In this document: positions 1 to 64,000 of the stretch, piece after piece | Position numbering within the stretch: position 1 is the stretch's first letter | Layout: every line of letters begins with the position of its first letter | The notes under the pieces: generated by a model | Seen by the model: only the letters and a program-made list of their open reading frames with translations | Databases searched by the model: none | What the model was told of the DNA's origin: nothing | Assembly (NCBI GenBank): GCA_016931455.1 | Contig: JAFGES010000103.1 | Coordinates: forward strand, 1 to 64,000 | From: Desulfobacterales bacterium | Lineage (GTDB): Bacteria > Desulfobacterota > Desulfobacteria > Desulfobacterales > JAHDSC01 | Direction: 5' to 3' | Length of the DNA: 64,000 nt | Program-made: the position numbers and the translations under genes

Positions 1-199
1 AAGTAATCAAGTAGGTCCAACAGAAAATGAGAAATATTATGACTACCAAAAACTGTTATAAGGCATGTCGCAAAAGAGCCGCACCCATTAGATTTCCGAC
101 ACACCATATCCCGCAAATGCACCATTGGGAAAATTATTCAGATGCCGCCCTTGGTCTTGCCGGTGCGGTTGAGAATGATCATGGGGGTAAAGTGTAACC
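1..199 (+). other. Left edge: possible gene tail and small ORF
   Basis: No firm gene. A reading frame open from the window edge (codons from position 2) stops at TAA 59-61 and could be the last 19 residues of a truncated upstream gene. An overlapping small ORF, 39-197 (52 codons), ends two bases before the start of the AlbA-type gene. I recognise neither. The purine-rich GGGGGTAA at 183-190 is a plausible ribosome binding site for the next gene. Confidence 0.3.
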
Positions 200-1657
200 A
201 TGAATATTCAATACCTGAGAAGTCTTATTCGTGAATTAATAGCCATGCCACATGAAACGGAATGGTTGGAATTTAAATGTAATTTTGCCGATCCTCAATC
301 TATTGGTGAATATTTATCTGCATTGTCAAATTCGGCTGCGATCAATGAGAAACATTTTGGATATATTGTATGGGGTATAGAGGATGCAACGCACATAATA
401 TCCGGTACCTTATTTAAACCTCGCCAATCAAAAAAAGGAAATCAAGAACTTGAAAGCTGGCTTACAATGCATCTTTCACCTCGGATCGATTTTAAAATTC
501 ATGAATTCACATATGATGAAAAACCAATCGTAATCTTTGAAATTCCATGCGCGAGCCATCTGCCGATAAGCTTTAAGGGGGTTGAGTACATCAGAATTGG
601 AAGCTACAAAAAAGCATTAAAGGAATTTCCAGAAAAAGAACGGCAACTATGGAATTTGTTCGAGCGGATTCCGTTTGAAATGCAAGTGGCAAGGCAGAAT
701 GTCGCTTCAGATGAAGCCCTGAAATTGTTAGATTATCCCGCCTATTTTGATTTGACCCATCAACCGTTGCCGGATAACCGGGAAGGAATTTTAGAAAAAC
801 TATCGTCCGAAAAAATGATAACCAAAAAGGATGGTGGAATATATGATATTACGAATCTCGGCGGGATAATGTTTGCCAGAGATTTGGATTCATTTGAGCG
901 GTTATCCCGAAAAGCGATTCGCGTAATTGTTTACAAAAATACAAATCGTGTTGAAACAATCAGAGAACAAACAGGTGTCAAAGGTTATGGTCCAGGGTTT
1001 GAAGGTGCAATTGCTTTTATAAACAATCTCTTGCCGGAAAATGAGGTTATCGATCACGCTTTACGAAAAAGTGTCCGTATGTATCCTGAAATAGCAATTC
1101 GTGAATTGGTTGCCAATGCTATTATCCACCAAGATTTCACTATTAGGGGTACAGGCCCCATGGTAGAAATTTTTTCCGACCGAATAGAAATAACTAATCC
1201 GGGAATCCCCTTAATTGATACATTACGTTTTATCGATGAACCACCGCAGTCAAGGAATGAAGCGCTAGCATCATTTATGAGAAGAATTAATATATGCGAA
1301 GAAAGAGGCAGCGGAATTGATAAGGTAATTTTTCAGGTGGAGTTTTTTCAACTTCCGGCTCCTGAATTTATCGTTTCTTCAAATCATACAAAAGCCATTC
1401 TATATGCACATAAAGAATTTGCAGAAATGGATAAATCCGACCGTATTAGGGCTTGCTACCAACATGCCTGTTTGCGGTACGTTTCAAATGATTTCCTAAC
1501 GAACACTTCATTGCGGGAACGATTTTCAATAGCAAAAAAGAATTATTCAATGGCTTCGAGGATAATTGCAGATACACTTGATAAAAATTTAATTAAAAGG
1601 CACGATCCTGAAAATCTGTCAAAAAAACAGGCAAAATACGTTCCTTTTTGGGCATAA
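200..1657 (+). CDS. AlbA_2 (Schlafen-like) ATP-binding putative transcriptional regulator
   Basis: Residues about 15-140 match the AlbA_2/Schlafen-type putative DNA-binding domain (ETEWLEFK near the start, then GYIVWGIED). Residues about 295-370 carry a GHKL-type ATPase region (RELVANAIIHQDF, the N-box-like helix, then EERGSGIDKV, a G-box-like loop). The C-terminus looks like a winged helix. The 485-residue length is normal for this widespread COG2865-type family. Such proteins are usually called transcriptional regulators, but substrates and targets are mostly unknown, and members occur in accessory and defence-like contexts. No partner gene is visible. Family assignment is good; function is inference. 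Confidence 0.8.
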   Translation: MNIQYLRSLIRELIAMPHETEWLEFKCNFADPQSIGEYLSALSNSAAINEKHFGYIVWGIEDATHIISGTLFKPRQSKKGNQELESWLTMHLSPRIDFKIHEFTYDEKPIVIFEIPCASHLPISFKGVEYIRIGSYKKALKEFPEKERQLWNLFERIPFEMQVARQNVASDEALKLLDYPAYFDLTHQPLPDNREGILEKLSSEKMITKKDGGIYDITNLGGIMFARDLDSFERLSRKAIRVIVYKNTNRVETIREQTGVKGYGPGFEGAIAFINNLLPENEVIDHALRKSVRMYPEIAIRELVANAIIHQDFTIRGTGPMVEIFSDRIEITNPGIPLIDTLRFIDEPPQSRNEALASFMRRINICEERGSGIDKVIFQVEFFQLPAPEFIVSSNHTKAILYAHKEFAEMDKSDRIRACYQHACLRYVSNDFLTNTSLRERFSIAKKNYSMASRIIADTLDKNLIKRHDPENLSKKQAKYVPFWA

Positions 1658-2198
1658 ATTTTATGTGACTGGTATGTGATTAAGGAATGATATATTTTTG
1701 TTTAAGACGCAATAAAAACGCCATAAATACGCAATATGGTAAATATATATACAGTAAATATAATATGTTAAGAATGAAAGGTTTTGCATTCTAACTTTTT
1801 TTAAATCATAAGTTTATGTGACTGGTGTGTGACTGACGATTCAACGACTAAAGTTTTACTGAGATAATATAAGATATAATCATGATCATGCAGTTTTTTC
1901 TTCCCGTCGTGAAAAACTGAATATATCCTTACTTGATTTTGCCGGTGAACTAATTGAATCCATTAACGACAAAGCAAGGGTTTTCTGCAATTCCGATATC
2001 AATCAGATGTGAGAACCCGACAACAACATTCTGTGGAGAGGCCATAGATGTATCCACTCGGTTTAAAAAAATAAAGATTGCATACGTATCTGCAAGATCT
2101 TAACCTAAAAAACTCCGATAAACTTTTGACAATGCAAAACAACAGAGAGATAATTGTTTAAAAACATCGTCTATCAAATATAACATGGGGAGGTTCCA
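1658..2198. other. Intergenic region with direct repeat and possible gene remnant
   Basis: This 541-base gap holds an imperfect 20-base direct repeat (1660-1679 and 1813-1832). It also holds an open frame without an early start codon at 1863-2012 (49 codons, ending at TGA) whose composition looks protein-like (LLDFAGELIESINDKARVF). That frame may be the decayed end of a gene. The last 20 bases contain GGGGAGG, the ribosome binding site of the next gene. Nothing else was recognised. Confidence 0.45.
1660..1832 (+). repeat. Pair of 20-base imperfect direct repeats
   Basis: TTTATGTGACTGGTATGTGA at 1660-1679 recurs at 1813-1832 with one difference (A to G at the fifteenth base). The copies flank 133 bases of very AT-rich DNA, and the first begins only three bases after the stop codon of the AlbA-type gene. 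They could mark a small excised or inserted element. No transposase is nearby. Confidence 0.6.
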
Positions 2199-2795
2199 AT
2201 GTACGCATTAGCTATAAACGGAAGTCCACGTAAGGGCGGGAATACCGAACTCCTCCTGAATGAGGTCCTCAGCAGTTTACATGATGCCGGGTGGGAAACG
2301 GAGCTTGTAAAGGTTGGCGGAACGGGAATTCGCGGCTGTTTGGCCTGTCAAAAGTGCTTTGGAAATAAAGACAATCAATGCACCATTGAGGGAGATAAAT
2401 TTAACGACATTTTTTCAAAAATGCTAAAGGCTGATGCTGTGATTCTGGGTTCCCCGACCTATTTTGCGGCTGTATCAGCGGACTTGAAGGCATTGATCGA
2501 AAGAGCCGGTTACGTTGCTTATGCCAACAATCATGCTTTTTCCGGGAAATTAGGGGCAGCGGTGGTTGCAGTTAGACGAGGCGGCACCACACATGTATAT
2601 GACACCATCAACCATATGTTCCAAATGTCAAGAATGATCATTCCCTGCTCAACCTACTGGAATATGGGCTTTGGCCTAAACAAGGGAGAGGTGCTTGAAG
2701 ACGAGGAAGGCATAGCTAACATGCGTCATCTCGGAAAATGCATTGATTGGCTCGGCAGGGCCGTTAAACCCCATATTGCCGACTATCCAAAGTGA
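2199..2795 (+). CDS. Flavodoxin-family / iron-sulfur flavoprotein-like NAD(P)H-dependent oxidoreductase
   Basis: The N-terminal strand and phosphate-binding loop GSPRKGGNTE (residues about 9-18) is the FMN-binding signature of the NADPH-dependent FMN reductase/Isf fold. The cysteine cluster CLACQKC...C (residues about 47-61) resembles the compact motif that binds a [4Fe-4S] cluster in archaeal and anaerobe iron-sulfur flavoproteins. LGSPTYFAAVSADLK is the second conserved flavin loop. Length 198 is typical. The start is supported by GGGGAGG 6 bases upstream. The gene is followed by a flavin reductase-like gene 78 bases on, so the two may form a small redox unit for detoxification or electron transfer. 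The substrate cannot be told. Confidence 0.8.
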   Translation: MYALAINGSPRKGGNTELLLNEVLSSLHDAGWETELVKVGGTGIRGCLACQKCFGNKDNQCTIEGDKFNDIFSKMLKADAVILGSPTYFAAVSADLKALIERAGYVAYANNHAFSGKLGAAVVAVRRGGTTHVYDTINHMFQMSRMIIPCSTYWNMGFGLNKGEVLEDEEGIANMRHLGKCIDWLGRAVKPHIADYPK

Positions 2796-2873
2796 TGGTT
2801 TTTCCAGGGTAATTGAGGGTGTACATAGTTAACTGTTTGGAACTATTACATTTGTTCCATAGGTAATAACAAC

Positions 2874-3410
2874 ATGACCAAAAAATCCTTTCCTCTATCG
2901 AAGGTCTATGGCTTACTCGAGCCGGGGCCGGTCGTTATGCTCACAACCGCCCGCAGTGGGCATCCAAATATTATGACCCTTTCGTGGCACACCATGATCG
3001 AGTTTGAACCGCCGATAGTGGGTTGCGTCATCAGTAATCGCAACCATTCCTTTGAGCTTTTGAAGGCAACCAACGAATGTGTCATTAACATTCCCACAGT
3101 GGAGATAGTTGAAAAGGTCGTGGGTTGCGGCAATTCCTCGGGGGCGAACATCGACAAGTTCAAGATGTTTTCCCTCACGGCCAAACCTGCCGAGCAAGTC
3201 GGCGCACCACTGATCGATGAGTGCTTTGCAAATCTCGAGTGCCGGGTGATCGACACGGATATGGTGGCCAAGTATTGCTTATTTGTTTTTGAGGTCATTA
3301 AAGCGTGGATCGATCCCACAGTGAAAGATCCACAGACGATTCATCATCTTGGAAGCGGCAACTTCATGATCGCGGGTGAAAGAATCAAGCTAAAGTCAAA
3401 GATGAAGTAG
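2874..3410 (+). CDS. Flavin reductase family protein (FMN-binding split barrel)
   Basis: The 178-residue product has the pattern of the flavin reductase-like/DIM6-NTAB family: PVVMLTTARSGHPNIMTLSW near the start (FMN phosphate region), then PPIVGCVISNRNHSFELL and NECVINIP. Family members bind FMN and either reduce flavin with NAD(P)H or act as small electron carriers in anaerobes. It lies directly downstream of the Isf-like flavoprotein in the same direction, so the pair may be co-transcribed. Antisense frames across it are shadows. Confidence 0.8.
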   Translation: MTKKSFPLSKVYGLLEPGPVVMLTTARSGHPNIMTLSWHTMIEFEPPIVGCVISNRNHSFELLKATNECVINIPTVEIVEKVVGCGNSSGANIDKFKMFSLTAKPAEQVGAPLIDECFANLECRVIDTDMVAKYCLFVFEVIKAWIDPTVKDPQTIHHLGSGNFMIAGERIKLKSKMK

Positions 3411-3518
3411 CGCCGGGAGGCTGTTCCTGCCTGCGCCGATGGTGGATCAAGTGGACTTGCCTTTGCCCTGAAAATATGTCATTAACACCCTCAAAGCCTG
3501 AAGAGGGAATCGCTTCGG

Positions 3519-4652
3519 ATGAGAAAAAAAACGGCGTTTTGCCTGTTTAAATATTTTCCCTACGGGGGATTGCAACGGGATTTTATACAAATTGCAACAA
3601 CTTGTAAGAATCGCGGTTATGATATACGAATATATGTGCTTTCCTGGGAGGGCAAAATACCGCTAGGTTTTGACGTACGTTTTGTTCCGGTTAAAGCATT
3701 GCAAAATCATACTCGTGTTCAAAAATATTTTCGATGGGTAGCAAATGATTTGGATCGTGATCCGGTGGATTGCGTCATCGGCTTTAACCGTATGCCTAGA
3801 TTGGATGTCTATTTTGCTTCTGATAATTGTTTTTGTGAAAAAGCTGAAAGGCAGCGGGGTTGGTTATATCGTTTCAGCGGGCGTTATCGTGTGTATTCAT
3901 CATTTGAAAAAGCGGTTTTCAGTGCGAAAAGTGATACGGTTGTGCTGTTGATTGCCGAATCCCAGCGCAAATCCTATTATTCCTATTATGGAACGTCGGA
4001 GGACCGGTTGAAGGTGCTGCCGCCGGGGGTTTCTAAAGAACTTAAAAAACCGGAAAATGCGACGGATATCAGAAAAGCGGTGCGTTGCGAATGGGGTGTT
4101 TCCGATAGTGAGTTTGTGCTGCTTCAAGTGGGGTCCGGTTTTATTACCAAAGGGGTCGATCGCTCTATTTATGCGTTGGCGGCACTTCCCGACGAATTGC
4201 GGAAACGAACCCGCTATTTTGTTGTGGGTAAAGATTGTCCGGGCCGATTTTTGCGGCTGGCGCATAAGTTGGGGGTTTGCGATCGTATCTGTTTTTTCGG
4301 CGGACGCGATGATATTGCGTGTTTGTTGCAGGGTGCGGATCTCATGGTGCATCCTTCCATTAATGAAGCCGGTGGTATTGTGCTTTTGGAAGGAATTATC
4401 GCCGGTTTGCCGGTAGTATGTACGGCGGCTTGTGGGTATGCGGTGCATATTGAACGCTCCGGGTGCGGATGTGTGATACCTGAACCGTATCAGCAGGAGA
4501 ACCTGAATCGATGTTTACGAGAAATGCTGACATCTGATAAACTTTTTGAGATGGGTCAATGCGGTTTGCAGTATGCCGAGGAAACGGATTTGTATAGTCA
4601 GCATGAAGTTGCAGCCGATATTATCGAGCAGGTGATCGAGTATAAGTCCTGA
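3519..4652 (+). CDS. waaG: Glycosyltransferase family 4, WaaG/RfaG-like (LPS core glucosyltransferase I)
   Basis: At 377 residues it matches the length of E. coli WaaG (374). WaaG adds the first outer-core hexose to inner-core heptose at the cytoplasmic face of the inner membrane. The N-terminus FKYFPYGGLQRDF holds the acceptor-side Gly-Gly loop. The C-terminal half has the GT-B donor motif EAGGIVLLEG (residues about 282-291) with the retaining GT4 EX7E pattern. The stop codon shares one base with the start of waaP, so the two are translationally coupled. No other LPS-core gene is adjacent. The exact donor sugar cannot be read from sequence. Confidence 0.85.
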   Translation: MRKKTAFCLFKYFPYGGLQRDFIQIATTCKNRGYDIRIYVLSWEGKIPLGFDVRFVPVKALQNHTRVQKYFRWVANDLDRDPVDCVIGFNRMPRLDVYFASDNCFCEKAERQRGWLYRFSGRYRVYSSFEKAVFSAKSDTVVLLIAESQRKSYYSYYGTSEDRLKVLPPGVSKELKKPENATDIRKAVRCEWGVSDSEFVLLQVGSGFITKGVDRSIYALAALPDELRKRTRYFVVGKDCPGRFLRLAHKLGVCDRICFFGGRDDIACLLQGADLMVHPSINEAGGIVLLEGIIAGLPVVCTAACGYAVHIERSGCGCVIPEPYQQENLNRCLREMLTSDKLFEMGQCGLQYAEETDLYSQHEVAADIIEQVIEYKS

Positions 4653-5464
4653 TGATCTATTTGACTAAAGAATTTGAGTCTTATTGGGCCGGCATGGATC
4701 CTTTCAAGGAAGTTGAAAAGCTTGACGGCGAGATGTTTCGGATAGTTAAGGCGCGTAAGACATTAAGGTTTGAACTAAACGGGAAGCGTTATTTTGCCAA
4801 GATCCATCGCGGTGTCGGTTGGCGCGAAATTGTCAAAAACCTGTTACAGTTCAAGCTTCCGGTGTTAGGCGCACAAAATGAATGGGCGGCTTTGAACAAA
4901 CTGAAAAAGCTTGGAGTGGACACGATGACGCCGGTGGCTTATGGCTTGCGCGGCAAAAATCCGGCAAGACAACATTCCTTTATTATCACCGAAGAGTTGA
5001 CAGACACTGAAAGTTTAGAAGATTTTTGCTGTGATTGGCTGAATAATCCTCCACCGTTTGCGCTGAAAAAAGCGTTGGTTGAAAAACTGTCTTGGGTGAG
5101 TCGATGCATGCATATTCACGGCATGAACCATCGCGACTATTATATTTGCCACTTTATGCTGGATATTTCCAAGGGACGGGAAAATATTGATCCGGAAAAC
5201 ATCAAAGTTTCACTGATCGATTTGCATCGTGCCCGGATTCGGCGTAAAACGCCCTATCGCTGGATGGTCAAGGATGTGGCGGGGATCTATTTTTCGACGA
5301 TGAATATCGGTTTGACCAAACATGATCTATTTCGGTTTATGAAAATTTACAGTAATAAGCCGTTGCGACAAACCTTGCACGAGGATTTTTCCTTCTGGTA
5401 CCGGGTTCGGAAAGTAGCTGAAAGGCTTTATCTGAAAGAGTTTGGGCGGAAACTCGATTTATAA
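4652..5464 (+). CDS. waaP: Lipopolysaccharide core heptose(I) kinase WaaP/RfaP
   Basis: The product is 270 residues (E. coli WaaP is 265) with the protein kinase-like fold. The catalytic loop reads HRDYYICHF with H160, R161 and D162; D162 corresponds to the E. coli catalytic aspartate. Upstream, a lysine in KRYFAKIHRG acts as the nucleotide-binding strand, and ITEELTDTESLEDF is the hinge region. LIDLHRARIR follows as the metal-binding segment. WaaP phosphorylates HepI of the LPS inner core, stabilising the outer membrane through divalent cations. It overlaps waaG by one base. Confidence 0.88.
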   Translation: MIYLTKEFESYWAGMDPFKEVEKLDGEMFRIVKARKTLRFELNGKRYFAKIHRGVGWREIVKNLLQFKLPVLGAQNEWAALNKLKKLGVDTMTPVAYGLRGKNPARQHSFIITEELTDTESLEDFCCDWLNNPPPFALKKALVEKLSWVSRCMHIHGMNHRDYYICHFMLDISKGRENIDPENIKVSLIDLHRARIRRKTPYRWMVKDVAGIYFSTMNIGLTKHDLFRFMKIYSNKPLRQTLHEDFSFWYRVRKVAERLYLKEFGRKLDL

Positions 5465-5826
5465 ATGTAATGTATAGACAGAGTCTGGATTTAAATAAAT
5501 AACCGGAATCTTAGCACACGGCATCCAATCGAAATGAATCGACCGGGATCAAACTGCCGGGTTGCGTACCCTTGATGAATAGAAAGTGTCTGAAAAGTAT
5601 AATGTTTTCATAGATGAACCCCAGTCAAGGGGCCGAAGAAGATGCATGACGCGAATGATATCAGCAGGGGGAAAGCAAGACATCCATGAAATCAATTTAA
5701 AACTGTGAATGTTCCGTCCGAACATTCCTCAACCCTATCCCTTAACGATGCCCCTTATCCCACCCGGAAGGGCATCAGAAATATTCATTTTCAAATAATT
5801 TCAATCTAACCGGAAAACTTTAGATT
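5465..5826. other. Intergenic region upstream of the metal-efflux operon
   Basis: No coding frame is supported in these 362 bases. The only structured element I see is the palindrome at 5707-5727, listed separately. The region marks the border between the LPS-core pair and the Bacteroidota-like efflux genes. Confidence 0.5.
5707..5727. promoter_or_regulatory. Palindrome, candidate operator of the efflux operon
   Basis: GAATGTTC and GAACATTC are perfect 8-base inverted arms separated by CGTCC, 100 bases before the cusA start. A two-fold-symmetric GTTC/GAAC site of this size fits a dimeric repressor such as a TetR-type regulator. No regulator gene is adjacent, so this is a structural observation with an inferred role. 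Confidence 0.35.
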
Positions 5827-8800
5827 ATGCTCAATAAAGTAATACGGTTTTTTTTAGAAAACAAACTCGTTACCCTTCTGCTTCTTATATTGTTCGTGGC
5901 ATGGGGCATTGCCGTGGCTCCGTTTGATTGGCATGTAGGTTTTCTTCCCCGTGACCCTGTTCCGGTGGATGCGATCCCCGATATCGGGGAGAACCAACAA
6001 ATTGTATTCACTCAATGGCCGGGCAGGTCGCCGCAGGACATTGATGATCAAATCTCTTATCCGCTTACCACTTACTTATTGGGAATACCGGGGGTCAAAT
6101 CCATCCGTAGCTCTTCCATCTTCGGTTTTTCAAGTATCTACATCATCTTTGCCGAAGATATTGAGTTTTATTGGTCGCGTTCTCGCATACTCGAAAAACT
6201 CAACTCTTTACCCTCGGGATTATTACCGGATGGTGTTCAACCGGCACTTGGCCCTGATGCAACAGCCTTGGGCTAGGTATATTGGTATACCTTGGAAGGC
6301 CGGGATAAAGATGGAAATCCAACCGGTGGATGGGATTTGCACGAAACCCGAACCGTTCAGGACTTTTATGTCAAATACGGCTTAAATGCTGTGGAAGGTG
6401 TTTCAGAAGTCGCCTCTATCGGCGGTTTTGTTCAGGAATACCAAATTGATGTCAATCCAAATGCCTTAAAGGCTTACAATATCCCTTTACATAAAGTCAT
6501 GCAGGCCGTTCAAAAATCCAACAAAGATGTGGGTGCCAAAACTATTGAAATCAATCAGGCTGAATATTTGGTGCGTGGCTTGGGATATGTGAAAAAAGTG
6601 GAAGATATTGAAAAAGCAGTCGTTGCAGTTCAAAACAATGTGCCTATCCGTATCAAGGATATCGGCGTTGTTTCATTAGGTCCTGCCACACGAAGGGGGG
6701 TGTTGGATAAAGATGGAGCTGAAGTGGTGGGTGGTGTGGTAGTTGTTCGTTATGGTTCAAATCCCTTACAAGTCATCAATCATGTTAAAGACAAAATCAA
6801 AGAGATTGCCCCTGGTTTGCCTAAAAAGATCCTTGAAAACGGGGTGGAAAGTCAATTGACGATTGTTCCGTTTTACGATCGCTCAGGACTGATTTACGAA
6901 ACTTTAGGCACTTTGGAAGAAGCCTTATCACTTGAAATTTTGATTACCATTCTGGTAGTCATCGTAATGGTTTACAACTTGCGGGCTTCCATTCTTATTT
7001 CCGGTTTATTGCCCATTGCCATACTGATGGTGTTCATAGCCATGCGGTACTTTGGTGTGGATGCCAACATCGTTGCCCTTTCCGGTATCGCCATTGCTAT
7101 TGGTACGATGGTGGATTTGGGGATAATTCTTTCTGAAAATATCATCAAACATATCAATGAAGTCCCACCCGGGCAAAAACTAATCAATACCATTTACAAT
7201 GGAGCCTCGGAAGTAGCTACGGCTATTCTCACCGCTGTTTCCACCACCATCGTAAGTTTCATTCCGGTATTTACCATGCAAGCGGCGGAAGGTAAGCTGT
7301 TTATCCCCTTGGCCTTTACCAAAACCTTTGCACTTCTTGCAGCTTTGCTGGTTTCTCTGTTGATTCTACCGGCGCTGGCGCATTGGTTTTTCGGATTTAA
7401 AATTAAAAGCGAATCGATCAAAAAGTACGGCAGTATTGTTTGGGTCATTCTTGGAATTCTTTTAATTGCATTCACTTATCTATGGCCAGGGGTATTGCTT
7501 TTGCTTTTTGCAGTGATCGGAACGATTAAAACACTTATAGCCGAGAAAAACATTGCTCTGCCGAATTTTATTTCCAAACTATTAAATTATGCTGAGTTGG
7601 TCATTGTGCTCATTGGGGTAGTTTGGATATTGACAAAATATTGGTTGCCCCTTGGCCCATCTCAATCCTTATTTTTGAATTTCCTTTTTATTGTCATTTT
7701 GGTCGGATTTATTTTGGGTGCTTTTACCCTTCTGGAATTTCAGTACAAACGCGTTCTTATATGGTGCTTAAATAATAAATTCAAGTTCCTGACCATTCCC
7801 GGGGTCCTCATTTTATTGGGTGCCAACATCTGGTTGGGTTTTAATTCGGTATTTGGTTTTGCGGCTAAAGGCTTCGATACGGTTGGATGGGATGTTCGGC
7901 CCACCAAAGTTTGGTCGGGCTTAACCCATACATTTCCCGGTATAGGCAAAGAATTCATGCCTTCATTGGATGAAGGTAGCTTCTTATTGATGCCGACTTC
8001 CATGCCTCATTCGGGAATTGAATACAACCGAAGAGTAGTCGGCCAATTAGATATGCTCCTGAGCAACATACCTGAAGTGGAACTTACGGTCGGCAAATTA
8101 GGACGTGTAGAATCAGCTCTTGACCCTGCACCGATTTCCATGTTCGAAAACATCATCAATTACAAACCGGAGTATGTATTAAACAGCAAAGGGCACAGGC
8201 AAAGGTTTAAGGTCGATGATGAAGAACGTTTTATCACCTTATCCGGAGATACCCTTACCAATAAGGAAGGATTGGAACAAGGTATTGAAGCCGCAAATCT
8301 AATCCCTGACGACAAGGGCATGTATTATCGGAATTGGCGCGAACACATTCAGTCACCTGATGACATTTGGAATGAAATTGTAAATGTGACCCAAATACCG
8401 GGAGTTACCTCCGCCCCCAAGCTGCAACCCATTGAAACACGATTGATCATGCTGCAAACAGGTATGAGAGCACCGATGGGAATAAAGGTGTACGGCCCTG
8501 ATTTAAAAACCATTGAAAATTTCGGCTTACAACTTGAAAATATTCTCAAAAAAGTGCCATCGGTAAAATCCGAAGCGGTTTTTGCGGACAGGATAGTCGG
8601 TAAACCCTACCTGCACCTGAATATTAATCGGGATGAAATTTCCCGTTACGGCCTCAATGTAGAAGATGTGCAACAAACCATCGAAACGGCCATCGGCGGC
8701 ATGAAAATCACTTCAACCGTGGAAGGACGTGAACGATTCCCCGTTCGGGTTCGCTATCCCAGAGAACTTAGAGATGATCCTGAATCATTGGGCAAAATTT

Positions 8801-9645
8801 TGATGCCGACGCCTACTGGTGCACAAATTCCACTATCGCAAATCATAGACTTTGAATATGTAAGGGGACCGCAGGCCATCAAAAGTGAAGAAACATTTTT
8901 AGTCGGGTATGTGGTTTTTGATAAGCGGGAAGGTTACTCGGAAGTGACAGTGGTCAATGATGCACGAAAAACCATTCAGGAGAGAATTGATGCCGGTGAA
9001 TTAACGGTTCCCTCAGGTGTGAGCTTCAAGTTTTCAGGTAGCTATGAAAATCAGGTAAGGGCCGAGAAGCGATTGTCTATCATCGTGCCGCTTGTTTTAG
9101 GCATTGTTTTTCTGATTTTATACTTCCAGTTCCGTTCCGTCACTACTTCACTGATGGTTTTTACCGGTATAGCAATGGCCTTCAGCGGCGGCTTTATCAT
9201 GCTTTGGCTCTATGGCCATAACTGGTTTGCTAACTTTGCTGTTTTCGGCACCAACTTCAGGAATTTGTTCCAAATGCACACGATTAATTTAAGCGTGGCG
9301 GTTTGGGTCGGTTTCATAGCCTTGTTCGGTATTGCTACCGACGATGGAGTTTTGATGGCGACTTATCTGGATCAGAGTTTCCAGCGAAACAAAACAGATA
9401 ATATAAAAGGGGTAAGAGCAGCAGTTGTGGAAGCGGGTCAAAGAAGAATAAAACCGGCGATTATGACCTCCGCCACCACCATAATAGCCCTTTTGCCGAT
9501 TCTATCTTCAACAGGACGTGGATCAGACATCATGATTCCAATGGCCATTCCTGCTTTTGGAGGGATGATGGTTGCTACGGTCACGTATTTCATAGTACCT
9601 GTACTTTATGCTATGCGGGAAGAATTGAAACTTAAAAAGAGCTGA
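5827..9645 (+). pseudogene. cusA: CusA/CzcA-family heavy-metal RND efflux pump interrupted by an in-frame amber codon
   Basis: The two open pieces, 5827-6276 and 6292-9645, lie in the same frame and join into one protein of about 1272 codons, the size of Bacteroidota-type CusA. A single TAG (6274-6276, codon 150) separates ATALG from VYWYTLEGRDKDG, where family members commonly carry Gln, so CAG to TAG is the simplest change. The larger piece keeps the RND transmembrane helices, including GTMVDLGIILSEN, whose Asp lies in the proton relay, and the C-terminal permease repeat. A downstream restart at TTG 6292 would lose TM1 and the first porter subdomain. The rest is undamaged, so recent inactivation, amber readthrough or a base-call error are all possible. 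tolC-like and cusB genes follow. Confidence 0.85.
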
Positions 9646-9647
9646 TT

Positions 9648-10880
9648 ATGAAAAAGATAATGTTTATAACAATTGCCCTATTGGGAATCGGCTCAATGGG
9701 TTATTCTCAAACGTTAGATGATTATTTCAAAATAGCGGCGGAAAACAATCCCGGCTTGCAAGCCAAATACAAAACCTTTAAGGCCTTCCTGGAAAAGGTG
9801 CCGCAGGTAGGCAGTCTCCCGGATCCTAATCTGTCGTTCGGCTACTTTATCTCACCTATTGAAACACGAGTGGGGCCTCAACGCGCAAGATTTTCACTTA
9901 CCCAAATGTTCCCCTGGTTCGGCACACTTAAATCTCGGAAAAATGCTGCTGCTTTCATGGCGGAAGCAAAATATCAGGATTTTTTAGATGCCCGGAACAA
10001 ACTGTTTTATCAGGTTTCGGCTGCCTACTACGCTTTGTTCGAGTTGAACCGATGGATAAAAATAGAAAAAGAGAATATCCAAATTCTTGAATCGTACAAA
10101 ACCATCGCCGCTAAGAATTTTGAAAACGGCAAAGGGGCTATGGTGGACGTGCTGCGGGTAGATATCATGCTCAAAGATGCCGTCACAAATCTCAATATCC
10201 TGAAGACCAAGAAAAAGCCTCTTGAAACTCGTTTCAATAAGCTTTTAAACCGTGCTGAAAACGACTCGATCACAGTTCTTGATACCCTTGAATTAATGGC
10301 TTTGCCTGATGACTATCGTAAAGATTCACTATTGGCTTCTAATCCATTGATTGATGAATTGGAGCTTAAAATCAAAGCTAGTGAAACCGATGAGCAGATT
10401 GCCGTAAAACAGAGGTTTCCAACAATCGGTGTGGGTTTGGATTATGTAATTGTCGGCAAGCGTTCGGATATGACCTTATCCGATAATGGAAAAGATGTTT
10501 TCATGCCGATGGTTTCGGTTAGCCTGCCGATCTTCGGGAGCAAATACACGGCAGCTCAAAAAGAAGCCCGATTGATGCAGGAAACATTTAAACTTCAAAA
10601 AGAAGATTTAACCAATCAACTTACCAGCTCTTACAACATGATTTGGTTTGAGATTCAGAAACAACAAGATCTGGTTGAATTATACAATCAGCAAATATTG
10701 GAATCTGAACAGTCCCTGAACCTTCTTTTTACTGCTTATGGTAATTCAGGAAAAGACTTTGAAGAAGTCCTTCGGATGCAACAGCAATTGCTGAAGTATC
10801 AAAAAATGAAAGCCTCGGCAGTGGTAGAATTTCAAACTGCCTTGGCTGAATTGGATTATATCACCGCAAAAACAAAATAA
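9648..10880 (+). CDS. TolC/CusC-like outer-membrane factor of metal RND efflux system
   Basis: A 410-residue OEP-family protein starting two bases after the cusA stop. Residues 1-20 form a signal peptide ending near GYSQ, a cleavage context common in Bacteroidota. The body consists of long amphipathic helices with repeated LR/EL heptads and the N-terminal LPDPNLSFGYFISPIETRVGPQRARFSLTQ-like region cut here into motifs: PDPNLSFGY, then RVGPQRARFSLTQMFPWFG, typical of CusC/CzcC in the Cytophaga group. It would form the outer-membrane channel for CusA and CusB. The lack of a Cys lipobox suggests it is not lipid-anchored. Confidence 0.85.
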   Translation: MKKIMFITIALLGIGSMGYSQTLDDYFKIAAENNPGLQAKYKTFKAFLEKVPQVGSLPDPNLSFGYFISPIETRVGPQRARFSLTQMFPWFGTLKSRKNAAAFMAEAKYQDFLDARNKLFYQVSAAYYALFELNRWIKIEKENIQILESYKTIAAKNFENGKGAMVDVLRVDIMLKDAVTNLNILKTKKKPLETRFNKLLNRAENDSITVLDTLELMALPDDYRKDSLLASNPLIDELELKIKASETDEQIAVKQRFPTIGVGLDYVIVGKRSDMTLSDNGKDVFMPMVSVSLPIFGSKYTAAQKEARLMQETFKLQKEDLTNQLTSSYNMIWFEIQKQQDLVELYNQQILESEQSLNLLFTAYGNSGKDFEEVLRMQQQLLKYQKMKASAVVEFQTALAELDYITAKTK

Positions 10881-10945
10881 TTAAAAAACATCCGCTTGAG
10901 TTGCCCTTAATGAACAATTATTAAAAAGAAAAATCAAGAATTGAA

Positions 10946-12274
10946 ATGAAAACTTTAAAAAATAAAACAATAGTCATAGCTGCCGTAGTCTTTGCAATGG
11001 GAGTATGGATAGGCTGGGTGCTTTTTGGTGATTCTTCAAAATTGGAAAATGATAAGCATAATCACATATCGAAAGCAGCAGATGAAACCATTTGGACTTG
11101 CTCTATGCACCCGCAGATTCGTAAAAACAAACCGGACAAGTGCCCCATCTGCGGAATGGATCTTATTCCCCTGGAAAGCGAAGAAGGTGAGATCGACCTC
11201 ATGGCAGTCGGCATGTCCCCCACAGCCATGCGGTTGGCAAATGTTCAGACCATTGTTATCGGCTTAAGTCAGCCGATAAAAACAATTCGTTTGAACGGAA
11301 AAGTGCAAATCGATGAGAGACATCTCTATACACAAGCGTCGCATATCCAAGGCAGAATTGAAAAATTGATGGTCGACTTTACCGGTGAGTACGTAAAAAA
11401 AGGCCAAACAATTGCCTATATCTATTCTCCTGAATTAGTCACCGCTCAGGAAGAATTGTTTGAAGCGCAGAAAATCAAAGAGGCACAGCCTGCATTGTTT
11501 CAGTCGGCCAAGAAAAAATTGAAAAACTGGAAACTCACTGATAAGCAGATCAATCAAATCCTCCAATCCGATAAGGCTGCCGAACAGTTTCCGATACAGG
11601 CGAACGTATCCGGTTATGTAACAAAAAAAAGGGTCAACTTGGGAGATTATATCAAATTAGGTCAACCCATCTACGAGATAGCCGATCTTTCCAAAATTTG
11701 GGTATTGTTTGATGTTTACGAATCCGACATGAGCTGGATAAATAAAGGTGACAACATCCACTATACTATTCAATCCCTTCCCGGCGAATCCTTTAAAGGA
11801 ACTATTACCTACTTGGATCCGGTAATCGATCCTAAAACAAGAGTCGCAAAAGCCAGAGTTGAAGTGAGCAATACGGAATTAAAACTAAAACCTGAAATGT
11901 TTGCCGGTGGGATCATTGAAACAAAAATCAAAAGCACAGGGAAGAAACTTATAATACCTAAAACAGCAGTGATGTGGACAGGTAAAAGGTCGGTGGTTTA
12001 CATTAAAAATACGACCGCTCAAGGCATTATGTTCACCATGCGTGAAATCACTTTAGGTCCTGAATTAGACGAAGGGTTTATTGTAGAATCAGGTTTGCAG
12101 GAAGGCGATGAAATTGCAGTTAACGGCACTTTCAGCATTGATGCCGCAGCACAATTAGCAGGCAAACCCAGCATGATGAATCCTGAGGGAGGCGGAGCAA
12201 TGACGGGACATATGCATGGAAATATGTCCGATACATCCATGAAGAGCAAACCCACCCGGTCAAATACGTGGTAA
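10946..12274 (+). CDS. cusB: CusB-type RND efflux periplasmic adaptor with heavy-metal-binding domain
   Basis: 442 residues with an N-terminal membrane anchor (about residues 7-27). A heavy-metal-binding (YHS-like) domain follows at about 50-77, with the cysteines and Met/His of WTCSMHPQIRKNKP and CPICGMDLIPLE. The hairpin/lipoyl and beta-barrel parts of a membrane fusion protein come next (GEYVKKGQTIAYIYSPELV, NVSGYVTKKRVNLGDYIKLG). The tail is rich in Met and His (MTGHMHGNM), as expected for Cu(I)/Ag(I) handling. It links the CusA pump to the outer-membrane factor. No CusF-like domain is fused at the C-terminus. Confidence 0.88.
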   Translation: MKTLKNKTIVIAAVVFAMGVWIGWVLFGDSSKLENDKHNHISKAADETIWTCSMHPQIRKNKPDKCPICGMDLIPLESEEGEIDLMAVGMSPTAMRLANVQTIVIGLSQPIKTIRLNGKVQIDERHLYTQASHIQGRIEKLMVDFTGEYVKKGQTIAYIYSPELVTAQEELFEAQKIKEAQPALFQSAKKKLKNWKLTDKQINQILQSDKAAEQFPIQANVSGYVTKKRVNLGDYIKLGQPIYEIADLSKIWVLFDVYESDMSWINKGDNIHYTIQSLPGESFKGTITYLDPVIDPKTRVAKARVEVSNTELKLKPEMFAGGIIETKIKSTGKKLIIPKTAVMWTGKRSVVYIKNTTAQGIMFTMREITLGPELDEGFIVESGLQEGDEIAVNGTFSIDAAAQLAGKPSMMNPEGGGAMTGHMHGNMSDTSMKSKPTRSNTW

Positions 12275-12531
12275 CCTTCATGCAATTACAGTTTTGAACT
12301 TTCTGCACGAACGTCCCAAGCTTTACACGCGTCCCAAGCTTTACAAGACCTTAGTCTTTAGCTTTTTTAAAATTTAATTCGCAATGATTTTACAGATGCA
12401 ACCGTCTGGCATAACCGACTCAAAAGAATCTTCAGCTGATATACGCAGGGGGAAAAGAAGATATAAGAGTTCTGCTCTAAAGAGATCGATTTTCAGTTAG
12501 TGAGACCAATTGGGATAATGTAAAAATTTTG
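12275..12531. other. Spacer between cusB and brnT
   Basis: No gene recognised. It contains the 18-base tandem repeat at 12312-12347, and the rest is AT-rich. The boundary between the efflux operon and the toxin-antitoxin pair lies here. Confidence 0.4.
12312..12347 (+). repeat. Two-copy 18-base tandem repeat
   Basis: CGTCCCAAGCTTTACA occurs at 12312-12327 and again at 12330-12345, with a period of 18 bases and only the last bases of each unit differing. It sits just after the efflux operon and could be a replication-slippage or junction scar. No function is suggested by the sequence. Confidence 0.7.
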
Positions 12532-12559
12532 TTGTAATTTTGTACAATATAATTATAAT
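12532..12559 (+). promoter_or_regulatory. Candidate sigma-70 promoter and operator of brnTA
   Basis: TTGTAA (12532-12537), a 16-base spacer and a perfect TATAAT (12554-12559) precede brnT. The spacer contains the palindrome TTGTACAA (12540-12547), well placed for repression by a ribbon-helix-helix antitoxin. Transcription would begin about at the ATG at 12566, and there is no Shine-Dalgarno sequence, so brnT mRNA may be leaderless. Confidence 0.55.
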
Positions 12560-12565
12560 ATTTTT

Positions 12566-12838
12566 ATGAAGTTTGAATGCAACGACAAAAAGAACCATGA
12601 TAACACAACTAAGCATGGTATCGACTTTAATACAGCTAAGGAATTGTGGAACGATAACAACCGAGTCGAAATTCAAACGTCATATCCACTTGAAAACAGA
12701 AGCATCCTTATAGGGAAAATTGATAAAAAACTATGGACGCCAATTTTTACCAGACGTGGCAATGCCATTCGGATTATATCAGTGAGGCGTGCCCGAAAAC
12801 AGGAAACCACATTATATGGTCAAAAAGAAAATAGTTAA
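12566..12838 (+). CDS. brnT: BrnT family toxin (RelE-like ribonuclease)
   Basis: 90 residues with the BrnT layout: KFECNDKKN (usually F-x-W-D-x-x-K), TKHGIDFNTAKELW, then SILIGKIDKK, RRGNAIRIISVRRARKQE and a Tyr near the end. Family members fold like RelE and cleave RNA, and the paired BrnA neutralises them. The usual WD of the first motif is CN here, a departure that could affect activity. It overlaps the antitoxin gene by 23 bases. Family assignment is firm, toxicity is inference. Confidence 0.82.
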   Translation: MKFECNDKKNHDNTTKHGIDFNTAKELWNDNNRVEIQTSYPLENRSILIGKIDKKLWTPIFTRRGNAIRIISVRRARKQETTLYGQKENS

Positions 12839-13079
12839 GAGCGCGGAAGAGTTTGACAGACGATTTGACGATGGCGAAGACATCCACGATCTCATTGATA
12901 TGTCTAAGGCCCGCGTCATTCGCCATGGGAAGAAAGTGCGTATCACACTTGATGTAGCAGAAGAATTGATTAACGACATTGATCGCATCAGAGAAAGCAT
13001 TGGTGTAGACCGAGGGGCATTAATCAAAGTATGGTTACACGAAAGGGTACAACAGGAAAGGTCTATTAATAGAGATTAA
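12816..13079 (+). CDS. brnA: BrnA family antitoxin (CopG-like)
   Basis: 87 residues from ATG 12816; a GTG at 12789 in the same frame is less likely because BrnA proteins begin near KKKIVKSAEEFDRRFDDGED. The N-terminal region wraps the toxin in the family. The C-terminal part (KVRITLDVAEELINDIDRIRESIGVDRGALIKVWL) has the ribbon-helix-helix order with the strand KVRITLD followed by two helices. It probably represses the shared promoter at the palindrome inside it. Confidence 0.82.
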   Translation: MVKKKIVKSAEEFDRRFDDGEDIHDLIDMSKARVIRHGKKVRITLDVAEELINDIDRIRESIGVDRGALIKVWLHERVQQERSINRD

Positions 13080-13091
13080 AAAAATAGCAAG

Positions 13092-13129
13092 AAATCCTGA
13101 TAAATCCTGATAAATCCTGCAAATCCTGT
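13092..13129 (+). repeat. Short tandem repeat, 10-base unit
   Basis: The unit AAATCCTGAT is repeated nearly four times with small changes, starting 12 bases after the brnA stop. Nearby, CCCTCATTT is also duplicated (about 13209-13228). These are low-complexity features of the intergenic stretch before the prenyltransferase gene and carry no visible coding information. Confidence 0.7.
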
Positions 13130-13332
13130 ATGAGCCCCTCTTCTTAGTATCCATCTTCTATCAACCAAGGTAAAGAGATACCCATTTTATTTATACCACT
13201 TTAACTTTCCCTCATTTACCCTCATTTGGATGTCCTTTTTTACTTGACCATTAAGGATTTGAGGGGCATAAGCTAAAGTAGGTAACTTAAGTATAGAGAG
13301 CCATATCGGCAAGGGATCGAGAGAATTATTAT

Positions 13333-14295
13333 ATGTCTGAAATTTATACCGAAAATAAACCCAATTTTATAAAACTATGGCTTGTGGCGGTTCGGCCTTT
13401 TTCCTTGACGGCATCGGTTATACCGGTGCTTTTCGGCACGGTAATTGCCGTCACGACGGGAGGCGCCTCCTTTCGACCATTGCTTTTTCTGTGTGCTTTC
13501 TTCGGAATGCTTGTTCTTCATAGCGGTGCCAATCTTCTCAATGATGTATATGATTATCGCAGGGGTGTCGATCGACAAATCAATCCCGTGAGCGGAGCGG
13601 TTGTGCGAAAATGGCTTAGCGAGCGGGAAGCCTTCAGAGCTGCGTTGTTTCTGATGGGGCTGGGAATTATACTGGGGATTTATATCTTTTTATTCGTAGG
13701 CTTACCTATCTTATATATCGGCTTTGTAGGTATCATTATCGGCATACTCTACACATGGGGCCCCTTTGAGCTAAAATACCACGGGCTTGGCGATTTAGCC
13801 GTATTTTTAACTTTTGGGATTCTCGGGTCGGCAGGTGCCTGGATTGTCCAAACCGGTTCATTTTCATGGATACCGGTTGTATGGGCGGTTCCCATGTCTC
13901 TTATTGTGATTGCCATTCTTCACGCGAACAACTGGCGGGATATATCGAGCGATACCCGGATTGGGATTAAAACCGTTTCGTCTTTATTAGGCGACCGTAT
14001 GTCAAAAACGTACTATGATTTTCTTCTGATTTCACCTTTTATCGGGATACTTATGATTCTCGTCGTATCTCGGTTTAACGGTTTTGGTCCACCTATGCCT
14101 TGGACTTTTTTGATTTGTTTTGCTGCTTTGCCTCCGGCAGTAAAGCTGATGAAGATGGCCGGTATACGGCATAAACCCGAACACTTGGAAATATTTCGAG
14201 GTCTTGATGGCGCAACCGGAAAGCTCAACTTCATTTTCGGACTTCTCTGCGTTGCCGCTCCTTTACTAGACGTCATAATCCAGCGAATGTTCTGA
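13333..14295 (+). CDS. menA: UbiA-superfamily prenyltransferase, MenA-like (1,4-dihydroxy-2-naphthoate polyprenyltransferase)
   Basis: 320 residues with about eight or nine hydrophobic helices and the UbiA Asp-rich motif NDVYDYRRGVD (N70, D71, D74, D80). The second conserved loop, NNWRDISSDTRIGIKT, has the Asp pattern that binds prenyl-diphosphate and Mg2+. The N-terminal LVAVRPFSLTASVIPVLFG is typical of MenA, the membrane enzyme that prenylates dihydroxynaphthoate for menaquinone, the usual quinone of sulfate reducers. No other men gene is adjacent. Its stop codon shares a base with the next start. Confidence 0.75.
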   Translation: MSEIYTENKPNFIKLWLVAVRPFSLTASVIPVLFGTVIAVTTGGASFRPLLFLCAFFGMLVLHSGANLLNDVYDYRRGVDRQINPVSGAVVRKWLSEREAFRAALFLMGLGIILGIYIFLFVGLPILYIGFVGIIIGILYTWGPFELKYHGLGDLAVFLTFGILGSAGAWIVQTGSFSWIPVVWAVPMSLIVIAILHANNWRDISSDTRIGIKTVSSLLGDRMSKTYYDFLLISPFIGILMILVVSRFNGFGPPMPWTFLICFAALPPAVKLMKMAGIRHKPEHLEIFRGLDGATGKLNFIFGLLCVAAPLLDVIIQRMF

Positions 14296-14936
14296 TGAAA
14301 AAAAATACTGCTTTTATCGTCATCATGATAACGGCAGTAGCGCTTTTTGTTCCGCTGTTTATTACCCGAGGTCTGAACGGGTTTGATTTCTGGTGGTGGA
14401 TGTCCTTTAATCTGATCATTCTCATTGCTGTTTCCGCCATATTAGATCAGTCTTTAAAGAGCGATTTTACGAATGACTTGTCCCGGGATTTGTTAAAAAA
14501 AATTATTCTGGGAATCAGTTCGGCCCTTTTTCTGTATTTTGTATTTTTTTTCGGAAATATATTTTCCAGAATCCTTTTCCCATTTGCAGGCACCGATATC
14601 AGTAAGGTGTATCAGTTTAAAGGAGATGCTTCATCTCTTAGAATTGCATTGCTGATGCTTTTTATAATAGGCCCGGGGGAAGAAATATTTTGGCGTGGAT
14701 TCATTCAGCGCCGATTTCAATTTCATTTCGGCGGCTTGCGCGGATTGATCTGCGCCACCGCACTTTATTCGGCAGTTCATGTCGGCAGCGCCAACCCGAT
14801 GCTGATACTGGCCGCCATGATTTGTGGGTTCTTTTGGGGGGTTCTCTACCTCAGATATCGCTCAATGGTACTCAATATTACGAGCCACGTGTTGTGGGAT
14901 GTAGCCGTTTTTCTTGTTTTTCCTTTTTCCGTTTGA
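14295..14936 (+). CDS. CPBP family intramembrane metalloprotease (CAAX/Abi)
   Basis: 213 residues, strongly hydrophobic with about six membrane helices. The catalytic EExxxR motif is E129, E130, R134 in GPGEEIFWRG, and the second motif H is in LYSAVHVGSANP. The C-terminal helix carries NITSHVLWD, with the third-motif His. These glutamate-type proteases act within the membrane, and their substrates in bacteria are rarely known. It overlaps menA by one base and is presumably co-transcribed with it. Confidence 0.85.
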   Translation: MKKNTAFIVIMITAVALFVPLFITRGLNGFDFWWWMSFNLIILIAVSAILDQSLKSDFTNDLSRDLLKKIILGISSALFLYFVFFFGNIFSRILFPFAGTDISKVYQFKGDASSLRIALLMLFIIGPGEEIFWRGFIQRRFQFHFGGLRGLICATALYSAVHVGSANPMLILAAMICGFFWGVLYLRYRSMVLNITSHVLWDVAVFLVFPFSV

Positions 14937-14969
14937 CACAAATATTAAGGGGCAGATATATATTTCAAT

Positions 14970-16583
14970 ATGGATTATGATAAAAGCAATGAGCAGCTTA
15001 AAAAATTGTCGCAGATTATAGTTGAAGTGTTAAAAGATCTTGCTGTTAAGAGGAAAAATCTCAGTACGCATTCTCTTTTTTTGAGTTTGTCTTCCCGGCA
15101 GGAAATCAAAGATCTGATTGCACTAAGACATGAGCCGTTCAAATCGTTTGATGGGGACCGGAGTTCATCATCTATTGAGAAACTCGAGGCTCAAAAAGAG
15201 CGACTTTTAAAACAACTGAATGAATTGGAAACAAATCATTCAAGAGCAAGGAGTTTTTACGAGCGCGCGTTGCTGATTTTTGTTGATACGATTCGCGTAA
15301 ATGAAAATGAAACATTTCATGAATCCGCTGATCAGTTCAAACAATTAATCAAAGCCGGCGCGGAGATTCGGCAATTGGAAGGTGCATTTGAATCGTTTAG
15401 AACTTCCATAATGAGAGAAAAATTCTTTCATAAACCCGACAGAGTGGATATAATAAAGCAACCCACTTTGTTTAACCGTTGGTTGAAAAGTCCCAAAAAG
15501 GATTCGGATGAAGCCCAATTTAAAGTTACCTATCTACCGCTGTTTAAGGAAGCCTTTCATAACATTTTAAATGAATTTAGATTATATATTGACGAAAATT
15601 CAAACAATATAATATCCGAGATCGAAGACCGAATTCAACGGGCCGCTGACTTGAATGATATCCTTTCTATTAATCAGGATGTATGCAAACTGATAAAAGA
15701 TAATATTAGCCGGTTGGATGCGGAAAGAGAAGAGGCCGCTGCTTTAGTCAAGGAAATCGGGGTAAAGCTTGACGAAGTGAAAACTCAATTTCTTGGCTCA
15801 CTGAATCAAGCACGTGAAACACATCAGGCAAATAATGATTTCAATGTCCAGTTGGAAGATCGGTTGAAAGAATTCAAAGGAAGCGTCAAATTCAGCCGAA
15901 CATTATCGGAACTTAAGCGTACCATAGTTTCAAACTTGGCAATTATCGATACGGCGATTAAAAATAAATATCAAGAAGATCTGCTTCGAATGGAAGACAT
16001 TGACAAGAAAATGGGAATTCTGAGGCAGAACATTGATTATATGCGCAATGAGATACTCCTTGCTGAAAATCGCTATAAATTTTTAGAACAGGAAATATTG
16101 ATAGATCCGCTTACCGGTATCTATAACCGTCGGGCTTATGAAAGACACATGCTGGAAGAAATTCAGCGTTATCTGAGGCATCAGCATACTTTCTCAATGC
16201 TTTTACTGGATGTGGATCACTTTAAGCAAATTAACGATCGCTGTGGGCATGCCGTTGGTGATAAGTGTCTTAAAGAAATTGTCAACCAAGTAAAGCCGAA
16301 TCTGAGAGAGAGTGATTTTTTTGCACGTTTTGGTGGAGAAGAATTTATTGTGTTTCTTCCGGAAACGGATTTGTCAGGGGCAATGATTGTAGCCGAGAAG
16401 CTTCGCAAAACTGTTGAGAAGACGGACTTCATTTATAAAGGGAAAATAGAGAAAATTACCGTCAGTATCGGCGTGACGGCGATAAAAATATCGGACCAAA
16501 GCCCTAAAACGCTTTTTAATCGGCTGGACGAGGCGTTATACGATGCCAAAAAAACCGGGCGTAACCGCGTAATGATTCGATAA
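14970..16583 (+). CDS. Diguanylate cyclase (GGDEF) with long coiled-coil N-terminal region
   Basis: 537 residues. The C-terminal GGDEF domain (about 375-535) begins with LTGIYNRRAYERH and has LLLDVDHFKQIND (metal site). The active-site sequence GGEEF lies near residue 455, preceded by RESD, an RxxD inhibitory site with the standard five-residue spacing. The enzyme should therefore make c-di-GMP and be product-inhibited. The remaining 370 residues are charged, helical and coiled-coil-rich, with no membrane segment or recognised sensor domain, so it is probably cytoplasmic. It sits 34 bases upstream of the PPi-PFK gene start. Confidence 0.9.
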   Translation: MDYDKSNEQLKKLSQIIVEVLKDLAVKRKNLSTHSLFLSLSSRQEIKDLIALRHEPFKSFDGDRSSSSIEKLEAQKERLLKQLNELETNHSRARSFYERALLIFVDTIRVNENETFHESADQFKQLIKAGAEIRQLEGAFESFRTSIMREKFFHKPDRVDIIKQPTLFNRWLKSPKKDSDEAQFKVTYLPLFKEAFHNILNEFRLYIDENSNNIISEIEDRIQRAADLNDILSINQDVCKLIKDNISRLDAEREEAAALVKEIGVKLDEVKTQFLGSLNQARETHQANNDFNVQLEDRLKEFKGSVKFSRTLSELKRTIVSNLAIIDTAIKNKYQEDLLRMEDIDKKMGILRQNIDYMRNEILLAENRYKFLEQEILIDPLTGIYNRRAYERHMLEEIQRYLRHQHTFSMLLLDVDHFKQINDRCGHAVGDKCLKEIVNQVKPNLRESDFFARFGGEEFIVFLPETDLSGAMIVAEKLRKTVEKTDFIYKGKIEKITVSIGVTAIKISDQSPKTLFNRLDEALYDAKKTGRNRVMIR

Positions 16584-16616
16584 TATTTATAATAAAGATT
16601 TAAAGGGAGGATATCA

Positions 16617-18710
16617 ATGCCAGAAAAAGAGTCCATTCGTCTTGAAGGCATTTTGAAAAATCCTGAAGTGCGAGAAGTAATCGCTAATACCAACCCCAAT
16701 ATGGTTGAAAGAAGAAAATACGTCCCTAAAAAATGTGATGTGTTTTTATCTTCTTATACCGTTTTGAAAGAGCAACTTCAATATAGATTTGATATTCATC
16801 CGGAAGCAAAAAGGCAACTACCGAACATTATCGATAATAAGGTGCAGCTGATTTTAGGTATGGATGCTGTTGAAGAATCTTTCAAAAAAAATTACTGCAA
16901 AAAGCGTAACATCGGTATTGTTTTTTCGGGCGGACCGGCTCCCGGAGGACATAATGTCATTGCGGGCCTTTATGATGCCGCCCAAAAAGCAAACCCTGAC
17001 AACAAACTTTATGGTTTTTTACTTGGACCGGATGGTATCATAGAAAATCAGGCCATCGAGCTGACGCAAAGTATCATTGACCCTTATCGGAATATAGGGG
17101 GATTCGGCATGATTAAGACCGGCCGTGCCAAGATTGATACCCAACAGAAGATGAATTTGTCTAAAGAGACATGTAAAAGTCTCCGATTGGATGCACTGGT
17201 CATCGTAGGGGGTGATGATTCGAATACGAATGCAGCCTTTTTGGCACAAGAAATGTTTGAAGATGGTATTCAGGTTATAGGCGTTCCCAAAACGATCGAT
17301 GGGGATATACAGGTCAGAGATATGGCCGACAATGTTTTATGTGCCATGTCATTTGGGTTTCATACAGCGGCGAGGGCTTTTTCCAACCAAATCAGCAATC
17401 TATGCACCGATAGCAGTTCTGATGTAAAATACTGGCATATTTGTAAAGTTATGGGAAGAGTTGCCAGCCATCTCGCTCTTGAAGTTGCCTTGCAAACCCA
17501 CGCAAATATAACCCTGATCGGTGAAGACTTGGCCGACTATGTCGATTGGGATAGAATCAAACGATCCGAAACAATAGATTATAATGCCTATGGTATGACG
17601 CTACGGCATCTTTCGCGAGTCATTTGTGATGGAATAGTGAAACGGGCTGCTGTTGGAAAAAATTACGGCGTCATTGTTATCCCGGAAGGGGTTTTAGAAT
17701 TTATTAATGAAATTCAGATTTTTATCATTAAACTCAATGCAATTATCGCTGAATATAATGTAACCCATGATAATGGATTTCACTTGGATTTCCCAAGTCT
17801 TGAGGACAAACTTGAATATCTTCGTCGACTGGCCCGCCGGTCCCGGGAAGAAGGTTCCTTTTCAATCTGGAATACTCGTGATGATGACCTGTTCAATGAT
17901 ATTCCGGAATTTTTCCAGGAAGGCCTGCTTATGGAAAGAGATAGCCATGGAAATTTTCAGTTTTCGCAGGTAGAAACTGAAAAGGTCCTTATGGGATTAG
18001 TGGGTGACTATCTGGAAATTCTAAAAGAAAAAGGGATCTATAAGATTGGTATCGAAAGATCATATTATCGAAAAACCCTGAAAGATGAAGGGCTTGATCC
18101 CGATTATTTCGGCCCTGTTTTATTTGAAAACTATGATAACGATATGTTTTTACTGATGAGGCCGAGTATAATATCTTTAAAAACACTTAAACAGGTCCTC
18201 ATAAAAGCGGATGTGATTCGGGAAGAAGAAAAAGTTCCCGCGGTGATTGAAAAGATTTATAAAAAATCCGTTCCAAAATTTAAAACCCAGATTCATTTTT
18301 ATGGATACGACGGTAGGGGTAGTGATCCGACTAAATTTGACTGCAATTACACCTATAACCTCGGATTGACGGTTTTCAGCCTAATTGCCAACGGAGCAAC
18401 CGGCCAGATGGCTGCGATAAGAAATTTAGAAAAAAATTTTTCCGAATGGGACCCGATCGGTATCCCCATTGCGCCCCTGATGCACCTTGAAGAAAGAAAA
18501 GGTAAGCTGGCGCTGGTATTGGAAAAAAGTATTGTAAATTTGGATTCGGTCGCTTTTAAAATTGTTAAACAATTGCGTGAGAAATGGCTGGCAGCATATC
18601 CCGGAGAGGATAATTACCGACGACCGGGCCCGATTCGCTTTGCAGGTAAAAGTGAGGAAGATAGACCGATTACCCTGGTATTAAACGCTCTTGGAAGTTT
18701 TAATGATTAA
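16617..18710 (+). CDS. pfp: Pyrophosphate-dependent 6-phosphofructokinase (long form)
   Basis: 697 residues, the long PPi-PFK type. GIVFSGGPAPGGHN (about residue 100) is the phosphate loop. VGGDDSNTN (about 198) has the Asp that replaces the Gly of ATP-PFKs, and PKTIDGD (about 225) has the Lys diagnostic of PPi use. The enzyme reversibly converts fructose 6-phosphate and PPi to fructose 1,6-bisphosphate in glycolysis or gluconeogenesis, saving ATP in anaerobes. A GGAGG-type ribosome binding site lies just upstream of the ATG. A convergent hairpin follows before the CBS gene. Confidence 0.88.
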   Translation: MPEKESIRLEGILKNPEVREVIANTNPNMVERRKYVPKKCDVFLSSYTVLKEQLQYRFDIHPEAKRQLPNIIDNKVQLILGMDAVEESFKKNYCKKRNIGIVFSGGPAPGGHNVIAGLYDAAQKANPDNKLYGFLLGPDGIIENQAIELTQSIIDPYRNIGGFGMIKTGRAKIDTQQKMNLSKETCKSLRLDALVIVGGDDSNTNAAFLAQEMFEDGIQVIGVPKTIDGDIQVRDMADNVLCAMSFGFHTAARAFSNQISNLCTDSSSDVKYWHICKVMGRVASHLALEVALQTHANITLIGEDLADYVDWDRIKRSETIDYNAYGMTLRHLSRVICDGIVKRAAVGKNYGVIVIPEGVLEFINEIQIFIIKLNAIIAEYNVTHDNGFHLDFPSLEDKLEYLRRLARRSREEGSFSIWNTRDDDLFNDIPEFFQEGLLMERDSHGNFQFSQVETEKVLMGLVGDYLEILKEKGIYKIGIERSYYRKTLKDEGLDPDYFGPVLFENYDNDMFLLMRPSIISLKTLKQVLIKADVIREEEKVPAVIEKIYKKSVPKFKTQIHFYGYDGRGSDPTKFDCNYTYNLGLTVFSLIANGATGQMAAIRNLEKNFSEWDPIGIPIAPLMHLEERKGKLALVLEKSIVNLDSVAFKIVKQLREKWLAAYPGEDNYRRPGPIRFAGKSEEDRPITLVLNALGSFND

Positions 18711-18731
18711 AAAATGCATCCTATAGATCGA

Positions 18732-18767
18732 TCAGTGCAATGGAAAAATTTCAGTCCATTGCACCGA
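18732..18767. terminator. Hairpin between convergent pfp and CBS genes
   Basis: GTGCAATGGA (18735-18744) pairs with TCCATTGCAC (18755-18764), and the stem extends by ATC/GAT across one mismatch. It lies between the two convergent genes and overlaps the last codons of the CBS gene. No strong T-run follows on either strand, so termination activity is only possible. Confidence 0.4.
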
Positions 18768-19356
18768 TTATCTCGAAGCCTTCTTTTTCAAGTGCATTTC
18801 TGATACTATCAATCGAACAGGCGGAAAGCCGAAAAGAATATATTTTTTTATCCATCTGTTGTGCGGTTTGCCCCACATTGATTATCTCTACCCCTTGCTT
18901 CTGAATAATTTGTAATACTTTTTGGAGCGCGTCGGATTTTTCCCCCAAAACCACATCAATACGGGAACCGGCCCTAAGAATACCCATCATATCGATAAAG
19001 GCTCTTAAGATATCACTTTCAGTTATGATGCCGACGACTTTATCATTTTTTACAACCGGCATTCCGCCTATTTTATGCTTGTAGATGAGCCGAGCGGCTA
19101 TTTCGATATCATCATCAGGATCAACTGCGATGGGATTTCTTATTAATAAGTCTGAAAGAGATACATCCGCCAACATAGAAGGGATCAGACCTTGTTTTAA
19201 ATCCGCCAGGGTCACAAAACCCTCAAGCCTGTTTCCTGCGGAAACCACGGGTAAATGGCGGATAGAATGTGATTGCATCAACTCGATTGCCTCTTTAATG
19301 GAGGCTTTTGCTGTGACAGTAATCGGATTGAGGATCATTAAAGACTTAATTTGCAT
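18751..19356 (-). CDS. CBS-domain pair protein with C-terminal ACT-like domain (AcuB-like)
   Basis: 201 residues: two CBS domains (about 7-60 and 70-125) with the repeated HLPVV and GGMPVVKNDKVVGIITESDIL motifs. A C-terminal ACT-like stretch (about 135-198) follows. CBS pairs bind adenine nucleotides and act as energy sensors, and this CBS-ACT arrangement resembles AcuB-type proteins. It is the last gene of the minus-strand run ahbC-hemB-ahbD-cbs, 66 bases after ahbD, so it may be co-transcribed with heme genes. Target unknown. Confidence 0.8.
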   Translation of the reverse strand: MQIKSLMILNPITVTAKASIKEAIELMQSHSIRHLPVVSAGNRLEGFVTLADLKQGLIPSMLADVSLSDLLIRNPIAVDPDDDIEIAARLIYKHKIGGMPVVKNDKVVGIITESDILRAFIDMMGILRAGSRIDVVLGEKSDALQKVLQIIQKQGVEIINVGQTAQQMDKKIYSFRLSACSIDSIRNALEKEGFEIIGAMD

Positions 19357-19422
19357 AGCAAGTTTCCTTCAATTCAGCCTTAAAGTTGTGTATCTGTTCT
19401 ATCCGAGCGTTTTATGACCGTA

Positions 19423-20520
19423 TTAAGCGGGTTGAAAATTACAAAGCGGTTCTTCAGCCAGAAAATCTCCGGTGGCTTCATATGCTCTGGCACGACAGCC
19501 GCCGCAGACTTTTCGATATTCACATTTCCCACATTTACCTTTTAGATTATCAAAATCACGCAAAGATAAAAAGACGTCGGATGTGTTCCAAACATCTGCA
19601 AAAGATTTGCGCGTAATATCGCCGCAATTGATTTGGAGAAATCCGCAGGGTTGTACAATGCCTATGTTTGAGATAAAACAAAAACTCGTACCGCCTAAAC
19701 AGCCGCGGGTAACGGCATCTAGACCATATGTTTTATAGGTTACGGGTATGCCGTCTTTTTTAGCTCTTTGCCGAATAATGCGATAATAGTGAGGTGCGCA
19801 GGTGGCCTTGAGTTGCAGAGGTGTTTTGCCTCTTTGATCGTAAAACCAGTTCAATGTCTCTTCGTATTGTTCGGCTGTGATTTCTTGATCGAGAATATAC
19901 TTTCCACGTCCTGTTGGAACCAATAGGAAAATATGGTGAGCAACTGCGCCCAGGTTTACGGCAAGCTCCTGAATTTTGGGAATTTCATCCAGATTCGCTT
20001 TTGTAATGGTCGTATTGATTTGAAAATCTATACCGGCTTCTTTTGCGATTTTAATGCCGCGAACGGCACCGTCAAAGGCTCCCTCCACCCCTCTGAAATT
20101 ATCATGGCTTTCTTTGGTTGCACCGTCTAAACTGACACTTATCCTCTTTATTCCCGACTCCGCCATTTGTTTGGCGTTTGTCTCGGTGATAAGAGTTCCA
20201 TTGGGCGCCATAACCATCCGCAGCCCTTTTTGTGTTCCGTAAGAGGCAATTTCGAAAATATCGGGTCGCATCAAAGGTTCACCGCCGGTTAGGATGACAA
20301 TCGGCTTTCCAACTTCTGCGATCTGGTCTAAAAGACGCAAAGAAGCTTTTGTGTCTAGTTCTCCGGCATAAGGGCCGTTGGTTGCAGATGCTCGGCAGTG
20401 CATACAGGAAAGATTGCAGTTACGGGTTGTCTCCCATGCAACGAGTCGCAAAGATGCCGCATTGTCTTCACCATGCGGGTGGGCTTTATGATGGGGCCGG
20501 CTTGTTTGGTTTGTTTTCAT
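19423..20520 (-). CDS. ahbD: AhbD heme b synthase (radical SAM, Fe-coproporphyrin III decarboxylase)
   Basis: 365 residues from ATG 20520; a TTG nine codons upstream has no ribosome binding site. The radical SAM CX3CX2C motif is CNLSCMHC near residue 37, followed by the GGEPL loop. A C-terminal auxiliary-cluster Cys set (CLGG...C, C...CGKCEYRKVCGGC) is characteristic of the SPASM/twitch part. In the siroheme-dependent pathway AhbD oxidatively decarboxylates two propionates of iron-coproporphyrin III to give heme b. The neighbours hemB and ahbC make this assignment rather than NirJ or another peptide-modifying enzyme likely. Confidence 0.85.
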   Translation of the reverse strand: MKTNQTSRPHHKAHPHGEDNAASLRLVAWETTRNCNLSCMHCRASATNGPYAGELDTKASLRLLDQIAEVGKPIVILTGGEPLMRPDIFEIASYGTQKGLRMVMAPNGTLITETNAKQMAESGIKRISVSLDGATKESHDNFRGVEGAFDGAVRGIKIAKEAGIDFQINTTITKANLDEIPKIQELAVNLGAVAHHIFLLVPTGRGKYILDQEITAEQYEETLNWFYDQRGKTPLQLKATCAPHYYRIIRQRAKKDGIPVTYKTYGLDAVTRGCLGGTSFCFISNIGIVQPCGFLQINCGDITRKSFADVWNTSDVFLSLRDFDNLKGKCGKCEYRKVCGGCRARAYEATGDFLAEEPLCNFQPA

Positions 20521-20570
20521 TATTACAATTAATTCCTTTGGCCGCAAATCGGCCGTGTTGCTTTATTTAC

Positions 20571-21545
20571 TTATTGATTAATCGCTTTTGCAGCTTCAAT
20601 GGCAAAGTAGGTAAGAATCATATCCGCTCCGGCCCTTTTAATTGCCGTGAGAGTTTCCAACATGACTTTTTCGCCGTCCAGCCATCCCATTTTGTCGGCG
20701 GCTTTAATCATCGCATATTCGCCGCTGACATTATATGCTGCGATCGGAAGATCGATTTCTTCACGCGTACGATGGATAATGTCAAGATAAGGAAGTGCCG
20801 GTTTTACCATGATAATATCGGCACCTTCTTCTATATCTAGGGTCACTTCACGGATGGCTTCCAGTGCATTGGCCGGGTCCATTTGATAAGTTCTACGATC
20901 TCCGAATTTCGGGGCGGAGTGGGCTGCATCGCGAAAGGGTCCGTAATAGGCTGAACAATATTTGGCAGCATAAGACATGATCGGCACGTGACTGAAATTG
21001 TTTTCATCGAGTGCATCGCGAATTTCAGCAACCCGGCCGTCCATCATATCCGATGGTGCGACCATATCGGCACCTGCTTTCGCATGTGAAAGCGCGGTTC
21101 GCGCTAAGAGGTCAAGTGTGGCATCATTGTCGATAATATTTCCTTCGACTATGCCGCAATGGCCATGGTCCGTATACTGGCATAAACATACATCCGTAAT
21201 GACGACAAGATCAGGAATCTGTTTTTTGAGTTCACTGGTTGCTTTTTGAACGATACCGTTTTTTGCATAAGCCTGAGTTGCCAAGGGATCTTTTTTTTCA
21301 GGAATTCCAAAAAGCATGATTGCCGGTATTCCGAGTTCATAAGCGGTTTTTGCCGTTTTAACTAAATTATCGATGGATAGCTGATATTGCCCGGGCATGG
21401 AGTCGATCGGATTTTTCACTCCTTTACCATCGATGGCAAAAAGCGGGAGGATCAAGTCATTGACGGTTAATATTGTTTCACGTATCATCCGACGCATAGC
21501 CTCACTTTGACGTAAACGTCGGGGCCTGTAATCTGGAAATAACAT
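20571..21545 (-). CDS. hemB: Delta-aminolevulinic acid dehydratase (porphobilinogen synthase)
   Basis: 324 residues. The metal site CLCQYTDHGHC gives Cys120, Cys122 and Cys130, the zinc-type triad. Schiff-base lysines lie in SYAAKYCSAYYGPFRDA and in MVKPALPYLD. HemB condenses two aminolevulinates into porphobilinogen, the common precursor of siroheme, heme and cobamides. It lies between the two ahb radical SAM genes, 11 bases after ahbC, with AAAGGAG before its ATG. Full length for the family. Confidence 0.95.
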   Translation of the reverse strand: MLFPDYRPRRLRQSEAMRRMIRETILTVNDLILPLFAIDGKGVKNPIDSMPGQYQLSIDNLVKTAKTAYELGIPAIMLFGIPEKKDPLATQAYAKNGIVQKATSELKKQIPDLVVITDVCLCQYTDHGHCGIVEGNIIDNDATLDLLARTALSHAKAGADMVAPSDMMDGRVAEIRDALDENNFSHVPIMSYAAKYCSAYYGPFRDAAHSAPKFGDRRTYQMDPANALEAIREVTLDIEEGADIIMVKPALPYLDIIHRTREEIDLPIAAYNVSGEYAMIKAADKMGWLDGEKVMLETLTAIKRAGADMILTYFAIEAAKAINQ

Positions 21546-21556
21546 GGATGGCTCCT

Positions 21557-22735
21557 TTAAGCGATTTCTTCATCTGTTAAATAACATGCAGGGTCCGGCG
21601 CCCAAATATCTCCGGTTACGGCTTCAGCTCGAACTCTGAAGTTGCCCGCACAAATATCGAGCCAACGACAGGTCGCGCACCTTCCCTTAACATGATTCTT
21701 TTTCTCTTTTAGTTTTTTCATGAGCGGCTCTGATGTATCGGTCCATATTTCCGAAAAGGGACGTTGCTTGACATTTCCAAAACTATAATGTCGCCAGAAT
21801 TGATCGGCATGAACTTCTCCATCCCAGCTGATGCAGCCGATACCTCTACCGGAATTATTGCCTTCATTCATCTTGAGTAGTTCGAGAACCTCTTTCGCTC
21901 TTTCGGGGTTTTCTTTGAGCAGGCGCAAGTAAAGAAACGGTCCGTCGGCATGATTATCAACCGTTAGGACTTCTTTGGATTTTCCCTTGTCATGCAGCTT
22001 CTTGGTAAGATCCATGATTAGATTAACCACCGCACGGGTATCCTCATGGGATGAATCTTCTTCAACGAGTTTTGATCCGCGGCCCGCATAGACGAGGTGA
22101 TAGAAACAGACTCTTGGAATATCCATTTTTTCGAGCAGATCGAATATATTGGCAATTTCACCTTGATTGAACTTGTTGATGGTAAAGCGAAGCCCAACTT
22201 TAATTCCTGCTGTTTGGCAATTTTTTATACCTTCGATTGCGGCATTAAAGGCCCCTTTTATGCCTCTGAAGCGATCGTTGATAGCCTCCATTCCATCAAT
22301 GCTGATGCCGACATATGAAAGTCCGATTTCTTTAAGTTTGCGGGCCATTTCTTCGGTTATGAGTGTTCCGTTGGTTGAAATTACGGCTCGCATTCCTTTT
22401 TCAACAGCATAGGCTGCAAGTTCGGGTAAATCCTTTCGCATCAAAGGTTCTCCACCTGAAAACAAAAGAACCGGTACTCCGAATCGGGCGAGATCATCGA
22501 TTAGAATTTTGCCTTCCTCATACGAAAGTTCATTATCAAAAGGGATGTCTTTAGCATGCGCATAACAGTGTACACATTTTAAGTTGCATCGACGTGTGAT
22601 ATTCCAAACGACAACCGGACGTTTATCCTTGGAAAACTGAAGCAAGTGGGAGGGGAGTTGGGATGACATCCGTCCGTAACGCAGAGCATCCGACGGCTCG
22701 ACGGTTCCACAATAAAGTTTTGATATTCCGATCAT
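21557..22735 (-). CDS. ahbC: AhbC 12,18-didecarboxysiroheme deacetylase (radical SAM)
   Basis: 392 residues. The N-terminus MIGISKLYCGTVEPSDALRY is characteristic of AhbC. The radical SAM motif CNLKCVHC lies near residue 50, followed by GGEPLMRKDLPE. C-terminal cysteines (CISWDGEVHADQFW, CATCRWLDIC) fit a second Fe-S cluster. The enzyme removes the acetate groups of 12,18-didecarboxysiroheme to form Fe-coproporphyrin III, just before AhbD. ahbA and ahbB are not in this window. AAGGAAGG lies upstream of the start. Confidence 0.88.
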   Translation of the reverse strand: MIGISKLYCGTVEPSDALRYGRMSSQLPSHLLQFSKDKRPVVVWNITRRCNLKCVHCYAHAKDIPFDNELSYEEGKILIDDLARFGVPVLLFSGGEPLMRKDLPELAAYAVEKGMRAVISTNGTLITEEMARKLKEIGLSYVGISIDGMEAINDRFRGIKGAFNAAIEGIKNCQTAGIKVGLRFTINKFNQGEIANIFDLLEKMDIPRVCFYHLVYAGRGSKLVEEDSSHEDTRAVVNLIMDLTKKLHDKGKSKEVLTVDNHADGPFLYLRLLKENPERAKEVLELLKMNEGNNSGRGIGCISWDGEVHADQFWRHYSFGNVKQRPFSEIWTDTSEPLMKKLKEKKNHVKGRCATCRWLDICAGNFRVRAEAVTGDIWAPDPACYLTDEEIA

Positions 22736-22766
22736 TTAAAATTTAGACCTTCCTTTTTTTTGTTGT

Positions 22767-24515
22767 TTAAGATGCAGTGGGCTCATCTTTAAGAAAATTA
22801 CTGATAAAAGCCTCGGGGGCCAAAAGCGCTTTTCTGGTGATAAAGAAACGGTTTTTCCCGGTTTTTTCTCTGACTAGTTTGAGACCGTATTCAAAATCTT
22901 TCGTCAGTTGTCTATAAAAATCTTCCAGTTTGACAGCCGAGTTTATAAGTTGTTCCATGATGAAATCGATTGCATCCTCTTCAATAACCAGATTAATATC
23001 ATGGTTTTTGAAAAAATATAGCTCTATCTTTTTAATTTCATCATAATAAGATTTTATTTTTTTTAAAATGTTTCCGATGTCCATTATATTTTTGCAATAA
23101 AAAGATGCAACGAGCTCAATACGAGTCGGCGTCAGACTTAGGTTGTATTTATCGGTCAGATTTTTTTTATTTGATTCCACATATGCTTTTATAAATTCTT
23201 TTTCTTCATGCACCAGTTTTTCAAATGTTGCAATGAATTTATTATCATTCGGCGCTGAAATCAATTGCTGAAGAAATTTTTCGGGATCTTCAAAAACATC
23301 ACAAGTCACCGGAAATATTTTCATAGGAGTTGACGGTAATTTTTTTTCAAACAGCAGCAGGGCTTTTTCAACGACGCTGACTAATCCTCTGGCGCCGGTA
23401 TTTTCTTCAAAAGCCTGTTTTGCTAAAATACGCAATACTTTAGTTTCAAATTTGATGTCGATACCATAAGCCGCAAAATCGAGTTTTTTCCCGAGAATTA
23501 TCGGATTGTTGGGATTCTTCAGAATTTCAAACAGATCTTCTTCGGTTAAATTTTCGAAAACGGCTCTTACGGGAAGGCGTCCGACAAATTCCGATTCAAA
23601 GCCGAATTGTATCAGATCTTCGGCCCTTACATTTTTTAGAATATCAAATTCTTCTTCCGAGCCGGTAATGTGTGCTCCAAAGCCGATGCCTTGCTCTTTA
23701 ATACGTTTTTTAATAATTGGACCAAGATCGGAAAAGGCACCACTGACAATAAAGAGGATATTTTTAGTATTGACGGTACTTTTTTCACGTTTTCCGGTTT
23801 TTCGAAAACGTTCTATTTCTTGAATCATCGAGATAGGATCATGCGGAACTTTTAGATCGACATCGGTTTCTTCCATGGGTTTGAGGAGGGCACGCTGCAC
23901 ACCAGTCCGCGATACATCCGCGCCGATAATGTTATGACTGGATGCAATCTTGTCGATTTCATCAATGTAGATAATGCCGTATTGGGCCCGTTTAATATTA
24001 CCGTCAGCCTCCTTGACAAGATCTCGAACCAGGTCTTCTACGTCACCTCCGACATACCCGGTTTCGCTGAATTTGGTCGCATCTCCCTTTACAAAGGGAA
24101 CTCCTATTTTTTTTGCAATCAGTTTGATCATATAGGTTTTTCCCACGCCGGTCGGACCGATCATTAAGATATTGTTTTTGATGCTGCCGACAAGCTCGTT
24201 GATATCATAGGAAGATGCTTCAATACATTTTATCCGATTAAAGTGGGTACATATTTTTGTGGCCAGAATCGCTTTTGCCCGATCTTGTTTGACAATATAC
24301 TGGTCAAGGTAGGAGACAAGATCTTCAGGTTTTAAATCGAATTGGATTTTTTGATCTTTTTCCGGGGATTTTTCCGATCTTTCTAAAATGGATTCTTCCG
24401 GCAATACAATCGGCGATACTACTTTTACATGGCTGCCGAACTTTTTGGATAAAAATTCGCTTATTTCTTTTTCAATTTCTTTAGGATCCGGTAATTTTTC
24501 ATTTTTTGTATTCAT
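22767..24515 (-). CDS. ClpX-like AAA+ ATPase lacking the N-terminal zinc finger
   Basis: 582 residues. Walker A GPTGVGKT (120-127), the pore loop GYVG (153-156), Walker B IIYIDEID (181-188) and the ClpP-docking-type loop IGFGA (277-281) are all present. FVGRLPV matches the ClpX sensor region. The first 60 residues lack the four-Cys zinc-binding domain of true ClpX, and about 150-200 residues follow the usual ClpX C-terminus, predicted helical. It could be an alternative unfoldase for ClpP with different adaptors or substrates. It stands alone, away from clpP or lon, and its promoter lies almost at the start codon. Confidence 0.82.
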   Translation of the reverse strand: MNTKNEKLPDPKEIEKEISEFLSKKFGSHVKVVSPIVLPEESILERSEKSPEKDQKIQFDLKPEDLVSYLDQYIVKQDRAKAILATKICTHFNRIKCIEASSYDINELVGSIKNNILMIGPTGVGKTYMIKLIAKKIGVPFVKGDATKFSETGYVGGDVEDLVRDLVKEADGNIKRAQYGIIYIDEIDKIASSHNIIGADVSRTGVQRALLKPMEETDVDLKVPHDPISMIQEIERFRKTGKREKSTVNTKNILFIVSGAFSDLGPIIKKRIKEQGIGFGAHITGSEEEFDILKNVRAEDLIQFGFESEFVGRLPVRAVFENLTEEDLFEILKNPNNPIILGKKLDFAAYGIDIKFETKVLRILAKQAFEENTGARGLVSVVEKALLLFEKKLPSTPMKIFPVTCDVFEDPEKFLQQLISAPNDNKFIATFEKLVHEEKEFIKAYVESNKKNLTDKYNLSLTPTRIELVASFYCKNIMDIGNILKKIKSYYDEIKKIELYFFKNHDINLVIEEDAIDFIMEQLINSAVKLEDFYRQLTKDFEYGLKLVREKTGKNRFFITRKALLAPEAFISNFLKDEPTAS

Positions 24516-24523
24516 AATTATAA

Positions 24524-24552
24524 ATTATAATCATGCCGATGCGAAAATGCAA
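24524..24552 (-). promoter_or_regulatory. Candidate sigma-70 promoter of the ClpX-like gene
   Basis: On the minus strand TTGCAT (24552-24547), a 17-base spacer and a perfect TATAAT (24529-24524). The expected start of transcription is about 24517, two bases before the ATG at 24515, and no Shine-Dalgarno sequence is present. A leaderless or nearly leaderless mRNA is predicted. Confidence 0.5.
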
Positions 24553-24624
24553 GTCGCTAAAAATCCCTGTCAACAATCAATGGTTTGAGAAGCGCGATCA
24601 GTTGTGGGTGCATCCATTAGGTGC

Positions 24625-25626
24625 TCATTTTTCAAGCTCATTTTTATCCACTGGTTTTCCTAGTTTGGCTTCCACTTCCTCTATAAGGTCCTTGATATAG
24701 GATTTATTGTTAATGCCGTATTCTTTGTAATATTCAATTATACGGGGTTGGCCATCCAAAACTTCGCCAGGAGCGAGTTTCTCCATGAATGCTTTGTTGA
24801 CCAGGGCAAGTTCATAATAAGGATCGATAGCCAAGGCTTGGTCAAAGCATTTGATAGCCTCTTCTTTTTTGCCCAGCTTTGCATAGCAAATTCCCATGTT
24901 GCCATGGGGCTGAGGGGTGCTGTTATTAATCGTCAAACTTTCCTTGAAAGCATTAATGGCTTGTTCCCATTCCGCCTTTTTCATCAATTCAACACCTCTA
25001 CTAAATATTCCCTGAGCTTTTAGAAAAGTATCTACATCCGTTCCGTTAACGTCAGCAATTAACTTTTCGATGAATTTACACAATCGCCTGGCTTCACGGA
25101 CGATATAATCATCCGGATCACCCAGCAGCAAAACTTTTTGAAAGGCTTTAAGACCATTGGCGATATCGAAGTCTTTATAATAAACGATGCCCAGGTTGTA
25201 ATATGCCTCAACAAAGTAGGGAAAAGCGGCAATTGCTTTTTTAAAATAGTGTTTCGCTTTTTCATTTTCATTTTTAAAGGCAAAAAGCGACCCCATACCA
25301 TAATTTACATAATGATTATCCGGATGGGTGTTAAATAGAGGCACTAAGATCTTTTCAGCCCGATCCAAACGATTCTTTTCAATATCCTTTAAGGCCATGT
25401 CAACATTCTTTTCAATGGCTTCATCTAATTCAATAACAACGCTTTTTCCATCGGACTTTTGAAATTTTTCCATATGGTATTTTTCTGCGCTGCTATAATA
25501 TGAACAAGGGCTGCAGGCCGGGGTGCGAATGGCCGCACAACACTTGGCGCACACTGCTTTTGGGTCATAAAGTCGGCATAGGCGTTTTCCCTTGGTCTTG
25601 TTGCATACAGGGCATTTTTGCTTCAC
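24625..25626 (-). CDS. TPR-repeat protein with N-terminal Cys-rich zinc-binding region
   Basis: 333 residues from GTG 25626, chosen because AAGGA sits seven bases upstream; a TTG at 25647 is in frame but has no such site. Residues 5-41 contain eight cysteines (CPVC...C...CAKCC...CSPC), a likely zinc or metal cluster. Residues about 95-180 and 210-275 form TPR units (HYVNYGMGSLFAFKNENEKA, AYYNLGIVYY, PHGNMGICYAKLGKKEEA). No signal peptide, so probably a cytoplasmic scaffold. The partner is unknown, but it lies directly upstream of the ClpX-like gene on the same strand. Confidence 0.75.
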   Translation of the reverse strand: MKQKCPVCNKTKGKRLCRLYDPKAVCAKCCAAIRTPACSPCSYYSSAEKYHMEKFQKSDGKSVVIELDEAIEKNVDMALKDIEKNRLDRAEKILVPLFNTHPDNHYVNYGMGSLFAFKNENEKAKHYFKKAIAAFPYFVEAYYNLGIVYYKDFDIANGLKAFQKVLLLGDPDDYIVREARRLCKFIEKLIADVNGTDVDTFLKAQGIFSRGVELMKKAEWEQAINAFKESLTINNSTPQPHGNMGICYAKLGKKEEAIKCFDQALAIDPYYELALVNKAFMEKLAPGEVLDGQPRIIEYYKEYGINNKSYIKDLIEEVEAKLGKPVDKNELEK

Positions 25627-25647
25627 AAAATATTCCTTTTTTTGCAA

Positions 25648-25956
25648 TTAGTTGTCAATTTTGATACGGATTGCTTTTTTCTTTTGTCGCTTGTCGCTTA
25701 ATGAATATTACATCCAATTGAAATGAAATTCAATCGCCGTTATTAAATGTAAATTTTTTCAACCCGCTTCAAATGGGAATATTTCGAGGTGAGGGCTTTT
25801 TGTGTTGGATATCAAAGGTGATAAAAATCAAATAAATTCGCTTCGCTTGATTAGCAGATGGTATTAGACAAAAATAAAAAAATTGTGGGGTATAGATTTT
25901 TTAAGCAATAAAAAAGAAATAGGCAATTTAACCTAAAAAATTGATTTTATATATAA
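25648..25956. other. AT-rich intergenic region
   Basis: About 310 bases between the TPR gene and the tRNA gene. No coding frame, terminator or recognisable RNA was found. It presumably holds the promoter of the TPR gene, which reads leftward; TTGACA occurs on the minus strand close to its start. Confidence 0.4.
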
Positions 25957-26032
25957 TGGTGCGCCCGGCAGGAATCGAACCTGCGATCTTCAGCTCCGGA
26001 GGCTGACGCCCTATCCACTGGGCTACGGGCGC
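25957..26032 (-). tRNA. tRNA-Arg (anticodon CCG), CCA encoded
   Basis: The minus strand folds as a complete 76-base tRNA. The acceptor stem is GCGCCCG paired with CGGGCGC, and the D arm contains AGTGGATAG. The anticodon stem TCAGC/GCTGA has loop CTCCGGA, giving anticodon CCG. The T arm has GGTTCGATTCC, and the discriminator A is followed by genomically encoded CCA (25959-25957). It reads CGG codons. It lies 48 bases downstream of folC on the same strand. Confidence 0.95.
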
Positions 26033-26080
26033 ACTTGAAAAAATAAATAGATAATCAGCGCAGAGAAGTCAAGTTTGAAA

Positions 26081-27385
26081 TCATTTTTCATCCATATTGT
26101 TTAAAAAGACCTTTCCGTCCAATGCTTCTTTTGCTTCTCCCACGACGTAAAGAGAACCTGAAATGCAGACGGCATCCTGCGGTGATGCGGTTTTGAGTGC
26201 ATATTCAACGGCATTGTTAATATCGGGGATAATTTCAACATCCGAGATTATTTTTTTTGCGACGTCATAGAGCTTTTGAGGCTCTATACTGCGATCGATT
26301 TTGGGGCGGGTTAGAATCACTTTGGAACAAACCGGAAGAAGGTGCCGAAGCATTGCCGCATAGGGCTTGTCATTTAAGATGCCGATAATAAGTATCAATT
26401 TCCGGTTAGTTATATTTTTATGAAGAAACTTAGCTAAGTTTCTAGCGGCGGCCAAATTATGCGCACCATCCAGCAGGATAAGGGGAGAATCGCAAACCAC
26501 TTCCAGTCTACCCGGCCACCTGTTTTGAGATAACCCTTTGCGGATACTTTCCAGAGGCAGTTTTGCCGATTTTCGATTGAGCAGCTCGCATGCTGCCAGA
26601 ACAAGTGCTGCGTTGTCAACCTGATAGCTGCCCAATAATCCGGTTTGCATTTGGGGCCAAACAGTGTCGATTCCAAAATAGGTAAAAGTTTGATTTTTGG
26701 TTTTTTTGACTCGAAATTCTTTTCCGAGACAATAAATTTGAACCGATTTTGTTCGTGCGATCTCCTTGAGCACTGAGAGGGCGTTTTTTTGTTTAACGCC
26801 GGTTATCACCGGCGCATCATTTTTTATAATACCGCCTTTTTCTCCCGCAATTTGGGCAAGTGTGCTTCCGAGATAGATTTGATGTTCAAGGGATATATTC
26901 GATATTATTGAAAGAATAGGTTGAACAACATTGGTTGCATCCAGCCTTCCGCCCATGCCGGTTTCAATAATGGCCCAATCCATATTTTGTCTCGCAAATT
27001 CATAAAGGGCCATTGCTGTTGCATATTCGAAAAAAGTAAGCTGGAAATTATCCTTACAGACACTGCTTACGGCATTATAGGCCGTGACAACCTCATTGTC
27101 GGTTATGTCCTGATTATTGATCCGGATTCTTTCATTAAAACGAACAAGATGCGGAGATGTATAAAGACCGACATGGTATCCGGAGGTATGCAGAATTGAA
27201 GCAAGGGCCGAGGCGATTGAACCTTTCCCGTTTGTTCCGGCTACATGAATGCACGCAAAATTATTTTGCGGATTGCCTAAACCTTCAAGGATTTTTCTGA
27301 TTGGAGAAAGGCCGAGCTTTATTCCGAATCTTCTGAGCTGATATAGATTTTGAAGGCAGTCATTATAGATAGGGTTGCTGTTCAT
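26081..27385 (-). CDS. folC: Bifunctional folylpolyglutamate synthase/dihydrofolate synthase
   Basis: 434 residues. The ATP-binding loop is HVAGTNGKGS (about residues 47-56), followed by YTSPHLVRFNERIRIN and the Mg2+/Lys region ETGMGGRLDATNVV. LLDGAHN in the C-terminal domain is the second family signature. The enzyme adds glutamate to dihydropteroate and to folates in the cytoplasm. The gene follows rpsU on the minus strand with a terminator between, and the tRNA-Arg gene lies downstream. Confidence 0.93.
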   Translation of the reverse strand: MNSNPIYNDCLQNLYQLRRFGIKLGLSPIRKILEGLGNPQNNFACIHVAGTNGKGSIASALASILHTSGYHVGLYTSPHLVRFNERIRINNQDITDNEVVTAYNAVSSVCKDNFQLTFFEYATAMALYEFARQNMDWAIIETGMGGRLDATNVVQPILSIISNISLEHQIYLGSTLAQIAGEKGGIIKNDAPVITGVKQKNALSVLKEIARTKSVQIYCLGKEFRVKKTKNQTFTYFGIDTVWPQMQTGLLGSYQVDNAALVLAACELLNRKSAKLPLESIRKGLSQNRWPGRLEVVCDSPLILLDGAHNLAAARNLAKFLHKNITNRKLILIIGILNDKPYAAMLRHLLPVCSKVILTRPKIDRSIEPQKLYDVAKKIISDVEIIPDINNAVEYALKTASPQDAVCISGSLYVVGEAKEALDGKVFLNNMDEK

Positions 27386-27404
27386 GGATTAAAAAAAACG
27401 ACAC

Positions 27405-27441
27405 ATAAAAAACCCGGCAAAATTGATATCTTTGCCGGGTT
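27405..27441 (-). terminator. Rho-independent terminator of rpsU
   Basis: On the minus strand AACCCGGCAAA (27441-27431) pairs perfectly with TTTGCCGGGTT (27421-27411) around a nine-base loop, followed by a T-run (27410-27407). It lies 25 bases past the rpsU stop and before folC. Confidence 0.85.
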
Positions 27442-27465
27442 GAATATTTTTACTCAATTATAAAA

Positions 27466-27675
27466 TTATCTATATCGACTTCTGGAAGCGGCAATCCTCT
27501 GCCTTCTTAAGGCTTCGCGTTGCTTACGACGTCTGTATTCACTTGGCTTTTCATAATTTTTTTTAAGCTTTAGTCTTTTAAAGAGACCGTCGTTTTGAAT
27601 CTTTTTTTTCAAAATGCGCATAGCCTTTTCAAGGTCATTATCAAAAACTTTAACCTCAATAGCTTTCAAACTCAA
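27466..27675 (-). CDS. rpsU: 30S ribosomal protein S21
   Basis: 69 residues from TTG 27675. The upstream ATG (27699) has no ribosome binding site, while AGGGG lies nine bases before the TTG, and S21 proteins normally begin close to the EVKVFDND segment. LEKAMRILKKKIQ and the basic tail KPSEYRRRKQREALRRQR are the S21 signature. S21 helps mRNA binding at initiation. If the ATG were used, eight residues would be added. It has its own terminator, so it is probably monocistronic. Confidence 0.9.
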   Translation of the reverse strand: MSLKAIEVKVFDNDLEKAMRILKKKIQNDGLFKRLKLKKNYEKPSEYRRRKQREALRRQRIAASRSRYR

Positions 27676-27835
27676 ACTTTTTCGCCCCTTTCGTTCCATC
27701 GGATGAACAAATACAATTTGACCTAATATTTATCAACATTTCCGATGGTTATTTTATCTCGCTTCATCAATGAATTTTTCTTTTATACCTAAAATTGAAT
27801 CCATTGGCAAGTAAAATAATTTAAATTTTGATGCA

Positions 27836-28510
27836 TTAAAGTTTCGAGATAAGTTTATCTGAAACCTCTTTTACAGAAGGGGTACCATCGAGAGTAATAT
27901 ATTTAATTGAACCTTCATTTTTTGAAAGATTTTTAAAATAATACGCGGATGCAAGTGTTCCGTTTTGAGCGTCATAATAAATCGCATGGCGTTTGTTTAT
28001 TGCCTCTTCGTCTTGGTCGTCCGCTCGGGTCTTTAGCGCGCCGCCGCAAAGACGGCATTTATTTCCGTTGGGTTTGATGGCATCAATATAAATGTTGTTC
28101 GGATGGTTGTTGTCGTTTATACAAAGCCTGCGACCCATGATCCTTTTTTTGGCGATTTCGGCATCAAGGACGATTTCAACGACCACATCAATGGGAATGC
28201 CGGCTCCTTTAAGGGTTTCGTCCAGCTTAACGGCTTGGTTTCTATTTCTGGGAAAGCCGTCAAGAAGCCAACCTTTTTTGCAATCATCCTCTTTTAGGCG
28301 GTTGAGTATCATCGGTATTGTAATTTCATCCGGAACCAAATCCCCTCGGTCGATATATTCTTTGGCTTTAGCCCCTAATTCGGTTCCATTGGAAATATTT
28401 TCGCGGAAAATAGCCCCGGATTCAATGTGAGGAATATTATAAAGATCCTTTAAGATTGATCCTTGGGTCCCTTTGCCGCTGCCGTTCGGCCCAAATAACA
28501 GTATATTCAT
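27836..28510 (-). CDS. adk: Adenylate kinase
   Basis: 224 residues from ATG 28510, preceded by AAAGGAAACGG; an in-frame ATG 33 bases upstream lacks such a site. The P-loop is GPNGSGKGTQ (about 8-17), the NMP site GAIFRENIS, and DGFPRNRNQA the conserved AMP/ATP motif. The LID holds a CRLCGG pair and an unusual insert (INDNNHPNNIYIDAI) that makes the protein longer than E. coli Adk and recalls the divergent adenylate kinases of sulfate reducers. Adk interconverts ATP, AMP and ADP, and sulfate reducers make much AMP during sulfate activation. Confidence 0.88.
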   Translation of the reverse strand: MNILLFGPNGSGKGTQGSILKDLYNIPHIESGAIFRENISNGTELGAKAKEYIDRGDLVPDEITIPMILNRLKEDDCKKGWLLDGFPRNRNQAVKLDETLKGAGIPIDVVVEIVLDAEIAKKRIMGRRLCINDNNHPNNIYIDAIKPNGNKCRLCGGALKTRADDQDEEAINKRHAIYYDAQNGTLASAYYFKNLSKNEGSIKYITLDGTPSVKEVSDKLISKL

Positions 28511-28555
28511 AACCGTTTCCTTTCTGAATTCACAAACATTCAATGAACAAACCGG

Positions 28556-28576
28556 ATTCCCGTCTTTGCGGGAATA
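28556..28576. repeat. Short palindrome
   Basis: ATTCCCG and CGGGAAT are 7-base arms around TCTTTG, forming a possible hairpin between adk and the CCA-adding-type gene. There is no T-run on the minus strand. Palindromes of this type are often dispersed in related genomes, but only one copy was noticed here. Confidence 0.4.
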
Positions 28577-28622
28577 AAATAAAAGTATAAATAAATTTTA
28601 CTATAAAAACGACTATAGATTG

Positions 28623-30011
28623 TCAAGATTTAGAAGTCTTAGTACCGCTGTTTAAGAATTTTTTTGCCAGATTCAGGGCTTCCTGCTTGTTTGTGATTTC
28701 TTTTGAGAGCCTTGCTTCTTCAATTCGGCTGAGAATTGTTTTAAAGAAGGGCGAGGGGGTGAGACCGAACTCATTTATTAGATCATGACCGGTGATAAGG
28801 GGTGATTTTGACCTTTTGGGCTCGAAATTTAAAAAAAAATCACGAATCATATTTTTTGCAAAACGGATAAAAAAATCATTTTTTTCAGTATCGCTTTTCC
28901 CCTGCATATCTGCAACAGCATGCAGCAAAAGATCAGGGGTGTATTTTCCGCATTTAATAAAAAAACGAGTTGAGCCTCTGCGGGTTAATGTTTTTTTTTG
29001 ATGGGATTTAAAAAGAAACAAAGGTTGCATATGATTGCGGATGATAAAATCCAAAAAGCGTCTTTCATGATTTGAAAATTTTAGCCTTTGACTTATATTT
29101 TGTATCATTTCAGCGCCTCTTTGATCATGATGATAAAAATGCACATTTTGTTTCCGGTCGATTATTTTTACATCCGGTTTGCCGATATCATGCAGCAAAA
29201 CAGCCAGCTTAAGAAGTGCTGATTTTTTTTTATCCATCGTAAATTCAATTTGACTGGAGATGGTCGATATAAACCGGTCCAATTTATTAAGCAACAGCTC
29301 CAAATGATAAAAGGCGTTGAGCGTATGTTCGAAAACATCATATTTGTGATGTTTATTTTGGGTGCATCCTTTCAGTTGAGTCAGTTCGGGAAATATCGTC
29401 TGCAACAAACCGGTTTCGGCCATATTTGAAATATAAGAATAGGATCTTGATGTTTGGAGTAATTTAAAAAGTTCGGTTTTGATCCGTTCACCGGCTGAAT
29501 GATGGATTAAACGAATGTGCTCTTTTATAGCCGCAACCGTTTTCGGTTCGATTTTGAAATTCAGAGATGCACCTAATCGGTAAGCCCTGATCAATCGAAC
29601 CGGATCTTTTTTGAATATATTTTCTGAGGCCATGCGAATGCGGTGGTTTGCCAAATCTTGAATACCGTCCGAATAGTCGATAATTTTACCGGAAGATAGA
29701 CAGTACCCTAAGGCATTGATCGTGAAATCCCTGCTTTTAAGATCCTTTTCAATTGAATTACCGTTAGCGGCGGATATATCGAAAATCTTGTCCAATGCAA
29801 TCACGCGAATGATATTTTTTCCCGGCTTTCCGATGTTAACCAGGTGGCCGTTTGTATTTTCGGCGATTTTTTTTGCAAATTTATCTGGATTTCCGATAAC
29901 AACAATGTCATAATCGTTCGGCGTTCGGCCCAGGAGAAGATCTCTGACCGAACCACCGACGATATATGCGTCATCGGTTTTGGAAATTATATGCAAATCG
30001 AAGGGGACCAT
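28623..30011 (-). CDS. CCA tRNA nucleotidyltransferase / poly(A) polymerase family protein with HD domain
   Basis: 462 residues. The class II nucleotidyltransferase head has the VGGSVRDLLLGRTPNDYDIVV motif spread over residues 18-38, with the two catalytic Asp in DYD. RDFTINALGY and KDPVRLIRAYR follow. A central HD domain (VLLHDIGKPDVK, later HDQRGAEM) suggests phosphohydrolase activity, as in E. coli-type CCA enzymes. The exact activity, CCA-addition or A-addition, cannot be told from sequence. It starts 33 bases from the divergent coaE. Confidence 0.88.
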   Translation of the reverse strand: MVPFDLHIISKTDDAYIVGGSVRDLLLGRTPNDYDIVVIGNPDKFAKKIAENTNGHLVNIGKPGKNIIRVIALDKIFDISAANGNSIEKDLKSRDFTINALGYCLSSGKIIDYSDGIQDLANHRIRMASENIFKKDPVRLIRAYRLGASLNFKIEPKTVAAIKEHIRLIHHSAGERIKTELFKLLQTSRSYSYISNMAETGLLQTIFPELTQLKGCTQNKHHKYDVFEHTLNAFYHLELLLNKLDRFISTISSQIEFTMDKKKSALLKLAVLLHDIGKPDVKIIDRKQNVHFYHHDQRGAEMIQNISQRLKFSNHERRFLDFIIRNHMQPLFLFKSHQKKTLTRRGSTRFFIKCGKYTPDLLLHAVADMQGKSDTEKNDFFIRFAKNMIRDFFLNFEPKRSKSPLITGHDLINEFGLTPSPFFKTILSRIEEARLSKEITNKQEALNLAKKFLNSGTKTSKS

Positions 30012-30044
30012 TTTCTAATCATAGCATTCATTTATTTTTTTTCA

Positions 30045-30731
30045 ATGAACCTTGTGAAAACATACCACCAGACAAAGAATGAATTTTCATCACTTAAAAT
30101 TGCGGTGACCGGTGGCGCCGGATCCGGTAAAACTTCCGTTTGCAAGCGCTTAGGACAATTGGGGCTAATGGTTATAAATTCCGATGATCTAGCCCGGGAG
30201 GCCGTTGCTCCGGGTTCATCGGTTTATGAAAGTATCATAGAACATTTCGGCAAAGAAGTCTTAGCAAGTGACGGCACTTTGAATCGTTCACTGCTGCGAA
30301 AAATTATCGTCAATGATAAGGCGCAACGCAAAGCGCTCGATCAGTTGATTCATCCTGAAATCATTCGGCTGATGCGCCGGCATATGGCTGCGGCGGAGCA
30401 AAATCGAATACCTGTTATTATTGTTGAAGTTCCTCTGCTTTACGAACTTGGCCTTGAAAACCTGTTTGATAGGGTTTTAGTTATAACGACGGATCGGAAA
30501 TTACAAATTAAAAGATTGATGGATCGGGACAAAGTGACCCGCGATGATGCCGAAGCCCTTTTGAAGTCACAAATGCCGGATGAGGACAAGATTAAACGAG
30601 CTGATTTTATAATAAAAAATAATTTTGATGAAGAAAAAATGATAGAATCCGTTGACTTTTTTTACAAAAATATTTTGAAAAATTCGAAAAAAAGGCTAAA
30701 AGCGCTTGACAGAAAAAATAGTATGTTATAA
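30045..30731 (+). CDS. coaE: Dephospho-CoA kinase
   Basis: 228 residues from ATG 30045; longer in-frame starts would overlap the divergent gene on the other strand and are unlikely. The P-loop is VTGGAGSGKTS, followed by GLMVINSDDLARE (Asp for CoA), LDQLIHPEI and VEVPLLYELGLE, all CoaE motifs. The enzyme phosphorylates the 3'-hydroxyl of dephospho-CoA in the last step of CoA synthesis. The promoter of the rho unit overlaps its 3' end. Confidence 0.9.
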   Translation: MNLVKTYHQTKNEFSSLKIAVTGGAGSGKTSVCKRLGQLGLMVINSDDLAREAVAPGSSVYESIIEHFGKEVLASDGTLNRSLLRKIIVNDKAQRKALDQLIHPEIIRLMRRHMAAAEQNRIPVIIVEVPLLYELGLENLFDRVLVITTDRKLQIKRLMDRDKVTRDDAEALLKSQMPDEDKIKRADFIIKNNFDEEKMIESVDFFYKNILKNSKKRLKALDRKNSML

Positions 30732-30732
30732 T
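30706..30732 (+). promoter_or_regulatory. Promoter candidate for the rho transcription unit
   Basis: Perfect TTGACA (30706-30711) and perfect TATAAT (30727-30732) with a 15-base spacer, embedded in the last codons of coaE. Only the spacer is shorter than ideal. Transcription would begin near 30739 and give a leader of about 390 bases before rho. Confidence 0.55.
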
Positions 30733-31126
30733 TTTTTAATTAATTGAGATTAAGGTGCCCGCCTTTGAGGAGAATACCTTATTAAAATTCTTCAATCGTA
30801 AATCACGGAACACTCATAGTTCTCCATTTTAATTAGCCGACGACATGGATCCAGCTTATTCATTACCTGTAGGAATACGATTGTAATACCCATATCTAAA
30901 CAAATAACCCTATGTATAAAGAATTTTCCGATTTTTAAATGAAATTTGAATATACCGGCTTTCATGAAATTCTAATCCATTCGGATGCCGTCAAATCACA
31001 GCATATCAATAAGATTCAATCTGTTGAGCAAACTAGAATCCCAGGCCTTTCCGGTTATGGCTAAAGTTCAGGTGGTTGGTAGAATTACAAGAATAAAATA
31101 AAATTATTTAATGGGGAAAATATTTA
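30733..31126 (+). other. Long leader of rho
   Basis: These 394 bases have no supported gene. Tiny frames exist (for example 41 codons from about 30939 and 14 codons near 31060), but none looks conserved. Rho genes in many bacteria have long leaders through which Rho controls its own synthesis. The length and the strong promoter make the same arrangement plausible here. The Shine-Dalgarno sequence GGGGAAAA lies just before the ATG. Confidence 0.45.
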
Positions 31127-32374
31127 ATGAATTTAGTTGAACTTAAAGACAAAAAAATTAACGAACTTACCCGTATGGCCAAAGATTACAATATCCATGG
31201 GGCCGCGGGAATGAGGAAACAGGACCTCATTTTTGCTCTGCTCCAAGCACAAATCGAGAAAAACGGTTTAATATACGGGGAAGGTACATTGGAAATTCTG
31301 CCGGATGGATTTGGGTTCTTAAGGGCACCTGATTATAATTACCTGCCGGGTCCGGATGATATTTATGTCTCACCATCACAGATACGCCGTTTTAATCTAA
31401 GAACCGGTGATACGGTTTCCGGCCAAATTCGGCAACCTAAAGAGTCTGAACGTTATTTTGCATTACTGAAAGTTGAGGCTGTCAACTATGAAGATCCGGA
31501 AGTGGCAAGGGAAAAAATACTTTTTGATAATTTAACACCGCTTTACCCGGATGTGAAGATGAATCTTGAAACCGATCCGGAAAATTATTCCATGCGCATT
31601 ATGGATCTTTTAACTCCGATTGGTTTCGGTCAAAGAGGTTTGATCGTTTCGCCTCCCCGGTCGGGAAAGACCATGCTGCTGCAATCCATATCCAACAGCA
31701 TTATGGCCAACCATCAAGAAATCGTTCTGTTTGTACTTCTAATTGATGAACGACCCGAAGAGGTAACCGACATGGAACGTTCCGTTAAGGGTGAAGTAAT
31801 CAGCTCCACCTTTGACGAACCTGCCGAAAGGCATGTCCAGGTCGCTGAAATGGTTATCGAAAAGGCTAAGAGGCTGGTGGAACATAAAAAGGACGTTGTG
31901 ATACTTTTAGATAGTATCACTCGGCTTGCACGGGCCTATAATTCCGTTATGCCGCCGAGTGGGAAAATACTTTCCGGAGGCGTTGATTCGAATGCGCTCC
32001 AGCGTCCAAAGCGTTTTTTTGGAGCTGCTAGAAATATCGAAGAAGGGGGAAGCCTCACCATTATTGCAACAGCGCTGATTGATACCGGGAGCCGAATGGA
32101 TGAAGTCATTTTCGAAGAATTCAAGGGTACGGGTAATATGGAGCTTCAATTGGATCGCAGGCTTGCCGATAAACGGATGTTTCCTGCGATTGATATCAAG
32201 AAGTCGGGTACCCGAAAAGAAGAACTTCTTCTGAATTCAGAAACCCTTAATCGCGTTTGGATTTTAAGAAAGCTGCTTTCATCACTGAATCCTGTTGATA
32301 GTTTGGAATTTTTACTTGAAAAAATGGCTGGAACCAAAGATAATAAACATTTTTTAAATTCTATGAATGCATAA
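31127..32374 (+). CDS. rho: Transcription termination factor Rho
   Basis: 415 residues, normal size. Domains: N-terminal Rho_N helix bundle (about 1-43), cold-shock-like RNA-binding domain with [16 protein letters not shown] (about 50-120), then the RecA-like ATPase with Walker A PPRSGKT (about 178-184) and Walker [17 protein letters not shown]. The Q-loop region [27 protein letters not shown], described here by its motifs GGVDSNAL and [10 protein letters not shown], is fully conserved. It acts as a hexameric RNA translocase that ends transcription, and probably shares a transcript with rpmE. Confidence 0.96.
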
Positions 32375-32401
32375 AAAAACAAATAGGGGGTTGTAAAAGT
32401 T

Positions 32402-32623
32402 ATGAAAAAAGACATTCATCCGAAGTATAGTCAAACAACTGTAAAATGCGCGTGTGGAAATACCATTGAAGTCGGTTCGACCAAACAGGACATTCGAGTT
32501 GAAATTTGTTCGGAATGCCATCCTTTTTTTACAGGCAAGCAGAAGCTCATAGATACAGCCGGTCGAATTGAGCGTTTCCGAAAGAAATATGCAAAATTTC
32601 AAAATGCGGATGAGGCAAGCTGA
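32402..32623 (+). CDS. rpmE: 50S ribosomal protein L31 (zinc-binding type)
   Basis: 73 residues with MKKDIHPKY at the start, KCACGN and [13 protein letters not shown]. The four cysteine positions make this the zinc-containing (C+) form. It lies 27 bases after rho, a common arrangement, with a Shine-Dalgarno sequence GGGGG before the ATG. Confidence 0.95.
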
Positions 32624-32715
32624 TAGAGGTATAAACGGTTATTGAAATTTTGAGTAATAGACTAAGTTTCACCGAAATATAGTGATGATAAAAAACGGAT
32701 CAAATAACAAACATT

Positions 32716-33816
32716 ATGTTTGATAAATTAAAAGGGGTCGAAGAACGGTATTTAGTACTTGAAAAGCGTCTGAGTGATCCAAAAATTTTCCAGGATCGAG
32801 CGGCATATCAGAAATACAGTCGCGAACACGCTGAACTTTCCAAGATCATAACGGTTTATAGAAATTATAAACAAACCGTCAAGGAACTTTCCGGCAGCAC
32901 GGAGCTTCTTAGAGACGGTGACCCGGAAATCAAAGAGTTGGCCAGAAATGAGATCAATGCCCTTACGATTGAAAAAGTTAGGCTTGAAAAAGAACTCAAA
33001 AAGCTTCTAATGCCCAAAGACCCAAATGATGATAAGAACGTATTGGTTGAAGTGCGGGCGGGTACGGGTGGAGAGGAAGCGGCTCTTTTTGTAAGTGATC
33101 TTTTTAGAATGTACAGCCGATACGCCGAAAACATGGGTTGGAAAGTTGAAATTATGGATCATCATACAACCGGGGTCGGCGGGTTAAAAGAGATCATTGC
33201 AATGTTTCATGGTAAGGGTGCTTATAGTCGGTTTAAATATGAAAGCGGCACTCACCGTGTTCAACGGGTACCGGAAACCGAGACGCAAGGACGTATCCAT
33301 ACTTCGGCTGTAACGGTTGCGGTATTGCCGGAAGCCGAAGATGTTGAAGTTCATATTGATCCGGGGGAAATTAAAGTCGATGTATATCGATCCACCGGCC
33401 CGGGCGGGCAGTCCGTCAATACAACCGATTCGGCCGTGCGTATTACCCACCTTCCTTCAGGGCTTGTGGTCACCTGCCAAGATGAAAAATCTCAGCTTAA
33501 AAACAAGAATAAAGCCCTGAAAGTTTTGCGGGCTCGTCTTCTTGATATGAAAACCAGACAACAAAATGAAAAACGATCCGAAGAGCGAAAGAGCCAGATC
33601 GGAAGTGGGGATAGAAGCGGAAGAATCAGGACTTACAACTTTCCGCAGGCTAGAGTTACCGATCATCGTATCGGGCTTACACTTTATAAACTGGAAAGTA
33701 TTTTGGAGGGTGATTTAGACATAATAATAGACGAGTTGACAACATTTTATCAAACCCAGGCACTTCAGAATGCAGAATCAGTCACAAATCAGCAAATCGC
33801 GTTGGAACATTCTTAA
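32716..33816 (+). CDS. prfA: Peptide chain release factor 1
   Basis: 366 residues. The stop-codon recognition tripeptide region reads [14 protein letters not shown] (PET in the PxT place), and the catalytic GGQ is Gly230, Gly231, Gln232 in [18 protein letters not shown]. It recognises UAA and UAG and releases the peptide. Its 3' end overlaps the methyltransferase gene that modifies the GGQ glutamine, a standard coupling. It is relevant to the amber codon in cusA because RF1 would terminate there. Confidence 0.96.
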
Positions 33817-34666
33817 ACTTCTTAAATGGACCACTTCATATTTTAAATCCCATAACATAGATAAGCCGAGGACTGATGCGGAAATTCTGCTCTCATACGC
33901 GCTGAAATTAAGGCGGATTGATCTATATTTACGTTATGATCAACCCCTTTCCGATGAGGAACTATCACTTTTTAAATCCTATATAAAAAGGCGGATTCAT
34001 AGAGAGCCGGTCGCCTATATTGTGGGTACCAAGGGATTTTGGACTTTGGATTTTAAAGTTAAAAACGATGTTCTGATCCCACGGCCGGAAACCGAATGCT
34101 TGGTTGAGGCAGCGTTATTATTGTTGCCTGAAGATTCAAACCCAATTCCAAAGTATATTCTAGACTTGGGAACAGGGTCCGGTGCTATTACTCTTTCTCT
34201 TGCATCACAGCGGCCTAAAAATATTTTTTTTGCATCCGACCGTTCAATCAGAGCGATCTCAATCGCTCACCGGAATGCAAAAGATTATGATCTTGATGGA
34301 ATAATCAATTTCTTCGTCGGCGATTGGTTCAACCCGATAAAAGCTGATATACATCCATTTGATATGATTATTTCGAATCCGCCCTATATCCCTAGTGGGA
34401 TGATCGGTCGGCTCCAGCCCGAAATTTACCTCTATGAACCCATCGAAGCCCTTGACGGCGGTGAAGACGGTCTTTATCACGTCAGACAAATCATTCAATG
34501 GGCTCACGCTTATTTGAACAAAAACGGATTTCTTTTGCTGGAGATTGGACATGATCAAAGAGATGATGTTTTAGAAATAATCAATAATTGCAACAAGTAT
34601 GATAACATTGTTTTTGAAAACGATCTGAGCGGATTCCAACGGGTGGTTCAGATGAGAAAAAAATAA
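33770..34666 (+). CDS. prmC: Peptide chain release factor N5-glutamine methyltransferase
   Basis: 298 residues. The SAM-binding motif is [16 protein letters not shown] and the catalytic NPPY is residues 203-206 (NPPYIPSG). The start at 33770 lies 47 bases inside prfA; it is the only reasonable in-frame start, since homologous sequence begins within ten codons ([14 protein letters not shown]). The enzyme methylates the GGQ glutamine of RF1 and RF2. The unusually deep overlap is real rather than an annotation artefact. Confidence 0.93.
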
Positions 34667-34723
34667 AAAATTTATTGCGAATTAATTTTTAATTTGTTAA
34701 AAACTTGAGATTTGGAAATATCT

Positions 34724-34790
34724 CACACCCTTGGACCTGCTTCCCGGTGCTTTTATCAAGAGTCTGAAGCAGGGAAGAAAGGGGTGGTGG
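34724..34790 (+). promoter_or_regulatory. Structured rpsB leader, candidate S2 autoregulatory element
   Basis: The leader folds into a long hairpin. CACACCCTT (34724-34732) faces AAGGGGTGGTG (34779-34789), and an inner stem pairs CCTGCTTC (34736-34743) with GAAGCAGG (34766-34773). S2 in proteobacteria represses its own operon through a leader RNA of this kind. I see the structure; the binding role is inferred. Confidence 0.5.
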
Positions 34791-34818
34791 AAAAACCGAT
34801 TAGAATAAGGAGAAAAAA

Positions 34819-35715
34819 ATGGCTTACCTGACAATGAAAGAACTCCTTGAAGCAGGAGTGCATTTCGGGCATCAGACAAAACGCTGGAACCCTAAGATGA
34901 AACCTTATATCTTTGGGGCTAGAAACGGTATATATATTATTGACCTTCAGAAAACCGTCCGAATGTTCAAGACGGTCTATGATTTTGTCGTTGATACTGT
35001 AGCAAACGGCAAACCGGCTCTTTTTGTCGGAACTAAAAAGCAAGCACGGGATTCTATTTATGAAGAAGCCAATCGATGTGAAATGTTCTATGTCCATAAT
35101 AGATGGCTGGGTGGGATGCTGACAAATTTTCAGACAATAAAGCAAAGCATTGACCGGCTTAATTATCTCAACAACATAAAGAATGACGAATCCATCAATC
35201 TTTTTCCCAAAAAAGAGCGGCTGCAGCTTGAAAAGGAACGCGTAAAACTCGACAGTAACCTGGGGGGGATTCGCAGCATGACTCAGCTTCCAGGTGTTAT
35301 CTTTATTGTTGATCCCAAAAAAGAGGCTATTGCCGTTCGTGAGGGTAGACGACTGAATATACCCATTGTAGCTATTGTTGATACCAATTGTAATCCTGAC
35401 GAAATCGATTATATTATTCCCGGCAATGATGATGCGATCCGTTCAATTCGTTTGATTTCCTCCAGAATCGCTGATGCCTGTATCGAAGGCAAACAACGTC
35501 TATCCGAGAGGCGGCAAGCTGAGGTCGATAAAGAAGTTGGAGAGGAATCTGAGATTGCGGTGGCCGGTTCGGAATTACAACCCGGCGAGAGGAAAGTTAT
35601 CTCAGATGGTTCCGATGGCCCCGTTGTTGAAATAATTAAAAGAACATCACCTGAAGTTCCCGCTGATTATGAAGAAGACAGCTCTGAATATCAAGGACCT
35701 GAAGGGGGTAGCTGA
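34819..35715 (+). CDS. rpsB: 30S ribosomal protein S2
   Basis: 298 residues, longer than E. coli S2 (241) because of an acidic C-terminal extension from about residue 235 ([16 protein letters not shown] onward). The core signatures are [32 protein letters not shown] and [23 protein letters not shown], the last given by its motif [18 protein letters not shown] lies six to eight bases before the ATG. The rpsB-tsf-pyrH-frr order follows. Confidence 0.96.
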
Positions 35716-35739
35716 AGCAGAAAAGACAGGAGAGTAAAT

Positions 35740-36339
35740 ATGGCGACAATCAGTGCAGCAATGGTTAAGCAGCTTCGGGATAAGACCGGTGCTGGTATTA
35801 TGGATTGTAAGGAAGCACTTTCAGAGTGTGATGCGGATATCGATAAGGCAATTGATTATCTAAGAAAAAAAGGTTTGGCAACAGCCCAGAAAAGAGCCGG
35901 CAGGGCCATGAGTGAAGGGACGATTCAGTCCTATATTCATATGGGTGGCAAGATCGGTGTGATGGTTGAAGTTAACTGTGAGACTGATTTTGTTGCAAAG
36001 ACCGATGATTTTAATGAACTTGCAAAAAATATTGCGATGCATATTGCAGCCACGAATCCGGTCGGAGTCAGCGCTGAAGATGTTCCGGAAGAAATTATAA
36101 ATAAGGAAAAAGAAATCTATCGTGCCCAAGCATTGGAAATGGGAAAACCTGAAAAGATGGTTGATCAGATAGCTGAGGGTAAATTAAGCAAGTTTTTTAA
36201 AGAAAATTGTTTGCTCAATCAGGCTTATGTTCGTAATCCCGATATTACAATTGCGGATCTTATCAATGAGTATGTTGCAAAAATCGGTGAAAATATAACA
36301 ATTAAACGTTTTGCACGGTTCCAGCTAGGGGAGTCCTAA
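35740..36339 (+). CDS. tsf: Translation elongation factor Ts (short form)
   Basis: 199 residues: the UBA-like N-terminal domain (VKQLRDKTGAGIMDCKEAL) followed by a single dimerisation-type core (VEVNCETDFVAK). This is the short Ts of many deltaproteobacteria and Firmicutes, against 283 residues in E. coli. It exchanges GDP for GTP on EF-Tu. It lies 24 bases after rpsB. Confidence 0.95.
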   Translation: MATISAAMVKQLRDKTGAGIMDCKEALSECDADIDKAIDYLRKKGLATAQKRAGRAMSEGTIQSYIHMGGKIGVMVEVNCETDFVAKTDDFNELAKNIAMHIAATNPVGVSAEDVPEEIINKEKEIYRAQALEMGKPEKMVDQIAEGKLSKFFKENCLLNQAYVRNPDITIADLINEYVAKIGENITIKRFARFQLGES

Positions 36340-36342
36340 ATT

Positions 36343-37059
36343 TTGACCTCGCCTCCGATTAAACGGATTTTACTAAAATTAAGCGGTGAAGCCTTGATGG
36401 GTGATCAAGGCTTTGGAATAAGTCCCGATGTCATAAATTATGTGGCGGAAGAGGTTCGGTCGGTCTTAGAGCTGGGTGTACAAATTGCCATCGTGGTTGG
36501 AGGTGGTAATATATTCAGAGGCGTTGCCGCTGCTTCAAAAGGAATGGACCGAGTTTCGGCCGACTACATGGGAATGCTGGCCACTGTGATTAACAGCTTA
36601 GCACTGCAGGATGGGTTGGAAAAAGGAGGGATTCAAACCCGTGTTCAGACTGCCATATCGATGCATGAAGTTGCGGAGCCTTATATTTTCAGAAGGGCGA
36701 TCCGTCATCTTGAAAAAGGCAGAGTGGTGATATTTGCAGCCGGTACCGGAAATCCCTATTTTACAACAGATACAGCGGCGGTTTTGAGGGCTCAAGAAAT
36801 TCATGCCGAGATTTTTTTAAAGGCTACTAAGGTTAACGGACTTTACGATTCAGATCCTTTTATTAATAAAGATGCCAAATTTATAGAAAAGATAAAATAC
36901 TTAGAAGTCATTGAAAGACAGCTCAATGTCATGGACATGACCGCGATTTCGTTGGCTATGGATAATCAACTTCCCCTTGTTGTTTTTAATCTTAAGGGTA
37001 AGGGCAATATGAGAAAAGTTGTATGCGGAGAAGCAGTGGGGACCCGAATATATAATTGA
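36343..37059 (+). CDS. pyrH: UMP kinase
   Basis: 238 residues. The start is TTG at 36343, three bases after the tsf stop, with GGGGAG in the end of tsf as ribosome binding site; no ATG fits the conserved beginning [43 protein letters not shown] and [15 protein letters not shown] are the UMP kinase motifs of the amino-acid kinase fold. It makes UDP for RNA and lipid or sugar nucleotides. Confidence 0.95.
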
Positions 37060-37093
37060 TTTGGAATCAAAGCAATTTTAGAGGTGAAGACCT

Positions 37094-37651
37094 ATGATTG
37101 AAGCGATATATCAAGAAAGCAGGGAAAGAATGGATAAGTCGTTAGCCGCCCTTAAAAATGATTTGAAGCGGGTGAGGACGGGTCGAGCTTCTTTGTCCCT
37201 TCTTGATGGTATCCGGGTAGATTATTACGGTACTTTGACACCCCTTAACCAGATGGCATCCCTTTCTGTTCCCGAAAGTCGCCTGATTATGATTCAACCC
37301 TGGGATATTTCCATTATCAAAGAGACCGAAAAGGCGATCCTAAAATCAGATTTGGGACTCACACCTTCCAATGATGGTAAGATCATCCGTATCTCGATTC
37401 CACCGTTGACGGAAGAAAGGCGAAAAGAACTTGTAAAAATTATTCACAAAATGTGTGAAGAGTATAAAGTTGCGATTCGCAATATCAGACGGGATTCAAA
37501 TGAGATGTTGAAAGATTACAAAAAGGAAGGTGACATCTCTGAAGATGAGGCTTATAAATCTCAGGCTCAGGTTCAAAAAATAACTGATGAGTATATAAAA
37601 CTCGTCGACGATGTCTATAAAGAAAAAGAGAAAGAGATCCTTGAATTCTAG
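37094..37651 (+). CDS. frr: Ribosome recycling factor
   Basis: 185 residues, exactly the usual size. LKRVRTGRASLSLLDGI and the helical C-terminus RRDSNEMLKDYKKEGDISEDEA are typical. With EF-G it splits the post-termination ribosome. The gene follows pyrH and overlaps the annotated start of uppS by about 40 bases. Confidence 0.96.
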   Translation: MIEAIYQESRERMDKSLAALKNDLKRVRTGRASLSLLDGIRVDYYGTLTPLNQMASLSVPESRLIMIQPWDISIIKETEKAILKSDLGLTPSNDGKIIRISIPPLTEERRKELVKIIHKMCEEYKVAIRNIRRDSNEMLKDYKKEGDISEDEAYKSQAQVQKITDEYIKLVDDVYKEKEKEILEF

Positions 37652-38390
37652 CACCTCTTTCTCTAAACATGACGGTCTTGATTTTGCAAAACTCCCTTTT
37701 CATGTAGCCATTATTATGGATGGTAATGGACGTTGGGCAAAAAAACGTCTTCTAAATCGGATAAAAGGGCATGAGAGGGGTGTGGAAACTGTCCGAACGA
37801 TTGTTAGAACCTGCCGTGAAATTGGAATTTCTATTCTAACCCTTTATGCTTTTTCCACTGAAAACTGGCAACGACCAAAAAGTGAAGTTGTTGCGCTTAT
37901 GGTTATCCTCAAGAAGTTCCTTAAATCGGAGCTTAAAGAGATGATGGATAACAACATCCGCCTGAATGCAATCGGGCAGATTGAAAGTCTGCCGAAAGAT
38001 GTTCAGCAAGCTCTTCATCACACCATGTCTTTAACAAAAAAAAATAAAGGCATGCTCTTTAATATTGCACTTAATTATGGGGGGCGCTCTGAACTCCTTA
38101 TGATGGTTCGGGAAATAGCCCAAAAGGCAAAAGACGGTAAAATTGATCCTGATTCAATAACAGCGGAAGTTATATCGAATCATCTTTATACTAGTGGAAT
38201 GCCTGATCCTGATCTATTGATTAGAACTAGTGGAGAATACCGCATCAGCAATTTCCTTTTATGGCAAATTGCATATTCGGAAATTTTTATCACCAACACC
38301 CTATGGCCCGATTTTACTAAAGATGAATTTTTGCATATTCTGAAAGACTATCAGCAACGTGAACGAAGATTTGGTAAAATCGAGGCGTAA
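37611..38390 (+). CDS. uppS: Undecaprenyl diphosphate synthase (isoprenyl transferase)
   Basis: 259 residues if the ATG at 37611 inside frr is used; TTG at 37641 is an alternative that gives 249 residues. FHVAIIMDGNGRWAKKR holds the catalytic Asp and the FPP phosphate site. LTLYAFSTENWQRPKSEV and DLLIRTSGEYRISNFLLWQ are the remaining family signatures. It makes the lipid carrier for peptidoglycan and LPS. The first 20 residues are basic and poorly conserved, so the exact start is uncertain. Confidence 0.93.
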   Translation: MSIKKKRKRSLNSSTSFSKHDGLDFAKLPFHVAIIMDGNGRWAKKRLLNRIKGHERGVETVRTIVRTCREIGISILTLYAFSTENWQRPKSEVVALMVILKKFLKSELKEMMDNNIRLNAIGQIESLPKDVQQALHHTMSLTKKNKGMLFNIALNYGGRSELLMMVREIAQKAKDGKIDPDSITAEVISNHLYTSGMPDPDLLIRTSGEYRISNFLLWQIAYSEIFITNTLWPDFTKDEFLHILKDYQQRERRFGKIEA

Positions 38391-38413
38391 TTTCCTTTCG
38401 AACCTGCCGACTT

Positions 38414-39235
38414 ATGCACTCTAAACGTTTAATTACAAGTGTTGTAGCAATTCCATTACTTGTGTTGTTTATTTCTATGGGAGGCGCTTTCTTATTCGCC
38501 GTTTTTATCAGTGTTGTTTGCATTTTGGCATTAAGAGAATTTTTTCGAATCGTTTTTGCCTCCGGTGAAAAAAATAGATCATTGGTGTTGGTATTATGCA
38601 TTGTAACCTTTTTAATTAGTCTGCTGATGATTGCGGCAGCCTACCGAAATTCATTTGATCTTGTTTCCGGTTTGATTGCTTTTAGCTTGATGATTGGTGG
38701 GTTGATATCATTGAAACAATTTCATGCCTACCCATCTGTATTGCAAGATCTTCGGAAGCAGTTGCAAGCTTTGATTTATATTCCACTTTTACTCTCCTAT
38801 TTGGTTTTAATCAGAAACAGCCCAAACGGTATCATTTGGATTTTTTTCCTCTTATGCATTGTGTTTTCCGGTGATAGCGGTTCATATTACATGGGTACCT
38901 ATTGGGGCCGCCGTAAACTATGTCCTTCAATCAGCCCAAACAAGACCATTGAAGGTTCGATCGGGGGGTTAGCGGCAAATATCGGTATGGGTTCAATCTT
39001 TAAATTATTTTTTCTGCCGGTATTACCCTGGGGCTACAGTATAATTTTTTTTCTTGCCATAGGAGTTTCAGGACAGGTGGGGGATTTGTTTGAGTCCGAA
39101 CTCAAGCGATTTGCCGACATAAAGGATTCCGGTCTGATCTTACCGGGGCATGGCGGCATTCTAGATCGAATTGATGCATTGTTATTTGCCGCACCTATCG
39201 CTTATATGTTTAAGACTTACATATTTCAATGTTAG
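38414..39235 (+). CDS. cdsA: Phosphatidate cytidylyltransferase
   Basis: 273 residues, with about eight membrane helices. The C-terminal CDP-diglyceride synthetase signature is visible as GDLFESELKRFADIKDSG followed by PGHGGILDRIDAL, with the metal-binding Asp residues. It makes CDP-diacylglycerol at the inner membrane for all phospholipids. It lies 23 bases after uppS, and its stop codon overlaps the dxr region. Confidence 0.94.
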   Translation: MHSKRLITSVVAIPLLVLFISMGGAFLFAVFISVVCILALREFFRIVFASGEKNRSLVLVLCIVTFLISLLMIAAAYRNSFDLVSGLIAFSLMIGGLISLKQFHAYPSVLQDLRKQLQALIYIPLLLSYLVLIRNSPNGIIWIFFLLCIVFSGDSGSYYMGTYWGRRKLCPSISPNKTIEGSIGGLAANIGMGSIFKLFFLPVLPWGYSIIFFLAIGVSGQVGDLFESELKRFADIKDSGLILPGHGGILDRIDALLFAAPIAYMFKTYIFQC

Positions 39236-39249
39236 CACCCAATAACGCT

Positions 39250-40422
39250 ATGAAACATCTTTCAATACTCGGCTCTACCGGATCCATCGGACGCAACACG
39301 CTCAGCGTCGTAGAAATGTTTCCGGATCGTTTTGCGGTTAAGGTGCTTGCAGCGAAAAGCAATATCTCTTTATTGGCTGGACAAATTCAAAAGTTTCGCC
39401 CCGAGATTGCCGTTGTCTTTGATGAAAAACAGGCCTTGGAGCTGAAAAAAGTTTTAGAAAAAATGATTTCCCCGGCAATCGGGCTTGAAATAATGTATGG
39501 TGAAGATGGCTATAAGACTGCAGCTACCCATGAGACTGTTGATATGGTTATCGTTGCAATTGTGGGTGCAGCGGGTCTGAAACCCACATTGGCTGCAATC
39601 AGAGCGGGGAAAAACATTGCACTAGCTAACAAGGAGGCCCTTGTTATGGCGGGTGATATCGTCATGAAAGCGGCAGCGGAAGAAGGTGTGCACTTACTTC
39701 CGATCGACAGCGAGCACAGTGCAATTTTCCAATGCTTACAAGGTCATCGGAAAGAGGATGTAGATAAGATTATTCTGACCGCCTCCGGCGGCCCGTTTTT
39801 AAACACACCGGCAAATGAGTTTTCTAAAATAAAACCTGAAGCAGCTTTAAATCATCCCACCTGGCAGATGGGCAGGAAAATAAGTATTGATTCAGCAACC
39901 CTTATGAATAAAGGGTTCGAAGTCTTGGAAGCTAAATATCTTTTTAACGTTACGCAGGATATGATTAAAGTTGTCATTCATCCTCAAAGCGTGATCCACT
40001 CCATGGTTTCTTATTGCGACGGTTCTATAATCGCTCAATTAGGAATTCCCGACATGAAGGGGGCCATAGCCTATGCGATGTCATATCCGCAGCGTCTGCC
40101 GCTAAGGCAACCACTGCCGGATTTTCCAAATATTGGAGGACTGACATTTCAGGAACCGGATTTGGAAAAGTTTCCATGCCTTGATTTGGCGTATAAAGCC
40201 TGTGACGTTGGCCAAACGCTTCCGGCGGTGTTAAATGCAGCCAATGAGGTAGCGGTGAACGCTTTTCTAAAGAAGCGGATATCATTTGAAAATATTTCGG
40301 AAGTCATAAAAAAAACAATGGAGAAACATTCAGTCATACCGAATCCGACCCTTTCCGATATTCTTCAGGCCGATGATTGGGCCGGAAAACAAACTGAAAA
40401 AATCATTAGGGATTACCAATAA
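39250..40422 (+). CDS. dxr: 1-deoxy-D-xylulose 5-phosphate reductoisomerase
   Basis: 390 residues from ATG 39250, where homologues begin with MKxLSILGSTGSIG; an ATG seven codons earlier (39229) overlaps the cdsA stop and is possible. The NADPH-binding GSTGSIG motif, ALANKEALVMAG, PIDSEHSAIFQ and SGGPFL loops, and GFEVLEAKYLF with metal ligands, are all present. It catalyses the second step of the MEP isoprenoid pathway, feeding uppS and quinone side chains. Confidence 0.94.
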   Translation: MKHLSILGSTGSIGRNTLSVVEMFPDRFAVKVLAAKSNISLLAGQIQKFRPEIAVVFDEKQALELKKVLEKMISPAIGLEIMYGEDGYKTAATHETVDMVIVAIVGAAGLKPTLAAIRAGKNIALANKEALVMAGDIVMKAAAEEGVHLLPIDSEHSAIFQCLQGHRKEDVDKIILTASGGPFLNTPANEFSKIKPEAALNHPTWQMGRKISIDSATLMNKGFEVLEAKYLFNVTQDMIKVVIHPQSVIHSMVSYCDGSIIAQLGIPDMKGAIAYAMSYPQRLPLRQPLPDFPNIGGLTFQEPDLEKFPCLDLAYKACDVGQTLPAVLNAANEVAVNAFLKKRISFENISEVIKKTMEKHSVIPNPTLSDILQADDWAGKQTEKIIRDYQ

Positions 40423-40438
40423 ACAAACCTGAGACCTT

Positions 40439-41506
40439 ATGAGCACAAATATAATTGCATTTATCATCGTTTTAGGCGTACTTATTTTTTTTCATGAACT
40501 CGGTCATTTCCTGATTGCCAGGCTATTTGGTGTCGGAGTTGAAAAATTTTCTCTCGGTTTCGGGCCTCGAATTTTCGGTAAAAAGATAGGTGTTACCGAT
40601 TATCGTTTGTCTGCCATACCGCTTGGCGGGTATGTGAAAATGGTTGGAGAAGAGCCGGATGCTGAAATTGATCCAGCGGATATACCGATTTCATTCACGC
40701 ACAAACATGTTTTAAAACGGATTTTAATCGTTGCTGCCGGGCCTTTTTTTAATTTGTTGCTTGCGCTATTGATATTTTTTGGAATTTTTTTAATTTCCGG
40801 GACTTTTATATTAAAACCATCCATAGGGGAAGTAAAAGAGGGAACGCCTGCCTATCAGGTTGGCCTGCAAAATGGCGATCTGATCACCGCCATTGATGAT
40901 TCTACGATTGAAACCTGGGAAGATATGGCAAAAATAGTGACTGAAAGTAAAGGGAAAATCCTGTCGATCCATATCCGCCGGGGAGAAAAATCATTTGTTT
41001 TTGATGTCAAACCCGAACTTGCAGTAACCCAAAATATATTTGGAGAAGATATTGAGCGGTATGTCATCGGCGTTACCGCTTCCGGCGAAATGTTTACCAA
41101 AGATTTGAATCCATTTCAGGCTTTCAGTGAAAGCGTTCGGCAAACTTATAAAATTACAAAACTGACAATTATCAGTATTGCCAAACTGGTACGGGGTACT
41201 ATTTCTACCAAAACGCTGGGGGGGCCGATCATGATCGCTGAGCTTGCCGGTCAACAGGCCAAAGAAGGAGCGGCCAACCTGGTATTTTTTATTGCCCTTC
41301 TCAGTATTAATTTGGCTGTTCTTAATTTTCTCCCCATACCTGTCTTAGACGGCGGCCATTTGCTTTTCTTTTTTATCGAACTGATAAGCGGTCGTCCCGT
41401 TAATCGACAGATGCGTGAAATTGCTCAGCAGATTGGTATTTTTATACTCATCCTGCTTATGGTATATGTATTCTATAACGATATTGCTCGTGTATTTTTT
41501 AGCTAA
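40439..41506 (+). CDS. rseP: RIP metalloprotease RseP (site-2 protease)
   Basis: 355 residues. The zinc motif HELGH (His19, Glu20, His23) lies in the first membrane helix. GVGVEKFSLGFGPRIF, one central PDZ domain (about 115-190) and the C-terminal NFLPIPVLDGGH, which supplies the third metal ligand, follow. It cleaves membrane-spanning substrates, such as anti-sigma factors, within the inner membrane. The single PDZ is shorter than in E. coli RseP (two PDZ, 450 residues). The dxr-rseP order is standard. Confidence 0.93.
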   Translation: MSTNIIAFIIVLGVLIFFHELGHFLIARLFGVGVEKFSLGFGPRIFGKKIGVTDYRLSAIPLGGYVKMVGEEPDAEIDPADIPISFTHKHVLKRILIVAAGPFFNLLLALLIFFGIFLISGTFILKPSIGEVKEGTPAYQVGLQNGDLITAIDDSTIETWEDMAKIVTESKGKILSIHIRRGEKSFVFDVKPELAVTQNIFGEDIERYVIGVTASGEMFTKDLNPFQAFSESVRQTYKITKLTIISIAKLVRGTISTKTLGGPIMIAELAGQQAKEGAANLVFFIALLSINLAVLNFLPIPVLDGGHLLFFFIELISGRPVNRQMREIAQQIGIFILILLMVYVFYNDIARVFFS

Positions 41507-41582
41507 TACCGGCAACGTTGATTCTACGTGTCGGAGAAACGAAAAATGCATAAAACTTTAAAAATAAAAACTTATTCAAATT

Positions 41583-44582
41583 ATGCCCTATCGAATTGAA
41601 ATAACATTGAAATCCGATCTTTTAGATGCTGAAGGTGAGGGAATTCGCAAAAAGGCAAGGAATTATTTCGGTATCGAAATTGATCAGGTTCGCACGATTC
41701 ATGTGGTTACTTTAGATGCGGACCTATCTGAAGATCAAGTGAAGGCCCTTCAAGGAGAAATTTTTACAAATCCAGTCACCCAAATTTCTTCTCTACAGCC
41801 GCTTTCCATTGAATTCGACTGGACGATATGGGTTGGTTTTCGGCCGGGAGTAAAGGACAATCCCGGCAGCACGGCAAGGGAAGCGGTTGAAGATATCTTG
41901 GGAGTAAAATTTGGTCCGGGAGAAGCGATTTATACATCCAAGCGTTATTGTCTGCAAGGTGCAGGTCTTAGAGCCGAAGATGTCGATAAAATAGCGGGTG
42001 AACTATTAGCAAATAATATCATTCAACAATGGAAAATATTTTCACGAAAAGACTGGAATACCGTCGATGGAATCGGTTTTATCATTCCGAAAGTCATGAT
42101 TGACCACAAACCCACCGTTTTGTCCATTCCCATTGATAGTGATTTAATGCTTAAGAAAGTGAGTGATGAGCGCAGCTTAGCTCTAAATTCCAATGACATT
42201 CCAACAATTAGGGCTTACTTTCTGAACAAAGATGTACGGGCTGCACGGGCTAAATTCGGGCTTTCGGATCCTACGGATATTGAACTTGAATACATTTCTC
42301 AGGCCAGAAGTGATCATTGTAATCACAATACATTTCGCGGATTGTTTCATTATCGGGATTTGGAAACGGGTGAAACCGAAAATGTGGACAATCTTTTTAA
42401 AACCTGTATTGAGGTGCCGACGCTTGAGCTGAAGCAAAGAAAATCATGGGTGATATCCGTCCTATGGGATAATGCCGGTGTCGGATGTTTTGATCAGGAT
42501 CATTATTATGTGATTACGGGTGAAACTCACAACTCTCCTTCCAACATGGAAGCCTATGGAGGAGCTATAACCGGCATTGTGGGAGTTTATCGGGATCCTC
42601 TGGGCACGGGTAAGGGATCACGCTTGGTGATGGGAAGCTATGGGTTCTGTGTCGGTCAAAGGGACTATGATGGTGATCTTAAACCGCATTTGCATCCTAG
42701 AAGACTTTTGGATGGTGTCATCGAGGGAGTTCGGGATGGTGGCAACAAAAGCGGAATTCCAACAACATTCGGCCAGGTTCTTTTCCACCCGGGTTATATG
42801 GGGAAATGTCTGGTTTTTGTCACGGCGGTGGGGGTAATGCCGTCCAAAATCAAAGCCGAACCCTCGGAACAAAAAAAGACGTCACCCGGTGATTTGGTCA
42901 TTATGTGCGGGGGCAGAGTAGGTAAAGACGGAATCCATGGTGTGACTGCAGCCTCAGAAGATTTTTCTGAAAATACACCGGCTGGTCATGTTCAGATCGG
43001 TGATCCCTATACACAAAAAAAGATGCACGATTTTCTTCTGGAAGCTCGTGATGAAGGTCTTATCAGCTTTATTACCGATAACGGCGGGGGCGGATTATCG
43101 TCATCTGTTGGAGAATCCGCACGTTTTAGTAATGGATGTGAAATTCAGTTGGAAAAAGTTCCCCTAAAATATGAAGGGTTGGATCAGTGGGAAATCTGGG
43201 TGTCGGAATCTCAGGAACGGATGACTGTCGCCGTACAGCCTGAAAATCTAAGCCGATTTTTCCAACTTTCAAAAAAGCATGCGGTCGAAAGCACCGTTAT
43301 CGGTCAGTATACCGATACAGGCAAACTTCATATTACCTATAATGGAAAAACTTGTGCTTATGTAGACTTGAATTTATTGACCTCCGGTTTTCCTCAATGG
43401 GAATTTGAAGCCCATTGGCAACCCCCAACCAAAAGGGGGCTAACCGAACCGGTCCTAAAAGAACCGAAAGACTATGAAAGTTTGCTCTTAGACATTTTGT
43501 CGCGTCCCAACATCTGTTCAAAAGAATGGATCAGCCGACAATACGATCATGAAGTTCAAGGAACAAGTGTAATCAAACCTCTTGTCGGAGCGGAAAGGGA
43601 TGTCAATAGCGATGGTGCGGTCATAAGGCCGGTTTTGAATTCCAATAAGGGGCTTGCTTTTGCGCAGGCCCTGCTGCCGACTTATTCCGCAATTGATGCC
43701 TATCATATGACCAGTTGCAGTATTGATGAAGCCGTGCGACGATTGGTCGCCGTCGGAGCGGATTTTGAACAAATCGGAGGGGTCGACAATTTTTGCTGGC
43801 CGAATATCCAATATCATATTGATGATAACCCGGATGGAAAATTAAAAGCTGCTCAACTCGTGCGTTCCTGTAAAGCTTTGCGTGATATTTGTCAGGCATA
43901 TGAAATACCATTGCTCTCGGGTAAGGATAGTATGTATGTGGACGGGCATCTTGAAGGTAGATACGGAGAAACTCATAAAATTTCCGCCCTTGAAACGCTT
44001 CAGTTTTCCACAATATCTATCGTCGATGACATCACCAAATGTGTTACCATGGATAGTAAAATCCCGGGAGATCTCATTTATATTTTGGGTGATACAAGAA
44101 ACGAACTGGGCGGTTCTGAATATTATGAGCATTTCGGCTATGTGGGTCTCAATGTACCCCGGGTGCGGCCGGAACAATTTACTGCGATGTATCGGATACT
44201 TTGCCGTGCTCTTAAAAATGAATTGACCGCATCGGCTCATGGTATTTATCGTGGCGGCTTGGGAGTTCATCTTGCAATGGTTGCCATGGGCGGCAATTTG
44301 GGTATGCAGGTGAACCTAGCCGATGTACCGGTTACTGAAGTTGATCGTAATGATAAAATTTTATTTTCAGAATCAGCCGGTCGTTTTATTGTAACGATTG
44401 ATCCTGAAAAAAAGAAAGCCTTTGAAAAGATGTTTAACGGGTATCCATGCGCCTGTATCGGCAAGGTAACGGCTGCATCGGATTTCATAATAAAAGGCCT
44501 CAACAGCCATACCCCCCTTATTTCCATACCCGTAAAGAATCTCAAAACTGCCTGGAAACAGCCCTTTGGAGAATTGATATGA
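41583..44582 (+). CDS. purL: Phosphoribosylformylglycinamidine synthase, PurS-PurL type
   Basis: 999 residues. Residues about 1-160 resemble two PurS-like modules fused ahead of the PurL synthetase domains, typical of the PurSL proteins of deltaproteobacteria. ATP and substrate motifs include SQARSDHCNHNTF, TGETHNSPSNMEAYGGA, DNGGGGLSSSVGE and LLSGKDSMYVDG. With glutaminase PurQ it makes FGAM from FGAR in purine synthesis. The stop overlaps the purQ start (ATGA). Antisense frames inside it are shadows. Confidence 0.92.
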   Translation: MPYRIEITLKSDLLDAEGEGIRKKARNYFGIEIDQVRTIHVVTLDADLSEDQVKALQGEIFTNPVTQISSLQPLSIEFDWTIWVGFRPGVKDNPGSTAREAVEDILGVKFGPGEAIYTSKRYCLQGAGLRAEDVDKIAGELLANNIIQQWKIFSRKDWNTVDGIGFIIPKVMIDHKPTVLSIPIDSDLMLKKVSDERSLALNSNDIPTIRAYFLNKDVRAARAKFGLSDPTDIELEYISQARSDHCNHNTFRGLFHYRDLETGETENVDNLFKTCIEVPTLELKQRKSWVISVLWDNAGVGCFDQDHYYVITGETHNSPSNMEAYGGAITGIVGVYRDPLGTGKGSRLVMGSYGFCVGQRDYDGDLKPHLHPRRLLDGVIEGVRDGGNKSGIPTTFGQVLFHPGYMGKCLVFVTAVGVMPSKIKAEPSEQKKTSPGDLVIMCGGRVGKDGIHGVTAASEDFSENTPAGHVQIGDPYTQKKMHDFLLEARDEGLISFITDNGGGGLSSSVGESARFSNGCEIQLEKVPLKYEGLDQWEIWVSESQERMTVAVQPENLSRFFQLSKKHAVESTVIGQYTDTGKLHITYNGKTCAYVDLNLLTSGFPQWEFEAHWQPPTKRGLTEPVLKEPKDYESLLLDILSRPNICSKEWISRQYDHEVQGTSVIKPLVGAERDVNSDGAVIRPVLNSNKGLAFAQALLPTYSAIDAYHMTSCSIDEAVRRLVAVGADFEQIGGVDNFCWPNIQYHIDDNPDGKLKAAQLVRSCKALRDICQAYEIPLLSGKDSMYVDGHLEGRYGETHKISALETLQFSTISIVDDITKCVTMDSKIPGDLIYILGDTRNELGGSEYYEHFGYVGLNVPRVRPEQFTAMYRILCRALKNELTASAHGIYRGGLGVHLAMVAMGGNLGMQVNLADVPVTEVDRNDKILFSESAGRFIVTIDPEKKKAFEKMFNGYPCACIGKVTAASDFIIKGLNSHTPLISIPVKNLKTAWKQPFGELI

Positions 44583-45397
44583 GCGGTATAAGCGTATTAG
44601 TCCTGAGTGGATATGGATTGAATTGTGACCATGAGACCGCCCATGCTTTTAAGCTTGCAGGTGCGAACTCCGTTCGAGTCCATATCAATTCACTTATTGA
44701 CGGATCTCATCAGCTCGAGAATTTTCATATCCTTGTATTTGTGGGTGGATTCAGCTGGGGAGACGACCATGGTGCGGGAGTCATTCAAGCGGTTCGTTTA
44801 AGGCGGAATTTAGGTGATAGACTTTTAGAATTTGTAGAAAAAGGAAATCTTGTCATCGGGATTTGTAACGGTTTCCAAACGCTTGTCAATTTAGGACTTT
44901 TACCGGGTTGTGACCATAATTACCGGATGCGATCGGTAGCACTCACTTTTAATGATTGCGGTAACTTTAGAGACGATTGGGTGAACCTGAAAGTCAATCC
45001 GAATTCTCCTTGTATATTTACTAAAGGGTTTGAGCAAATAGAACTTCCTGTCAGGCACGGTGAAGGAAAGTTTTATGCCGATCCAGCGATTATTGATCGT
45101 CTGATTCAAAATAACCAGGTTGTTATTCAATATTCAACGCATAGCGGGGAACCCGCAAATAAAATATTTCCATATAATCCCAATGGGTCCATTCAAGATA
45201 TTGCCGGAATATGTGATCCTACCGGTAGGATTTTCGGCCTGATGCCTCACCCTGAAGCATATAATCACTGGACCAATCATCCCGATTGGACTCGAAACTA
45301 TGAAAAGTTGAAACGCCGGGGCAAAAAGATCGAAACCGCCCTTACGCCCGGCATTCGAATATTGAAAAATGCGGTTGACTTTATCCGCAATCGCTAA
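44579..45397 (+). CDS. purQ: Phosphoribosylformylglycinamidine synthase glutaminase subunit PurQ
   Basis: 272 residues from ATG 44579, which shares four bases with the purL stop; longer in-frame starts lie inside purL. The class I amidotransferase nucleophile is Cys96 in GICNGFQTL, with His224 and Glu226 in PHPEAYN. GGFSWGDDHGAG is the oxyanion loop. The protein supplies ammonia to PurL. It is longer than small PurQ (about 230), as expected for partners of long PurSL proteins. Confidence 0.92.
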   Translation: MSGISVLVLSGYGLNCDHETAHAFKLAGANSVRVHINSLIDGSHQLENFHILVFVGGFSWGDDHGAGVIQAVRLRRNLGDRLLEFVEKGNLVIGICNGFQTLVNLGLLPGCDHNYRMRSVALTFNDCGNFRDDWVNLKVNPNSPCIFTKGFEQIELPVRHGEGKFYADPAIIDRLIQNNQVVIQYSTHSGEPANKIFPYNPNGSIQDIAGICDPTGRIFGLMPHPEAYNHWTNHPDWTRNYEKLKRRGKKIETALTPGIRILKNAVDFIRNR

Positions 45398-45914
45398 TCT
45401 AAAATTTATCTCATCCATATTCTCTCCGTTCCGGCGTGCCTCCGTGAGTTCGTCCATTTATCCATTTCGCTGATTATCCATAAAGCATACAAACCTATTT
45501 TGCCTAAAGTGACGAAATTTGTCAGACGGTTTTTCCCATCCCCCTGATTTTAATTCTTTATCTGCTTGCGCTTTGCTGCCTAAGGGTGAAGCGGTCAAAT
45601 ATCTTTTTGTGAACGATTAATTTTATAAAAATTTGATTATCCAACTATTAAAAGTTTTAATAGTTCGCTTTCAAATTATCGCGTTATCTCAATACTTCAA
45701 TCCTCAAATTATATATTCAAAAAAAATATTATAGCTGTCGATAAATTTATTGCTAATAATTATAAACTGATAGGTTACATGCTGAATTGTTTGAGTGATA
45801 TTTTCAGGCTTTTATTTAAGGACATGATCAAATGGCATGAAATTTGTAACCGAATGGGTATTACGTTAAAATTTCATTGGATTTATTAGGCAAAATATCG
45901 GGAGATAAAAATCA
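45398..45914 (+). other. Intergenic region upstream of the pilin locus
   Basis: 517 AT-rich bases without a gene. The first 250 hold no recognised signal. The last 100 contain the sigma-54-type promoter (45833-45848) and the GGGAGA ribosome binding site of the first pilin gene. No riboswitch of the c-di-GMP type was seen. Confidence 0.5.
45833..45848 (+). promoter_or_regulatory. Candidate sigma-54 promoter of the pilin locus
   Basis: TGGCATGAAATTTGTA matches the -24/-12 consensus TGGCACG-N4-TTGCW except for two C-to-T changes, with correct spacing, 67 bases before the first pilin ATG. Type IV pilin genes are frequently under RpoN control, and no activator gene is in the window. Confidence 0.55.
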
Positions 45915-46442
45915 ATGCATAACAATTCGGGAGTTACCCTATTAGAGATAGTTACGGTAATTGGTATCATGGGCATTATGTCGGCGATAGCCATACCCAA
46001 TATTATTAGTTGGTTGCCTGATTATAGATTGAAAAGTGCAGCGCGGGAGTTGCAGTCGACGATGCAGTTTGCAAGATTTAGAGCAATTAAAGAAAATACC
46101 AATGCTGTGGTATCGTTTAATATTGGGACGGATGAGTATTTCGCATTTTTGGACAATGGCGAAGGTGGGGGGACCGCAAGCGATGAAACTCTAAACGGGA
46201 ATGAAAGGATCATAAGGAATGCAACGATGCCGACAGAAATTGATATGTACCAGGCTTCATTTGGTTCCTCTGGAGGATCAAACACAGTATTTAACAGTAT
46301 GGGACTTTCAGATTTAAACAATTCGGCTAGAGATGGTTCCGTATGTATCAAAAATAATCAAAATGGATATCGAAGAGTCACGATACAGCTTGCAGGTCAT
46401 TCAAGAATCCAAAAAAGTACGGACGGAGTCAGTTGGGATTGA
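45915..46442 (+). CDS. GspH/FimT-type minor pseudopilin (cassette 1)
   Basis: 175 residues. The leader MHNNSG is followed by the cleavage/methylation motif VTLLEIVTVIGIMGIMSAIAIP, cited here as GVTLLE with the conserved Glu at +5. The body contains the FimT feature of a hydrophobic helix followed by KSAARELQSTMQFARFRAI. FimT-type pilins sit at the pilus tip and prime assembly. It heads the operon FimT-PilW-PilV-PilX-PilY1. Confidence 0.88.
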   Translation: MHNNSGVTLLEIVTVIGIMGIMSAIAIPNIISWLPDYRLKSAARELQSTMQFARFRAIKENTNAVVSFNIGTDEYFAFLDNGEGGGTASDETLNGNERIIRNATMPTEIDMYQASFGSSGGSNTVFNSMGLSDLNNSARDGSVCIKNNQNGYRRVTIQLAGHSRIQKSTDGVSWD

Positions 46443-46502
46443 TAAATTTGATCAATAAAAATTCATAAATTTTTAGTCTTATTTGAATGTTAAGGTAACA
46501 TT

Positions 46503-47393
46503 ATGGTAATGCCAACACCAAAAGATAATAAGGGATTTACCTTAATCGAAATGCTTATTGCTATGGCGGTAGCGTCAATTGTTATGACTGCGATCTATTC
46601 CGCTTTTGACAGTCAGCAAAGAACACATACAACCCAGCAGCAAGTTGTAGATATGCAACAGAATATTCGTTCCGCCCTCTATCTTATGGGCAGAGAAATT
46701 CGAATGACAGGTTATGACCCGATAGTAAGTGACGGGATCGATAACGATAGCGATGGAAGCATCGATGAAGCAGGTGAAACATCCGGTGCAACAATTTTAG
46801 TCGCTAGCCCGAATATGATTAGATTCACCTTAGACATTGATAATGATGGTAATCCAATTCCTCGTAATCCGGATGGCGATACAAATGATCTGGATGAAGA
46901 CATCAGCTTTGGTTTTTCTAATGTCGATGATGCTGATGATGACGGTATTGCAGATACGGGTGCTGCAATGTTGTTAAGAACCACCGGGGGTGTTCCCAGC
47001 ACCATAGCTGACAATATCCATGCCGTCGGTTTTGCCTACGCTTTTGACGATGATGGTGATGGCGAATTGGACACTGCCGGCGGCAATGTCATTTGGGCTG
47101 TTGATTCCGATGGAGATGGTCTGTTGGATACCAGTATAGATACTAACAATGACGGCATGATAGATGCGAATGACACTTCTGGGGGATCTGCTTTAGGCAC
47201 TTTAGTCAATATAAATAATATAAGATCAGTTAAAGTCTGGGTTTTGGGTCGGACTGAAGCACGGATCAGAGGATATTCGAACATAAGAACCTATATTGTA
47301 GGCGATAAAAAAATAACAACCAGTGGCGATGAAAGCGGTTACCAGCACAGTCTTTTAACTACTATGATCAACTGCCGCAATATGGGCATATAA
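46503..47393 (+). CDS. PilW-type minor pilin with DxDxDG calcium-binding-like loops (cassette 1)
   Basis: 296 residues. The leader MVMPTPKDNKG precedes the cleavage motif FTLIEMLIAMAV. The helical N-terminus (residues about 11-55) is followed by DIRSALYLMGREIRMTGYDP-like sequence, given as LMGREIRMTGYDP. Between residues about 80 and 225 lie repeated acidic loops: DGIDNDSDGSID, DIDNDGNP, DDADDDGIAD, DDDGDGELD, DSDGDGLLD and DTNNDGMID. These resemble EF-hand or thrombospondin-3 type Ca2+ sites. Usual PilW proteins have few such loops; the set here suggests calcium-dependent folding at the tip. Confidence 0.82.
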   Translation: MVMPTPKDNKGFTLIEMLIAMAVASIVMTAIYSAFDSQQRTHTTQQQVVDMQQNIRSALYLMGREIRMTGYDPIVSDGIDNDSDGSIDEAGETSGATILVASPNMIRFTLDIDNDGNPIPRNPDGDTNDLDEDISFGFSNVDDADDDGIADTGAAMLLRTTGGVPSTIADNIHAVGFAYAFDDDGDGELDTAGGNVIWAVDSDGDGLLDTSIDTNNDGMIDANDTSGGSALGTLVNINNIRSVKVWVLGRTEARIRGYSNIRTYIVGDKKITTSGDESGYQHSLLTTMINCRNMGI

Positions 47394-47441
47394 TAATTTT
47401 TATTCTCACCGAAATTCGTAAAATACTTTGGAGTCTTATGT

Positions 47442-47885
47442 ATGTTCCGAAAACGAATTATATCAATGGAAATGGAAAGAAAAGACCACGGATTTACGCT
47501 TTTGGAAGTCCTGATTACCATGGCTATTTTTGCAATCGGTATTTTGGCAGTGTTTACGCTGCAAATTAATTCCATTAGTGCTAATACCGCTGCCGGGATG
47601 TATACGGAAGCCAACGCCATAGCGGTAGAGCGAATGGAGCGATTAATGGCCATGCCGTTTAACGATACCGAGAACGGCGGTCCTGAAGTTTTTGGCCGAT
47701 ACACCGTATCGTGGATGGTAACAGATGATACGCCGATACCGGCTATGACAATGACTGATCCCAGCAATCCTACCGGTCCTTCACTTCAAATTACGGTTTG
47801 TAAAACCATAAACGTAAATGTGGCTTGGGCAAATCTCGGTGGAGCAAAGCAAATTTCACTTGATTTTATAAAAACAAATACCTGA
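47442..47885 (+). CDS. PilV-type minor pilin (cassette 1)
   Basis: 147 residues. The cleavage motif is HGFTLLEVLITMAIFAIG, with Glu at +5 and the start at ATG 47442 (GGAG nine bases upstream); ATG 47466 is an alternative. QINSISANTAAGMYTEANAIA and RMERLMAMPF are typical of the PilV/GspI-like body. It lies between PilW and PilX in the standard tip order. Confidence 0.85.
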   Translation: MFRKRIISMEMERKDHGFTLLEVLITMAIFAIGILAVFTLQINSISANTAAGMYTEANAIAVERMERLMAMPFNDTENGGPEVFGRYTVSWMVTDDTPIPAMTMTDPSNPTGPSLQITVCKTINVNVAWANLGGAKQISLDFIKTNT

Positions 47886-47933
47886 TCAATATATTTAAGC
47901 GAACCATTTCAGCGAGATATAGAGAGGATAATA

Positions 47934-48413
47934 ATGATGCAGCAGGTAAAAATAGTTCTTAAAAATGAAAAAGGATCTACTATTGTCATTTCTTTAATGA
48001 TTTTGGTATTGCTCACGGTTATCGGGATTTCTGCAACCCATACAAGTACTGTTGAAACACTGATATCAACAAATGATTTATTTAACAAAATAACCTTTTA
48101 TGCCGCGGAAAGCGGCTGGCAAATATCAGTCAATTGGCTTGATTCCCAATATCCTCTGAGTACTATCGATGGGGGACTGGACATGACCGGTGGAGCAATT
48201 GGTTTTACCAACGCTAAATTTGGCGTCCCGGATACATTTCAACTCGCTTCCAACAACGGCTTTTCTGCTAAGGTAAGTTTTGCCGGTGCAAATAATGTTC
48301 CCGGCTACAGCACAGAGTTTAAAAGATACAGATATGAGGTAGAGTCAACCGGGCGTGGACCTCGGGATTCGGAAGCAACAATAGAGGTAACGCTCGAAAA
48401 ATTGAATATGTAG
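47934..48413 (+). CDS. PilX-type minor pilin (cassette 1)
   Basis: 159 residues. The N-terminal segment has NEKGSTIVISLMILVLLTVIGI, a PilX_N-type helix with a cleavage site after Gly14 rather than the classical Phe, and the conserved AAESGWQ helix follows. PilX nucleates the tip together with PilY1 in Neisseria and Pseudomonas. It ends 12 bases before pilY1, so they are presumably co-translated. Confidence 0.82.
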   Translation: MMQQVKIVLKNEKGSTIVISLMILVLLTVIGISATHTSTVETLISTNDLFNKITFYAAESGWQISVNWLDSQYPLSTIDGGLDMTGGAIGFTNAKFGVPDTFQLASNNGFSAKVSFAGANNVPGYSTEFKRYRYEVESTGRGPRDSEATIEVTLEKLNM

Positions 48414-48425
48414 GAGGCTACTAAA

Positions 48426-51400
48426 ATGGAACCATGTTCAAAAAGATTTATAAATTTATATTTGCTTTTAGTTTTATTCGGCATCATAGGGGTTACAACA
48501 AATGACAATGCCTATGCGGTTGTCACATTAACGGCCCCTTCTGGTTATATAAAAGGTTCCCTGAATGTGAATTCGCAATATTATGTCGATAGAACTTATA
48601 CAATCACTTCCCAACCCAATAATTTTGAAACCTATACTGCTATTTTGACTAAAAACGATGATAAAAGTATTACGGACGAGCAATACATAGTCTTGACATT
48701 ATCTTCGGCAGCGACAATTTATATTGCCTATGATAATCGGGCAAGTTCACTGCCCAATTGGCTGCAAAGTTTTTCAGCCACGGGAGACACTATTGGTACC
48801 ACGGACGTGACACTCAATCTTTACGCTAAAGCTTATTCCGCGGGCCAAGTTACCTTGGGTGGAAATATGAGTGCCGGAGCCGCCGGCACGGGTAGTAATT
48901 ACATTGTTTATGTGGCCGAGGAGGCCACTCCCGCTCCCCTTTCCGTTGATCCCTCAAGTCTGACACTTGGCCCGGGCAATACGGCAAATGCAACCATTAT
49001 GGGCGGGACAACTCCCTATAACATGATTAACGGCAATGAATCCGTGGTGACCGCAATCCTCGTGGACAATGTTGTCACCCTAACTGGAGTGGCGGATGGA
49101 ATGGCAACAATTACGATTACCGATAGTGCTTCTCCTTCAGGCACCGTTACCCTTTCAGTGACTGTATCCTCTGTTTTAACAATTGATCCGACATCGCTGA
49201 ATTTAACGGTAGGCGGTATTGGAACGGCAACGATAAGTGGCGGTACGAGTCCCCATACCATCAGTTCAGCTAATGAATCCGTGGCGACGGCAACTGTTGA
49301 AACTACGACCGTTACAATAAGCGCGGTGGCAGAAGGAAGTACGACGATTACCGTTTCCGATAGTGCAAATCCTTCCGCTAATGTTGAAATTTCAGTTGTG
49401 GTTGTTGCTCCGTTGAGCCTTACACCCTCGACCTTGAATATGAGCATAGGAGATAGCCAAACGGTAACTATTAGCGGCGGTATAAGCCCATACAACGTAG
49501 CCTCCGGCAATAACTCCGTGGCAACCACCACAGTCAGCGGCAACCAACTGACCATAAATGCGATCGCCGCCGGCAATATCAGCGTAACGATTATGGATAG
49601 TGTTTCTAATCTATTTACACTTTTAGTAAATGTCGGCACCACCACCACTTCAGGTTTGGAAAATTGTCCACTTCCGCCGTTTATTTCCGGTACAGCCGTT
49701 GAGCCGAATATTCTGATAATTTTGGATCATTCCGGTTCGATGGGCAGTGGAACCGGTTCAAGATGGGATACCGCAAAAACCGTTGTCAAAGATATCATCG
49801 ATCAATTTCCGAACGTCAGATTCGGTCTTATGCGGATGGATGGAAGTGACGGTAGCGGTGCGGATAGAATTTCGGTTGAACAAACCGTACTGAGACAAGG
49901 TGGAAAAATATTGAAACCTTGCGGCACGTTGGGAGATGAAATCAAGACCTACATTACAAATTGGGGAGACAACAGTAACGTTCCTCAAACCTGGACTAAT
50001 CTTGCCGAAACCCTGGCCACGGGCGGCCAATATTTTGCAACTGCAATCGAAGGCGGCAGCCGAGTTGGAAAAGGACCTGACGGCTTTGGTTATTATCAGA
50101 AAAATTACCATTATCTGGACATGGCATCTGATGCCACGATTACCGATGATATGGGAAATCTTATTGATACAACCAGTCCTATTCAATATTATTGCCAACA
50201 GTCTTTTATTATTTTTATTACCGATGGGCTCGCAAACAATGATAATGATTGGAATATCGTAACCGAAGTGATCGGAGATTATGATGGTGACGGTGATACC
50301 ACCGGTTCGAATAATTATTTTGATGATGTTGCCAAGTATTTGTATGATCATGATATGCGATCCGATTTTTCTGAAACACAAAATATTACTACTTATGTAA
50401 TTGGATTTTGTATTGATGACCCGTTATTATCCAGTGCGGCTGCAAAAGGCGGCGGTGAATATTATACGGCCAATAATGCTGATGGATTGGCAACGGCTTT
50501 AAGCAGTGCGGTGGATAATATCTTGGATAAAATTTCATCCGGCACGGCGGTTTCAACCATTTCAACCTCGTCGGAATCGGACGACTACCTTATTCGAGCC
50601 AAGTTTTTGCCCGGTTCCTGGAAAGGGTATTTGGAAGCGTTTACCATGCCGTATCATTCAGAAGATGATCCCATTTGGGAAGCCGGGCAGCTTCTATCTG
50701 ATACGAATGTTACTCAGCGGCATATCTATACTTATATGAGTTCCGAAACGACAAAAAAACAGGAATTTGTCTCAACAAATACAGCTTTATTATCCGATCT
50801 CAATGAACAGTGGGCACTTGATGATTTGCAAGATGCCGCCGACTTGATGAACGCTATCAGAGGAGAAGGCGATGACTGGCCTCTTGGGGATATCATTTAT
50901 TCCACCCCCATTTCGGTTGGCAAACCGAAGTTTTATTATGACGGCAGCTATCAAACATTTAAGACAGATGCGGGCTCAAGGCCGGCAATGGTTTATGTTG
51001 GAGCAAATGATGGAATGTTACATGCTTTCAATTCAAGCGATGGTTCGGAAGCATGGGCATTTATTCCTGAAAATATTCACGCTGATCTAAAAAATCTATC
51101 GGAAGTCGATTGTCATAAATATTATGTGGACTTAAGCTCCTATGCTACTGATATCTGGGATGGGAGCAGTTGGAAAACCGTCTTGATCGGTGGCAATCGG
51201 TTGGGAGGTGAAGAGTATTTTTGCCTGGATATTACCAACCCCGCCTATAACAGTTTTGCAATTTTATGGGACATGATTCCATTTTCCGGCAGCAAGTCCA
51301 CCACAATGCCGGCTGTCGGCAAAATACAAGGAGGTGGACTCGATAAATGGATGGCGATAATTACCAGCGGCTATCATGAAGGAACGAATTTGGGTAAAAT

Positions 51401-52334
51401 TGCTGCATTCAATTTTACGGACGGAGCCAAAGAAGTGATTTGGGATGACGGTGGTTCGAGCGTCAATGAATTAACTACACAAGCTAAAAAGATCAGTAGT
51501 TTATATTATACCTTGTCTTCTCCTGCCGCGGTAGACTCGGATGAGGATGGATATTTAGATCTTATTTATGCCGGAGACACTGAAGGCTCTCTATGGAAAT
51601 TTTATTATGATTATGTGGATGATGTGTGGAAAAAAACTGAACTTTTTCAAACCGGAGGGCAAGCCATCACCGCCAAGCCGCTATTGGTTTTTGATGATGA
51701 CGGTAAACTGAGAATATTTTTTGGAACCGGTCAATATCTAATTGGTAATGATCGCTATAATTCGAACCGAAATGCTTTGTACTGCCTAATAGAAAATAAA
51801 GTACAAACAGCAGATGCAAACAATAACCATTTTATAAGCGTCTCGGCATTAGATAAAAATAATGACCTTTTGGAGTTGACATCTATTAAGACCAAAGAGG
51901 CATTTGATAATCTGAGTGAAGCCGAGATGGAAAAAGTGAATACTAAGGGATGGTATTTCCAACTAGATGTACCCACCGGTCCTGGTGAAGGTGTACTTGA
52001 GTCCGCTGAAGCTATTGCCGGTATCGTATTCTTTACTAGCTTTACCCCCAATTCAGATGTTTGCGGCTATGGTGGTGAATCCAGATTATATGCCGTTAAT
52101 TACAAAACAGGTCTTCCCGGGAAAAACGGAGATGACCCGGTTATAGCCGATGGTGAAGAAGGTGAAAGATATAAAACTCTGGGGCCGGGGCTTCCATCAA
52201 AACCTGTCTTTTATTTTGACAAAAAGACTAAACAGTCTGAATTAATCATTCAAACAAGTGATACAAGTGTGCACGGAGAGCCGATCAATGTAGGGTATAG
52301 ACCCATGAAGATTACTTCATGGAAAATACAATAG
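48426..52334 (+). CDS. pilY1: PilY1-like pilus tip adhesin with Ig-like repeats, VWA and beta-propeller domains
   Basis: 1302 residues. Signal peptide ends near NDNAYA. Residues about 170-400 contain three Ig-like (BID_2-type) repeats, each starting with LxxxPxxL and containing a TIxGGxxPY segment. A VWA domain (about 425-690) has the MIDAS-like DHSGSMG motif. The C-terminal half is a PilY1 propeller, with VYVGANDGMLHAF (about 855) and a calcium-binding-like loop DSDEDGYLD (about 1037). PilY1 acts in pilus retraction, adhesion and mechanosensing. The Ig-like tandem is an addition to the classical PilY1 layout. Confidence 0.9.
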   Translation: MEPCSKRFINLYLLLVLFGIIGVTTNDNAYAVVTLTAPSGYIKGSLNVNSQYYVDRTYTITSQPNNFETYTAILTKNDDKSITDEQYIVLTLSSAATIYIAYDNRASSLPNWLQSFSATGDTIGTTDVTLNLYAKAYSAGQVTLGGNMSAGAAGTGSNYIVYVAEEATPAPLSVDPSSLTLGPGNTANATIMGGTTPYNMINGNESVVTAILVDNVVTLTGVADGMATITITDSASPSGTVTLSVTVSSVLTIDPTSLNLTVGGIGTATISGGTSPHTISSANESVATATVETTTVTISAVAEGSTTITVSDSANPSANVEISVVVVAPLSLTPSTLNMSIGDSQTVTISGGISPYNVASGNNSVATTTVSGNQLTINAIAAGNISVTIMDSVSNLFTLLVNVGTTTTSGLENCPLPPFISGTAVEPNILIILDHSGSMGSGTGSRWDTAKTVVKDIIDQFPNVRFGLMRMDGSDGSGADRISVEQTVLRQGGKILKPCGTLGDEIKTYITNWGDNSNVPQTWTNLAETLATGGQYFATAIEGGSRVGKGPDGFGYYQKNYHYLDMASDATITDDMGNLIDTTSPIQYYCQQSFIIFITDGLANNDNDWNIVTEVIGDYDGDGDTTGSNNYFDDVAKYLYDHDMRSDFSETQNITTYVIGFCIDDPLLSSAAAKGGGEYYTANNADGLATALSSAVDNILDKISSGTAVSTISTSSESDDYLIRAKFLPGSWKGYLEAFTMPYHSEDDPIWEAGQLLSDTNVTQRHIYTYMSSETTKKQEFVSTNTALLSDLNEQWALDDLQDAADLMNAIRGEGDDWPLGDIIYSTPISVGKPKFYYDGSYQTFKTDAGSRPAMVYVGANDGMLHAFNSSDGSEAWAFIPENIHADLKNLSEVDCHKYYVDLSSYATDIWDGSSWKTVLIGGNRLGGEEYFCLDITNPAYNSFAILWDMIPFSGSKSTTMPAVGKIQGGGLDKWMAIITSGYHEGTNLGKIAAFNFTDGAKEVIWDDGGSSVNELTTQAKKISSLYYTLSSPAAVDSDEDGYLDLIYAGDTEGSLWKFYYDYVDDVWKKTELFQTGGQAITAKPLLVFDDDGKLRIFFGTGQYLIGNDRYNSNRNALYCLIENKVQTADANNNHFISVSALDKNNDLLELTSIKTKEAFDNLSEAEMEKVNTKGWYFQLDVPTGPGEGVLESAEAIAGIVFFTSFTPNSDVCGYGGESRLYAVNYKTGLPGKNGDDPVIADGEEGERYKTLGPGLPSKPVFYFDKKTKQSELIIQTSDTSVHGEPINVGYRPMKITSWKIQ

Positions 52335-52539
52335 TTTCATTTGATTCGAATTGCATTGCTCTTGAATGATAAAGTCTTACAGGGCAACGGACGATTTCTG
52401 TGGATAGGAAGGAGGGACCGGGTTCATATTATTATAAAATAGTGTCAGAATAACAAAGTATTGTATGATTGCAGGTTATAGAGACACAACGAGTTATGTG
52501 CTTGAATCCATGAGCCCAGCACTGACGGAGAGTAATATA

Positions 52540-53034
52540 ATGAAAAATCATCCCAAAAATCGTGTTCGATCAGACGATGGGTTTACCTTGATAGAACTAT
52601 TGACTATTATAAGTATTATTTCACTTATGTCAGCTCTTGCTATTCCCAATTTTTTTGAATGGCGGCAATCGGCAAAACTCAACAGTGCGATTCAAACCCT
52701 AACTTCGGATTTGGCCATGGCTCGTATGCATGCCATTAAGCTTTACAATTCGACAGGATCTGGAGTGGACGTGGTATTTGCAGCCAATGGGTATACAATT
52801 TTTATTGACGATGATAATGATAACGTTATTGACACGGGTGAGGCGGTGCTCAGGAATAAGACTTATCCGGCCGGCGTTTCCATGAACGCCGTTACATTCA
52901 CAGGAAGTCGGACGGTTTTTCATAGAGCTGGTAGTGTCAGCCCTGCAGGTTCGGTGACACTCAATCACGGCAGTGGTCTGCGTATGAGAGTTGTTGTCAG
53001 TTTTGTCGGACGTATCCGGGTGGAAACGATTTAA
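52540..53034 (+). CDS. GspH/FimT-type minor pseudopilin (cassette 2)
   Basis: 164 residues from ATG 52540, with GGAG nearby; an earlier in-frame ATG (52465) would add 25 non-conserved residues. The cleavage motif is DDGFTLIELLTIISIISLMSALAIP, cited as GFTLIELL. SAIQTLTSDLAMARMHAIKL is the FimT pattern. Like the first FimT gene it begins a cassette, but no strong sigma-54 match was seen in front. One short acidic loop (DDDNDNVIDTGE) recalls those in PilW of cassette 1. Confidence 0.85.
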   Translation: MKNHPKNRVRSDDGFTLIELLTIISIISLMSALAIPNFFEWRQSAKLNSAIQTLTSDLAMARMHAIKLYNSTGSGVDVVFAANGYTIFIDDDNDNVIDTGEAVLRNKTYPAGVSMNAVTFTGSRTVFHRAGSVSPAGSVTLNHGSGLRMRVVVSFVGRIRVETI

Positions 53035-53047
53035 CAGGGGTTTCTTT

Positions 53048-53587
53048 ATGAGTGAAAATAACAAATTCGGATTTACCCTGATTGAACTGCTAATCGCCAT
53101 GGCAATTTTTTCAATCGTGATGGCGTCTGTGTTTAGTGCCTATATCGCATCCAGTCGAACGGCCAATGTCCAGAATGCGTCAGCCGCTGCTCAGCAGGCA
53201 GTACGTGTGGGAATTGACCTCATGACCCAGGATATCCGCATGGCAGGGTATGACCCGCTCCAAACTTCCGGTGCATCAATTGCCATTAGCCAACCCGTAA
53301 AAATCCAGGTGACATCAGACAGAAATGCGAATGGCGTTATTAATGATGCTAACTTTGAAAGAGTGACTTATGATCTTGTCGGGGGAAGCTTGAGACGGAT
53401 TCTGTATGAAGGAAGTGGCATCCAACAGATTCAGCCCCTGATCGATAATGTCACAAGTTTAGTGTTTACCTATTCCGGCAACTGCAATGTAACTATTGTA
53501 TTAGAGGTTACGGAGTCTGCAGGGAGGAGTGACCCTGTTTCTCGCAGCCTGGAAACAACGGTTTATTGCCGCAACCTGGATTTATAA
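53048..53587 (+). CDS. PilW-type minor pilin (cassette 2)
   Basis: 179 residues from ATG 53048 (AGGGG upstream); the ATG at 52991 overlaps the previous gene. The leader MSENNKFG precedes FTLIELLIAMAI. DLMTQDIRMAGYDPLQTSG is the PilW/GspJ-like signature. It is much shorter than PilW of cassette 1 and has no run of acidic Ca-type loops, so the calcium signature is cassette-specific. Confidence 0.85.
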   Translation: MSENNKFGFTLIELLIAMAIFSIVMASVFSAYIASSRTANVQNASAAAQQAVRVGIDLMTQDIRMAGYDPLQTSGASIAISQPVKIQVTSDRNANGVINDANFERVTYDLVGGSLRRILYEGSGIQQIQPLIDNVTSLVFTYSGNCNVTIVLEVTESAGRSDPVSRSLETTVYCRNLDL

Positions 53588-53626
53588 ATGGTGATCGGTC
53601 ATGCCGGGAAAAGGGAAAGCCAAGCT

Positions 53627-54013
53627 ATGAAAGTATTAACACATTTCAAGCCAAGGGCAAATAATGAAAAAGGCTTTACGCTTATTGAGGTTTTGCTTGT
53701 GATGGGGGTTTTTGCCATCGGCATTCTGGCGGTGGCCAGTATGGAGATCACCGCATTTCAAGGGAATCGGTCTGCCCGGTTAAGGACCGAGGCTGCGACC
53801 CGTGCCTCGGAATACCTGGAAGGGCTGGTTTTTCAGGGGTATTCCGCAATTTCTAACGGGTCTGCAACAGAGGGAGATATCGGGCTTTTGTGGACAGTGT
53901 TAAACAATACCCCCATTAACGATACCAAAACAATTACGGTTACCGCATCATGGAACGACCGCGGGGAACTGCGGAACGTTGTTTTCAGCTATATCATCAC
54001 CGATCCCAATTAA
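53627..54013 (+). CDS. PilV-type minor pilin (cassette 2)
   Basis: 128 residues from ATG 53627; an in-frame ATG at 53588 immediately follows the previous stop and lacks a ribosome binding site. The cleavage motif is NEKGFTLIEVLLVMGVF, and FAIGILAVASMEITAF matches the same stretch in PilV of cassette 1 (FAIGILAVFTLQINSI), which shows the two are paralogues. The tail is short. It lies between PilW and PilX of cassette 2. Confidence 0.83.
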   Translation: MKVLTHFKPRANNEKGFTLIEVLLVMGVFAIGILAVASMEITAFQGNRSARLRTEAATRASEYLEGLVFQGYSAISNGSATEGDIGLLWTVLNNTPINDTKTITVTASWNDRGELRNVVFSYIITDPN

Positions 54014-54072
54014 TTTAGTTCAATACGCTGTAATAATGAAAATTTATAAAAATATGCCAGGAGGACCATGCC

Positions 54073-55380
54073 ATGAAATATTTCCAATGCACTAACATAT
54101 TAAAGCAGCAGGATGGCAGCGCGATGGTCATAGCCCTGATGATGATGGCCTTGTTGAGTATCATCGGGATAAATGCAGTGACCATATCCTCCACGGAGCA
54201 GCAGATTAGCGTTAATGCCGAGACACAGAAAATGGCATTCTACGATGCTGATTCCGGTGTTCAATATACCCTGGGCAGTATTGAAAATGCACTGGAGAAC
54301 GGAGTGCCCAATGTGCTTCCCACTTCTATAGGAAGTAGCGTTGCCTATACCTATGGCACACCGGCCGGATTTTTCTTCAATATTTCAAACATATCCATGA
54401 CCGGTAGTAATGTCTATTCGTTTACAAGTACCGGCAATTCCGGCAATGCGCATATAGATGCTCAGGCTGTCATCAGTGTAACTTTTCGGAAAGGGGCTAC
54501 AAATCCAATTGAGTTTGCCGCTTTTGGAGATGAAAAACTAGATACAAAAAATGGGGGAACGACGCAAAGTTATGACAGCAGCAGCGCTGATCCCACAAAA
54601 AATGATCCTTCCCATCCTTCTTTCCAATCAACCCATGAGGCTGATGTGGGGTCAAATGACTGGCTGGTAACCCATAATGGAGCTATGATAGATGGGGACG
54701 GTGTATTCGGCGAACAGGATGATGGTTCTGCTACACAGGATGGTATACACGGGGGAACTATTTTCTATGGGACCGCCGGAGTCGACGCAGGACGCATTGA
54801 TCCGGACCCGTTGGGGATAAATTCCGGGGGCGTGTATGATCCGACGACTTACAGTGCCAGTAACGACAATGCTACCCATGCAACCATTAATGGGGCATTC
54901 ATTGCCGGAGACACGATAAGCACCAGCAACGGAGATAATGTTACTCTGACCGGAAAGGTTGGGGGGTCTAATTTCTATTTTACGAGTGTTGAATTGAAAA
55001 ATAATGTTACCCTTGTTATTAATACCACTTTAGGACCGGTAAACATTTTTTTGGATGGCGGCGGTGCGACAACGGGAACCATCTTTGATGCCAAGAACAG
55101 CTCGATTACCAATACGAGTGGGAACCCCACTGATTTTTCCATTTATTCCAATTCAGCGCAAAAGATTGATTTCAAACATGGAAGTGAGTTTCGGGGCTTT
55201 GTATACGCCCCGTTGGGAGATATTGACATGAAAAACAGTTCAGCTGTTTACGGAGCTTTATGGGGAAAAACCGTTGACATAAAAAATTCAGGAACACTTT
55301 ATTATGATGCAGCGTTGAGTGATAAGTATATCGTTACAACAAATGATGTATCACTCCTGTCCTGGGAAGAAGTTCAATAG
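54073..55380 (+). CDS. PilX-like minor pilin with large C-terminal domain (cassette 2)
   Basis: 435 residues. The N-terminal helix DGSAMVIALMMMALLSIIG and the AEITQK..AFYDADSGVQ-type segment (cited as MAFYDADSGVQ) are the PilX_N signature. Residues about 150-430 form a large repeat-rich domain (VNIFLDGGG, SSITNTSGNPTDFSIYS, GSEFRGFVYAPLGDIDMKNSS, cited in parts) of the DUF7305 type seen in deltaproteobacterial PilX proteins, probably a beta-solenoid exposed on the pilus. Cassette 2 therefore ends with this long PilX instead of a PilY1. Confidence 0.78.
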   Translation: MKYFQCTNILKQQDGSAMVIALMMMALLSIIGINAVTISSTEQQISVNAETQKMAFYDADSGVQYTLGSIENALENGVPNVLPTSIGSSVAYTYGTPAGFFFNISNISMTGSNVYSFTSTGNSGNAHIDAQAVISVTFRKGATNPIEFAAFGDEKLDTKNGGTTQSYDSSSADPTKNDPSHPSFQSTHEADVGSNDWLVTHNGAMIDGDGVFGEQDDGSATQDGIHGGTIFYGTAGVDAGRIDPDPLGINSGGVYDPTTYSASNDNATHATINGAFIAGDTISTSNGDNVTLTGKVGGSNFYFTSVELKNNVTLVINTTLGPVNIFLDGGGATTGTIFDAKNSSITNTSGNPTDFSIYSNSAQKIDFKHGSEFRGFVYAPLGDIDMKNSSAVYGALWGKTVDIKNSGTLYYDAALSDKYIVTTNDVSLLSWEEVQ

Positions 55381-55503
55381 GCTGTACAAACTCTAACTAT
55401 CTATGCTTTATCTCACCGGTCAACAAGGTAAACGTATATTGTGGAATTGCTTTGAAATATATAATCTTGGGTATGTAATGCTGGTTTTCAATTAACTGAA
55501 AGG

Positions 55504-56061
55504 CTATTGAATGGTCTCATTCCACCATTCCGGCAATGTGCCTTTATAAAGATCCTGAACTTTCTGAAGTAACTGGGTTTGTTCCTCCTTCAGGTTCAGT
55601 AAATGGTACCAGGCTTTATCTTTGGCGGCCTGGTCTTTTTCTTCTTTTGCAGTGTTGAAATATTCAATTTGGGTTATCAAGTCGTTGTGGATGCGCCGTT
55701 GAGCCGACTTGACTTCCTGCTCTTTTTTCTGAAAATCCGGAATTTCTCTGTTGCTATCAATAGTATTGATCGTTGATTTTTCTGTTTCCAATGAATCTGC
55801 CGGGATTTCAACGGTGGAAGGATCTGTTTGAATAATTTCTTTTGGTGCTGGCGCATCAGAATCCGTGATGGTTGAAATTTTTTCTTTGGGGAGCCCCACA
55901 GTCCCACCAGAATAGAAAAATTTTATTTTCCCGTCTTCTTCCCAGTATTCGTCGGTAATAAAACTGATGTCGGCTTTCAGTTTGATTTGGTAACCGGCTG
56001 GGCACACCGTCGGCAACACCAACGCCGCTAAAAACACTATCACCCATATCCATTTCCACAT
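55504..56061 (-). CDS. Secreted protein of unknown function
   Basis: 185 residues with an N-terminal signal peptide (hydrophobic 4-21, cleavage near CPAG). The mature part begins YQIKLKADISFITDEYW and GGTVGLPKEKI, a beta-rich stretch. It is followed by a charged, helical region rich in Lys, Glu and Gln (about 95-175). I cannot assign a family. It is convergent with the second pilin cassette and next to the LysM gene, so an envelope role is plausible but unproven. Confidence 0.6.
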   Translation of the reverse strand: MWKWIWVIVFLAALVLPTVCPAGYQIKLKADISFITDEYWEEDGKIKFFYSGGTVGLPKEKISTITDSDAPAPKEIIQTDPSTVEIPADSLETEKSTINTIDSNREIPDFQKKEQEVKSAQRRIHNDLITQIEYFNTAKEEKDQAAKDKAWYHLLNLKEEQTQLLQKVQDLYKGTLPEWWNETIQ

Positions 56062-56266
56062 AATGAGAATCCCTTGATTTGTCTATTTGATATTTCTCAG
56101 CTCAAAAACTTGAAGATTCTGAAAAAATAATATTTTAAATGTAAGGTGCGTAGCATAAAATAAATCTACAATTATTTCCCTTAGGGGCAAGGAATAAACC
56201 CCGCCCCTGAATGCATTGAATTCAAATTAATATGTCAATTTGTTTTTTCTTGGATTTCAAAAAAAA

Positions 56267-57310
56267 TTAGGGGAGTGAGAGTGTGCTTCGAAATTTTGCC
56301 CCTGGATAAATACTTTTGGATGAGTTCGTTATGAGAACGGTTGAGGTGGAGTCTTCCGCTCTCAAAACTAAAAATTTACCGATATCAACCGGAGGGAGAA
56401 AAACTTCCTCTTTGAATTGATGATGGACTTTTGCTTTTTCTTGATAATAAATACTGTAAAACTGTCCGGGAGCAACACCATCTCTATTGCCCTTGTTGAT
56501 AAAAGCGACAGTATTATCCCCAAAGATACCTTCATGCTCCTCAGATGCAATGATTTTTCCTTCAAGCCCTTTTTTATTTTCCTGTAAAATTATTTTGGAT
56601 TCCGGCTGATCATACGGCATTAAAAGATCGTTGACTTTAATGGTCCTGAATGAATGCATAACCTGAGCGACATAGAACTGAGATTCCTTTTTGATAATTT
56701 CAATGACACCTGTTAAGAAGTACTGAATCCCGAAGTCAGCCCCGGTTTCATTGTCCTTTATCGACTTTAAAGTCCTATACACCGTATAACTATTACCCGG
56801 AATAAGAGGCGTTGTTCCATCTTGTTGGATGTAAACGATATCCATTGTGCTGATCATCTCTTTGTCATCTTTGGCTTTAAAAATGAATCCACAAGGGCTG
56901 ACAGGGTCGGCTTTGATGAATCCAATCCTGTGCATTGAAGAATAGGTATAATATGCCGTTGAATTTGTTATTGATCGGGTTTTTTCTATATGCTTATCCG
57001 TGTTATCGTCTAAATTTTTCATTTCCTCTCTGCTGGAAAGTCTTATTCGATTACCGGGATAAATTAAATGGGGATTAATAATTTGATTGTTTTTATGCCA
57101 TAGAGCCGGCCATTGCCAGGGCGAATTTAAAAATTTTTCGGAGAGATCCCAAAGCGTGTCCCCCTTTTTAATTGTGTAATAAATTTCTGAGTGATAATCG
57201 ATTAAATTTTCACTTTCTTCTGCGGAAAGTAAAATAGGGATTGCAATAACAATTGTCAGCATCAATACCCACTCACATTTAATTAAACGGAAAAATTTCT
57301 TATTAAGCAT
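56267..57310 (-). CDS. LysM-domain envelope protein
   Basis: 347 residues. A short hydrophobic N-terminus (residues about 13-29) is a signal sequence or anchor. The LysM domain (about 45-95) reads YTIKKGDTLWDLSEKF and IYPGNRIRLS, a peptidoglycan-binding fold. The rest is unassigned but ends with a repeat-like beta region (GDNTVAFINKGNRDGVAPGQFYSIY), a TonB- or FecR-like pattern of this family in Desulfobacterota. It may help anchor or assemble envelope structures. The adjacent pilin locus is suggestive only. Confidence 0.7.
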   Translation of the reverse strand: MLNKKFFRLIKCEWVLMLTIVIAIPILLSAEESENLIDYHSEIYYTIKKGDTLWDLSEKFLNSPWQWPALWHKNNQIINPHLIYPGNRIRLSSREEMKNLDDNTDKHIEKTRSITNSTAYYTYSSMHRIGFIKADPVSPCGFIFKAKDDKEMISTMDIVYIQQDGTTPLIPGNSYTVYRTLKSIKDNETGADFGIQYFLTGVIEIIKKESQFYVAQVMHSFRTIKVNDLLMPYDQPESKIILQENKKGLEGKIIASEEHEGIFGDNTVAFINKGNRDGVAPGQFYSIYYQEKAKVHHQFKEEVFLPPVDIGKFLVLRAEDSTSTVLITNSSKSIYPGAKFRSTLSLP

Positions 57311-57410
57311 CCAAGGCTCCGATTCTTATATTTGTTATTGATTTGTAAAGAGGAGAAGGTTAAAAAAACTGTAATTATTATCGGCGGTTTTAAAAAAAAA
57401 CTTTAAAAAT

Positions 57411-57447
57411 AAAAAAAGCCCGCATGCATTTGCATGGGGCTTTTTTT
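57411..57447 (-). terminator. Rho-independent terminator of groEL
   Basis: On the minus strand a GC-rich hairpin (GCCCCATGCA pairing with TGCATGCGGGC, one bulged base) is followed by seven Ts. It lies 41 bases after the groEL stop. A T-run is present on both sides, so it may also work on the other strand. Confidence 0.85.
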
Positions 57448-57487
57448 ATATAAACTGATATGAGAAACGAATATGAGATGGGAAAAA

Positions 57488-59152
<1,665 letters not shown>

Positions 59153-59176
59153 CTATCCTCCATTTTTATATATTCA

Positions 59177-59464
59177 TTATTCGATTATGCCGAGAACGTC
59201 GTCTTCACGCATGATTAGATATTCTTCGCCTGCGATTTTTACCTCTGTACCTGCGTATTTGCTAAATAGAATGCGATTACCTTCTTTTAATTCGAGTGGA
59301 ATTCTTTTGCCGTCTTCGCCAATTTTACCTTGGCCGACCGCAATAATTTTTCCTTCTGCCGGTTTTTCTTTGGCTGTATCCGGGATAATGATTCCGCCCT
59401 TCGTCGTTTTTTCTTCTTCGACGCGTTGTACTACAATTCGGTCATGTAATGGTTTGAGTTTCAT
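59177..59464 (-). CDS. groES: Co-chaperonin GroES (10 kDa)
   Basis: 95 residues, full length, beginning [20 protein letters not shown]. The mobile-loop segment [17 protein letters not shown] and [26 protein letters not shown] are typical. A strong ribosome binding site (AAAGGAG) precedes the start. GroES caps GroEL. Confidence 0.98.
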
Positions 59465-59806
59465 TGTTTTAAATCTCCTTTTGTTTTAGACGTATTGTAA
59501 TTAAAGTTATTTTACCAATTCAGATTTTAAACTAAACGTTCGTCCTGCTATGTTGAAGAAAAATTATAAGCATGCATTTTAATTTGTAAAGAGATGACAG
59601 AGATTTTCTAAAATTTTACCTGATTATAAAAATTCGTCAACGACTAATAAGAAGTTAAAATTATTAATAATTAGAATAACGATATCCGGTTTGAAGTTGT
59701 ATCCTCAGTTCTCTAAAATCCGCCGCCATTTTGTAAAATAAAAATATTCAAAAACCTCTTTTTGTTTTGTTTAAATATAATATAGTGAAAGGGCAGGTTT
59801 AAAATA
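59465..59806. other. Region between groES and fmdB, promoter of groESL
   Basis: These 342 AT-rich bases hold the groESL promoter (59573-59590) and the Shine-Dalgarno sequence. No CIRCE inverted repeat (TTAGCACTC-N9-GAGTGCTAA) was found, nor a clear sigma-32 match. Nothing else was recognised. Confidence 0.5.
59573..59590 (-). promoter_or_regulatory. Sigma-70 promoter candidate of groESL
   Basis: On the minus strand TTTACA (59590-59585; the full -35/-10 distance below) is followed by TATAAT (59578-59573). Counting bases, the gap between the two hexamers as written on the plus strand is six bases, so the hexamers quoted are separated only if the -35 is read further upstream. The TATAAT alone is a good -10. 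The -35 remains uncertain, and the promoter is a partial match only. Confidence 0.35.
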
Positions 59807-60079
59807 TTATGGAGTTTTATCAGTAGTTTTTGAGGATTTATCTATATTTGTTTTTGGTTTCGTATCTTCCTTTTTTGAGGGTGTTGAAGTGCTCTGAGGT
59901 TTGTCGGCATAATCCGTCACATACCATCCTGCCCCTTTTAGATGGAAACTGCTGTGTGAAATGATTCTTTGGAGATTGCCGGAACAATGTTTACATGTAG
60001 TGAGGGGGTTATCGGAAAATTTTTGTAAAGCCTCTTCAACCGTCCCGCATTTTTCACATTCATATTCATAAATCGGCAT
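59807..60079 (-). CDS. FmdB family zinc-ribbon protein
   Basis: 90 residues. MPIYEYECEKCGTVEEALQKF with the CxxC pair (Cys8, Cys11) and a second CKHC pair (about 33-36) form a zinc ribbon. The tail is low-complexity Ser, Thr and Lys. AGGAGG lies before the ATG. FmdB proteins were first named as putative regulators of formamidase operons, but most are uncharacterised small metal-binding proteins. It sits upstream of groES on the same strand. Confidence 0.85.
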   Translation of the reverse strand: MPIYEYECEKCGTVEEALQKFSDNPLTTCKHCSGNLQRIISHSSFHLKGAGWYVTDYADKPQSTSTPSKKEDTKPKTNIDKSSKTTDKTP

Positions 60080-60180
60080 TTTATAAAAACCTCCTGATTT
60101 TAAATTTATTTAAGTTAAAAGAGAAGAAACATCTTGTTATCATTTAAATATAAACAAATATAGTCAACATCTTAAAATTG

Positions 60181-60771
60181 TCAAGAACCCGTATTGATTT
60201 TTTTAACGTTAAATGATCGGTCTAGGGGGTCTTTTAATCCATCAATGGGTAAATGCCATTGATGATAGAATTTAAAAATATCTGTTAACCCTCGCACGCG
60301 AACGTTGCTGAGGATCTCATGAGTTTTTTCATGGACTCGTTTTTCTTCGACCTGTTTTTCTTCGAATGAAGCGTCGAAGTTTTGAAGGAATTTACTGAAG
60401 CGGACAATATGGATTAATTCGTGTGTAACGATGTAGAGTGTAAAGGGAAAAAGTTTTAAGATGGGTGATTCTTTTAATGCTGAAAGAATTGAATGGTCCT
60501 GGATACATATCTTATAAAAATCATATACTGAAGAACTAAGGGACATATTTTTGCGTTGGCCTTTATATCGAATGATTTGAGCAAAAGGGCCGAAAACAAT
60601 TTCCGAGGGGATCAGCTGTGCTAAAGTTTTGATGTCATATTTGGGCCGAAGCCACTGACTTGCAGACATTTTATAGAAATTACTTGTAAGTTCCTCTGCC
60701 ATTGAAACGGAATTGTTCAAAATTTTAAGCTGATTGACGTTGAATTTTATCAAGTTCTTAGTGGTATTCAT
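60181..60771 (-). CDS. Conserved hypothetical protein with HExxH motif
   Basis: 196 residues, no signal peptide. Residues 117-121 read HELIH (THELIHIVRFSKF), a zincin-like metalloprotease motif, followed by a helix with E-x-x-x-H spacing (about 138-152, EEKRVHEKTHEIL) that could add a third ligand. No known family was recognised. It lies head-to-head with the tiny AURKAIP1/COX24-type gene on the plus strand. Enzymatic activity is inferred from the motif alone. Confidence 0.65.
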   Translation of the reverse strand: MNTTKNLIKFNVNQLKILNNSVSMAEELTSNFYKMSASQWLRPKYDIKTLAQLIPSEIVFGPFAQIIRYKGQRKNMSLSSSVYDFYKICIQDHSILSALKESPILKLFPFTLYIVTHELIHIVRFSKFLQNFDASFEEKQVEEKRVHEKTHEILSNVRVRGLTDIFKFYHQWHLPIDGLKDPLDRSFNVKKINTGS

Positions 60772-60911
60772 CTCTGATATATTATATTGTTTTTAGAATT
60801 TTCCCTATTTTTTTATGTTTTTAATATTCATTAAAAAATGGTGGACAAGTCATAACAGTTAATGCTATCTAATTTTATCTATAATATTATAATAGATAGG
60901 GGGGTGATTAG

Positions 60912-61010
60912 TTGAGCAGCGTCGTCAAAAAACGAAGAAAAAAAATGAGAAAGCATAAACACAGAAAGCTCTTGGCTCGTACGCGTCATCAGAGAAGAAA
61001 AGGCAAATAA
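60912..61010 (+). CDS. AURKAIP1/COX24-type very basic small protein
   Basis: 32 residues from TTG 60912 (GGGGGGTGA is ideally placed upstream). The sequence is almost entirely Lys, Arg and His, with the pattern KKRRKKMRKHKHRKL and a RTRHQRRKGK end, as in the AURKAIP1/COX24 C-terminal family. Such tiny proteins are ribosome-associated in bacteria and mitochondria (mS38-like). It is followed by a perfect terminator. It is easily missed by gene finders because of its size. Confidence 0.8.
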   Translation: MSSVVKKRRKKMRKHKHRKLLARTRHQRRKGK

Positions 61011-61046
61011 TAGCGGCAACGATACCTTAAATCTCTTGTGAATATG

Positions 61047-61100
61047 AATAAAAACAGAAAAAGCGCAAACATATCTTAAGATGCTTTTTCTGTTTTTATT
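61047..61100. terminator. Bidirectional terminator between the COX24-type gene and hflC
   Basis: A perfect 18-base stem, AATAAAAACAGAAAAAGC (61047-61064) with GCTTTTTCTGTTTTTATT (61083-61100), and an 18-base loop. The stem ends give T-rich tails on both strands, so it can stop transcripts from the COX24-type gene and from hflC. Confidence 0.8.
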
Positions 61101-62048
61101 TTAAGGATTATTTGAAAGCCCCTTAATATATTTAAAAAAGTCTGAATCCGTTGAAAGGACAAGGGAATTTTTATCGTCTAATACATCCTTGTAAATTTCT
61201 AAAGTTTTGTTGAACGAATAGAATTCCGGGTCGACTCCATAGGATTTAGCATATATGATCGTTGCTTCAGCATCCGCTTTCCCTTTAATTTCCTGAGCAA
61301 TTTTATAGGCTTCCGATGTAATTTTTTTTAGATCTCGTTCTTTTTCACCAATAATTTTACGAGCCTCACCTGAACCTTCTGAACGAAATTTTTCTGCAAT
61401 CTGTCTTCGTTCCGCTATCATCCGCCCATAAACCGATTCTCGCACCTGTTCTACATAATTTATCCTCTTGATTTTCACATCGACCAGTTCAATGCCGAAT
61501 TTGTCCAACTTGGGCTGCGCTTGTTTTAAAATACCTTCAGTAATTTTCTCTCGGCCGGTTTCTATTTTGTATATAGAACCCTCATCCTTTTTAATATCCT
61601 CCAATCCGATTTCGAAGGTATCCAGTTTTCTGTTGGTTTTGCGTACCGCTTCGACCAGTCGATAAGAGGTAATAAAATTTCGTACGGCAGGATCGATAAT
61701 ATCATCTAATCGACCTAATCCGCTGACCGTGTTGTTGACCGTTTGGAAAAATTTGATGGGGTCGGTAATCTTCCACCTGGCAAAAGCATCCACCCAGATA
61801 TAGGTTTTGTCTAAAGTAGGTATTTGACCCGGATCACCATCCCATATTTGGAGGTTTTTGGGAAAATAGTTGGTATTTTGGATAAATGGGATTCTAAAAT
61901 AAAGTCCGGGTTCTTTTTTGGGGATACCAACCACTTTTCCGAATTGGGTGACCACAACCTGTTCGGTCTCATTAACGATATAGGCTGAGGAAAGAACAAA
62001 AAGAACTGCAAATATAGTAATAATTAAGAGAATACCTTTAGATTTCAT
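61101..62048 (-). CDS. hflC: HflC, membrane protease modulator (SPFH/band 7)
   Basis: 315 residues. A membrane anchor at residues about 5-22 precedes the SPFH/band-7 domain (VVTQFGKVVGIPKKEPGLYFRIPF). A coiled-coil-like part contains AERRQIAEKFRSEGSGEARKI, and the end KADAEATIIYAKSYG is typical. With HflK it forms a large periplasmic ring around FtsH. Its ATG overlaps the hflK stop by four bases. Confidence 0.93.
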   Translation of the reverse strand: MKSKGILLIITIFAVLFVLSSAYIVNETEQVVVTQFGKVVGIPKKEPGLYFRIPFIQNTNYFPKNLQIWDGDPGQIPTLDKTYIWVDAFARWKITDPIKFFQTVNNTVSGLGRLDDIIDPAVRNFITSYRLVEAVRKTNRKLDTFEIGLEDIKKDEGSIYKIETGREKITEGILKQAQPKLDKFGIELVDVKIKRINYVEQVRESVYGRMIAERRQIAEKFRSEGSGEARKIIGEKERDLKKITSEAYKIAQEIKGKADAEATIIYAKSYGVDPEFYSFNKTLEIYKDVLDDKNSLVLSTDSDFFKYIKGLSNNP

Positions 62049-63076
62049 TTTTCAACACCGTTTTGCTTCCCAAGATTAAGTAAAGGTAAAAGATTTTTCT
62101 GATCGGCATCAATGATATATTTTTGGCCCAGCTTAGGGAAAAGATCTCTCAGCGTTTCAAGATAAAGCCGCCTTTTGGTGACATCTTTTGCATGGATATA
62201 TTCATTATATATAGCAGTAAACCTTGCAGCGTCGCCTCGTGCACGGTTAACTCTATCAAGGGCGTAGCCTTCGGCAGCCTTTACAGTTCTTTCCGCCTCA
62301 CCTTTGGCAGCCGGAATCGCCTTGTTATATTCTTCTTTTGCCTGATAAATCATTTTTTCTTTTTCCTGAATTGCTTGGTTAACTTCATTGAATGATTGTT
62401 GCACAGGGACTGGGACATTAGTTCGTTTCATTTCTATGGTTATAATATTAATTCCGGTTTCAGCGTTATCCAATTCCTGTTGCAAAAGAAGTTTAGCTTC
62501 ATCTGCCATTTCTTCGCGTTTGCTGATGACCTCATTTATGCTTCGATCGCCGACAACAAGCCGCATCGCTGCTTCAGCCATATCCGTAAGAAGTCCGCGG
62601 ACGTCTTGAACCTTGAAAAGATAATTGTATGGATCACTTATGCGGTACTGAACAATCCACGGAACGAGCGCTACATTTAGATCACCGGTAAGCATTAAAG
62701 AGACGTTTGTATTTTCACTTTCAGATGCAAAACGTGATCTTTCACCCGCTCTTTCGGACCGGAATCCGAATTCTTCTTTGTAAACACGCCTGACTTTAAC
62801 CTTTGTTACCTTCTCAATACCTGCGGGCAATTTAAAGTTAAGACCGGGTTGACTGATGCGAAGATATTTTCCGAATCGCTGGACAACGCCGACTTCATCA
62901 ACTGCAACAGTATAAAAAATCGAAGAAGCGAAAAATAAAGCAACGATGATAAAAATTAAAATCGGTCCTCCCGGTAATTTGAACTTTCTAATTTTTTTTA
63001 CAATTTCATCCATCTGCGGAGGAACATTGCCTTTGTTTTGTTGCTGTTGTTTAAGTTTTTCCCAATCCCAAGTCAT
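62045..63076 (-). CDS. hflK: HflK, membrane protease modulator (SPFH/band 7)
   Basis: 343 residues. The Gln/Pro-rich cytoplasmic N-terminus (MTWDWEKLKQQQQNKGNVPPQ) is followed by a membrane helix (about 34-56) and the SPFH domain VAVDEVGVVQRFGKYLRISQPGLNFKLP, given by motif VVQRFGKY. IEMKRTNVPVPVQQSFNEV is highly conserved. It pairs with HflC and controls FtsH. The sigma-70 promoter at 63162-63191 lies in front. Confidence 0.93.
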   Translation of the reverse strand: MTWDWEKLKQQQQNKGNVPPQMDEIVKKIRKFKLPGGPILIFIIVALFFASSIFYTVAVDEVGVVQRFGKYLRISQPGLNFKLPAGIEKVTKVKVRRVYKEEFGFRSERAGERSRFASESENTNVSLMLTGDLNVALVPWIVQYRISDPYNYLFKVQDVRGLLTDMAEAAMRLVVGDRSINEVISKREEMADEAKLLLQQELDNAETGINIITIEMKRTNVPVPVQQSFNEVNQAIQEKEKMIYQAKEEYNKAIPAAKGEAERTVKAAEGYALDRVNRARGDAARFTAIYNEYIHAKDVTKRRLYLETLRDLFPKLGQKYIIDADQKNLLPLLNLGKQNGVEK

Positions 63077-63161
63077 AGTTTTAATCCTATTAATTTATTT
63101 TTGGCCGGTTTTCCGTGTAGATTTAACATGCAATCGTATTTTAAGGCTTAAACACTGAATA

Positions 63162-63191
63162 TTTATAATATTTACAAACCAAGCAAGTCAA
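63162..63191 (-). promoter_or_regulatory. Sigma-70 promoter candidate of hflKC
   Basis: On the minus strand TTGACT (63191-63186), an 18-base spacer and TATAAA (63167-63162) precede hflK by about 85 bases. Two near-consensus hexamers with acceptable spacing. An AGGAT ribosome binding site lies just before the hflK ATG. Confidence 0.5.
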
Positions 63192-63266
63192 GTAAAAAGA
63201 AATCCTTGAAGGTTAAAAAGAAGTGTGCAAAAGCCGGTTAAATGTTTGAGTATGTAAAGGTTTAAC

Positions 63267-63294
63267 TTGACACCTAAAGGGATCATTTTATATT
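63267..63294 (+). promoter_or_regulatory. Sigma-70 promoter candidate of the DUF721 gene
   Basis: Perfect TTGACA (63267-63272), 16-base spacer, TATATT (63289-63294). The expected transcription start near 63301 is three bases before the ATG at 63304, so the mRNA may be leaderless. If translation begins instead at the Met at 63325, the leader would be about 24 bases but without a Shine-Dalgarno sequence. Confidence 0.5.
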
Positions 63295-63303
63295 TTTAGA
63301 GCT

Positions 63304-63642
63304 ATGAAAAAAGTTCGTAAAAATATGAAACAAGCTGTACACATAAGAAATATCATTGATAAGGTATTAACGTCTTGCCGCCATGATACCAATGCTGATT
63401 TAATCGCAATTTGGCACCTGTGGGATGGTGTAGTCGGTCAAATGATTGCTGAAAATGCTCAGCCGGCTGCTTTCAAAGGCAAGATTCTTTTAGTTCATGT
63501 CAGCAATTCAATCTGGATACAGCAGCTCCAATTTTTAAAAAAGGATATCATTTTAATGGTCAATAGTGCTTTGAAAAAAAACTTGGTTGAAGATATAAAG
63601 TTCAAGATAGGATTCATAGGTACGCATAAGGCTGAAATATGA
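63304..63642 (+). CDS. DUF721 (DciA-like) protein
   Basis: 112 residues. AIWHLWDGVVGQMIAENAQP, FKGKILLVHVSNSIWIQQLQFLK and the closing IKFKIGFI are the DUF721 pattern of small proteins related to the replicative-helicase loader DciA. In bacteria lacking DnaC, DciA-type proteins interact with DnaB. Whether this short copy serves that role is not shown. It precedes a TrmN6-like gene. Confidence 0.7.
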   Translation: MKKVRKNMKQAVHIRNIIDKVLTSCRHDTNADLIAIWHLWDGVVGQMIAENAQPAAFKGKILLVHVSNSIWIQQLQFLKKDIILMVNSALKKNLVEDIKFKIGFIGTHKAEI

Positions 63643-63688
63643 CATGTCGGTAGGGCATCAGCAATTTATGAACGGGTACTCATAACTC

Positions 63689-64000
63689 ATGAGGTCTTTG
63701 ACATTAGATACTTTTTTCTGTGGCCGTATTCAGGTTAAACAACACAAAGAGGGTTATCGGTTCTCCATCGATGCTGTTTTGCTGGGCCATCATGCTGCGA
63801 TCAGGCCTGGGGATAAGGTTCTTGATTTAGGGACAGGCTGTGGTATTATTCCTTTGATTTTAGCATACCGTTATCCCAAAATCAGAGTCTATGGAGTGGA
63901 ACTTCAGCCGGAGCTTGCTGAAATAGCTGCGCTTAATGTGAACGAAAATCATATAGGCGATCGAATTGTAATTCTATGCAGGGATATGCGCGAACTAAAC
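63689..64000 (+). CDS. tRNA1(Val) A37 N6-methyltransferase-like protein (TrmN6/YfiC), 3' end beyond window
   Basis: The first 104 residues are visible, and the frame continues past the edge. The start ATG 63689 gives MRSLTLDTFF; an upstream ATG at 63668 stops after five codons. GYRFSIDAVLLGHH and the SAM motif DLGTGCGIIPLIL are typical of TrmN6-type N6-adenine methyltransferases, with the substrate-site Asn-Pro-Pro-Tyr expected downstream, outside the window. This family methylates A37 of tRNA1(Val) in E. coli. Confidence 0.8.
   Translation, partial: MRSLTLDTFFCGRIQVKQHKEGYRFSIDAVLLGHHAAIRPGDKVLDLGTGCGIIPLILAYRYPKIRVYGVELQPELAEIAALNVNENHIGDRIVILCRDMRELN

Follow-up and report, generated by a model that had tools for sequence, protein, structure and literature searches.

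The pilus operon

The window (the whole stretch of DNA analysed, 64,000 nucleotides of contig JAFGES010000103.1 from a Desulfobacterales bacterium) contains a type IVa pilus minor-pilin operon, cassette 1, with the gene order FimT1, PilW1, PilV1, PilX1 and PilY1:

45915..46442, + strand: FimT1, GspH family (PF12019, 36.5 bits; no loop matches)
46503..47393, + strand: PilW1, minor pilin of cassette 1, 296 aa, predicted GspJ-like fold (PF16074, loop scan, fold match)
47442..47885, + strand: PilV1 (TIGR02523, 47.8 bits, below the cut-off of 52.2; no loop matches)
47934..48413, + strand: PilX1 (PF14341, 43.4 bits; no loop matches)
48426..52334, + strand: PilY1 tip adhesin, 1302 aa, with N-terminal repeats, a vWA domain and a C-terminal propeller

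PilW1 was assigned by its match to PF16074 (29.4 bits, cut-off 26, residues 162-293) and carries a type IV prepilin N-terminus (PF07963, 39.7 bits against a cut-off of 21.2); PF16074 also matched 29 of the 30 members of alignment A1 at E <=1. Cassette 2 follows, consisting of FimT2, PilW2, PilV2 and a PilX-like protein with DUF7305, a large protein of 435 aa at 54073-55380. No PilY1 belonging to cassette 2 was found within the window, and the whole genome has a single PilY1 as counted by PF05567, along with three PilT-family matches and one PilQ match over cut-off.

The PilY1 propeller matches PF05567 at residues 820-1126 (98.5 bits, cut-off 28.1), with further matches to VWA_2 (30.7 bits) and PF13629 (26.9 bits), and the protein aligns to the Pseudomonas aeruginosa PilY1 structure 3HX6 at E 1.1e-36. 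Two stretches of the PF13629 domain (T2SS-T3SS_pil_N) lie in its N-terminal half, at residues of about 330-410; in Myxococcus xanthus cluster 3, a separate gene with no assigned function has this domain (PMC13190605). Among loop-PilW cassettes the N-terminal domains of PilY1 vary (6 of 26 PilY1s scanned): that of L114 has Laminin_G_3, DUF2341 and DUF4114, that of L131 has Golvesin_C, and that of L140 has six MopE-type metal-binding stretches.

Calcium-type loops in PilW1 and PilY1

We scanned the proteins for the pattern D.[DN].[DN]G. PilW1 has exactly six matches, starting at residues 80, 111, 143, 182, 201 and 213, and cassette 2 has one match in PilW2 and a degenerate loop in FimT2:

46740..46766, + strand: PilW1 residues 80-88, DNDSDGSID, not conserved (alignment)
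46833..46850, + strand: PilW1 residues 111-116, DIDNDG, conserved at D111 only (alignment)
46929..46955, + strand: PilW1 residues 143-151, DADDDGIAD, partially conserved (alignment)
47046..47072, + strand: PilW1 loop A, residues 182-190, DDDGDGELD, ligands conserved
47103..47129, + strand: PilW1 loop B, residues 201-209, DSDGDGLLD, downstream of the invariant W198
47139..47174, + strand: PilW1 loop C, residues 213-224, DTNNDGMIDAND, with 12-residue EF-hand/dockerin-like spacing
52807..52833, + strand: FimT2, cassette 2, degenerate loop DDDNDNVID (motif scan)
53318..53347, + strand: PilW2, cassette 2 (frame at 52991), loop DRNANGVIND at residue 110 (motif scan, alignment)

Shuffles of PilW1 that preserved its composition gave a mean of 0.17 matches and reached six in 0 of 2000 cases, and chance was rejected as the origin of the six loops. 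No ORF of at least 100 aa in the window other than PilW1 exceeds two matches, and the 37 PilWs aligned below average 3.27 matches against 0.09 in shuffles. The PilW2 loop aligns with the D111 loop of PilW1; together with the degenerate FimT2 loop, it contradicts the preliminary description, in which the PilW of cassette 2 had none.

Two matches were found in PilY1:

50277..50294, + strand: second PilY1 match, residues 618-623, DYDGDG (motif scan)
51534..51560, + strand: propeller calcium-type site of PilY1, residues 1037-1045, DSDEDGYLD (3HX6 alignment)

The propeller site had been described before and does lie inside the PF05567 match, where it occupies the same alignment columns as dnnsdgvad of 3HX6, the reported calcium site of that structure. 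The DYDGDG match had gone unlisted; the pattern around it, searched as a single regular expression, was absent from 26 other PilY1s.

Fold of PilW1

A structure of PilW1 predicted with ten input sequences had a mean pLDDT of 65.9 and a pTM of 0.62; the corresponding prediction for the L040 PilW was worse (mean pLDDT 57.0). The closest solved structure was Thermus thermophilus TTHA1219 (5g24_B, Z 13.5 over 156 residues), and further neighbours were the GspJ pseudopilins EpsJ and GspJ, as well as XcpW/GspJ (3nje_A, Z 10.0 over 122 residues). In the model the insert with the loops sits between strands 172-181 and 240-250, where block pLDDT is about 75 in the vicinity of loop A and 45-48 in loops B and C. 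As modelled, PilW1 is a GspJ-like pilin, and loops A-C form a single insert in that domain. Searching the solved structures with an A1 profile returned prepilin N-termini and one weak kinase match.

The D-x-[DN]-x-[DN]-G spacing is characteristic of the EF-hand, dockerin and thrombospondin type 3 families. PilW1 loops share this spacing, and loop C follows the 12-residue pattern of EF-hands and dockerins. Unlike an EF-hand, however, the PilW1 model has no flanking helix pair, and the EF-hand, dockerin and thrombospondin type 3 (TSP3) Pfam profiles gave no match to PilW1 at E <=1. Across the 30 members of A1, weak matches were obtained to EF-hand_5 (4 members), EF-hand_8 (4) and Dockerin_1 (2).

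Conservation of the PilW loops

Relatives of PilW1 at E <=1e-8 occur in 206 of the 291 genomes of the order (its own included), many of them aligning over the N-terminal half only. We collected 34 regions around the fuller matches, giving 36 PilWs at E <1e-30, a set that is biased towards loop-bearing PilWs as it was picked by similarity to PilW1; alignment figures for 37 sequences refer to these relatives plus PilW1. A scan of genome contigs with A1, for which the pattern was a general prepilin signature, returned at least 23 loci, and among the matches listed only L040, plus the more distant L043 and L052, were informative on the loops. No relative was found in the viral contigs scanned with alignment A5.

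All four ligand positions of loop A are retained in 34 of the 36 relatives, and those of loop B in 33. Loop C retains its ligand positions, including position 12, in 27 relatives and is absent or broken in the other 9, and all three loops are retained together in 23/36, so this PilW lineage does not depend on the complete A-C set. The other three matches in PilW1 fared differently: 30 of the 37 aligned sequences are gapped at residue 80; D111 is D in 36/37, with residues 115-116 gapped in 34/37; and D143 is D in 15/37, with G148 and D151 each kept in 30/37. The earlier count of at least six DxDxDG-like loops therefore stands as a count of matches, with only A, B and C conserved as loops.

Within loop A, entropy is 0-0.70 at the ligand positions and 1.38-3.37 in between. 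Over loops A-C it ranges from 0 to 0.84 at ligand positions (position 3 of loop B, at 1.53, is the exception) and mostly from 1.4 to 3.5 elsewhere, the exceptions being I212 and, in both B and C, the hydrophobic position 8. Averaged over the 15 ligand and glycine positions in the three loops, the majority frequency is 0.84; the rest of the soluble part averages 0.44. Such a ligand-spaced pattern would not be expected of a mere acidic patch. PilW1 is indeed acidic (39 D in 296 residues) and the model shows its loops B and C as disordered (below pLDDT 50), as they might be if they were an acidic surface serving salt adaptation or the binding of minerals, with no ordered metal sites. We consider this quite unlikely, given that conservation tracks ligand spacing rather than overall acidity and that W198 (invariant in 37/37 aligned PilWs) and the near-invariant residues D209 and G218 suggest that the element is ordered. 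Plain acidity was rejected because entropy is low at ligand positions and mostly high between them.

Loops were also counted per protein in the 34 PilW-selected regions. At least one was present in 36/36 PilWs and 22/26 PilY1s, and they were rare in FimT (6/40), PilV (6/36) and PilX (3/35). One PilV, at L137 7779-8261 in the same region as L040, has three D.[DN].[DN]G matches and is the only one of the 36 PilVs with two or more.

For a broader view, we examined the A position by regular expression in 49 PF16074 matches from the phylum and 13 other genomes, excluding the window's own match (L091). There were 15 strict loops (one of which, L092, was judged misplaced by eye), 7 degenerate loops and 27 cases with none, the last including L081, L089 and L103, where the matched stretch is too short to reach the site; in L081 and L089, from elsewhere in the phylum, B and C sequences are present too. 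The PilWs with an A-position loop, some from other groups, have it in the same hairpin before the conserved strand near IRAVRIWLL. These other PF16074 PilWs usually have one loop or a degenerate one, whereas PilW1 has all three of A, B and C in succession. From this survey, loop A seems to be an older feature of PilWs with a patchy distribution, and loops B and C seem to be additions in this lineage.

Relation of the PilW loops to the PilY1 site

The preliminary description had proposed a tip in which pilin and adhesin both depend on calcium, that is, one in which the PilW1 loops would function together with the PilY1 site in mutual dependence. Both are encoded in the same operon, and in M. 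xanthus calcium is reported to stabilise PilY1.1 and, via PilY1.1, the minor pilins (PMC8833165). We compared the loop-PilW cassettes with a control, 40 regions drawn from those retrieved solely through similarity to the PilY1 propeller, which contained 44 PilY1s, 25 of them with a recognisable PilW upstream. By alignment-based counts, all four ligand positions of the PilY1 site are present in 18 of the 26 PilY1s of loop-PilW cassettes (25 of which were alignable). None of the PilWs in the 25 PilY1-selected cassettes has the tandem B-C array (by pattern), yet the PilY1 site is complete in 16 of those 25, about as often as with a loop-PilW. A single loop is still common there, with at least one match in 13 of 28 PilW frames of the PilY1-selected regions. 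Judged by these counts, there is no association between the PilW loops and the PilY1 site. L118, L121 and L141, three cassettes that share the genus code g5, have kept most or all PilW loops despite the loss of the PilY1 propeller site.

The trees disagree as well. When the loop columns were dropped from the PilW tree, PilW1 and L170 fell together with the 36 loop-cassette rows in a 38-row set with an SH-aLRT of 97; L170, the odd row, is PilY1-selected. The loop-cassette label requires 2 changes on this tree compared to 9 on the PilY1 propeller tree, where loop cassettes are scattered and 7 of the 9 changes are forced by starred branches (both trees are from quick searches, with SH-aLRT support only). 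The nearest relatives of the window's PilY1 partner PilWs that lack the loop array. On these trees, loop-PilW is nearly one lineage, partnered with several PilY1 lineages, and its loops seem to have been inherited separately from the PilY1 calcium site. Independent variation and differing trees thus led us to reject a strict tie of the PilW loops to PilY1, and we regard a jointly calcium-dependent tip as unlikely.

Relatives of the two parts of cassette 1

The best relatives of the cassette's genes differ from one side to the other. L113 is the best match for FimT1 (148 bits) and PilW1 (275 bits) and scores only 75 and 132 bits for PilX1 and PilY1. L153 is the best match for PilX1 (170 bits) and PilY1 (1424 bits; 54.8% over 1342 aligned columns for the latter), with scores of 81, 73 and 55 bits for FimT1, PilW1 and PilV1. 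The PilW of L153 is of the short PilW2-like kind, and the L153 genome has a loop-PilW cassette at another place (L116). PilV1 is less clear, as it scores highest (99 bits) against a further pair of loop cassettes, L115 and L146. Based on these differing relatives on either side and on the PilW and PilY1 trees, cassette 1 has the appearance of a mosaic whose two parts meet between PilV1 and PilX1:

47886..47933, + strand: putative mosaic junction, with FimT1-PilW1-PilV1 on one side and PilX1-PilY1 on the other (relatives, trees)

Discussion

The core of the earlier proposal, that PilW1 has calcium-type loops and PilY1 a homologous calcium site, held up as a sequence-level prediction on ligand conservation and the 3HX6 alignment. 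The reading that we favour, and consider probable, is that calcium-stapled loops stiffen PilW, with calcium binding by the PilW1 loops themselves likely. In this PilW lineage of the order, the stretch between two GspJ-like core strands would have expanded into a three-loop insert, in which loop A is followed by a short stretch with the invariant W198 and then by B and C back to back. Each loop would hold one Ca2+ in EF-hand-like fashion through positions 1, 3, 5 and 9 (plus 12 in loop C); without calcium, the insert would be looser and PilW less stable. The PilY1 propeller site would act separately from the PilW loops. The analysis establishes the excess of motifs, the conserved ligand positions, the lineage and the fold, and from these we infer the calcium occupancy, the stabilisation and any effect on the pilus.

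Loops of the D-x-[DN]-x-[DN]-G type can also bind Mg2+ or Mn2+, and such ligand sets lack strict metal specificity. It is nevertheless highly improbable, in our view, that the PilW1 loops hold such another divalent metal in vivo, since the homologous PilY1 motif and the sites in type II secretion system (T2SS) pseudopilins are reported with calcium.

A tip in which pilins and adhesin both depend on calcium had been thought unusual, which was an overstatement. PilY1 is reported to bind calcium (PMC8833165), at a site given as the motif Dx[DN]xDGxxD with D859 (PMC13190605); so is the T2SS tip pseudopilin XcpX/GspK (PMC6211770), and calcium is described as critical for the folding and assembly of the major pseudopilin PulG (PMC6692295). 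GspK/XcpX and GspG/PulG are, like PilW1, pilin-fold subunits of related filaments. The T2SS counterpart of PilW is GspJ/XcpW, for which the accessible text of PMC6211770 and PMC6692295 names no calcium site. As for the propeller site of 3HX6, the PilY1 motif of the window lies in the same columns and PilW1 loops A and B have the same nine-residue spacing; that site is in the adhesin, whereas here three further such loops are in the minor pilin PilW1. A search of the open-access literature, with most subscription papers outside its scope, found no calcium-type loops in PilW. Calcium in such tips is already known, and the conserved calcium-type loop array in a PilW lineage is the addition.

PilY1 is usually credited with the calcium control of type IVa pilus tips. 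If the separately inherited PilW loops are calcium sites, they would place part of the calcium dependence in the minor pilin, and the three named loops A, B and C make this testable. The mosaic organisation of the cassette also suggests which components of the tip are exchangeable and which are kept together. Somewhat tentatively, we propose that PilW, beside PilY1, is a calcium-stapled component of the type IVa pilus tip in this order, and that the three-loop FimT-PilW-PilV module is exchanged between cassettes independently of PilX-PilY1. If this is true, the two modules could combine into tips of differing calcium need.
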